Shown: positions 1 to 40,295 of the stretch, one piece after another | Layout: each line of letters starts with the position of its first letter | Numbering within the stretch: the first letter of the stretch is position 1 | Source: Butyrivibrio sp. | Lineage (GTDB): Bacteria; Bacillota; Clostridia; Lachnospirales; Lachnospiraceae | Direction of reading: 5' to 3' | Assembly: GCA_024697425.1 (NCBI GenBank) | Contig: JAILFT010000064.1 | Location: forward strand, 1 to 40,295 | Length of the DNA stretch: 40,295 nucleotides | Notes under the pieces: generated by a model | What the model was told of the DNA's origin: nothing | Databases searched by the model: none | What the model saw: the letters and a program-made list of their open reading frames with translations, nothing else | Position numbers and translations under genes: made by a program

Positions 1-1
1 T

Positions 2-724
2 ATTGCTGAGGGCATCATCAGGAACGGAAGCTACAGCTTCACAGCAAGTTTTGCAATCAACAAGCTTCAGGGCAGAACAGCGCAGTTCACACTTAATGTC
101 ATGAACTACGCAAGAGCAACAGGCAGCGTCGGCGGCAGCATCGATCTGGCAAACCGCACAGGCAGCTACGCAAAGGTTACTCCCAATGTATATAACCTTG
201 AGGGAACTGTTACCGGAATGTATTTCAAGGGTGCAGAGAATCTCTTTGATGTACAGTGGGATTCAGCTAAGGGACGCGCAAATGTTTATGCAAAAGAAGA
301 TGCTTCTTACCGCGCAAACAGGTATTACAAGGTTACACCGGTATACACTGTTGCTACAGCAAAGGGTGAGTTTGAAATAACATCAAGCCCCGTAAACATC
401 TACGTAAAGCAGAGCAGACTCACATTGTCGAGAGTTCCTGTTATTGAGGTAAAACTGTCAGACCTTGAGCAGAGCGGAATGGCTACAGTAAGCGCAACAG
501 CTCCTAAGAATGCAGCAATTGCATCTATGCAGCAGCTTACCGAGACAAATAAGTTCAATGTAAGCTTCGACGAGATGAGCGGAAACCTCTACGTTGATAT
601 AGCAAATGTGAAGGGCCTTAAGGAAGGCAGAACCTATACCGTAAGGATGGGCATCACACCTGAGGGCAACGGAGCAGGCATGAGCCAGCAGACCTTCAAC
701 GTAAGAGTAAGAGTAATAAGATAA
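2..724 (+). CDS. C-terminal part of secreted/surface protein (5' truncated by window edge)
   Basis: Frame 2 is open from the window start (IAEGIIRNGSYSFTASFAINKLQGRT...) through ORF 101..724; repetitive beta-rich Ig/Fn3-like character; stop TAA at 722-724. Confidence 0.7.
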   Translation: MAEGIIRNGSYSFTASFAINKLQGRTAQFTLNVMNYARATGSVGGSIDLANRTGSYAKVTPNVYNLEGTVTGMYFKGAENLFDVQWDSAKGRANVYAKEDASYRANRYYKVTPVYTVATAKGEFEITSSPVNIYVKQSRLTLSRVPVIEVKLSDLEQSGMATVSATAPKNAAIASMQQLTETNKFNVSFDEMSGNLYVDIANVKGLKEGRTYTVRMGITPEGNGAGMSQQTFNVRVRVIR

Positions 725-757
725 CATTCCAAACCTTTCATAAAACATTTTTGCGGG

Positions 758-799
758 GAGCCGTCACGAGAGCATTAGCATTCTTGTGGCGGCTCTTTG
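758..799 (+). terminator. Rho-independent-like terminator
   Basis: GAGCCGtCACgAG...CTtGTGgCGGCTC stem followed by short T-rich tract (CTTTGCGTT). Confidence 0.5.
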
Positions 800-823
800 C
801 GTTAAATGATATAATTACACGGT

Positions 824-1978
824 ATGAAAAGATTTGAACTTATAGCCCCCTGCCATTTCGGCTTGGAGGCAGTATTAAAAAAAGAAATAATCGATCTCGG
901 GTACGATATTACTGAAGTGTCAGATGGCCGTGTGACCTTTGCCGGCGATCCTGACGCTGTTTGTCGTGCCAACATCGGCCTTAGAACTGCGGAGAGAGTA
1001 CTGATAAAGGTGGGAAGCTTCCATGCTGAGTCTTTCGAGGATCTTTTCCAGGGAACCAAAAGCCTTGACTGGGAAGAATACATCCCCCGTAACGGGCGCT
1101 TCTGGGTTAAGAAAGCCTCCAGTGTTAAGAGCAAGCTCTTTTCCCCGTCAGATATTCAGTCGATCATGAAGAAGGCCATGGTTGAGAGGATGAAGGAGAG
1201 CTACGATATCGACCGCTTCCCGGAGGACGGCGACGACTACCCTGTTCGCGTGTTCCTTCTTAAGGATGAGGTCACAGTGGCCCTTGATACCACGGGAGAT
1301 TCACTGCACAAGAGAGGTTACAGGAAGCTGGAATCCAAGGCTCCCATTGCCGAGAATCTTGCGGCAGCTCTTATCATGCTCACACCCTGGAGGGCAGACA
1401 GAATCCTGGTTGATCCCTTCTGCGGAAGCGGAACTATTCCGATCGAGGCGGCCATGATGGCAGCTCACATTGCCCCCGGCATGAACAGACATTTTACGGC
1501 TGAGGCCTGGACACACCTCATTGACCCGCAGAACTGGGAGGATGTCAGGGAAGAGGCCAGAGATGAGATCCTGACCGATGTGGAAGTGGACATCCAGGGG
1601 TACGATCTTGACCCGGAGATGGTGGAGATTGCCCGCATCAATGCAAGAAAGGCCGGCGTGGAGCATATGATCCACTTTCAAGCCAGAGATATTGCAGATT
1701 TAAGCCACAGGAAGAAGTATGGCTTTATCATAACCAACCCGCCCTACGGTGAGAGGATCGGGGAAAAGAATGAGCTGAATACCCTCTACAAGACCATCGG
1801 CGAGAGGTATAAGGCGCTGGATTCCTGGTCAATGTACCTTATCACCGGCTTTGAGCAGGCGGAGAAGTTTATCGGCTGCAAGGCTGACAAGAATCGTAAG
1901 ATATACAACGGCATGCTGAAGACTTATTTTTACCAGTTTATGGGTCCCAGACCGCCTAAGAGAGATAAACAATCATGA
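824..1978 (+). CDS. THUMP domain-containing class I SAM-dependent RNA methyltransferase (RlmL/YpsC-like)
   Basis: N-terminal THUMP-like region, DPFCGSGTIPIEAA and ITNPPYGERIG motifs of N2-guanine RNA methyltransferases. Confidence 0.9.
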   Translation: MKRFELIAPCHFGLEAVLKKEIIDLGYDITEVSDGRVTFAGDPDAVCRANIGLRTAERVLIKVGSFHAESFEDLFQGTKSLDWEEYIPRNGRFWVKKASSVKSKLFSPSDIQSIMKKAMVERMKESYDIDRFPEDGDDYPVRVFLLKDEVTVALDTTGDSLHKRGYRKLESKAPIAENLAAALIMLTPWRADRILVDPFCGSGTIPIEAAMMAAHIAPGMNRHFTAEAWTHLIDPQNWEDVREEARDEILTDVEVDIQGYDLDPEMVEIARINARKAGVEHMIHFQARDIADLSHRKKYGFIITNPPYGERIGEKNELNTLYKTIGERYKALDSWSMYLITGFEQAEKFIGCKADKNRKIYNGMLKTYFYQFMGPRPPKRDKQS

Positions 1979-3027
1979 CCAACCAAGACATGAAGAAGAT
2001 GGCTGTAAAAGCCTCTGTTTTTGCGGTGTTGGCCATAGGACTTATGGTGCACCGCTCAGCCACCAAGCACATCATGATCACAGATGCTGCAGGGGCGCAC
2101 GAGGACAGAGGAAGTGCCGATGACTCATATTCACTGCTGATAGATAAGAATGTTCCTGCGGGCAAAGAGAATACTCTGATAATCCCGCTGTCGAAAAGCG
2201 TAAGCTCCGATGATATCGTGCTGGAGGACCGCTACATTGACAATGAGCTCCTTATCTATATCGACAGCCGAGAGGAAGGGTTTTATCTGGATAATCCGGT
2301 GCGGACGGATCTTGATATCCTGAAGAAAGCCGTTTGCATCAAGGAAAACGACACCGGTAGCGTGTGCCTGGACTTTACTCTGGACGGGCTCTACGTCAAT
2401 GAGAGTTCTCTTACGGATGCCAGCACTATAGAGGTGCGCTTTAGCAGGCCCAAGGACAAGTATGATTATATAGCGGTTGTGGATCCTGCCTGCGGAGGAA
2501 GCGATACAGGCTATTTTACCGAAGAACTTTCGGAAAAGGATATAAACCTTGATGTGGCTATGGCCCTTCGGGAAGAGACTGCCAGGACGCCGGAATCGGG
2601 AATAAGGATTTATTATACAAGGCTCGGGGATATGGATGTTTCCCCGGAGCAGAGACAGAAGCTGATAAGAGACAGCGGCGCAGATCTTTATGTGGAACTT
2701 ACCTGCAATATGGCTCCGGACAGGACGGATGGAATAACTTCCTACTACAACGACAGATTTTTTATCCGGGGATTCAACAACGCGGATTTTGCCAATCTGG
2801 TGGAAAAGAGCTGTCTTTTGGCCTCAGGTGCCGATGCGGGCGGAGTTAAGGCTGCGGACCCGGAGGATGATATGATCATGTCCTGTACTATCCCGGCTGT
2901 TCGCCTGGATATGGGGAATCTTCAGGGCTCCGGAGATAAGAGGCGGCTAGCGGAAGACGACTATAAAAAGAAGATGGCTGAGGGCCTTTATCAGGCTCTT
3001 TTACAGGCCTTTGAGGAGATGGAATGA
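1975..3027 (+). CDS. N-acetylmuramoyl-L-alanine amidase (amidase_3)-like protein with substituted metal-ligand positions
   Basis: N-terminal TM/signal segment; C-terminal amidase_3 skeleton VVDPACGGSDTGYF...SEKDINLDVA...YYTRLGDMDVSPEQR...GADLYVELTCNM; 4-bp overlap with upstream gene. Confidence 0.7.
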   Translation: MTNQDMKKMAVKASVFAVLAIGLMVHRSATKHIMITDAAGAHEDRGSADDSYSLLIDKNVPAGKENTLIIPLSKSVSSDDIVLEDRYIDNELLIYIDSREEGFYLDNPVRTDLDILKKAVCIKENDTGSVCLDFTLDGLYVNESSLTDASTIEVRFSRPKDKYDYIAVVDPACGGSDTGYFTEELSEKDINLDVAMALREETARTPESGIRIYYTRLGDMDVSPEQRQKLIRDSGADLYVELTCNMAPDRTDGITSYYNDRFFIRGFNNADFANLVEKSCLLASGADAGGVKAADPEDDMIMSCTIPAVRLDMGNLQGSGDKRRLAEDDYKKKMAEGLYQALLQAFEEME

Positions 3028-3647
3028 GAATAGTATTTGCTACCGGCAATAAGGACAAAATGAGGGAAATACGTGAGATTTTAGGTGGTCTTGATGCGCA
3101 GATCCTTTCCATGAAGGAAGCGGGAGTTTTTGAGGACGTGGTGGAAGACGGCAGCTCTTTTGCCGAGAATGCCAGGATCAAGGCTGACGCCATATATGAA
3201 CTTCTGAAAGAAAAGGACCCGGAGGCAGCAGACCACACAGTGGTTCTGGCGGACGATTCGGGACTTGAGATTGACTATCTGAACGGTGAGCCGGGAATCT
3301 ACTCTGCAAGGTACCTGGGAAAAGACACACCATATACCGAGAAGAACCGCATAATAATAGAGAGACTTGCAGGTGCCGTGGACGAGGAGCGAAGCGCCAG
3401 GTTCGTTTGCGCCATTGCGGCAACACTGCCAGGTGCCAAAAAGATCGATACAATAGGCAGGATGGAAGGCAGGATCGGATACGAGATTGCCGGAGAAAAC
3501 GGTTTTGGCTATGATCCCATTTTCTTTCTGCCGCAGTACGGCAAGACCAGCGCTGAGCTTTCTCCGGAGGAGAAGAATGCCATAAGCCACAGAGGGAAGG
3601 CTTTAAGGGCAATGGCGGAGCTTTTGAAAGAGGAGCTTTCCAAATGA
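3024..3647 (+). CDS. rdgB: RdgB/HAM1 family non-canonical purine NTP pyrophosphatase (XTP/dITP diphosphatase)
   Basis: MRIVFATGNKDKMREI, VLADDSGLEID, GEPGIYSARY, GENGFGYDPIFF, ISHRGKAL motifs. Confidence 0.95.
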   Translation: MRIVFATGNKDKMREIREILGGLDAQILSMKEAGVFEDVVEDGSSFAENARIKADAIYELLKEKDPEAADHTVVLADDSGLEIDYLNGEPGIYSARYLGKDTPYTEKNRIIIERLAGAVDEERSARFVCAIAATLPGAKKIDTIGRMEGRIGYEIAGENGFGYDPIFFLPQYGKTSAELSPEEKNAISHRGKALRAMAELLKEELSK

Positions 3648-3707
3648 TATAATCGGAGGAGTTCCCTGGAGGGAACCGTTCTCCTATGGATTTAATGGTG
3701 GTAATTG

Positions 3708-4190
3708 ATGCATAAGTACTTGGTTGTCAGTGATACGCACGGACATGACGACAATTTTTATACAGTTCTGGACCTTGTGGGGCCTCTGGATGGGGTGATC
3801 CACTGCGGGGACTTTGAAGGCTCCGAAGGGAGATTTGCCCTGGCAGCAGGTTGTCCCGTATATTTCGTTGCCGGTAACAACGACTTTTTCTCGGATCTTA
3901 AGAGAGAGATTGAATTTGAGCTGGATGGCCACAAGGTTATGGTGACTCACGGGCACCACTATATGGTCTCCATGGATCTGGAGAATTTAAGGGCTGAAGC
4001 GGCTTATCGCGGCGCTGATATCGCGTTTTTTGGCCATACCCACAAGCCGGTTGCGAAGTGTATTGACGGTATCTGGCTTTTTAATCCCGGAAGTCTTTCC
4101 TATCCCAGGCAGGAGGGGCGGCGTCCCAGCTACATGATCCTGGAAATCGGAGACGACGGAAAGATTGGTTATGAATTCAGATATTTGTAA
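3708..4190 (+). CDS. YfcE/MJ0936 family metallophosphodiesterase
   Basis: VVSDTHGH, HCGDFEG, VAGNND, VTHGHHY, FGHTHKP metallophosphoesterase motifs. ATG at 3708 preferred over TTG at 3705. Confidence 0.9.
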   Translation: MHKYLVVSDTHGHDDNFYTVLDLVGPLDGVIHCGDFEGSEGRFALAAGCPVYFVAGNNDFFSDLKREIEFELDGHKVMVTHGHHYMVSMDLENLRAEAAYRGADIAFFGHTHKPVAKCIDGIWLFNPGSLSYPRQEGRRPSYMILEIGDDGKIGYEFRYL

Positions 4191-4289
4191 ATTTGAGTAT
4201 TTATAAATGTTGGTATTTATGAAGCTCAAGCTGCGAAAACCCAGCATTGATGCGGCTTGCGGTTGGATATAAATAATTGATAAAATGTG

Positions 4290-4319
4290 TTGACAAGTAC
4301 GGCTCCATTATTATATAAT
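4290..4319 (+). promoter_or_regulatory. sigma70/A-type promoter of the tRNA cluster
   Basis: TTGACA (4290-4295), 18-bp spacer, TATAAT (4314-4319), about 43 bp upstream of tRNA-Pro. Confidence 0.8.
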
Positions 4320-4361
4320 ACTTTTTGCGTTACGGCTTTGACCGTAGTGTGACTTGCGAAA

Positions 4362-4436
4362 CGGGGTGTGGCTCAGCTTGGCTAGAGCACCTGCTTTGGG
4401 AGCAGGGGGTCGCAGGTTCGAATCCTGTCACCCCGA
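4362..4436 (+). tRNA. tRNA-Pro (TGG)
   Basis: CGGGGTG/CACCCCG acceptor, anticodon stem CCTGC/GCAGG with loop TTTGGGA, TTCGAATCC T-arm. Confidence 0.95.
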
Positions 4437-4455
4437 CGTTTAATTAAATACATCT

Positions 4456-4526
4456 GCGGGTGTAGTTCAATGGTAGAACACCAGCCTTCCAAGCTGGACA
4501 CGTGGGTTCGATTCCCATCACCCGCT
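4456..4526 (+). tRNA. tRNA-Gly (TCC)
   Basis: GCGGGTG/CACCCGC acceptor, anticodon stem CCAGC/GCTGG with loop CTTCCAA, GGTTCGATTCC T-arm. Confidence 0.95.
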
Positions 4527-4538
4527 CTTTTGAGCAGA

Positions 4539-4660
4539 GCACTTGCTGAGGTTTTTTCGAAGCTAGTGCGAGCCATGGGTGGACACCTGACGAGGTACTT
4601 TCGAGTCTGGTGGAGCATCCCAGAGCAGAGCACTTGCTGAGGTCCTTCCGAAGCTGGTGC
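4539..4660 (+). ncRNA. Candidate structured RNA: three tandem hairpins of identical architecture between two tRNA genes
   Basis: Hairpins 4539-4569, 4584-4612 and 4630-4660 each share a >=4-bp basal stem, U-U mismatch, 3-bp stem, tandem GA/GA, 2-bp stem (GG/YC) and 5-nt loop; stem differences between units are compensatory or wobble. No ORF needed to explain it. Confidence 0.55.
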
Positions 4661-4700
4661 GAGCCATGGGGAACATTCCGAGGCATAGCTCAATTAAAAT

Positions 4701-4774
<74 letters not shown>

Positions 4775-4801
4775 TTCTTTTTTTCAGTTTTTTGTTATGA
4801 T

Positions 4802-4876
4802 GGTGGCTATAGCGTAGTTGGTTAACGCGCCAGATTGTGGTTCTGGAGACCGAGGGTTCGAGTCCCTCTAGCCACC
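4802..4876 (+). tRNA. tRNA-His (GTG)
   Basis: Extra 5' G(-1) opposite discriminator C; GTGGCTA/TAGCCAC acceptor; anticodon loop TTGTGGT. Confidence 0.95.
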
Positions 4877-4903
4877 CTACCGGCAGAATTGTTGCTGTAA
4901 CAA

Positions 4904-4975
4904 TGGGCCATCGCCAAGCGGTAAGGCACAGCACTTTGACTGCTGCATACGACGGTTCGAATCCGGCTGGCCCAG
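4904..4975 (+). tRNA. tRNA-Gln (TTG)
   Basis: TGGGCCA/TGGCCCA acceptor; anticodon stem CAGCA/TGCTG with loop CTTTGAC. Confidence 0.95.
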
Positions 4976-5017
4976 TTCGCGGGAGCACTATGAACCGCTC
5001 TAATGTATTACACATAT

Positions 5018-5090
5018 GGGATACTAGCTCAGGTGGTAGAGCACTTGACTTTTAATCAAGTTGTCGGGGGTTCGAATCCCCCGTGTCTCA
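5018..5090 (+). tRNA. tRNA-Lys (TTT)
   Basis: GGGATAC/GTGTCTC acceptor; anticodon stem CTTGA/TCAAG with loop CTTTTAA. Confidence 0.95.
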
Positions 5091-5095
5091 TTTTT

Positions 5096-5123
5096 CCCTA
5101 TTCATTATGAGTAGGGTTTTTTT
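5096..5123 (+). terminator. Intrinsic terminator between tRNA-Lys and tRNA-Leu
   Basis: CCCTATTCAT-T-ATGAGTAGGG (10-bp stem incl. one G-U) followed by TTTTTTT. Confidence 0.8.
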
Positions 5124-5127
5124 ATAG

Positions 5128-5207
<80 letters not shown>

Positions 5208-5217
5208 CTTTATTGGG

Positions 5218-5247
5218 GCCTGTCATAGAAGATGACAGGCTCTTTTC
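5218..5247 (+). terminator. Intrinsic terminator at end of tRNA cluster
   Basis: GCCTGTCAT-AGAAG-ATGACAGGC followed by TCTTTTC. Confidence 0.85.
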
Positions 5248-5286
5248 ATGTGCTAATATAGTAGTAGGAGAAAATCAGGTATAAAC

Positions 5287-6666
5287 ATGAATAAACAAAA
5301 GGCTACTAAAAAACAGATAAGTATAACCGAGGGCTCCATTTGGAAGAGCATGCTTTCTTACTTCTTTGCGCTTCTTCTGGGAGCTTTTTTCCAGCAGCTC
5401 TATAATACCGTGGATGCGGTGATTGTTGGCCGTGCTGTCAGCAGTGATGCTCTCGCGGCGGTTGGCGGGTCTTCAGCTACTGTGGTAAATCTTTTCGTGG
5501 GATTTTTCCTGGGGCTGTCATCAGGCGCAACCGTGGTGATCTCTCAGTTCTTTGGCGCAGGCCGCAAAGAAGAGGTTTCCAAGGCAGTGCATACGGCCAT
5601 TGCTGTGGCTCTTATCGGCGGCGCCATCATCACTGTAATCGGTTTTGGCTCCGCTTCCTGGATCATCAAAGCTATGAAAACACCACCCGAAACTATAGAG
5701 GCATCTACGCTTTATCTAAGAATCTTTTTCCTGGGGATGATACCGAACCTTGTCTACAACATGGGTGCAGGCATTTTGAGGGCCATAGGCGACTCCAGAA
5801 GGCCGCTGATAGTTCTGATCATCAGCTGCTTTGCGAATATCTTTCTTGATGTTTTTTTCGTTATTGCACTTAGAATGGGCAAAAGAGGAGACGTGGCAGG
5901 CGTTACGGGAGTGGCTGTGGCTACAATCCTGTGTCAGCTCCTTAGCGCGGTGATCGTATGCGGCATTCTGATCCGCAGCACGGACTCCTACAGGCTCGAT
6001 ATCAGGAAGATAAGGCTGGACAGAGGAATGCTCTCCAGGATCATCAGCATCGGCCTTCCTGCGGCTTTTCAGTCCACCATGTACACCTTCTCCAACATTC
6101 TGATCCAGTCCTCCATAAATGAGTTCGGAAAAGATACAGCGGCTGCCTGGGCAGCTTACGGCAAGATTGATGTGGTTTTCTGGATGACCATGAGCTCCCT
6201 TGGAACGTCGGCCATGACTTTCGTAGGGCAGAACTACGGCGCCGGCAAAATGGACAGAGTGCGCAGGTGTGTTCGGGAAGCTTTCGCCATTGCCCTTATC
6301 ATTACGATACCCATGTCAATCCTGATTGTGCTGGGAAGAAGCCTGCTCCTTGGCATATTCGTCAATGCACAGGCGGTTATCGAGATCGGCGATCAGATGA
6401 TACGTTTCCTGGCGCCTTTCTATGTGACCTATATCGGAATTGAGATATTCTCAAGCTCCCTTCGTGGAATGGGGGATGCGCTTATCCCCATGATCATCAC
6501 TCTGAGCGGTGTATGTATCCTTCGTGTGGGCTGGGTGCTGGTGGCTTTCCCCATTGTCCGCACGGTTCAGACTGTGGAGTGGAGCTATCCTATCACATGG
6601 ATCACGACTTCAGTGCTGTTTTCTATCTATTATCTGTATTACACAAAGAAAAAGAAAATACGATAA
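5287..6666 (+). CDS. MATE family efflux transporter
   Basis: 459 aa, multi-TM, FFQQLYNTVDAVIVGRAVSSDALAAVGGS and FVGQNYGAGKMDR motifs typical of NorM/DinF-like MATE. Confidence 0.95.
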   Translation: MNKQKATKKQISITEGSIWKSMLSYFFALLLGAFFQQLYNTVDAVIVGRAVSSDALAAVGGSSATVVNLFVGFFLGLSSGATVVISQFFGAGRKEEVSKAVHTAIAVALIGGAIITVIGFGSASWIIKAMKTPPETIEASTLYLRIFFLGMIPNLVYNMGAGILRAIGDSRRPLIVLIISCFANIFLDVFFVIALRMGKRGDVAGVTGVAVATILCQLLSAVIVCGILIRSTDSYRLDIRKIRLDRGMLSRIISIGLPAAFQSTMYTFSNILIQSSINEFGKDTAAAWAAYGKIDVVFWMTMSSLGTSAMTFVGQNYGAGKMDRVRRCVREAFAIALIITIPMSILIVLGRSLLLGIFVNAQAVIEIGDQMIRFLAPFYVTYIGIEIFSSSLRGMGDALIPMIITLSGVCILRVGWVLVAFPIVRTVQTVEWSYPITWITTSVLFSIYYLYYTKKKKIR

Positions 6667-6687
6667 ATAAGTATATCGGGAAATTTT

Positions 6688-6726
6688 GAGCCTCCGTGGC
6701 CGGATAGAGCCATGGCGGCTCTTTTG
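6688..6726 (+). terminator. Terminator downstream of MATE gene
   Basis: GAGCC...GTGGC...GCCAT...GGCTC hairpin followed by TTTT. Confidence 0.6.
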
Positions 6727-6953
6727 CGATATTTCTAAAGAGGGAATTTTTCCAAAAAGGGATGATTTTTGGAAAAAGGCAGCAGAAAAAATCAAATTAT
6801 TTTCAAAAACAAAAGGTTCACGTGGAGATTTGGGGTGTTTCGGGCTATATTGGAAAAAAACCATGTTAATGGAGGAAATATTTCCAAAATCGCTGAGCAC
6901 AGCCGCCGGTTCCGCTATCCAAATAAAATCGAATTTTTTTCTCAATCAAAATA

Positions 6954-6973
6954 GGGCGGCCCTTAGGCCGCCC
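6954..6973 (-). terminator. Strong GC hairpin, likely terminator of the minus-strand PBP gene (possibly bidirectional)
   Basis: GGGCGGCC-CTTA-GGCCGCCC perfect 8-bp stem; minus strand continues TATTTTGATT. Confidence 0.6.
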
Positions 6974-7008
6974 TATAAGCTTCACTGAATATTCAAATTT
7001 CATTCGAC

Positions 7009-7071
7009 CAATCTTTGAATCACCAATCTGCGAAGCGCTGATCTCTAATTCATCAATCTTTGAATCACCAA
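7009..7071. repeat. Pair of 18-bp direct repeats (CAATCTTTGAATCACCAA)
   Basis: Identical copies at 7009-7026 and 7054-7071, 45 bp apart, downstream of the PBP stop codon. Confidence 0.8.
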
Positions 7072-7081
7072 CCAATGAACT

Positions 7082-9838
7082 TTAGTTTCCTGCCGATACT
7101 TCGTCGGTGACTGCATCAATTATTGAATCCACGATCTCACCCGGGGTTGGAACTGCGGGCTGCTCAGGTGCAGGCGCGTTGGGATCGATTCCCGCAGCGG
7201 CGGCTGCAGCAGCTGCTGCGGCCTCTAAAGCTCCGCGCTCGCCGTTTATGATGCCCTCAATGCCTTCCTGAGCCATGAACTCGGGAGTGTGGTGACACTG
7301 GTTAAGCACCGTTACGGTGTTACCGTTCTCATCCGTGGTAGTGGTATAAGCTGAATTGGTCTGAACATAATTTACAAAGCCTGACTGCAGTGCCGGAGGA
7401 ACAGGCGGTGTAAGCTCAAATACTCCTGCTGTCTTGAAAGGACAGAACTCTGAAGCGGGAAGTCCATCCATTGCGCACATTGTGCCCTGATAGTGGACAT
7501 CACAGCTCTCTGTGGGAACCGTTCCTTCCTCGAAATACTCACTGATCAGCGTTCCGTCGCAAAGGCCTGCAATGGGCTGTTTGCCGGATCTTGCACAGAC
7601 TGTTGCGGAGGTGATACCGCTGGGTACTGTGAAGGAGGAGTAAGGAAGGTCTGCGTGAACCTGTTCCATTACCTTTCTCCACATGGTCTTTGCAAGGTTC
7701 TTCTCTGCTGAAACAGTCATCTTGGCGTTGTTGTCGTAGCCTGCCCAGGTGGTTGCTGTGTAGTAGTTGGTGTATCCTGCAAACCAGACGTCGTTGTAAT
7801 CTGAAGTTGTTCCTGTCTTACCTGCAATGGCTGTGGTTCCGAAGTTTACGGATCCGCCGGTACCGCTGGTTACAACGTCCTGCATTGCGCTGGTGAGAAG
7901 GAAAGCAGTGGTCTCTTTGATGATCCTCTTGGAGCTTACCTGTGTGTTGTCCAGTACAATGTTTCCGTCGTGGTCCACAACCTTGGTGTAGAGCTTGGGC
8001 TCTGCGTAAACGCCGCCGTTGCCGATTGCCGCATAGGCTGCGTTCAGCTCGATATTCTTAACGCCGTAGGTAAGTCCGCCAAGTGCGGTGGACTGCTGTA
8101 TGTCTGAGTAAACCTTGCCGTTTATGGTCACATTCTCGGCCAGGGTGGTAAAACCGAAGTTCTTAAGGTAATCAAATCCAAGCTGGGGTGTGATCAGTGT
8201 CAGAGCCTCGACTGCGATTACGTTCATGGAGTCTCTGATTGCGGATCTTACGGTGTTAAGTCCGCGGTACTGACTGCCCCACCAGTTTCTTACAAGGGTT
8301 CCGTCGTTGTAGGCAAAAGGCGCATCGTTAAACACGGTAGCCAGCGTAAGTCCTGCACTGTCAATGCCGGGAGCATAGGTGGAAAGCACCTTAAAGGTTG
8401 ATCCGGGCTGACGGTAGGAGTCTGTTGCTCTGTTAAGGGTCCTGCTGGCGGTCTTCTCGCCTCGTCCGCCCACCATGGCAACGATATAACCTGTGCTCTG
8501 TTCCTCGACAGTGATGGATACCTGAGGCTGAGGGATAAGGTTGATCTTCTCTGCCAGTACGGAATCGCCGTCCTTCATGACAACCGACTTATATTCCTCG
8601 ATGCCGGCCTCTGCGGATTCATGGGAATCGTAGAGCATGTTGAAGGAGCTCTTCTGTTCCTTGAAATAAGCCTGGTACATTTCACTGCTGTAGTTGCTTA
8701 CGTTTCCGTCAGCATCCTGAACAGACAGTTCATAGGTCAAAAGATATTTCGTCCCCTCCGGATAGTTGCTCTCATCCTGGAAAACGGAGTCGCAGATCTT
8801 CTGGATCTTGGGGTTCTGAGTGGAGTATATCTTAAGGCCGCCGCTGTAAAGCAGTGTGTAGGCCTGTGTCTCGTTGTAGCCTGCCTCAATAAGGTCATCC
8901 AGAACGTCATTGGTAAGGGCATCAACGAAATAGGAGTTGATGGTGGAATCGCCGCCGGATTCCTGGTTTACCGTCTGGATCCTTGAGTAAACATCATCAG
9001 CCATGGCTGTATCGTACTGGATCTGATTGATGTACTCGTGCTTGAGCATGTTTCCCAGAACTTTCTTGCGCCTCTCGGCATTGTCATCGGGATGGGAGAT
9101 GGGATTGAACTTACTGGGGTTCTGAGTGATGGCCGCTATGCATGCGCACTCGGAAAGGTTTAGCTCGCTGACGGACTTATTGAAGTAACGCAGGGATGCC
9201 GCCTGAACACCCAGTGTGTTCTGACCAAGGTTGATGGTGTTCATATAATTAAGAAGAATCTCATCCTTGGACATGGTCTTTTCAAGCTGAACAGCCAGGT
9301 ACTGTTCCTGGATCTTACGCTTTACAGACTCAATAAAGGTCTCGTTGGTCCATCCGGAAAAGACATTGTTCTTAAGAAGCTGCTGTGTAATTGTACTTGC
9401 ACCCTCGGAGAAATGTCCGGAAGTGACACCGACAAAGCCGGCACGGATGATACCCTGGATATCGATACCGTTGTGCTCATAGAATCGCTCATCCTCGATT
9501 GATACAAAGGCGTGAGCCAGATTCTCGGGGATCATATCCATTGTGACCGGGATTCTGTTGGAATCTGTTGATACCAGCTTGGCAATCTGATTGCCGTCTG
9601 TGTCATAAACAAAGGTTGAAAATCCTGTGGGGGTAACATCGATGTTGCCTATGTCGGGCGCATCATCCCTGATGCCGTTGAATACTCCGATTCCTGCGCT
9701 GGCACCGATTATCACCACAGCCAGGATCAGGGCCAGGACAATATAAAACCCGAAGAGGCTTATCTTTTTGCCCCATTTATTGGTACCGGAATTCAGCGCT
9801 CTTGCCTGCTGATTGATACCTCTTTTTCCGTAATTCAT
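7082..9838 (-). CDS. Class A penicillin-binding protein (GT51 transglycosylase + transpeptidase)
   Basis: N-terminal TM, EDERFYEHNGID, EGASTITQQLLKN (GT51), transpeptidase SxxK region RQPGSTFK, AGKTGTTSDYNDVWFAGY; C-terminal poly-Ala tract. Confidence 0.95.
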   Translation of the reverse strand: MNYGKRGINQQARALNSGTNKWGKKISLFGFYIVLALILAVVIIGASAGIGVFNGIRDDAPDIGNIDVTPTGFSTFVYDTDGNQIAKLVSTDSNRIPVTMDMIPENLAHAFVSIEDERFYEHNGIDIQGIIRAGFVGVTSGHFSEGASTITQQLLKNNVFSGWTNETFIESVKRKIQEQYLAVQLEKTMSKDEILLNYMNTINLGQNTLGVQAASLRYFNKSVSELNLSECACIAAITQNPSKFNPISHPDDNAERRKKVLGNMLKHEYINQIQYDTAMADDVYSRIQTVNQESGGDSTINSYFVDALTNDVLDDLIEAGYNETQAYTLLYSGGLKIYSTQNPKIQKICDSVFQDESNYPEGTKYLLTYELSVQDADGNVSNYSSEMYQAYFKEQKSSFNMLYDSHESAEAGIEEYKSVVMKDGDSVLAEKINLIPQPQVSITVEEQSTGYIVAMVGGRGEKTASRTLNRATDSYRQPGSTFKVLSTYAPGIDSAGLTLATVFNDAPFAYNDGTLVRNWWGSQYRGLNTVRSAIRDSMNVIAVEALTLITPQLGFDYLKNFGFTTLAENVTINGKVYSDIQQSTALGGLTYGVKNIELNAAYAAIGNGGVYAEPKLYTKVVDHDGNIVLDNTQVSSKRIIKETTAFLLTSAMQDVVTSGTGGSVNFGTTAIAGKTGTTSDYNDVWFAGYTNYYTATTWAGYDNNAKMTVSAEKNLAKTMWRKVMEQVHADLPYSSFTVPSGITSATVCARSGKQPIAGLCDGTLISEYFEEGTVPTESCDVHYQGTMCAMDGLPASEFCPFKTAGVFELTPPVPPALQSGFVNYVQTNSAYTTTTDENGNTVTVLNQCHHTPEFMAQEGIEGIINGERGALEAAAAAAAAAAGIDPNAPAPEQPAVPTPGEIVDSIIDAVTDEVSAGN

Positions 9839-9914
9839 AAACTACCTCACAATAATTCAATGTTCTTAAACTAAACTATTATACCACAAATCCCATAAAT
9901 CCAAAATTTAGCGT

Positions 9915-9943
9915 TTGAAATGGTACATTAAGCGTGGTAGACT
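9915..9943 (+). promoter_or_regulatory. Putative promoter of DUF975-like gene
   Basis: TTGAAA, 17-bp spacer, TAGACT, followed by an AG-rich RBS (AGAGAGGAGAA) before ATG 9981. Confidence 0.5.
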
Positions 9944-9980
9944 TTTCTGTATATGAGGTTTTAAGAGAGGAGAAAAGATT

Positions 9981-10712
9981 ATGTGGAATCGAAAAGAAGT
10001 AAAGACACGAGGCAAAGTTAATTTTAAGAAGAATTACTGGAAATCTGTGCTTGTAGCATTCATCGCAGGTCTGTTCACAGTTTCAACAACTGTAGCATCA
10101 AGAAACAGCTTCAGCAGTGAAGAGGCATCACAGGCATTTCAGAATATCCTTGAGGATCCTGATGCAATGATGTACCTTATGGTTATATTCGGAGCACTCA
10201 GCACTGTTCTTCTGGTACTCAAGCTTGTTGATATTTTCCTGTTCAAGCCCCTTGAGGTTGGCTGCAGCAGATTCTTCGTTGTAAACCAGCATGTAAACGC
10301 TGAGGTTGGTGAAGTTGCTCACGCTTTCAGAAACAACTACCTTACAGCAGTTCTTGCACTGTTCCTTAGAAACCTGCTCATCGGACTGGCAACATTTCTG
10401 TTTATCATTCCCGGTATTATCCTTGGTTTCTCATACAGACTTGTTCCCTACATCCTTGCAGAGGAGCCTACAATCAGTGCAACAGATGCTCTCAAGAAAT
10501 CAAGGGCTATGATGAAAGGCCACAAGTGGGCATCATTTGTATATGACCTTTCCTTCATCGGATGGTTCTTTGTATCACTTATAACTCTTAACATCGCAGG
10601 TCTTCTGTATGTTAACCCTTACAAGATGAACGCAGATGCCGCTCTCTATGAGTCCATCAAGGCTGCCAACGGCTTTGGTACTCCTGCAGAAGCAGAGCCC
10701 CAGCAGTTCTGA
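9981..10712 (+). CDS. DUF975-like integral membrane protein
   Basis: 243 aa; N-terminal R-x-x-x-K-x-x-NYWKS pattern, several TM helices, FFVVNQHVNAEVGEV, FIIPGIILGFSYRLVPYILAEEP motifs. Confidence 0.75.
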   Translation: MWNRKEVKTRGKVNFKKNYWKSVLVAFIAGLFTVSTTVASRNSFSSEEASQAFQNILEDPDAMMYLMVIFGALSTVLLVLKLVDIFLFKPLEVGCSRFFVVNQHVNAEVGEVAHAFRNNYLTAVLALFLRNLLIGLATFLFIIPGIILGFSYRLVPYILAEEPTISATDALKKSRAMMKGHKWASFVYDLSFIGWFFVSLITLNIAGLLYVNPYKMNADAALYESIKAANGFGTPAEAEPQQF

Positions 10713-10754
10713 TCCGATTAAAACACAAGCGTTATCAATAACATAAGTTTTGAA

Positions 10755-11945
10755 TCAAGAGCTTTGGCCATCGCCCCTGAATTCCACGGGGGTGACGCCA
10801 AAGCTTTTTTTGAACAGCCTTGTAAAGTAGGAATAATTGTCGTACCCAACCTTCTGGGAAATCATATTTATGGGCTCGTCAGTATCAAGGAGAAGATCCT
10901 TGGCAAGGCGCAGTCTCTTTTCTATAACATAGTTCTTGAAGCTCATTCCCGTCTCTTTCTTGAAAATCCTGGTTATGTAATCCTGGTCAAAATAAAACAG
11001 CTCCGACAGGTGTTCCCGGCTCATATCCTCGGTGAAGTGAGCATCCACGTACTGGATAAGGTTGGTGGAGGCCTCCTCGTCCACGTAGACGATCCCTCTG
11101 GCTTCTTCGTAGGGCATGGCAAGAAGGCTCTCGAAGCTCTCCACAGCCTCCCGCAGCTCCTGAATTTTCTTTTCCCCTGACAAAAGAATTCTCACAGGAA
11201 GCGTGATTTCCTTCCGGATCATGGAAAGCGCCTCGCTTATAACAGGGCGGATAAGCTGCTGGCCGTCTTTGCTGTCCCTGACCGGAATCAGCGCAAGAAG
11301 CAGGAACTCTCCGGACTGATAGGGCAAAAGAGCTCCAAATTCCGCGTAATCTGCTCCAAGGACCGACTCCAGAATCCTACCTATGCGACCGGTGGCCTCC
11401 CATCTGTCGGTGTTGCCGTAGATCTGGATGAGGGCGGAAATGTAGGAAGTGTTTTTGTCCAGAGAGGGCAGTAGCTTGGTGATGTCTTGAATGAAGGCTC
11501 TGTCCGTTATCCTGCTGGTAAGAAGGTAGTCGCACCACAGGGCGGAAAGGGCCTCTTTGAGGTCACCGGTTTCCTGCCTGGATTCCTCAAGAGCCTTCTT
11601 TATTATGCGTGTGAGTTCGGGATAATCGATGGGCTTAAGGAAGTAGTGGAATGATCTGAGTTCCAGAGCTCTTTTGGCGTAGGAAAAATCCGCGTAGTTG
11701 GTAAGAAAGATGGTTGGAATGCGGTTCCCCTGCTCCCTTATGATTCCAAGAAGATCCAGACCGCTTCCGTGGGGCATGTCGATGTCGGAGAGGAGAAGGT
11801 CGATGGATGACTCAGAGAGGATCTCCTGAGCTTTTTGTATGTCGTAGGCGGTGAAAACCTGTCTGATTCCCAGACTTTCCCAGTCTATTCCCTTTTGAAG
11901 AGCGGCGATGACAAATTTGTCATCATCTACCAGTAAAACATTCAT
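10755..11945 (-). CDS. AraC-type response regulator (YesN-like)
   Basis: Receiver domain MNVLLVDDDKFV...LLLSDIDMPHGSG...FLKPI plus C-terminal AraC HTH (YFDQDYITRIFKKETGMSFKNYVIEKRL...VGYDNYSYFTRLFKKSFGVTPVEFR). Confidence 0.95.
   Translation of the reverse strand: MNVLLVDDDKFVIAALQKGIDWESLGIRQVFTAYDIQKAQEILSESSIDLLLSDIDMPHGSGLDLLGIIREQGNRIPTIFLTNYADFSYAKRALELRSFHYFLKPIDYPELTRIIKKALEESRQETGDLKEALSALWCDYLLTSRITDRAFIQDITKLLPSLDKNTSYISALIQIYGNTDRWEATGRIGRILESVLGADYAEFGALLPYQSGEFLLLALIPVRDSKDGQQLIRPVISEALSMIRKEITLPVRILLSGEKKIQELREAVESFESLLAMPYEEARGIVYVDEEASTNLIQYVDAHFTEDMSREHLSELFYFDQDYITRIFKKETGMSFKNYVIEKRLRLAKDLLLDTDEPINMISQKVGYDNYSYFTRLFKKSFGVTPVEFRGDGQSS
10759..10811 (+). terminator. Terminator for DUF975-like gene, embedded in the 3' coding end of the convergent response regulator
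   Basis: AGCTTTGGC...(GCCCC...GGGGG)...GCCAAAGCT followed by TTTTTTT. Confidence 0.75.
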
Positions 11946-11958
11946 TGCAAAAATCCCC

Positions 11959-13650
11959 TTATTTTTGAACAGAATATGGAATGTGTATGATCACCGATGC
12001 TCCGCCTTGCGCCGGGTTTTCCAGGCTTAGAGCAAAGGAGTCTCCGTAAAGAAGCCTCATCCTGCGGATGCAGTTGGTGATACCGATGTGGTCTCCGTTG
12101 TCCTCAAGCTGTTCTCCGTTGTAGACCTTTTTAAGGAAGTCGCTCGGAAAGCCCTGTCCGTTGTCGGTGATGCACACACTAAGCCGTCCGTCCGCGGTTT
12201 TGCTGCAGACAAGGCCTATATGCAGGGCCTCGCCCCGGGCGGGAGACGCATGTTTGATGGTGTTTTCAATAAAAGTGATGAGAAGCAGCGGCGGTATGTC
12301 GGCCGAGAGCAGATCATCCGCTACATCCAGGTCATACTCCGTGCTGCGGGAAAGGCGCATGTTCTGTATGGCCAGGTAGTCACTGATGTGATCCAGCTCA
12401 TTTCCCAGGGGCACAAAGTCCTTGTCCGCCTGGAAAAGATATCTGAAGTACCTTGAGGTGAACTGCAGCATCTTCTGGGCAGCATCAAGATCCCCAAGGC
12501 TCACCATGCTGTCGATGGTGGTGAGGCAGTTTAAGTAGAAGTGAGGCTTTATCTGCTGCTGCAGGAAGTGGATCCTGAATTTGTTCTTATCAAGCTCTGC
12601 CTCGTACACATCGATTCTAAGCCTTGTGATCTCATGTATAAGGTTCTTAAACTGGTCGTTGATCTGGTTCAGCTCCTGAATCCTGGAATCCGTAAGTTCC
12701 AGCTCCGCGGCATCGTCTTCCTCAAGAGAACCCATGGTTTTGAGCCTTTCGGAAAAGAGCTTTATGGGGAGGATGACTTTTCTGTAGGTGAGAAGGATAT
12801 ATCCGCCCATGATAAAGCTCAGCATCAGAGCTGCCAGGAATACCAGAAACTGCAGTATGAACAAGGTTCCGTAATTTCCAAGGATCTGAGCATCTATTAA
12901 TAATGTAAAGGGCAGCCCCGATTCCTCCCCGGGGAAGGTGAGGCTGTCGTAGAGGCGCTTCTCAAAACCTGAAGGACGCGCTCCGGTCTGATAGAAGATG
13001 CCGCCGATGGGAGACTGGACTCTGATATTCCCGTGCTCTCCAAGATTTAGGGAGGACAGGGGAGAGAGCATGTCTTCTATGGAGACCATGGCTACAAAGG
13101 TCCTGTGCTTGTAGGTGATCAGATAGTAAAGGTAGGTTCTGCCGCGGATCTCCAGTGGAGCCCAGGAGGAATCCGGCGCGGAGCCGCCTTCTCTTTTCAC
13201 ATCGGAAGTGATCTTGGCCTTCACGGACTTGTAGGTGTCGTAGTCCAGTTTGAGCTCGGAGGCGTTAAAAAAGATATCACCTTCATCCCAGTAGAAGAAA
13301 TACTGGTACTCACTTCCTGTGGAATACTGCATGTCACTGACACGAAGCCGAAGGTCATTGCTGGCCTGCCTGAAGTCACCCATGTGCCCGGTGGACTTGA
13401 AGGAATCCAGGATGGGGTCATGGACCACGGTCCACTGTACAAAGTGCTTTATAGCCGAGAGCTTGTGCTCCAATTCAGTTTGATAGATGTTTACGGCGTT
13501 CTCCAGTGCCAGGTTGTTCTGCCTTCTGATCTCAGAAAAGGAAAACCAGCTCACCACCACGAAAAGGATCACTATGGGGATGGCCAACCACACGGTTTTG
13601 CTCAGAACCTGGATCACGGGATAGGACCGGGATCTCTTTGTATTATTCAT
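11959..13650 (-). CDS. Sensor histidine kinase (YesM-like)
   Basis: Two TM segments around an extracytoplasmic sensor, His-kinase box QQIKPHFYLNCLTTI, N box NTIKHA, DNGQGFP and GITNCIRRMRLLYG. Confidence 0.95.
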   Translation of the reverse strand: MNNTKRSRSYPVIQVLSKTVWLAIPIVILFVVVSWFSFSEIRRQNNLALENAVNIYQTELEHKLSAIKHFVQWTVVHDPILDSFKSTGHMGDFRQASNDLRLRVSDMQYSTGSEYQYFFYWDEGDIFFNASELKLDYDTYKSVKAKITSDVKREGGSAPDSSWAPLEIRGRTYLYYLITYKHRTFVAMVSIEDMLSPLSSLNLGEHGNIRVQSPIGGIFYQTGARPSGFEKRLYDSLTFPGEESGLPFTLLIDAQILGNYGTLFILQFLVFLAALMLSFIMGGYILLTYRKVILPIKLFSERLKTMGSLEEDDAAELELTDSRIQELNQINDQFKNLIHEITRLRIDVYEAELDKNKFRIHFLQQQIKPHFYLNCLTTIDSMVSLGDLDAAQKMLQFTSRYFRYLFQADKDFVPLGNELDHISDYLAIQNMRLSRSTEYDLDVADDLLSADIPPLLLITFIENTIKHASPARGEALHIGLVCSKTADGRLSVCITDNGQGFPSDFLKKVYNGEQLEDNGDHIGITNCIRRMRLLYGDSFALSLENPAQGGASVIIHIPYSVQK

Positions 13651-13793
13651 GCCTTCATTATATAGAAAAGATAAATTGTGTGCTATACATTTTGAGACCC
13701 TTGTCGGAAAAGTGCTAGGGGCAAAACAGAATTGTGCTATTTTTTCGTTTATGAAAAATTTATTATCATTTCATAAACATAAGGAGCACACAG

Positions 13794-14702
13794 ATGAAAA
13801 ATAAAGCATTTGCCAATATAAAACGACATTATCAGCTGTACCTTCTGCTGCTTCCCTCGGCGATACTTCTTTTCTGCTTTGCCTATCTTCCCATGTTCGG
13901 AATAGTGATAGCCTTTCAGAAGTATTCACCTGCACTGGGAGTCATGGGCAGCAAGTTTGTGGGATTTGCAAATTTCCTACAGTTCTTCAGATCCTACCAG
14001 TTTGGGGTGACCATCAAGAATACACTTCTTCTGAGTATTTACAGCATTCTTGTGGGCTTTCCCCTTCCCATACTTCTGGCACTTATGTGCAATCAGATGA
14101 AGACAAAGATGTTCAAGAAGGTTTTCCAGGTGGTTACCTACCTTCCGCATTTCATCTCCACCATGGTAATGTGCGGTCTCATCCTGATCTTCCTTTCGCC
14201 TTCAAGCGGATTGTTCGCAAATCTTTTTAAGCTTTTTGGCGGAACTTTCCCGAACCTGATGGCCAGCGCATCAAGCTTCAAGCATGTGTATGTATGGAGT
14301 GACATCTGGCAGCATCTGGGCTGGGACTCCATCATATATCTTGCAGCACTTGCAGGAATAGATCCTACCTATTATGAGGCAGCAACTGTGGACGGAGCCA
14401 CCACTTTGCAGAAAATCCGTTTCATCGATATCCCTATGATCCTTCCCACTGCGGTGGTGCTCCTGATCCTCAGAGCCGGCAGTATCTTGGGCATAGGCTT
14501 CGAGAAGGTATTCCTTCTCCAGAACGTTCAGAACATCATGAGCAGTGAGATCATCTCCACCTACGTTTACAAAATGGGTATGCAGAGCATGCAGTATTCC
14601 CTCTCTACTGCGATAGGTCTTTTCAATACGGTGGTTAACGTGATAGTGCTTCTTGCAGTAAATATCATAGCCAGGAAATTTACGGACAACAGTCTGTTTT
14701 AA
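13794..14702 (+). CDS. Sugar ABC transporter permease (LplB/YtcP type)
   Basis: HYQLYLLLLPSAILLFCFAYLPMFGIVIAFQ; EAAxxDGA loop (YYEAATVDGATTLQKIRFIDIPMI). Confidence 0.95.
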   Translation: MKNKAFANIKRHYQLYLLLLPSAILLFCFAYLPMFGIVIAFQKYSPALGVMGSKFVGFANFLQFFRSYQFGVTIKNTLLLSIYSILVGFPLPILLALMCNQMKTKMFKKVFQVVTYLPHFISTMVMCGLILIFLSPSSGLFANLFKLFGGTFPNLMASASSFKHVYVWSDIWQHLGWDSIIYLAALAGIDPTYYEAATVDGATTLQKIRFIDIPMILPTAVVLLILRAGSILGIGFEKVFLLQNVQNIMSSEIISTYVYKMGMQSMQYSLSTAIGLFNTVVNVIVLLAVNIIARKFTDNSLF

Positions 14703-14714
14703 CGGGAGAAACCA

Positions 14715-15608
14715 ATGAACGGGAAAAAGAAACAGCAATTTACCCAGGATACTGTGGTAAACATCATATTTCATATAATTGCCATCCTTATGATCCTCAT
14801 GGTCATATATCCACTCTGGTTTGTCATCATCGCCAGTTTCAGTAATCCGGCGGATGTGGCCAGCGGTAAGGTCTGGATTTGGCCCAAGACCCTTGATGTA
14901 AGAGGATATCAGAAGCTTTTTGAGCAGAGACAGATCTGGAAGAGCTATCTGAATACCATTATCTATACCGTAGTCGGCACGGCGATTGCTCTTTTTGTGA
15001 ATATAACAGCCGGCTACGCCATGTCCAGAAAGGACTTGCCCGGTAGAAAATGGATCAACGTTTTCTATGTAATCCCCATGTTTGTCAGCGGAGGTCTCAT
15101 ACCTACCTATCTCGTTGTCAAACAGTTTGGCCTCCTGGATAGCTTTCTGGTAATGGTCCTGCCCTTTGCGGTATCCACTTACAACATTATTGTGGCCAGA
15201 ACCTTCTTCCAGAGCTCCCTTCCGGAGTCTCTGTGGGAGGCGGCTCAGATTGACGGCTGCAGTACCTTAAGATACTTCATTCAGTTTGCCGTGCCTCTTT
15301 CAAAGGCGGTCATCGCGGTGGTTGGCCTCTGGACGGCGGTGGGCCTTTGGAACTCCTGGTTCAATGCTCTTATCTATCTGCAGAGTGAGAACCTGATACC
15401 GCTGCAGCTTCTTTTGAGGAGAATTCTTATAGCAAACGAGTCGCTGCTTGGGGCAGCCACAGGAACCATGGCTCAGGAGCTGAGGCAGCTCTCTGACATG
15501 ATGAAGTACGGATCAATTGTGATTTCTACATTGCCGATCATGATGCTCTATCCTTTCCTTCAGAAATATTTCAATCAGGGCGTCATGATAGGAGCAGTGA
15601 AGGGATAA
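14715..15608 (+). CDS. Carbohydrate ABC transporter permease
   Basis: EAAQIDGCSTLRYFIQFAVPLSKAVIAV loop; 6 TM; C-terminal PFLQKYFNQGVMIGAVKG. Confidence 0.95.
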   Translation: MNGKKKQQFTQDTVVNIIFHIIAILMILMVIYPLWFVIIASFSNPADVASGKVWIWPKTLDVRGYQKLFEQRQIWKSYLNTIIYTVVGTAIALFVNITAGYAMSRKDLPGRKWINVFYVIPMFVSGGLIPTYLVVKQFGLLDSFLVMVLPFAVSTYNIIVARTFFQSSLPESLWEAAQIDGCSTLRYFIQFAVPLSKAVIAVVGLWTAVGLWNSWFNALIYLQSENLIPLQLLLRRILIANESLLGAATGTMAQELRQLSDMMKYGSIVISTLPIMMLYPFLQKYFNQGVMIGAVKG

Positions 15609-15646
15609 ATAGTTTAAAATTATATCAATGTAAAAGGAGAGAGAAA

Positions 15647-17269
15647 ATGCAGAAAAAGTTTAGTTTGGCAGCAGGCGTATTGGCACTGACAGTTGCTCTT
15701 GTCGGATGCGGCAGCGCAGCAGAGACTGCACCCGCAGCTTCAAATGATGCGGCAGCACCCGCAGCAACAACCACAGAAGCAGCACCCGCGGCAGATACAG
15801 CCGATGCAGGTGCAGCAGGCTACGAAGTTGCTACAGTAAGATGGGCAGACTGGGGTGAGGACTATCACACAGGATTCCCGGATCAGGCAGCAGCTGAGGC
15901 CGGCATTACAGTAACCTGGGATACAATCCTTAACTCAGACTGGGCAGACAAGAAGGCAGTTCTTCTTGCAGGCGGCGATCTTCCCGATGCTTTCATGGGA
16001 TCCATCTGCTTCTCAGAGTCTGACATCCTGACAAACCAGGGTTCATTCATCGCCATCGATGATTATATTGACGAGTACATGCCTAACTTCAAGGCTATCA
16101 TCGATTCCGATCCCACAATGAAGGCTCTTGCAACTTCAGCAGACGGCCACATCTATGGCCTTCCTTCAAAGAAGCCCTGCAGACCTATCGTTGCAAACCA
16201 GATGTTCATCAACAAGCAGTGGCTTGATAACCTGGGACTTTCAGTTCCCACAACCTACAAGGAGTTCGAGGATGTTCTTCAGGCATTCAAGGATAACGAT
16301 GCCAACGGAAACGGCGATCCTAATGATGAGATTCCTTTCGGACAGGGCTATGCTGATTCAGTTATGTTCTTCTGCCTGCCATTCGGAACAACCATCGGTG
16401 CAGACGGCACTTACATGATGGCAATCCAGAACGGACAGCCCGTTTACCTTCCTGTAACAGACGGCTACAAGGAAGGACTTAAGTGGATGAATGAGTGCTA
16501 TGCTAAGGGCCTCATCGATCCCGAGCTCTTCACAGAAGATTCTTCCATGCGTGATGCAAAGCTCATGAGCGAGACACCTATCGTAGGCGCAGCTCCCGGC
16601 TGGACAGCAGATTCAACCTTCGGTGCTAACTCAGGCCAGTACGTTGCACTTCCCGCTCTTGCAGGTCCCGATGGACAGCAGTACATCTCATCTGACCCTG
16701 AGCACTGGAACTACAGCAGATATGAGTTCGTTGTTACATCAAGCTGTGAGAATCCCGGTCCCCTTCTTGCATGGGCTGACAAGTTCTACACAGAAGATGC
16801 TTCAATCCAGAACTTCTACGGTTCATTTGGTGTAGCTATCGAGAAGGACGAGGCAGCAGGTACTTACACAGTTCTTGCACCCAAGGATGGCAACTCTGCA
16901 GATACTTTTGCATGGATCAGCTCACTTCGTGACTTTGGCCCCAAGTATGTAGCAGACGGCTTCAACAGTAAGGTTACATATGCAGCTGAGAACGGCGATG
17001 CTTCCAAGCTCGCTCTTGATACAGAGCTCAGCAAGTATGCAAAAGAGGCATATCCTAACGTTAGTTACACTCCCGATCAGCTGAGCACACTGGCAACACT
17101 GTTCACAGATCTTGATGCTTATGTAACAGCTAACCAGGCTACATGGGTAACTGAGGGCGGCATCGACGATCAGTGGGATAACTACAAGCAGACACTGGAG
17201 GCTATGGGCTACAACGACTTCATCGCAATCCAGCAGGATGCTTACAACACATATCAGTCCAACAAGTAA
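15647..17269 (+). CDS. Extracellular solute-binding lipoprotein of sugar ABC transporter
   Basis: Lipobox LVGC, Ala/Thr-rich linker, then type 1 SBP fold motifs. Confidence 0.95.
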   Translation: MQKKFSLAAGVLALTVALVGCGSAAETAPAASNDAAAPAATTTEAAPAADTADAGAAGYEVATVRWADWGEDYHTGFPDQAAAEAGITVTWDTILNSDWADKKAVLLAGGDLPDAFMGSICFSESDILTNQGSFIAIDDYIDEYMPNFKAIIDSDPTMKALATSADGHIYGLPSKKPCRPIVANQMFINKQWLDNLGLSVPTTYKEFEDVLQAFKDNDANGNGDPNDEIPFGQGYADSVMFFCLPFGTTIGADGTYMMAIQNGQPVYLPVTDGYKEGLKWMNECYAKGLIDPELFTEDSSMRDAKLMSETPIVGAAPGWTADSTFGANSGQYVALPALAGPDGQQYISSDPEHWNYSRYEFVVTSSCENPGPLLAWADKFYTEDASIQNFYGSFGVAIEKDEAAGTYTVLAPKDGNSADTFAWISSLRDFGPKYVADGFNSKVTYAAENGDASKLALDTELSKYAKEAYPNVSYTPDQLSTLATLFTDLDAYVTANQATWVTEGGIDDQWDNYKQTLEAMGYNDFIAIQQDAYNTYQSNK

Positions 17270-17301
17270 TCCTTTGGATTTATAAAAGGAAAGAGAATAG
17301 A

Positions 17302-17341
17302 GGGAGCGCTGTGTTTTCGGGGAAACACGGCGCTCTCTTTA
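17302..17341 (+). terminator. Terminator after ABC transporter operon
   Basis: GGGAGCGC-GTGTTT-TCGGGG-AAACAC-GGCGCTCTC followed by TTTATTTTT. Confidence 0.8.
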
Positions 17342-17449
17342 TTTTTATTTTATAAATTTTAGATTTTGTTCATAATTCTATTGACACGCTAACATGTACA
17401 ATATTAAACTTAAATTTACCACCCGCTTTAACGCTTAAAAGCGATAACG

Positions 17450-17480
17450 GTACAATGCGTTGAAAGTACAATGCGTTGAA
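17450..17480 (+). repeat. 16-bp-period tandem repeat (GTACAATGCGTTGAA x2)
   Basis: Identical 15-bp copies at 17450-17464 and 17466-17480 in the leader of the protease locus. Confidence 0.85.
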
Positions 17481-17512
17481 TGCACGACGTAAATAGAAAC
17501 CGGAGTGAGAAC

Positions 17513-17767
17513 ATGAGAAGAATCGATTATGGCAGCGCGCCGGTTCGGGCGTACATTGTATTTTCGGCAGATACGGCTATCGAGGACGGTGTTAAGGCAG
17601 TTGAGAGTGAGGTTCTTGGAGGGGGGAAGCTTGATGTCTCCAGAATCGACAACAGTGGGCATGCTGTTGTCGCAAGAATCAGCGGGGAGCTCGTTGAGGG
17701 GATACAACAGCTGCCGGTTGTGAGTCGCATCAAGATTGAGATGCCTGCAAGACCTACTAAAAACTAG
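17513..17767 (+). CDS. Small stand-alone inhibitor-I9/subtilisin-propeptide-like protein
   Basis: 84 aa from ATG 17513 (RBS GGAGTGAG); AYIVFSADTAIEDG...GGGKLDVSRIDNSGHAVVARISGELVEGIQQLPVVSRIKIE matches the layout of the subtilisin I9 propeptide (YIV...GGKV...L...L...DPSVAYVEED). Confidence 0.6.
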   Translation: MRRIDYGSAPVRAYIVFSADTAIEDGVKAVESEVLGGGKLDVSRIDNSGHAVVARISGELVEGIQQLPVVSRIKIEMPARPTKN

Positions 17768-17784
17768 CTATTGGAGGAACGTGT

Positions 17785-20700
17785 ATGAAAAGAAGAGTGT
17801 GCCCTAAAAAGGCACTGGCTGTGATCCTGAGTGCGGCAATGGCTTTTTCACCCGCCATCACAGCTTCGGCAACGGCATCCGAGACTTTGACTGCGGAGAC
17901 AGCAGAAGTCAAAGAAGCTGAGGAAACTAAGGAAGCCGGCGAAGAGGCAGGCGAGGAAGTTACTTCCGAGGAAAAAGAGTCCGAGCAGGAAACTGCGGAA
18001 GAGACCAAGGGAGAATCAGAGGAGGCTGCAGGCTCAGAAGAGGCCAAGGAAGCGGCTGATGAAACCAAAGAGTCAGAGGACGAAGTCGACGAGGCTGCCA
18101 AAGAGGGAGAACTTGTTTTTGAGAAGGTTGACCCTGCTGAGGAAGAACTTGAGATTTCAGGTGCCAAGGATCTGGTTGAAGGAGAAGCAGCAGACTTCTC
18201 GGTCGCTACTCCCGATCCCGACGAGCAGACTCGTGTCATCATCGTAATGGAGGGTGACAGTGTACTTGATGCCGGTTTTGACACAGAGACACTTGCCGAG
18301 AATGATGCAGCTATGAATATGTCTGAGAACATCATTGCAGAGCAGGGGGTTCAGGTAGAAAAGATCGAAGCACAGGCTCTTGAAGGAGCTGAGCTCGATG
18401 TAAATTATAATCTCTCAATCCTTACAAATGCTGTATCAGCAGATGTTGCCTTTAAGGATATTGAGAGCATCGCAGATGTAGACGGAGTTGCAGCTGTATA
18501 TGTAGCTCAGAAGTATGAGCCTCAGGCTACAGATGCAGAGATCAACACCATTACAGCCGGCGATATGGTTGGAAGCTATGACACCTGGACAACAGGTTAC
18601 ACAGGTGCAGGCACAAGAATTGCAGTCATCGATACAGGTATCGATGCAGATCATCCTTCTTTTGACGGTGGAGCTTTTGATGCTCACCTTCAGGAGACAG
18701 CAGAAAAGGCAGGAAAGACAGTTGCTGATTACACCCTCCTTGATGAGAGCGAGATCGCAGCAGTTCTCCCCAACCTCAATGCAACCCAGAGAAACGGCGG
18801 CATTTCAGCTTCCGATCTGTATCTTAGTGAGAAGATCCCCTTCGCATTCAACTATGTAGACAAGGATCTTGATATAACTCATGCAAATGACAAGGAAGGC
18901 GACCACGGTACACACGTATCAGGTATCGCAACAGCCAACACTTATGTACCCAGTGCTGCATCCGAGACAGGATATGCAAGACAGGAACTTGGTGTTGTAG
19001 GTGTTGCTCCCGATGCACAGCTGATCACCATGAAGGTATTCGGAAAAGGCGGCGGAGCATATTCCGATGACTACATGGCAGCTATTGAGGATGCCCTTCT
19101 TCTTAAAGCTGACGTTGTAAACCTTTCTCTTGGTTCATCTGCAGCAGGATATTCCTCAGACGCAGAGGCTTACATCAATGATATTTTCAAGAAGCTTGAG
19201 GGAACAGGCACTGTTGTTTCTATTTCTGCAGGTAACTCAGGAAGATTCGGTGATGACACAGCTGTTGGTGCCAACCTCAGCTGGGATGTAAACATGGATA
19301 CCATCGGTTCTCCCGGATCCTACTACAATGCATTCACAGTTGCCAGCGCTGTTAACAGCGGTTTTACAGGAAACTACCTTGCTACAACAGACGGCAAGAA
19401 TATCTACTATACAGACGGTAATGATACACTGGCTCCTAAGTTCTATACTCTGGACGTATCTGCTGACGGTAAGGGAACAGAATATCCTTTCGTATTCATC
19501 AACGGTAAGGGCGCTGCTTCCGATTACGAAGCACTTGTTGATGAAAACGGAGAGAGCCTTGTAAAGGATAAGATCGTATTTGTACAGCGTGGTGAGCTGA
19601 CCTTCGGCGAGAAGCAGATGAACGCTGAGGCAGCAGGCGCTAAGGCTGTAGTTATTTACAACAATCAGCCCGGAACAATCTCCATGACTCTTCAGGGCAG
19701 CACAGCTGTTATCCCTGCTGTATCTGTAACTCTTGATGAGGGTCTTGGAGTAGCAGAGACTGCTACAGAGCAGATCAGTGAGAAGGCGTGCGCAGGTACT
19801 CTTACAGTTGTAGCAACACCTGCAACTAACTTTGAGGCAGCTGATGGTTACACCATGAGTGATTTCTCATCAGTCGGTGTTCCCGAAACTCTTGACCTTA
19901 AGCCTGAGATTACAGCTCCCGGCGGAAACATCTATTCCACAAGAGATGGCGGAACCTATGGAAACATGAGCGGAACTTCAATGGCTGCTCCTTCCATCGC
20001 AGGTCAGACAGCTCTTGTTGAGCAGTATATTAAGGAGAATGACCTTGCAGCAAAGACCGGACTTTCAGTTCGTAGCCTTGCTCAGGCACTTATCATGAGC
20101 ACAGCTGATCCTCTTACTACAGGCAATGATGCAAGTGCTCCCGAGTACTCACCCAGATCCCAGGGCGCAGGACTTGCAAACGTACATGATGCAGTAACAT
20201 CACCTTCATATGTTCTTGTTGGCGACAAGGCCGGCAACGATGGTAAGGTAAAGGTTGTTCTTGGAGACGATCCTTCAAGGAACGGCTCTTACAGCTTCTC
20301 ATTTGATGTATATAACCTTACAGATGAGCCTCAGTACTATGAGCTTGACTCAAGCGTCCTGACAGAGGAACTTATCCAGAACTATTTCATCATGTGTGAG
20401 TCCCACAAGCTCAGCCCTGAGGTTACTCTTACAGCAGATGACACAGCTCTTGTATATGACCTTAACTATGACGGAAGAGTAGACAAGAAAGACCGTAAGG
20501 TTCTTCTTCAGGTAGTAAACGGAAGCCTCGATCTCAACCTTGTATCCCAGAACGAGGACTATTTCGACTTCAATACAGACGGTATTGTAGATACTAAGGA
20601 CGTATATATCTTTGGTAAGCAGCTCAAGAAAAAAGATTCAGTGGTTGACCTTGGACGCAGAGTAATGCAGGTTAAGGATTCCACTAAGGTAAATGTTTCC

Positions 20701-21924
20701 ATCAACCTTTCAGCTGCAGACAGAGAGTATCTTGCACAGTTTGAGAACGGTATGTTTGTAGACGGTTTCGTATATGTTAACGGACCTGTGGATCTGTCAG
20801 TGCCTTTCCTTGCTTTCTACGGAAGCTGGATGGATTCTTCAATGTTTGAAGACTTCGACTTCATGGCATCAAGACATGATTCCAACTACGATGGATTCAC
20901 TTATTCAGGAGTTACAGCAACAAACTTCCTGACAATCTATCCCTTCGGTGATACATCTGAGGAAAATGAGCTGTTCTATGTTCCTAATCTTTTTGCAAAG
21001 GATGCTAAGTATATTGCCGACAGAAATGCCATAAGCTCAGATCCTAAGATGGGTACGGTTCTTGGCTCACTGTACTATTCACTTATCAGAAATGCCAGCA
21101 GATCCATCCTTACCATCACAGATAAGAATACCGGTGAGGAGTACTTCAAGAATGTGAACTATGAGAATTACGCAGAGTTCTCCTATGAGGGTCAGATCGT
21201 AAACTATTGGCAGACACAGGATCTTTTCTGGACAGGTACCGATGCTGAGGGCAATCCTCTTGAGGACGGCACAGAGGTTCTGGTTAACCTTCAGGCAGTT
21301 CCCAGCTACTATGATGATGTAGAGGATCCTTCAACTCTTGACGGAAAGGGACTTTACCTTCCTTCAACACCTATTGCTATCGATAACACAGCTCCTGAGA
21401 TTATGGGCTATGTACTCAATGAGGACGGAACACTTGGCGTTCAGGTACAGGATAACCGCTATACAGCAGCAGTCCTTATCCTCAATGAGGCAGGACAGAT
21501 TGTAGACAGATATGCTGTTGATCAGGAAACTAAGGGCGAAGAAGCAACTGTCAATATTAAGATGCCCGAAGGAACATTCTATGTTGATGTTGTTGACTAT
21601 GCATTAAATGAATCTGTATTCAGATTTACCAATAATACCAAGAAGAGCGAAGATGTAACCGAACCTACAGACAATGAGGAAAAAACCGGTGAGGATGCCG
21701 CTGAAGCTTCAGATGAAGAGGAGGTTTCCGAGGACGATTCCGACAAGACGGTTACAGACGAAGCTATTTCCAATGAGGATGCTTCAAGTGCTTCCTCCGA
21801 GACAGCAGATGTAGCTGATCTGACAGCAGAAGAGTCAGATCAGCAGGAAGAAGATGTGGAAGAGGTTCCCGCTGCTTCATCTGCTGATGAAGAAACATCT
21901 AAGGAGTTAGGAGGAAACGAATAA
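17785..21924 (+). CDS. Secreted S8 subtilisin-like (cell-envelope type) serine protease with PA insert, Fn3-like region, internal dockerin-like module and acidic low-complexity termini
   Basis: Signal peptide; own I9-like propeptide; Asp RIAVIDTGID, His GDHGTHVSGI, Ser MSGTSMAAPSIAG; PA-like DKIVFVQRGELTFGEKQMNAEAAGAKAVVIYNN; duplicated DxNxDGxVDxxD segments at about 20446-20633. Confidence 0.92.
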   Translation: MKRRVCPKKALAVILSAAMAFSPAITASATASETLTAETAEVKEAEETKEAGEEAGEEVTSEEKESEQETAEETKGESEEAAGSEEAKEAADETKESEDEVDEAAKEGELVFEKVDPAEEELEISGAKDLVEGEAADFSVATPDPDEQTRVIIVMEGDSVLDAGFDTETLAENDAAMNMSENIIAEQGVQVEKIEAQALEGAELDVNYNLSILTNAVSADVAFKDIESIADVDGVAAVYVAQKYEPQATDAEINTITAGDMVGSYDTWTTGYTGAGTRIAVIDTGIDADHPSFDGGAFDAHLQETAEKAGKTVADYTLLDESEIAAVLPNLNATQRNGGISASDLYLSEKIPFAFNYVDKDLDITHANDKEGDHGTHVSGIATANTYVPSAASETGYARQELGVVGVAPDAQLITMKVFGKGGGAYSDDYMAAIEDALLLKADVVNLSLGSSAAGYSSDAEAYINDIFKKLEGTGTVVSISAGNSGRFGDDTAVGANLSWDVNMDTIGSPGSYYNAFTVASAVNSGFTGNYLATTDGKNIYYTDGNDTLAPKFYTLDVSADGKGTEYPFVFINGKGAASDYEALVDENGESLVKDKIVFVQRGELTFGEKQMNAEAAGAKAVVIYNNQPGTISMTLQGSTAVIPAVSVTLDEGLGVAETATEQISEKACAGTLTVVATPATNFEAADGYTMSDFSSVGVPETLDLKPEITAPGGNIYSTRDGGTYGNMSGTSMAAPSIAGQTALVEQYIKENDLAAKTGLSVRSLAQALIMSTADPLTTGNDASAPEYSPRSQGAGLANVHDAVTSPSYVLVGDKAGNDGKVKVVLGDDPSRNGSYSFSFDVYNLTDEPQYYELDSSVLTEELIQNYFIMCESHKLSPEVTLTADDTALVYDLNYDGRVDKKDRKVLLQVVNGSLDLNLVSQNEDYFDFNTDGIVDTKDVYIFGKQLKKKDSVVDLGRRVMQVKDSTKVNVSINLSAADREYLAQFENGMFVDGFVYVNGPVDLSVPFLAFYGSWMDSSMFEDFDFMASRHDSNYDGFTYSGVTATNFLTIYPFGDTSEENELFYVPNLFAKDAKYIADRNAISSDPKMGTVLGSLYYSLIRNASRSILTITDKNTGEEYFKNVNYENYAEFSYEGQIVNYWQTQDLFWTGTDAEGNPLEDGTEVLVNLQAVPSYYDDVEDPSTLDGKGLYLPSTPIAIDNTAPEIMGYVLNEDGTLGVQVQDNRYTAAVLILNEAGQIVDRYAVDQETKGEEATVNIKMPEGTFYVDVVDYALNESVFRFTNNTKKSEDVTEPTDNEEKTGEDAAEASDEEEVSEDDSDKTVTDEAISNEDASSASSETADVADLTAEESDQQEEDVEEVPAASSADEETSKELGGNE

Positions 21925-22724
21925 TGAAGAATATTTTAAAGAGAACAGCGACTGCTTTTCTTGCTGCGCTGCTTCTTTTCACAGGTCTTCCTGCGCAGAA
22001 GGTAGAGGCAGCAAAGAGCGCACCGCTTAGCACAAGCGTTACCGTTACCGGTAAGAATGACAGCCAGAAGGTATTTTATACTCTGACTCTTAGCAAGACA
22101 AAAGTTACAGACGGACACATCGCAGTAGTATATGATCCCGAAGTTCTTGAAGTTGCAGCAGATATCGAGATTGACCGTTTTGACGATTACGATCTTAACA
22201 GCGATTATGAGGATGCCACAGGAAAGGGCATCGCCGTAGCATTTGTAAACGACGCTCCCAGAAACACAGCAGGTACTCTTGTTGCAATCAAGTTCAACGT
22301 TAAGAAGGGCGTTGCAGCTCAGGATACAGTTATCACCACAAGAGTATTCGACCTCAATAACGAGGAGAAAGAGCTCATCCCTGTTGAGACCGACCTTACA
22401 GACACTGTAAAGGTTGGCCGCGCAGAGCTTGCAAAGCCTAACCTTAAGTCTTTGAACCAGACTCTGCTTGGTGTTAATGTTACATGGAGCAAGGATAAGA
22501 ACGCTGACGGATATGTTCTGTATCGCAGCACATCCAAGGATGGCAAGTACACTGAGATCGCAACAACCACAGCCACAAGCTTCTGGGATGTTGTTCTTCA
22601 GAATAACAAGACATATTACTACAAAGTAAAGGCCTTCCAGGGCAAAGGTTCTGACAGAGTCTTCTCTGAGGAATCTAACGTTCTTTCCATAAAGGTTAAG
22701 AAGTTCCTCGGAATCTTCGGCTGA
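21924..22724 (+). CDS. Secreted cohesin-like domain plus fibronectin type III domain protein
   Basis: Signal peptide; VFYTLTLSKTKVTDGHIAVVYDPEVLEVAA...GKGIAVAFVNDAPRNTAGTLVAIKFNVKKG (cohesin-like); KPNLKSLNQTLLGVNVTWSKDKNADGYVLYRSTSKDGKYTEIATTTATSFWDVVLQNNKTYYYKVKAF (Fn3). Confidence 0.7.
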   Translation: MKNILKRTATAFLAALLLFTGLPAQKVEAAKSAPLSTSVTVTGKNDSQKVFYTLTLSKTKVTDGHIAVVYDPEVLEVAADIEIDRFDDYDLNSDYEDATGKGIAVAFVNDAPRNTAGTLVAIKFNVKKGVAAQDTVITTRVFDLNNEEKELIPVETDLTDTVKVGRAELAKPNLKSLNQTLLGVNVTWSKDKNADGYVLYRSTSKDGKYTEIATTTATSFWDVVLQNNKTYYYKVKAFQGKGSDRVFSEESNVLSIKVKKFLGIFG

Positions 22725-22748
22725 TCTTTATGGCCCCTAAATTTGGAG

Positions 22749-22786
22749 CTGCAGGGAAATTCGTTTCCCTGCAGTTCTTTTTTCTT
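22749..22786 (+). terminator. Intrinsic terminator after protease/cohesin operon
   Basis: CTGCAGGGAAA-TTCG-TTTCCCTGCAG, perfect 11-bp stem with UUCG loop, followed by TTCTTTTTT. Confidence 0.95.
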
Positions 22787-22843
22787 CTGAAACGATTAAG
22801 TTTTTGCTATAATGGTGGAAAGTATAGCTATGGAGGTGCAAAA

Positions 22844-23356
22844 ATGGGGAAAAAGTCGATCAAAGAAAATAAGAATATATATTTCGAGAGCCGCGAGGAA
22901 GCCGGACTTACCAGGGCCCAGGCCAGTGAACTTATAGGAACCATAAGTGAGAGCAGGCTTGAAAAGCTTGAGACAGGCAAGACAGCTCTTTATCCAGAGG
23001 ATGTGGTGGATATGGCCGCTGCCTACAAGAAGCCTGAGCTTTGTAACTATTATTGCACTCACGAGTGCCGTATCGGCAAGGATACCGATGTGCCGGAGGT
23101 CAAGGTCTCAAGCCTTTCGGAGATTGTCCTTAGCATGCTTTCGGCCCTCAACAATCTGAATGCACAACAGGTAAGGCTGATTGATATCACCGCTGATGGC
23201 GTTATTTCTGATGACGAACTTCCTGATTTTGTTCAGATACAGCATCAGCTTGATCAGATAGACACTACGGTGGAATCTCTTAAGCTCTGGATCGCCAGCA
23301 CCATTGCTGACGGCAAGCTTAACAAGGACAGACTCAAGGAGCTTCAGTCAAAATAA
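22844..23356 (+). CDS. XRE/Cro-type helix-turn-helix protein with Cys cluster and C-terminal extension
   Basis: SREEAGLTRAQASELIGTISESRLEKLETGKTALYPEDVVDMAAAY HTH; LCNYYCTHECRIG; ATG 22844 with RBS GGAGG. Upstream ORF extension discarded. Confidence 0.75.
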   Translation: MGKKSIKENKNIYFESREEAGLTRAQASELIGTISESRLEKLETGKTALYPEDVVDMAAAYKKPELCNYYCTHECRIGKDTDVPEVKVSSLSEIVLSMLSALNNLNAQQVRLIDITADGVISDDELPDFVQIQHQLDQIDTTVESLKLWIASTIADGKLNKDRLKELQSK

Positions 23357-23390
23357 GAATACAGGAAATCCGGAAAGAACCGACTAAAGC

Positions 23391-23429
23391 GGATAAAAAA
23401 TGGGCAGGTCCTGTTGATGTGACCTGCCC
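23391..23429 (-). terminator. Terminator of gmd-fcl transcript (minus strand)
   Basis: Minus strand: GGGCAGGTC-...-GACCTGCCC followed by ATTTTTT. Confidence 0.75.
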
Positions 23430-23479
23430 TTAAATTATGCCAATATTCCCGCCCTTTACAGGGGCTCATATCTGTCTTT

Positions 23480-24424
23480 TTATCTCTCTGCCCTCATGGG
23501 ATTATTGAGGAAATCCTCGTAGGCAAGTCTGATACCGTCATCCAGCTCTGTGGTATAGGTCCATCCCAGCTCTTTTGCCTTGGAAACATCCAGAAGCTTT
23601 CTGGGAGTGCCGTTGGGCTTTGTGGGATCCCAGCGAATCTCGCCTGTGTATCCGATGATTCCTGCAACCTTCTCGGTGAGCTCCTTGATGGTGAGCTCTT
23701 TGCCGGTTCCCGCATTGACAGTCTCGTTGCCGCTGTAGTTATTCATAAGGAATACGCACAGGTTGGCAAGGTCGTCAACATAGAGGAACTCACGAAGAGG
23801 ACTTCCGTCGCCCCAGCAGGTTACGTAAGGAAGATTCTGCTCCTTGGCCTCGTGGAATCTGCGGATAAGTGCAGGAAGCACGTGGGAGTGAGTAGGGTGA
23901 TAGTTGTCGTTGGGGCCGTAAAGGTTTGTGGGCATTACTGAGATATAATCGGTCCCGTACTGTCTGTTGAGGTACTCACAGTACTTAAGCCCTGAAATCT
24001 TGGCAAGAGCGTAGGCTTCGTTGGTCTTCTCAAGCTCTGAAGTCAGAAGGCAGCTCTCCTTCATGGGCTGAGGTGCCATTCTGGGATAGATGCAGGAGGA
24101 ACCAAGGAATTCCAGCTTCTTGCAGCCGTTCTTCCAGGCTGCGTTGATAACGTTCATCTCAAGGATCATGTTGTCATACATGAAATCCGCAAGGGCCTCT
24201 GAATTGCCCATGATGCCGCCAACCTTGGCTGCGGCAAGAAATACATATTCGGGCTTCTCGTCAGCAAAGAAATTCTCCACCTGGTCCTGCCTTATAAGAT
24301 CCAGCTCCTTGTGGGTTCTGGTGATGATGTTTGTGTAGCCCTGTTTCTCAAGTTCTCTTACTATGGCTGAGCCAACCATTCCGCGATGGCCTGCCACATA
24401 GATCTTAGCTTTTTTCTCCATCAT
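23480..24424 (-). CDS. fcl: GDP-L-fucose synthase
   Basis: [73 protein letters not shown]. Confidence 0.95.
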
Positions 24425-24439
24425 AGTGTTTTACCTCTG

Positions 24440-25531
24440 TTACTTATCGATACCTTTCTCCAGGAACTCTGCCAGGTTGAACTCAACACGCTCGTTGGCA
24501 CGCTCAACGGCAACCTTTGCCATATCATGCTCAACCATGATCCTTACAAGATCCTCGAAGGAAGTGGTCTGAGGATTCCAGTGAAGCTTCTCTTTAGCCT
24601 TGGTGGGATCTCCCCAGAGATTTACAACGTCTGTAGGTCTGTAGAAGTCAGGTGATACTTCGATGAGCACCTTGCCTGTAGCCTTGTCGTAGCCCTTCTC
24701 ATCGGCGCCTTCACCTCTGAACTCAATCTCGATGCCTGCATAGTGGAAAGCCAGCTGGGCAAACTCACGAACTGAGTGCTGAACGCCTGTTGCGATAACG
24801 AAATCCTCGGGCTTGTCGTTCTGGAGGATCAGCCACATACACTCAACATAGTCCTTGGCGTAGCCCCAGTCACGAAGGCTGGAGAGGTTTCCTAGGTAGA
24901 GCTTATCTTGCTTGCCCTGGGCAATTCTTGAAGCTGCCAGTGTGATCTTACGGGTAACGAAGGTCTCACCGCGGCGCTCTGACTCGTGATTGAAAAGAAT
25001 ACCAGAGCAGCAGAACATGTTGTAGGCTTCCCTGTACTCCTTCACGATCCAGTAGCCGTAAAGTTTGGCAACAGCGTAGGGGCTGTAGGGATGGAAAGGA
25101 GTCTTCTCGTTCTGAGGAACTTCCTCAACCTTTCCGTAGAGCTCTGAAGTTGAAGCCTGGTAGATTCGGCAGGTGTCTCCAAGTCCGCAGAGCCTTACTG
25201 CCTCAAGGACACGGAGAACGCCGGTTGCATCCACGTCAGCGGTGAACTCGGGTGAATCAAAGGAAACCTGAACGTGGGACTGTGCTGCCAGGTTGTAGAT
25301 CTCATCGGGACGAACCTTGGAAACAACTCCCAGGATACTCATGGAGTCGCCCAGATCTCCGTAGTGAAGATGGAAGTTGGGCTTGCCCTCAAGGTGCGCG
25401 ATCCTCTCTCTGTAGTCAACGGAGGACCTTCTGATTATGCCATGGACGTCATATCCCTTCTCCAGCAAAAACTCTGCAAGATATGATCCGTCCTGTCCGG
25501 TGATACCGGTTATCAAAGCTTTTTTTGCCAT
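24440..25531 (-). CDS. gmd: GDP-mannose 4,6-dehydratase
   Basis: [89 protein letters not shown]; start at MAKKALITG. Confidence 0.96.
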
Positions 25532-25632
25532 ATAGTAATCCTTTCTCATTTGCAAAAAACGTATCATTTGTACTTTTCCATATCATTATATTACAAGTTG
25601 ATGCAATTTGAATTCACTTTATTGACTTTAAT

Positions 25633-25661
25633 TTGCATTATCTTGCACTCGAAATTATAAT
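25633..25661 (+). promoter_or_regulatory. Putative promoter of AraC-family gene
   Basis: TTGCAT, 17-bp spacer, TATAAT, 32 bp upstream of ATG 25693. Confidence 0.55.
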
Positions 25662-25692
25662 CGGTTTATAAGGAAAAAACGGAGATTACAAA

Positions 25693-26553
25693 ATGGAAAA
25701 TCAGTTATTTCAAGGAGAATACGTATCTTCAGACAGACTCCTGTACACGCCCTCTGAGTTTGCCAGAAGCAATCTTCTCTATTTGCAGGAAATTGGCAGG
25801 CTGACAGCCCAGAAGCCCCACACCAGCAAGAGGCAGAACCTCTCATCATTTCTTTTTATATATGTTCGGAGCGGCAGCGGTTATATCGATTATGAGGGAA
25901 AAGAGTATGCTGTGTCCGCCGGGGACTGTGTATTCATCAACTGTCAGAACCTTTATTCCCACAGGACATCCAATGATCTGTGGTCCATTGAGTGGATTCA
26001 TTTTAACGGAGAAAGCATCCTTCCAATCTATCTTAAGTATCGCGAAAGAGGCGGACAGGCGGTATTTCACGCCGATGAGGCTGCAAATCCCCGCGGGATC
26101 TGGGAGGAGCTGAACACTGTTGCCAGGTCATCGGATTATATAAGGGACATCAGGATAAATGAGTGCTTATCAAGACTCCTCACCTTTCTTATGTCTTTTA
26201 GCTGGAATCCGGAGGCAGCGCCGGAGAGCGGCAGCGGAAGAAGCATAAACGCTTTGAAGGAGTATCTGGACACTCACTACCAGGAGAAGATAACCTTAGA
26301 TAAGCTGGCGGAGATTTTCCTTACCAGTAAATACACCCTGTCCCGAAGCTTCAAGGAGCAGACGGGAACTTCCATAATAAACTACCTTCTGGTGGTGCGG
26401 ATCACCCACGCCAAGCAGATGCTTAGGTTTACCGATATGACTGTGGAGGAGATCGGCTACAGCTGCGGCATAACGCCACTTTATTATTTCTCAAGAATGT
26501 TCAAGCAGATTGAGGGGGTCAGCCCCATGGAATACAGAATGGGCTGGAAGTAA
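25693..26553 (+). CDS. AraC family transcriptional regulator
   Basis: N-terminal cupin-like (GYIDYEGKEYAVSAGDCVFINCQNLYSH) and C-terminal AraC HTH (LAEIFLTSKYTLSRSFKEQTGTSIINYLLVVRI...CGITPLYYFSRMFKQIEGVSPMEYR). Confidence 0.93.
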   Translation: MENQLFQGEYVSSDRLLYTPSEFARSNLLYLQEIGRLTAQKPHTSKRQNLSSFLFIYVRSGSGYIDYEGKEYAVSAGDCVFINCQNLYSHRTSNDLWSIEWIHFNGESILPIYLKYRERGGQAVFHADEAANPRGIWEELNTVARSSDYIRDIRINECLSRLLTFLMSFSWNPEAAPESGSGRSINALKEYLDTHYQEKITLDKLAEIFLTSKYTLSRSFKEQTGTSIINYLLVVRITHAKQMLRFTDMTVEEIGYSCGITPLYYFSRMFKQIEGVSPMEYRMGWK

Positions 26554-26620
26554 ATCTGCTAAGGCAGCGCAGGCTTTAAACAGCTGAATACAGGCCTTCG
26601 GCCACCGCCTAACTTGTTCG

Positions 26621-26649
26621 TTGAAAGAAATGGCCATTAAGTGTAAAAT
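26621..26649 (+). promoter_or_regulatory. Putative promoter of the exopolysaccharide glycosyltransferase operon
   Basis: TTGAAA (26621-26626), 17-bp spacer, TAAAAT (26644-26649), 56 bp upstream of ATG 26706. Confidence 0.55.
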
Positions 26650-26705
26650 ATTGAATAGGAATGCGCATTTTGCGACATTTACGACTATGATAACGGAAGG
26701 CTTCT

Positions 26706-27644
26706 ATGAAACTTTTAAGTGTGATAGTTCCCTGCTACAACGAGCAGGATAATATTTTTGATTTCTACGACGAGCTCATGAAGAATGAGACGTATTTCAA
26801 ATCCAATGACGTGGATTTCGAAGTGATCTTCGTGGACGACGGTTCCAAAGATGAGACAGTACCAAGGGTCAAGGAACTGATTGCCCGGGATGGCCGGGTT
26901 CACCTTATCAGCTTTTCAAGAAACTTCGGAAAAGAGGCAGGCATGTATGCCGGACTTCAGAAGTCAAAGGGAGACTATGTTGCTATCATGGACTGCGATC
27001 TTCAGGATCCACCGGCTCTTCTTCCCGATATGTATAAGGCAATAGCTGAGGAGGGCTACGATTCCGTGGCCACCAGAAGGGTCAATCGCAAGGGAGAGCC
27101 TCCCATCAGATCCTTCTTTGCAAGGCAGTTCTACAAGATAATCAACAGAATGTCCAATACGGAGATTGTGGACGGAGCCAGGGATTACAGGCTCATGACC
27201 AGGCAGTTTGTGGATGCCATCCTTTCCATGAAGGAGTACAACCGCTTTTCCAAGGGTATCTTTGGCTGGGTCGGCTTTAAGAATAAGTGGCTGGAGTTTG
27301 AGAACATTGAGCGCAAGAAGGGCGAGACCAAGTGGTCCTTCTGGAAACTGTTTGTTTACGCACTGGACGGTATCATGGCCTTTTCCACAGCGCCCCTTTC
27401 CATCGCTTCCTTCCTTGGAATATTCTTCTGCATCGTGGCCTTTATCTTTATAGTTGTGGTCATGGTAAGGCAGCTCACTGTTGGAGACCCCAACAACTCG
27501 GTAGGATGGGCATCGATGGTCTGTATCATACTGTTTGTCAGCGGAATTCAGCTCTTCTGCGTGGGAATTGTGGGCCAGTATCTGTCTAAGGCCTATCTGG
27601 AGGTCAAGGACAGGCCTCTGTACATAGTAAAAGAGGATCTGTGA
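26706..27644 (+). CDS. GT2 family glycosyltransferase, polyprenyl-phosphate type (GtrB/DPM1-like) with C-terminal TM helices
   Basis: SVIVPCYNEQDNIFDFYDEL, VDDGSKDET, SRNFGKEAGMYAGL, MDCDLQDPP, two C-terminal TM segments. Confidence 0.93.
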   Translation: MKLLSVIVPCYNEQDNIFDFYDELMKNETYFKSNDVDFEVIFVDDGSKDETVPRVKELIARDGRVHLISFSRNFGKEAGMYAGLQKSKGDYVAIMDCDLQDPPALLPDMYKAIAEEGYDSVATRRVNRKGEPPIRSFFARQFYKIINRMSNTEIVDGARDYRLMTRQFVDAILSMKEYNRFSKGIFGWVGFKNKWLEFENIERKKGETKWSFWKLFVYALDGIMAFSTAPLSIASFLGIFFCIVAFIFIVVVMVRQLTVGDPNNSVGWASMVCIILFVSGIQLFCVGIVGQYLSKAYLEVKDRPLYIVKEDL

Positions 27645-28405
27645 TGGTCAGTATCGTAGTACCGGTTTACAATGCGGCCAATTACATAGAGAACACCATC
27701 AGAATGGTGGAAGAGCAGACTTACACGGACTGGGAGCTTATCCTGGTGGATGACTGTTCCACCGACGGGAGCGCATCCATAATCGAGAGGATAATTTCCG
27801 CCGGGGCAAAGAAAATTCGGCTTATCCGCATGGAATTCAACGCCGGTGCGGCAAATGCCAGAAATACAGGTATTGATGCCTCCGGAGGACGATATATAGC
27901 CTTTCTTGATGCTGATGATGTGTGGAAGCCGGATAAGCTTCAGAAGCAGATTGATTTCATGGAGAAGACCGGAGCAGCTTTTTCTTTTCACGCCTATGAG
28001 TTCGGAGACCGGGATGCCAATCCCACAGGGAAGATTGTCCATGTTCCGGAGAAGCTCACATTCAGGAAGGCTCTGTCACGGACGGTTATTTTCACAACAA
28101 CTGTTATGTTTGACACAGAGAAGATCGATATGGAGATAATCCATATGCCCCAGGTTCCCAGTGAGGACACCGCCACCTGGTGGAGGATACTTAAGAGCGG
28201 CTACGAGGCCTACGGCCTTGATGAAAATCTTGCGATCTACAGGAGACCGGGGAAGTCCCTGTCATCGAATAAATTTGCGGCCATTGGCAGGATCTGGTTC
28301 CTTTACAGGAATATAGCTGGTCTGTCGGCGCCGGCATCACTATTTTATTTTGGAGGATGGGCAGTAAGAGCGACACTTCGTCGTCTCGGTCTGTCCAGGG
28401 TATGA
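27644..28405 (+). CDS. GT2 family glycosyltransferase
   Basis: VSIVVPVYNAANYIENTIRMVEEQTYTDWELILVDDCSTDGS...NTGIDASGGRYIAFLDADDVW; start overlaps upstream stop. Confidence 0.93.
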   Translation: MVSIVVPVYNAANYIENTIRMVEEQTYTDWELILVDDCSTDGSASIIERIISAGAKKIRLIRMEFNAGAANARNTGIDASGGRYIAFLDADDVWKPDKLQKQIDFMEKTGAAFSFHAYEFGDRDANPTGKIVHVPEKLTFRKALSRTVIFTTTVMFDTEKIDMEIIHMPQVPSEDTATWWRILKSGYEAYGLDENLAIYRRPGKSLSSNKFAAIGRIWFLYRNIAGLSAPASLFYFGGWAVRATLRRLGLSRV

Positions 28406-28406
28406 T

Positions 28407-29831
28407 ATGAAGCAAAGAGAATCTAAGAAGAGGATCCTTGTACTGTTCCTGGCATTTGTGGGACTGTGCATGCATACCGCGGTTTACGCATGGTTCTGGT
28501 TTAGCACCTACTATCCCGTAGTATCCAGACCTCGTGTCAGTGTGGACGGATATGCTCTCGGAAACGGACTTAAGCTGTATTTCAGAGGACATGTTCTGAT
28601 ACTGGCTATCTATTTTATTCTGCTTTTGTTCTTTTTGAACACTTACGGTGGTCTCAAGATAGGCTACCTTAAGCCCATGGACGTGTTCTTCTCACAGATA
28701 TTTGCACTGTTCATGGTGAACTTTATCTCTTATTTCCAGATAGCGCTTCTGAATAACTGGCTTGTTCCCGTGGTTCCCATTGTGGAGATCTTCGTCATTG
28801 AGCTGGCGATTTCCTTTGTGTGGGCTCACGTAACAAATGCTATTTATATGGCCATATTCCCGCCAAGAGAGCTTCTTCTTATCAGCGGCGAGTATCCCGC
28901 GGATGACATCGAGAAGAAATTCAACAGCCGCGTGGACAAGTACCATATTGTTAAGAAGATGAACATATCGGAAGGCATTGATAACGTTTATAAAGAATGT
29001 CTTGGACACTATGACGGCGTTATCATCTGGGATGTTCCCAGTCAGTTCAGGAACGGACTGGTGAAGTACTGCTACGGCAATAACATCAGAGTATATGTCA
29101 TGCCTAAGATAACGGATGTTCTTTTAAAAGGCTCTGCTCAGCTTCACCTCTTTGATACACCGGTTCTGCTTATAAGAGAGTACTCCATCAAGATTGAACA
29201 GAGAGCCATTAAGAGGCTTATCGATATTGTGCTGTCTCTTTTACTGATTGTGCTCTCATCGCCCATCATGCTTATAACCGCCATTATCATCAAGGCCTAT
29301 GACGGTGGCCCCGTGCTGTACAAGCAGGTTCGCTGCACCAAGGACAGGAAGCATTTCAAGATCATGAAGTTCAGGAGCATGAAGGTGGATGCTGAGAAGG
29401 ACGGCGTTGCAAGACTGGCGTCCAAGAACGATTCCAGGATCACACCTATCGGCAAGTTTATCCGCTCCTGCAGAATTGATGAGCTTCCGCAGCTTTTTAA
29501 TATCTTAAAGGGCGAGATGTCCTTTATCGGTCCCAGACCCGAGAGGCCTGAGATCATGGAACAGTATCTTAAGGAGATGCCTGAGTTTGCTTTCAGGACC
29601 AAGGTTAAAGCGGGACTTGCAGGCTATGCCCAGGTTTACGGCAAGTACAACACAACACCCTATGACAAGCTCAAGCTGGATCTTACCTATATAGAGAACT
29701 ATTCCATCTGGCTTGATATCAAACTTATGCTTCTTACGGTGAAGATTCTTTTCACTCCCGACAGTACCGAGGGAGTTGATGAGAACCAGATCACAGCCAG
29801 GAAGCCTGCGGATGGTGAGAAGAATGGCTGA
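28407..29831 (+). CDS. Polyprenyl glycosylphosphotransferase (initiating sugar transferase of exopolysaccharide synthesis)
   Basis: N-terminal TM helices; GGPVLYKQVRCTKDRKHFKIMKFRSMKVDAEKDG...RSCRIDELPQLFNILKGEMSFIGPRPERPE bacterial sugar transferase signature. Confidence 0.95.
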   Translation: MKQRESKKRILVLFLAFVGLCMHTAVYAWFWFSTYYPVVSRPRVSVDGYALGNGLKLYFRGHVLILAIYFILLLFFLNTYGGLKIGYLKPMDVFFSQIFALFMVNFISYFQIALLNNWLVPVVPIVEIFVIELAISFVWAHVTNAIYMAIFPPRELLLISGEYPADDIEKKFNSRVDKYHIVKKMNISEGIDNVYKECLGHYDGVIIWDVPSQFRNGLVKYCYGNNIRVYVMPKITDVLLKGSAQLHLFDTPVLLIREYSIKIEQRAIKRLIDIVLSLLLIVLSSPIMLITAIIIKAYDGGPVLYKQVRCTKDRKHFKIMKFRSMKVDAEKDGVARLASKNDSRITPIGKFIRSCRIDELPQLFNILKGEMSFIGPRPERPEIMEQYLKEMPEFAFRTKVKAGLAGYAQVYGKYNTTPYDKLKLDLTYIENYSIWLDIKLMLLTVKILFTPDSTEGVDENQITARKPADGEKNG

Positions 29832-30639
29832 TTTTCGGTTACAGATTCTTGTATCGGCGGTAAATAAGGATGCTTCAACGATGCCGGAGCGCATGAGGCT
29901 TGAATCCGACGCTGTGATCGTAAACCAGCTTATAGGAGACAAGGCACCTGAAGGCGCAGCGGAGGGTGACAGCTCTTTTACCTATGAGGGACATGAGATT
30001 CGCGTCATCACAAGGCAGGAAAAGGGCGTTGGACTTTCGAGAAATACGGCTCTTGAAGCCGCTGACAGTGATATTATCCAGTTTGGCGATGATGATATCG
30101 TCTACAGTAAGGGATACTCCGGCAGGATCCTGGCGGAGTTTGAAAAGCATCCCGAGGCGGATGTGCTTCTTTTTAATGTGAAGCAGCAGCCCGGGAGGGA
30201 GACCTATCACAATACAGATTACAGGCGGGTTTCCTGGTATAACTACGGAAGATATCCTGCTTATGCCATATGTGCAAGGAGACAGAAGCTTATTGACAGC
30301 GGTGTCAGATATTCGCTGCTGTTTGGGGGCGGAGCGCCTTATATGAACGGTGAGGACAGCCTGTTTTTACACGACTGCCTGAAGGCGGGACTGTCACTCT
30401 ACAGGACCGAGGTGGAGATAGGGACCGAGAGCCCGGGAGAATCCACCTGGTTTAAGGGCTATACAGATAAATTTTTCTACGACAGGGGCGTTTTGTATCA
30501 TTTTCTTTATGGCAAGGCGGCAGCCCTGTGGGGATTCAGATTTCTTTTTAAAAACCGAAAGGAAATGTGCAGGGACAAGGGATTTGCGGCCTGTTACAGA
30601 TTGCTCATGGACGGAGTTGGGCATGGCAAAACCCTGTAA
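29824..30639 (+). CDS. GT2-like glycosyltransferase
   Basis: GVGLSRNTALEAADSDIIQFGDDDIVYSKGY; ATG 29824 overlaps upstream stop by 8 bp. Confidence 0.8.
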   Translation: MADFRLQILVSAVNKDASTMPERMRLESDAVIVNQLIGDKAPEGAAEGDSSFTYEGHEIRVITRQEKGVGLSRNTALEAADSDIIQFGDDDIVYSKGYSGRILAEFEKHPEADVLLFNVKQQPGRETYHNTDYRRVSWYNYGRYPAYAICARRQKLIDSGVRYSLLFGGGAPYMNGEDSLFLHDCLKAGLSLYRTEVEIGTESPGESTWFKGYTDKFFYDRGVLYHFLYGKAAALWGFRFLFKNRKEMCRDKGFAACYRLLMDGVGHGKTL

Positions 30640-30650
30640 GGATGGAAGCT

Positions 30651-31598
30651 ATGAAGAAGCCATTTTTTACGATCATTGTAGTTTCATATAATGCCGGAGA
30701 CAAGCTGGTGGAGACGGTAAGGAGCATAACTTCCCAGACCTTCACCGACTATCGGGTTCTGGTAAAAGACGGAATGTCCACCGACGGCTCGGTTGAAAAG
30801 CTAAAAAAGGCCTTTAAGGTGGGCACTGCAGAGGAATTCTGCGCGTCCACGGATGACAGCGCAGGCAGGATAACCCTGATGGAGAGCTGCGACAACGGCA
30901 TCTATCACGCCATGAACATAGCAACCTCCTTCCTTGACGGGAAGGTCAGGGAGGCGAGGGCTTCAGAGGGCGACCTTGAAGAGGGAACTGAAGTTAAGAT
31001 CCTGAAAGCGGGAGAGAGCCCTTCATATATTTTTTTCCTGAACTGCGGAGATTATTTCAGGAACGAGAACGTTCTGAGGGATGTCCACAGGATAATCAGT
31101 GACAGAAACAGGAATGAGGGCACTACGCTGCCGGTTATTTACTACGGGGACATCTTTGATTCCTCTACAGGAAACCGCGTGGCCTCCAATCCCAGGATTG
31201 ACGACCTGGCCTGCTACAGGAATGTTCCGTCGCATCAGGCATGTTTCTATGACGAGAGGCTTATCTACAGCAACCCCTTCGACCTTAAGTACAAGGTCAG
31301 GGCGGACTACGAGCAGTTCCTGAGGTGTTTTTACAGGGAGAAGGCCGAGACCGTGTATATGCCGGTGCTGATCGCCAACTATGAGGGCGGCGGTTTCTCC
31401 GACAAGAACAAGAAGATCTCGGAGCAGGAGCGAAGGGAGATCATTCTCATGTACCTGCCTGCCGAGAAAGTTCGGAAATACGACTTTTTGAGGGCTGTGA
31501 CACTGGCACCTCTGCGTACAGCCATTTCAAGCAACAGGATAACGGCGGGAGCCTACAACGGTCTTAAGAGCGCCATTTATGCTATTTTGAAGAAGTAA
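30651..31598 (+). CDS. GT2 glycosyltransferase (WcaE-like)
   Basis: FFTIIVVSYNAGDKLVETVRSITSQTFTDYRVLVKDGMSTDGS...SCDNGIYHAMNIA...FFLNCGDYF. Confidence 0.9.
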   Translation: MKKPFFTIIVVSYNAGDKLVETVRSITSQTFTDYRVLVKDGMSTDGSVEKLKKAFKVGTAEEFCASTDDSAGRITLMESCDNGIYHAMNIATSFLDGKVREARASEGDLEEGTEVKILKAGESPSYIFFLNCGDYFRNENVLRDVHRIISDRNRNEGTTLPVIYYGDIFDSSTGNRVASNPRIDDLACYRNVPSHQACFYDERLIYSNPFDLKYKVRADYEQFLRCFYREKAETVYMPVLIANYEGGGFSDKNKKISEQERREIILMYLPAEKVRKYDFLRAVTLAPLRTAISSNRITAGAYNGLKSAIYAILKK

Positions 31599-31639
31599 CG
31601 GCAGAGTGATATATCTTTTCCCTGCCGGGAGGAGAAGCA

Positions 31640-32917
31640 TTGAGGATCCTTTGGGTTTGCAATATCATGCTTCCGGCTTATGCCATGCATCACGGCCTTG
31701 ATTATTCGGTCCGCGAGGGGTGGCTCACCGGTTGCCTTAGCAGAATTAAAGCGAAAAAAGATGGCGAAGAAGAGGTGACTCTCGGAATCTGCTTTCCGGT
31801 AAAGGAAGGCGGGACCGGCGCCGGCGAAGAGATAGACGGCGTAACCTACTACAGCTTCAGGGAGGACCTGGATCACCCTGAGGTTTATGACGGGACCATC
31901 GAGAACAGGTTTCACGTGATCCTTGACGATTTTAAGCCGGATCTTGTCCATATCTTCGGTACGGAGTTCCCGCATACCCTGGCGATGCTTCGTGCCTTCG
32001 GAAATCCCGACAGAGTCCTTCTGGGAATCCAGGGATTTTGCGGTGCCATTGCCGAGGAGTACATGGCGAATATCCCTGAGGAAGTGAAGAATAATGTGAC
32101 TTTCAGGGACAGGCTTAAAGAAGATTCACTAAGGCAGCAGCAGGAGAAGTTCAAGATAAGAGCCGAACACGAGCGGGAGTCCATACTGCTGGCAGGAAAT
32201 ATCACCGGGCGCACGGCCTTTGATAAGAACCGCACATCGGCTATCAACCCCGAAGCCAGGTATTTCCACATAAATGAGACCATGAGGCCCTGTTTCTACG
32301 AGGGGAAATGGGACGAGAAAGAGGCGGAGAGCCACAGTATCTTTTTATCCCAGGGTGACTATCCTTTAAAGGGCTTTCATTTCATGCTTCAGGCCATGCC
32401 TGAGATTCTGGAAAAATATCCGGATGCCCACCTGTACGTTGCAGGCAACAATATAATGGGCAGGAGCAAGTACCCGTATTTCCTTAGGGCCAGCGCCTAC
32501 AGCAAATACATCAAGAGCCTCATCTCCAAAAACCGCCTGAAGAAGAAGGTTACCATGGTGGGAATGCTGACGGATGAAGGCATGAAACAGCAGTTTCTGG
32601 AGAGCAGCGTCTTTGTCTGCCCCTCTATAGTAGAAAATTCCCCCAATTCAGTGGGAGAGGCCATGCTCCTTGGAGTTCCTGTGGTGGCCGCCAGAACCGG
32701 CGGAATACCGGACATGGTTGCGGAGAACAAGGACGGGCTTTTATTCGAAAAGGGAAATGCTAAGGAGCTTGCAAAATGCATCCTTCAGATATGGGATGAG
32801 CCGGTGATCTCGGCGGTTTACGGCGACAATGCCGCAGCCCACGCCCGAATCACCCACGATGCGGATGTAAATTACAGACGGCTCATAGAAGTATACAAGA
32901 CCATCATAAGCGGGTAA
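31640..32917 (+). CDS. GT4-type glycosyltransferase (GT-B)
   Basis: VHIFGTEFPHTLAM; LSQGDYPLKGFHFMLQAMPEI; FVCPSIVENSPNSVGEAMLLGVPVVAARTGGIPDMV. Confidence 0.93.
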   Translation: MRILWVCNIMLPAYAMHHGLDYSVREGWLTGCLSRIKAKKDGEEEVTLGICFPVKEGGTGAGEEIDGVTYYSFREDLDHPEVYDGTIENRFHVILDDFKPDLVHIFGTEFPHTLAMLRAFGNPDRVLLGIQGFCGAIAEEYMANIPEEVKNNVTFRDRLKEDSLRQQQEKFKIRAEHERESILLAGNITGRTAFDKNRTSAINPEARYFHINETMRPCFYEGKWDEKEAESHSIFLSQGDYPLKGFHFMLQAMPEILEKYPDAHLYVAGNNIMGRSKYPYFLRASAYSKYIKSLISKNRLKKKVTMVGMLTDEGMKQQFLESSVFVCPSIVENSPNSVGEAMLLGVPVVAARTGGIPDMVAENKDGLLFEKGNAKELAKCILQIWDEPVISAVYGDNAAAHARITHDADVNYRRLIEVYKTIISG

Positions 32918-32922
32918 AAAAG

Positions 32923-34206
32923 TTGGTTATAACCTTTGTATCTAACTACATAAACCATCATCAGCTTCCTTTCTGCAGGGCCATGAGTGCCTTCGGGGAG
33001 GAAGTAGACTTTTATTTTGTCCAGGTTATGCCCATGGAAGAGAAGCGAAAGAGCATGGGCTGGGCTGTGGACGAGGCTGCCATACCCTATCTGGTGCTGT
33101 ACTACGAGCAGCCGGAGCGGGCGACGAAGCTGATCCGTGAAAGCGACGTTGTGCTTTTTGGCTGGACAGAAGGCAAGATCACGGAACTTGAGGAAGAGAG
33201 GCTTTCTTCGGGCAAGCTCTCCTTCAGGGTCAGCGAGAGGATCTACCGGGAGGGCCAGTGGAAGTTTATCTCCCCCAAGGGCCTTGCAGCCAAATACAAG
33301 GAGCATATCAGGTACCGGAATAAACCGGTTTACCTTCTTTGTACCGGGGCGTATGTGGCCTCGGACTTCTCTTTGATAAAGAGCTACCCGGGTAAGATGC
33401 TGAAGTGGGGCTATTTCCCGGAAAGTGACGGTGAAAAGTTTTCTTCCGGGAGCGAGGTGACTGCGGCTGAAGATGCTTGCGGTGGCGTGAGTAAGGCGGA
33501 CGGCGGAGCGATGGATCCCGGAACGCGGGATGGCGGATGCAAAACGGCAGGCAGCAAGATTCGCATCTGCTGGGCCGGAAGACTCATTGATCTCAAACAC
33601 CCCGAATTTGCTGTGAAACTGGCAGCTAAGCTAAGGAGCCTGGGAAAAGAGTTCTCCATGGACATCATAGGTGACGGCTCGCTGAAGGACAGTCTTGATT
33701 CCATGGTGACAGAGGCAGGACTTTCGGACTGCGTTAATCTTGCAGGCGGGAAAAGACCTTCTGAAGTCAGGAAATACATGGCGGAGGCGGATATATTTCT
33801 TTTCACCAGCAATTATCTGGAGGGCTGGGGCGCCGTGGTGAACGAAGCCATGTCCTGTGGCTGTGCTGTTGTGGCATCAGCTGAGGCGGGAGCTGTTCCA
33901 TTCCTTATCAGTGATGGGGTAAACGGCCTTGTCTACAGGGATGGAAGCTACGAGGATTTTGAGAAAAAGGCTCTGTCGCTGTTTGAGGACAGGAAGAGAA
34001 TAGAGAGTATTGGTCACAGAGCGGCTGAAACCATAGAGAAAACCTGGAATGCCAAAGTGGCAGCAGGGGAACTGGTGCGTTTTTGCAGGGAGTATTTTGA
34101 ATGCGGAAATCCCGTGCCGGCCGGTGAAGGACCAATGAGCAGGGCACAGGTTATCAAGGCACCGGGATTTGGACGTACTCTGGAAGAAAAAAACCGGTTG
34201 GAGTAA
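32923..34206 (+). CDS. GT4-type glycosyltransferase (GT-B) with low-complexity interdomain insert
   Basis: ICWAGRLIDLKHPEFAVKLAAKL, DIFLFTSNYLEGWGAVVNEAMSCGCAVVASAEAGAVPFLI. Start uncertain (TTG at 32923). Confidence 0.9.
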   Translation: MVITFVSNYINHHQLPFCRAMSAFGEEVDFYFVQVMPMEEKRKSMGWAVDEAAIPYLVLYYEQPERATKLIRESDVVLFGWTEGKITELEEERLSSGKLSFRVSERIYREGQWKFISPKGLAAKYKEHIRYRNKPVYLLCTGAYVASDFSLIKSYPGKMLKWGYFPESDGEKFSSGSEVTAAEDACGGVSKADGGAMDPGTRDGGCKTAGSKIRICWAGRLIDLKHPEFAVKLAAKLRSLGKEFSMDIIGDGSLKDSLDSMVTEAGLSDCVNLAGGKRPSEVRKYMAEADIFLFTSNYLEGWGAVVNEAMSCGCAVVASAEAGAVPFLISDGVNGLVYRDGSYEDFEKKALSLFEDRKRIESIGHRAAETIEKTWNAKVAAGELVRFCREYFECGNPVPAGEGPMSRAQVIKAPGFGRTLEEKNRLE

Positions 34207-34210
34207 ATAA

Positions 34211-35434
34211 ATGAGATTTATCGACAAGCTGTTGGATGCGGAAGCTGAATACTTTAAAGTCAGGTTCAGAATGGTGGACCTGATTTTTGCTGCCGTGATG
34301 CTGGCGCTGGGACTGATCTTCAGGCTTTCCCTCTATGACATAGCTTCGGGGGACTACACTTTGTCTTTTGCCGACTGGATGAGGGAATGCCATGAAGCGG
34401 GCGGATTTGCATATCTTGGGATACAGCCGGGGATATCCGATGCCAGCACCTTCGACTACAACTGCATGTTTCAGTATATTATCGTGCTGCTTCATTACAT
34501 CGGCGGCGGTGTGAATGACATGTATCTGGTAAAGACAGTATCGGTGATCTTTGATGTTGTCTGCGCCATAACCATCGGAAGGATTACATATGAGGTGACT
34601 TTCGGGGATGTGAGAAAATCGATACTTGCCTTTGGATGCATCATGTTCCTGCCAACGTCAGTGCTTAACAGCGGCGCCTGGGCTCAGAATGATGCAATCT
34701 TCGGAGCGTTTCTTCTTTTGGCATTTCTGCATTTTGTGAAGGGTAACAGCAACAGGGGCTTTATCTACCTGGCCATCAGCTACAGCTTCAAGCAGCAGGC
34801 TGTTTTCCTGCTTCCCTTCATTATCATCCTGTGGCTGAAAAACAAGATCAGGCTAAGGTACGTGTTCTGGGTGCCGGTAATATACGTGCTTTCAACAATA
34901 CCGGCTGTTATTGCAGGAAGGAACTTCGGCGAACTTCTCGGAATCTACGGCAATCAGGCTCAGATGTTTTCCAGACTTTCCATGAATTATCCCAGTATTT
35001 ACACCATTATCACAGGGAAGATCGATGTAGACACCAGGAAGATGGTGATACATGCGGGGGTTATTTGCACTGTGGCTATCCTTGGTGCTCTGGCTTATGT
35101 GATCAGAAACAAAAAGTTTAAGGTCACAGGCGACTATATGGTGACTCTGGCGATATTCACCATCCTGCTTTGCTGTTTCTGTCTTCCCACAATGCATGAA
35201 AGATACGCCTATGTGGCAGAACTTCTGGCGGTGGTATACGCTATGCTTAATTATAAAAGAGTGGCAGTCTGCATCTTTTTGCAGGTTATAGCTATGATCA
35301 CCTATACAAGATTTTTGTTCGGCTCTACAGTTACAATCCTGTGGCCGCTGACAGTGGCCATGCTGGTGATAATGCTGGCAGTGGGCCGCGATCTGTATCT
35401 CCAGATGAAGGTCCCGGAGGAATCCAATGACTGA
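34211..35434 (+). CDS. Multi-TM GT-C-type mannosyltransferase-like protein
   Basis: About 10 TM helices; SGAWAQNDAIFGAFLLLAFLHFVKGN and SYSFKQQAVFLLPFII, LPTMHERYAYVAELLAVVYA typical of polyprenyl-P-sugar-dependent GT-C proteins. Confidence 0.7.
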   Translation: MRFIDKLLDAEAEYFKVRFRMVDLIFAAVMLALGLIFRLSLYDIASGDYTLSFADWMRECHEAGGFAYLGIQPGISDASTFDYNCMFQYIIVLLHYIGGGVNDMYLVKTVSVIFDVVCAITIGRITYEVTFGDVRKSILAFGCIMFLPTSVLNSGAWAQNDAIFGAFLLLAFLHFVKGNSNRGFIYLAISYSFKQQAVFLLPFIIILWLKNKIRLRYVFWVPVIYVLSTIPAVIAGRNFGELLGIYGNQAQMFSRLSMNYPSIYTIITGKIDVDTRKMVIHAGVICTVAILGALAYVIRNKKFKVTGDYMVTLAIFTILLCCFCLPTMHERYAYVAELLAVVYAMLNYKRVAVCIFLQVIAMITYTRFLFGSTVTILWPLTVAMLVIMLAVGRDLYLQMKVPEESND

Positions 35435-36434
35435 TTTTAACAAGAAGATAACGGTAATCATACCTGCATATAATACAGAGAAGCTGGTAAAAAAGTGTGT
35501 GGCTTCGGTGCTTGCGCAGGACTACCCGGCAGATTTGCTGGAAGTCATTGTTGTTGACGACGGCTCAACTGACGGGACTGCAAAGATTTTGGATGAAATG
35601 GCCGTGGAACACAGAAATCTTACGGTCATCCACAAGGAAAACGGAGGCTCAAGCAGCGCCAGAAATGTGGGGCTTTTGGCGGCCACCGGAGATTACGTGG
35701 GCTTTGTAGACAGTGACGACTTTGTATCCGAGGATATGTACAGTACCATGATGGCAGCAGCAATAGAGCACGATGCGGACATGGTACAGGCTTCAAGGGA
35801 TGAGATAGCAGAGGATGGCTCAAAGCTTCCGGATGTTGTTATTCCGCCTTCCATGATAACGGAAGTTGCGCCAATTGAGCACCTCAGGACTCTTTTAATG
35901 CACACTGGAGATGCATCTTTTTGCACGAAGCTTACAAAAAGGAGCCTTTTTACCAAGGACATGAAGTTCCCGGAGGGAGAACTCAACGAGGATTTCTACC
36001 TGATGATACATATGCTGGAGAAGGTTAACAGACTGATCATCCTTCCGCAGCAGTTCTACCATGTGTTTTACAGAACCGGAAGCAACTCCAGAAAGACAAA
36101 GGAGGACAAGGATTATTTCCCCTCTGTGTTTACAGATATCGTCAGGAATGCCGATGTCGCGCTTGAGCTTGTCAAAAGAAATCATCCTGAACTCACGGAG
36201 GTTGCGGAGCGCTTTGGCTATGTTCAGAGGCTGGATTATCTTCTTCACATACCTGTCTCAAAGATGACAAAGGACAACGAATTCTACAATTCGGTGGTTT
36301 CCTATGTGCGTAAAAACATGTCTTCCATAAAGAGGAATCAGTACCTTACAGGGAAGCAAAAGACCTATCTGAAGGTGCTGGCACCGGCTCCGAAACTGGT
36401 TAGAAAAATCCATGCAAAACTGCGAGGGGTCTGA
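35427..36434 (+). CDS. GT2 family glycosyltransferase
   Basis: ITVIIPAYNTEKLVKKCVASVLAQDYPADLLEVIVVDDGSTDGT...GGSSSARNVGLLAATGDYVGFVDSDDFV. Confidence 0.93.
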   Translation: MTDFNKKITVIIPAYNTEKLVKKCVASVLAQDYPADLLEVIVVDDGSTDGTAKILDEMAVEHRNLTVIHKENGGSSSARNVGLLAATGDYVGFVDSDDFVSEDMYSTMMAAAIEHDADMVQASRDEIAEDGSKLPDVVIPPSMITEVAPIEHLRTLLMHTGDASFCTKLTKRSLFTKDMKFPEGELNEDFYLMIHMLEKVNRLIILPQQFYHVFYRTGSNSRKTKEDKDYFPSVFTDIVRNADVALELVKRNHPELTEVAERFGYVQRLDYLLHIPVSKMTKDNEFYNSVVSYVRKNMSSIKRNQYLTGKQKTYLKVLAPAPKLVRKIHAKLRGV

Positions 36435-36438
36435 GCTT

Positions 36439-38163
36439 ATGAAGAAAATTATATTTGGATTTATTCTGGCCCTTTCGCTGATTGTGAGCATATGTTATGG
36501 AATTCAGAAAAGCGGCTATCATGAGGATGAATATTATACCTACTACTCCTCCAACAGGAGCATCGGCCTTTACCAGCCGGACAGAGAATGGCAGGATCGG
36601 CAGACCATACTTGATGAGTTTGCGGTAAAGCCCGGGGAGGGCTTTAATTACGGGATGGTGAAGCTGGTCCAGAGCTGGGATGTTCACCCGCCCTTTTATT
36701 ATTTTATCTTCCACACTCTGTGCAGCTTTGTGCCGGGACAGTTTTCCAAGTGGCCGGGACTTATCACCAATTTAATAGCTTTTGTTATTGCTTTTATTTT
36801 CCTGTGTCTTCTCATGGAAGAGCTGCGGATACCGCTTCCGCTGGAGATACTAACACTGGTGTTCTGGGGGCTTAATCCTCAGACGGTTTCCTGTAATCTT
36901 CTTATAAGGATGTATGCATGGCTTGGAGCGGCAGTTATGGCCTGCGCCTATTTCCATGTGAGACTGATCAAGCGATGGGATGAGCTGAGTGCAGAGACCG
37001 GCGGCGCGAAGCGCGGAGGTGCGAAGCCCGGAACCGGAAAGCCCGGCGGCGAAAATGCCGGTTTCGAAAAGCCCGGCTCCGAGGGCGTGAGTGGATACCT
37101 GAAGGGGCTTGTTCTTAAGGGGTTCCTGCCTATTGCGATTGTTTCATACCTTGGTTTTTTGATCCAGTACTTTTATATTTTCTTCTTTGTATGTATCGGA
37201 GCGGTTTGCGCCTTCTGGCTTTTGTTTAAAAAGCAAAAAATTAAAGAAGGATTTATTTATATTGGAATATGTGCAGCAAGCTTACTGCTTGCCGTGGCCA
37301 CATACCCCTCGGCTCTTCGTCATATGTTCGGCGGCTACAGAGGCACAGGCGCCTCAGGAAGCCTTTTTGATATAAATAACACCTGGATGCGAATTTCCTT
37401 CTTCATGGGACTTCTGAACGACTTCGTGTTTGGCGGAGGCCTGGTGGTAATAGCGCTGATTCTTTTCCTGGGTATTGCCTACGGAATCGGTCTTCGTAAC
37501 AAGAAGGCAAGAGGAATACTAAACAGCCGCTATGACGGGCTCTCAAATATGACTTCGCCGGCCCCTGCAGAACTAAAATTCGGACCGGAACTGGTGGCCC
37601 TGACAGTTGGTGCCTTCGGCTATTTCCTTTTAACCTCCAAGACTGCCCTTTTGGTGGGGGCAGCCTCCAACAGATATGAGATGCCAATCTACGGACTCCT
37701 TATCTTTTTGATATTCCTTGATGGCTACTACGTGCTGTCAAAGCTTGGCAACAGAACGCTTCTGTGGGTCATGGGAGCCGTGATGCTGGCCTTTCTGTTT
37801 AAGGGGCTCATAAATGACGGCAGAGTGCTGTTTCTATACCCGGAGGACAGGGAAAAGATGGCATACGCAGCCGCCAACTCCAAGGAAGTCGCCGTTGTCA
37901 TGTTCAATCCCGCAACACCTCAGAACGTGTGGAGATTAACAGACGAGCTCCTGGAATATCCCAGGGTCTTTTACATGGACGAGGAGAACCTCGACAAGAT
38001 AACGGACACCGAGGTCATGAGCGCAGATAAGATCGTACTTTACGCCGCGGACGACGATTACCAGAAGGATGCCTTCGACAACCTTAAGACCTGCTCCGGA
38101 CTTGAAAATATTAAGTGGATCGCCACCGAAGATATGTGGAACACCTATGAGCTTACCCCGTGA
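36439..38163 (+). CDS. GT39/ArnT-like GT-C membrane glycosyltransferase
   Basis: HEDEYYTYYSSN and DVHPPFYYFIFHTL motifs (GT-C acidic loop), about 10-12 TM helices; ATG 36439 chosen over 36412. Confidence 0.75.
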   Translation: MKKIIFGFILALSLIVSICYGIQKSGYHEDEYYTYYSSNRSIGLYQPDREWQDRQTILDEFAVKPGEGFNYGMVKLVQSWDVHPPFYYFIFHTLCSFVPGQFSKWPGLITNLIAFVIAFIFLCLLMEELRIPLPLEILTLVFWGLNPQTVSCNLLIRMYAWLGAAVMACAYFHVRLIKRWDELSAETGGAKRGGAKPGTGKPGGENAGFEKPGSEGVSGYLKGLVLKGFLPIAIVSYLGFLIQYFYIFFFVCIGAVCAFWLLFKKQKIKEGFIYIGICAASLLLAVATYPSALRHMFGGYRGTGASGSLFDINNTWMRISFFMGLLNDFVFGGGLVVIALILFLGIAYGIGLRNKKARGILNSRYDGLSNMTSPAPAELKFGPELVALTVGAFGYFLLTSKTALLVGAASNRYEMPIYGLLIFLIFLDGYYVLSKLGNRTLLWVMGAVMLAFLFKGLINDGRVLFLYPEDREKMAYAAANSKEVAVVMFNPATPQNVWRLTDELLEYPRVFYMDEENLDKITDTEVMSADKIVLYAADDDYQKDAFDNLKTCSGLENIKWIATEDMWNTYELTP

Positions 38164-38271
38164 GTTAAAGAGTGAAACATTGTGAATGGTTCTTCTTGAC
38201 TCCTTCAGGGCGCCGGAGATAGACTTTCACCGGCGACTGCAGAGAGCTTTAGTCTCCGGATGACTACTCAA

Positions 38272-38435
38272 ATGGTAAAAATAATACCATGACTCTAATA
38301 AAGCTGGTTTTGGTATTACATTTAGACCTCATTAACCCGGTCTAACAGGCATTTTGTAGTAACAACAGACGTATAAGACAGCTTTGGTATTATTTTTGTA
38401 ATACCATGACACGAGTTTTTGAGGGCTTGGTACTA
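38272..38435. repeat. Cluster of TGGTATTA / TAATACCA dyads
   Basis: ATGGTA-N7-TACCAT (38272-38290); TTGGTATTAC (38310-38319); TGGTATTA-TTTTTG-TAATACCA (38385-38406); TTGGTACTA (38427-38435). Confidence 0.75.
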
Positions 38436-38459
38436 TTTTCGCCATCAAGTGCTTGCTAT

Positions 38460-38543
38460 AATGATCCGTCGATCCCGCCCCGGGACACATTACACCTAAC
38501 TCCCGCCGCGAAATGATCCATCGACCACGCCCCGGGGCTCATT
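38460..38543. repeat. Two 32-bp near-identical direct repeats, 52 bp start-to-start
   Basis: 38460-38491 AATGATCCGTCGATCCCGCCCCGGGACACATT; 38512-38543 AATGATCCATCGACCACGCCCCGGGGCTCATT (27/32 identical). Confidence 0.9.
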
Positions 38544-38544
38544 T

Positions 38545-38573
38545 TTGACACTACAGTCATCCTACGTTATAAT
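38545..38573 (+). promoter_or_regulatory. Consensus promoter of PseB/CapE-like gene
   Basis: TTGACA (38545-38550), 17-bp spacer, TATAAT (38568-38573), 40 bp upstream of ATG 38614. Confidence 0.85.
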
Positions 38574-38613
38574 CAATTAGTTAAATTATCATTAAAATAA
38601 GAGGGATTTATAA

Positions 38614-39624
38614 ATGGAAAGATCAATACTTGATAACAAGACGATCCTCGTTACAGGTGGAACAGGTTCTTTCGGACATTGCTTCACTGAATATCTGCTC
38701 CAGCACTACAACCCCAAGAAGATCATTATCTACTCAAGGGATGAGTACAAGCAGTTTACTATGTCCAACGAGAAGATTTATAGAGATAATGCAGAGAAGA
38801 TGCGTTTCTTCATCGGAGATGTGAGAGATGGCGCAAGACTTGAGAGAGCCTGCGAGAATGTGGACTATATCATCCATGCAGCAGCTCTTAAGCAGGTTCC
38901 CGCCTGTGAATACAACCCCGATGAGGCTATCAAGACCAATATCAACGGAGCGCAGAATGTTATCAATGCTGCTCTTAACACCGGTGTTTCAAGGGTTGTG
39001 GCTCTTTCCACTGACAAGGCTGTTAATCCCGTGAACCTCTACGGTGCAACCAAGATGGTTTCAGATAAGCTCTTCATCGCAGCCAATGCCTATGCCGGCG
39101 CCAAGGACATCAATTTCTCCATCGTTCGTTACGGCAATGTGGCCGGAAGCCGCGGTTCTATCATTCCTTTCTTCAAGAGCCTTATTGAGAAGGGCGAGAA
39201 AGAGCTTCCCATCACCGATTACAGGATGACAAGATTCTGGATCAGCCTTCCTCAGGGCGTTGAGCTGGTTCTTAAGGCTCTGGCAGAGGCCAAGGGCGGC
39301 GAGACCTTCATCAGCAAAATCCCTTCATTCCATATCAAGGATCTGGCAGAGGCTATGTGCCCCGGAATCGGAACCGTTGAAGTTGGTATCCGTCCCGGCG
39401 AGAAGCTTGATGAGTGCATGGTAACTACAGAGGATGCACCTTTCACCTACGAATTCGACAAGCACTTCGTAATTTATCCTCAGGTAACCTTCAATGAGTG
39501 GCAGACTCCCGATCCCGCAGGCAAAAAAGTTCCTGACGGATTCTACTACAGCTCAGGCAACAACACAGAGTGGATGAGCGTTGAGGAGATCAGAAACAGA
39601 CTTTCAGAGGCAGTTGATCACTAA
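38614..39624 (+). CDS. UDP-N-acetylglucosamine 4,6-dehydratase-like (PseB/CapE/FlaA1 family)
   Basis: KTILVTGGTGSFGHCFTEYLLQHYNPKKIIIYSRDEYKQFTMSN...AAALKQVPACEYNPDEAIKTNINGAQNVI...ALSTDKAVNPVNLYGATKMVSDKLF. Confidence 0.95.
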   Translation: MERSILDNKTILVTGGTGSFGHCFTEYLLQHYNPKKIIIYSRDEYKQFTMSNEKIYRDNAEKMRFFIGDVRDGARLERACENVDYIIHAAALKQVPACEYNPDEAIKTNINGAQNVINAALNTGVSRVVALSTDKAVNPVNLYGATKMVSDKLFIAANAYAGAKDINFSIVRYGNVAGSRGSIIPFFKSLIEKGEKELPITDYRMTRFWISLPQGVELVLKALAEAKGGETFISKIPSFHIKDLAEAMCPGIGTVEVGIRPGEKLDECMVTTEDAPFTYEFDKHFVIYPQVTFNEWQTPDPAGKKVPDGFYYSSGNNTEWMSVEEIRNRLSEAVDH

Positions 39625-39660
39625 GCTGCCGTAGCAATATATACATAAGCTGCAAACAAA

Positions 39661-39701
39661 TCGGAAGCACCAGGTCTTTTAGCGGCCGATGCTTCCTTTT
39701 T
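39661..39701 (+). terminator. Terminator between PseB-like gene and next GT2
   Basis: GGAAGCA...TGCTTCC stem followed by TTTTT. Confidence 0.7.
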
Positions 39702-39717
39702 ACGATAGGGGAGAGGT

Positions 39718-40295
39718 ATGAAACTCAGTGTTGTTGTGCCTGTTTATAACATGGCATCTGAGGGAAAACTTGAATATTGCCTGGACAGCCTGGTTTCACA
39801 GACTCTGGAAGCTGGAAGCTACGAGATCATCGCAGTGGACGACTGCTCCACCGACAACTCCTACGAGATTTTAAAAGATTATCAGGACAGATACCCGGAC
39901 CGTTTCATAGCTATCCATTCGGAAAAGAACCTTCACCAGGGTGGAGCCAAGAATATAGGCCTTGCAATTGCAAAGGGCGAGTGGCTGGGCTTTATCGACG
40001 CAGATGACTGGATAACTCCGGACTATTATGAGAAGCTCATAAATAAGGCGGAGGAGACCGGTGCCGACATGGTGGGTTGTGATTATAACCTGACCCATGA
40101 GCACAGCTTCAAGGTTGGACAGATAGTCCACAACAACAACTTTGAGCAGACCGGAGTCATGGACAGGGAGAAATACAAGAAGCTCCTTATTGAAACCGGA
40201 AGCCTGGTGGTTAAGATCTACAGGCGAAACCTGATCCTGGGAGACTATGTCCCCGGAACCAAAGACAAGCTGAGTGTTTTCCCGGAGAACATCTT
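39718..40295 (+). CDS. GT2 family glycosyltransferase (3' truncated by window edge)
   Basis: Open frame from ATG 39718 (RBS GGGGAGAGG): MKLSVVVPVYNMASEGKLEYCLDSLVSQTLEAGSYEIIAVDDCSTDNS...GGAKNIGLAIAKGEWLGFIDADDWITPDYY; no stop before the window end, so absent from the supplied ORF track. Confidence 0.93.
   Translation, partial: MKLSVVVPVYNMASEGKLEYCLDSLVSQTLEAGSYEIIAVDDCSTDNSYEILKDYQDRYPDRFIAIHSEKNLHQGGAKNIGLAIAKGEWLGFIDADDWITPDYYEKLINKAEETGADMVGCDYNLTHEHSFKVGQIVHNNNFEQTGVMDREKYKKLLIETGSLVVKIYRRNLILGDYVPGTKDKLSVFPENI

Follow-up and report, generated by a model that had tools for sequence, protein, structure and literature searches.

What are the three hairpins that lie between tRNA-Gly and tRNA-Arg in this Butyrivibrio genome, and do they belong to the tRNA operon in which they are found? 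The window (the whole stretch of 40,295 nucleotides analysed here) contains a cluster of seven tRNA genes, with the array in one of its spacers. The best explanation is a new mobile and transcribed small interspersed repeat, BOX- or MITE-like in kind and tolerated in the tRNA spacer, a reading that we consider probable but far from settled. With the same degree of confidence, the element is regarded as specific to Lachnospiraceae, short, non-coding and non-autonomous, its transcribed strand folding into hairpins with an invariant non-canonical core.

The array in the tRNA spacer

A structural scan of the window detected hairpins at 4540-4568, 4584-4612 and 4631-4659 with one shared architecture. 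The core covariance model R1 (31 positions with 10 pairs, derived from 18 copies in this genome) matched hairpins 1, 2 and 3 at the coordinates given in Table 1 with E-values of 2e-12, 1e-11 and 1e-10, respectively, and matched nothing else over the whole window. Positions and architecture, as drawn in the preliminary description of the locus, are thereby confirmed; the differences listed there between the three units are likewise as described, yet a single array of three units carries little evidential weight. The claims that the structure is not tRNA-shaped and in no Rfam family also hold, the Rfam search yielding only tRNAs in the window, and the promoter proposed upstream matches the sigma-70 consensus at 12 of 12 positions (consensus only).

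Table 1. Positions of the array, its parts and the neighbouring features in the window
Feature	Position	Strand	Remarks
Sigma-70-type promoter TTGACA-18-TATAAT	4290..4319	+	upstream of the tRNA operon; consensus match only
tRNA-Gly(UCC)	4456..4527	+	upstream of the array
Outer stem P0, UUGAGC (4530-4535)/GCUCAA (4688-4693), around the array	4530..4693	+	predicted; also in sister L233
Complete 91-nt two-hairpin (type A) unit	4532..4622	+	period 91; 4623-4670 repeats its first half
Hairpin 1 (module hp1)	4539..4569	+	5-bp basal stem, U-U, 3-bp GCU/AGC, GA/GA, G-C and G-U, loop UUUUU
Stem P2, UGGGUG/CA-CCCA, under hairpin 2	4576..4622	+	arms 4576-4581 and 4616-4622; both arms replaced jointly in other copies
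Hairpin 2 (module hp2)	4583..4613	+	CACC/GGUG, U-U, GAC/GUC, GA/GA, loop UACUU; outermost pair unformed
Hairpin 3 (second hp1 copy)	4630..4660	+	91 nt 3' of hairpin 1; 44/48 identical over 48 nt; missing in sister species
tRNA-Arg(UCU)	4700..4775	+	downstream of the array

The spacer consists of 1.5 copies of a 91-bp unit with the two modules hp1 and hp2. Judging from the sequences, units 1 and 3 most likely arose by tandem duplication, since the closest relative (L233) possesses a single 91-nt unit here, and the recurring linkers of the preliminary description are accounted for by the same duplication (offset and identity in Table 1). Isolated hairpins fold as first drawn, with energy z-scores of -2.0, -1.6 and -2.7, values so modest that folding energy by itself would not convince. 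For the whole spacer, the predicted fold of lowest energy joins unit 1 to unit 3 and forms no separate hairpins, as expected of repeats that are near-identical and palindromic. The inner part of P0 (4534-4535) can alternatively pair with 4572-4573, the C-G/U-A pair being coupled in 47 of 49 copies.

Distribution and architecture of the repeat

A loose IUPAC pattern performed no better in the genome itself than its reversed control, and covariance-model searches were therefore used. According to these, the 3.03-Mb draft genome contains about 28 copies of the 31-nt core hairpin, which is furthermore present in 38 of the 41 genomes sampled from the same genus (1-61 copies each) and in 73 of 298 Lachnospiraceae genomes at E<=1e-5. 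Named matches belong to Lachnospiraceae such as Butyrivibrio, Acetatifactor, Enterocloster, Faecalicatena and Eisenbergiella, and further matches occur in records titled only 'bacterium', 'Clostridiaceae bacterium' or 'Eubacteriales bacterium'. Samples of 245 genomes from the order and 243 from the class yielded, among the matches listed, none outside Lachnospiraceae; phages, plasmids and 2.9 million viral contigs (IMG/VR) contained no match to the core hairpin. In Rfam (release 15), matches to the window comprised only tRNAs at the gathering threshold and chance-level matches at a relaxed one, and 18 loci with longer forms returned only the unrelated Clostridiales-1, in L139. This RNA (RF01699) lies at L139:3785-3942, with a copy of the element about 0.9 kb away. 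The core sequence is unmatched in the full-text literature searched, and the repeat literature, covering few subscription papers, gave no description. The folded repeat family, found in many Lachnospiraceae genera of abundant gut and rumen bacteria, appears to be uncatalogued.

The genus of the window possesses two dominant forms. Type A consists of two hairpins 44 nt apart, a spacing of hp1 and hp2 that recurs in 49 copies, and the arms of P2 under its second hairpin differ among copies yet remain complementary (167 of 196 cells paired, at most 125 in shuffles). Type B is composed of one hairpin followed by a second of the form GUUCYGGCGAG...CGAGAGCAGAAC. Type C, the form found in other genera, is a longer rod with the core at its tip; its long outer arms are complementary to each other and vary from copy to copy. 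Between sister species (L059 and L337, L061 and L339), the tandem copy number of the second type B hairpin, or of its 3' part, varies (repeats of GCGAGAGCGGAACTTCCTTGTT). Seven hairpins stand in a row in L225; there, as well as in L131, L143, L153, L160, L182 and L215, which represent some of the genera, the hairpin begins 2-4 nt past a TATAAT-like sequence, as if the element included a promoter.

Conservation of the fold

The cleanest structural test is provided by 48 orthologous hairpin pairs at the same position, with flanks of 87% identity on average; stem pairs with both partners altered remain paired in 28 cases and are unpaired in 5, and one-sided changes keep pairing in 7 cases and break it in 5, counts that do not represent independent events, some loci being shared and a few misaligned (L264). 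If these changes are placed at random, 12 two-sided ones result (maximum 17). The U-U and GA/GA positions changed at 5 of 288 sites in these pairs.

A larger set of 234 distinct copies was gathered mainly by sequence pattern, many loci by a pattern fixing positions 4, 5, 6, 9, 23, 26, 27 and 28, so that the independent pairs are 1-31, 2-30, 3-29, 7-25 and 8-24. G-C and A-U exchange throughout the set at pair 7-25 (G-C 116, A-U 104, G-U 6, other 8) and at pair 8-24 (G-C 186, A-U 38, C-G 6, G-U 2, other 2). The eight pairs not named by the search pattern are all formed in 161 copies, and seven of them in another 53. Within the genome, alignment A1, for which copies had been picked by structure, possesses 98.3% paired cells (78.5% in shuffles) and 39 two-sided changes. 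Covariation is strong, even extreme, beyond this genome, and the earlier claim of a structure maintained by evolution is supported. U-U, GA/GA and GGU-NN-U-N-UC hardly vary while the stem letters change, an unusual case of stems rewritten wholesale around a frozen non-canonical core. G-T mismatches exceed A-C mismatches (24 vs 7) and 227 of 234 copies have G-U as their top pair, which identifies the given strand as the one that folds.

Mobility, context and alternative readings

The tRNA operon beside the yfcE-like gene of the window is conserved within the genus. Three hairpins occupy its Gly-Arg spacer in the window, and a single 91-nt unit with two hairpins occupies that of sister L233; other members of the genus possess one or two hairpins there, and L237, L241, L244, L249 and more lack the element. 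In L248 and L251 the element is located in the Pro-Gly spacer, with a short remnant between Gly and Arg; the Gly-Arg spacer of L258/L260 contains a type B element nested within a type A remnant. That the array belongs to the tRNA operon as such, as had been proposed, is not supported: orthologous operons lack the element or carry it in another spacer. What remains of the proposed RNA structure in a tRNA operon is the transcribed strand and the kept fold, but not its specificity to such operons, copies being mostly located between protein genes. Element-free Gly-Arg spacers (L237, L241, L244, L249, L251) possess a short hairpin directly after tRNA-Gly, with complementary, species-specific arms. 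In genus g50, the copy of G089 is missing from the orthologous intergenic region of several relatives.

The 6.1-Mb genome G806, of a distant genus, contains 261 matches to an 18-bp inverted end (control 0-1). These ends bound about 100 near-identical elements of typically 189 or 158 bp; the elements read contain the core hairpin rod (type C), and most are flanked by 9-10-bp direct duplications, e.g. AAGGCTGAAC and GCCGTGAAT. The element ends are CAATGTCATTAAGTTAAG and the target sites are rich in TTCA/TGAA (L375-L383, L389-L392); the flanks of L391 form an inverted, not a direct, repeat. The G806 form is a recently active and recently amplified MITE, with no coding capacity seen in the element and no transposase identified for it. 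A 1575-bp interval between two such ends, considered as a parent insertion sequence, contains a dehydrogenase-like ORF and no transposase. By analogy with this longer type C relative, type A would be mobile as well; inverted ends and target duplications are found for G806 type C alone, and the window array is therefore not filed as a MITE.

At co-oriented gene pairs of the window genus (genes called with a simple longest-ORF script), 53 sites are sense and 5 antisense, or 25 and 4 after merging of related flanks. Of the sense copies in the genus, 44 lie <=10 nt past a stop codon, which is often provided by the element's own 5' end (GAGTAGA or GGCTGAGA). Type B recurs between a sugar ABC permease gene and the corresponding solute-binding-protein gene, at sites that are partly paralogous and not independent. 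About nine arrays of the genus are located directly 3' of a tRNA gene on the same strand, and type C in other genera has 16 sense and 16 antisense copies. Recurrent neighbour proteins of the copies comprise only common families and the ABC permease/solute-binding pair, with no transposase.

A mobile repeat explains these data best on account of its many copies, polymorphic sites, tandem growth and one MITE form, and the fold kept by two-sided changes, the strand-specific folding and the sense orientation in the genus also point to a mobile structured repeat. The window copy would have inserted into the spacer of a tRNA operon and would be transcribed together with the tRNAs, tolerated because tRNA 3'-end maturation would remove the spacer RNA; we infer that the array is a tolerated passenger. 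Its fold may be kept because it is needed for spreading or bound by some factor, and copies that are misoriented, or whose RNA disturbs expression, would be lost. Against mobility stand the lack of a transposase tied to copies of the window genus and target duplications established for neither type A nor type B; it is also unusual that a mobile element should be missing from phages, plasmids and viral contigs. Nor would a decaying parasite need so strong a sense bias or such close structural upkeep at orthologous sites that are old. Upkeep at single sites, the invariant core and the sense bias in one genus are unusual for such repeats and leave room for an RNA role, possibly as a regulatory RNA module that is bound by a protein and has been spread by elements of this kind.

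By analogy, the repeat is most like the BOX elements of Streptococcus pneumoniae, which are modular, intergenic and transcribed, with a predicted stem-loop RNA and a middle module of variable copy number, and are thought to be non-autonomous mobile elements (PMC3049150). The likeness is one of kind, i.e. of small interspersed modular repeats, compared by general features and not by boxA-boxB-boxC sequence. The host family is another one and neither Rfam nor the literature gave shared sequence; BOX elements merely mirror gene strand bias and are enriched between convergent genes (PMC3049150), whereas types A and B are sense at 53 of 58 co-oriented sites of the genus and their core is structured much more strictly and occurs across many genera. 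GTAG/CGTC REP elements are also short palindromic intergenic repeats, often clustered and some inside longer palindromes (PMC3733652, a paper without the words Firmicutes and Clostridi*), features which the present repeat shares. Unlike these, its modules are direct tandem repeats and not head-to-head dimers, with no RAYT association, and no GTAG is found at the hairpin foot among the copies listed; type C possesses GTC before the hairpin, not an unpaired end tag. The G806 form resembles MITEs in its inverted ends, target duplications and lack of a transposase gene; in the window genus, unlike in MITEs, arms differ from copy to copy yet are complementary, the inverted ends and duplications being seen for the G806 form. 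Tandem GA/GA adjoining a stem recalls the kink turn, but the GA/GA of the core is symmetric and without a 3-nt bulge in all 49 two-hairpin copies, and an additional A is present in the GA/GA below hairpin 1.

Among the alternatives, a host regulatory RNA module survives best, as a possible though rather unlikely reading. The core would be a putative binding or cleavage site for a factor that sets the stability or processing of carrier transcripts, e.g. those of sugar transporter permease/substrate-binding-protein genes. Consistent with this are the core, invariant while the stems are free, the two-sided changes at orthologous sites, the sense bias with its copies close behind stop codons, and type B between ABC permease and solute-binding-protein genes; it fits poorly with a presence that is patchy among close species and even among the spacers of one operon, with the unbiased orientation of type C in other genera, and with the diversity of neighbouring genes. 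A more specific version, which we hold more tentatively still, takes the core as a putative site for an undescribed Lachnospiraceae RNA-binding protein or nuclease, spread by mobile elements to dozens of operons, one of them a tRNA operon, whose untranslated regions would carry it; if true, a post-transcriptional regulon has grown out of a dispersed repeat. Each genome provides dozens of natural pairs of orthologous sites with and without the element, suited to testing whether a mobile hairpin becomes a regulatory RNA. Strong RNA covariation, the case warns, can mark a dispersed repeat and not a gene-specific regulator.

An improbable alternative is a REP-like system whose mobiliser, an IS200/IS605-type (RAYT) tyrosine transposase, would act on single-stranded DNA in its folded form. 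Short, intergenic, tandem hairpins with strand-specific mismatches would suit it, but Y1_Tnp is absent in G023 and G032 (99-100% complete), which possess 29 and 28 copies, G024 combines 9 Y1_Tnp matches with 1 copy and G008 5 matches with 0 copies, no GTAG tag is seen among the copies listed, and no transposase family recurs beside copies. With no association with copy number, Y1_Tnp (IS200-type) as the mobiliser is largely refuted.

Even less probable is a mutational and not selected origin of the covariation, in which template switching in quasi-palindromes copies one arm onto the other. Whole arms are indeed replaced jointly and G-U intermediates are rare (7 one-sided changes kept vs 28 two-sided), but the U-U and GA/GA mismatches, which template switching would likewise repair, persist; the mechanism may therefore explain stem turnover, not the core, and may speed the exchange of arms as a partial contributor at most. 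The tRNA-processing signal suggested by the position in the window, and by the roughly nine arrays just behind a same-strand tRNA gene, is the least probable reading of all, since the repeat is dispersed mostly between protein genes and patchy at the orthologous tRNA operon, which in many congeners lacks the element.

Elsewhere, the window contains a 1379-aa secreted subtilase (17785-21924) with Peptidase_S8 and PA domains and, by eye, two dockerin-like repeats. The adjacent ORF (21924-22724) has no Pfam match and is cohesin-like by eye, the two forming a possible surface pair.
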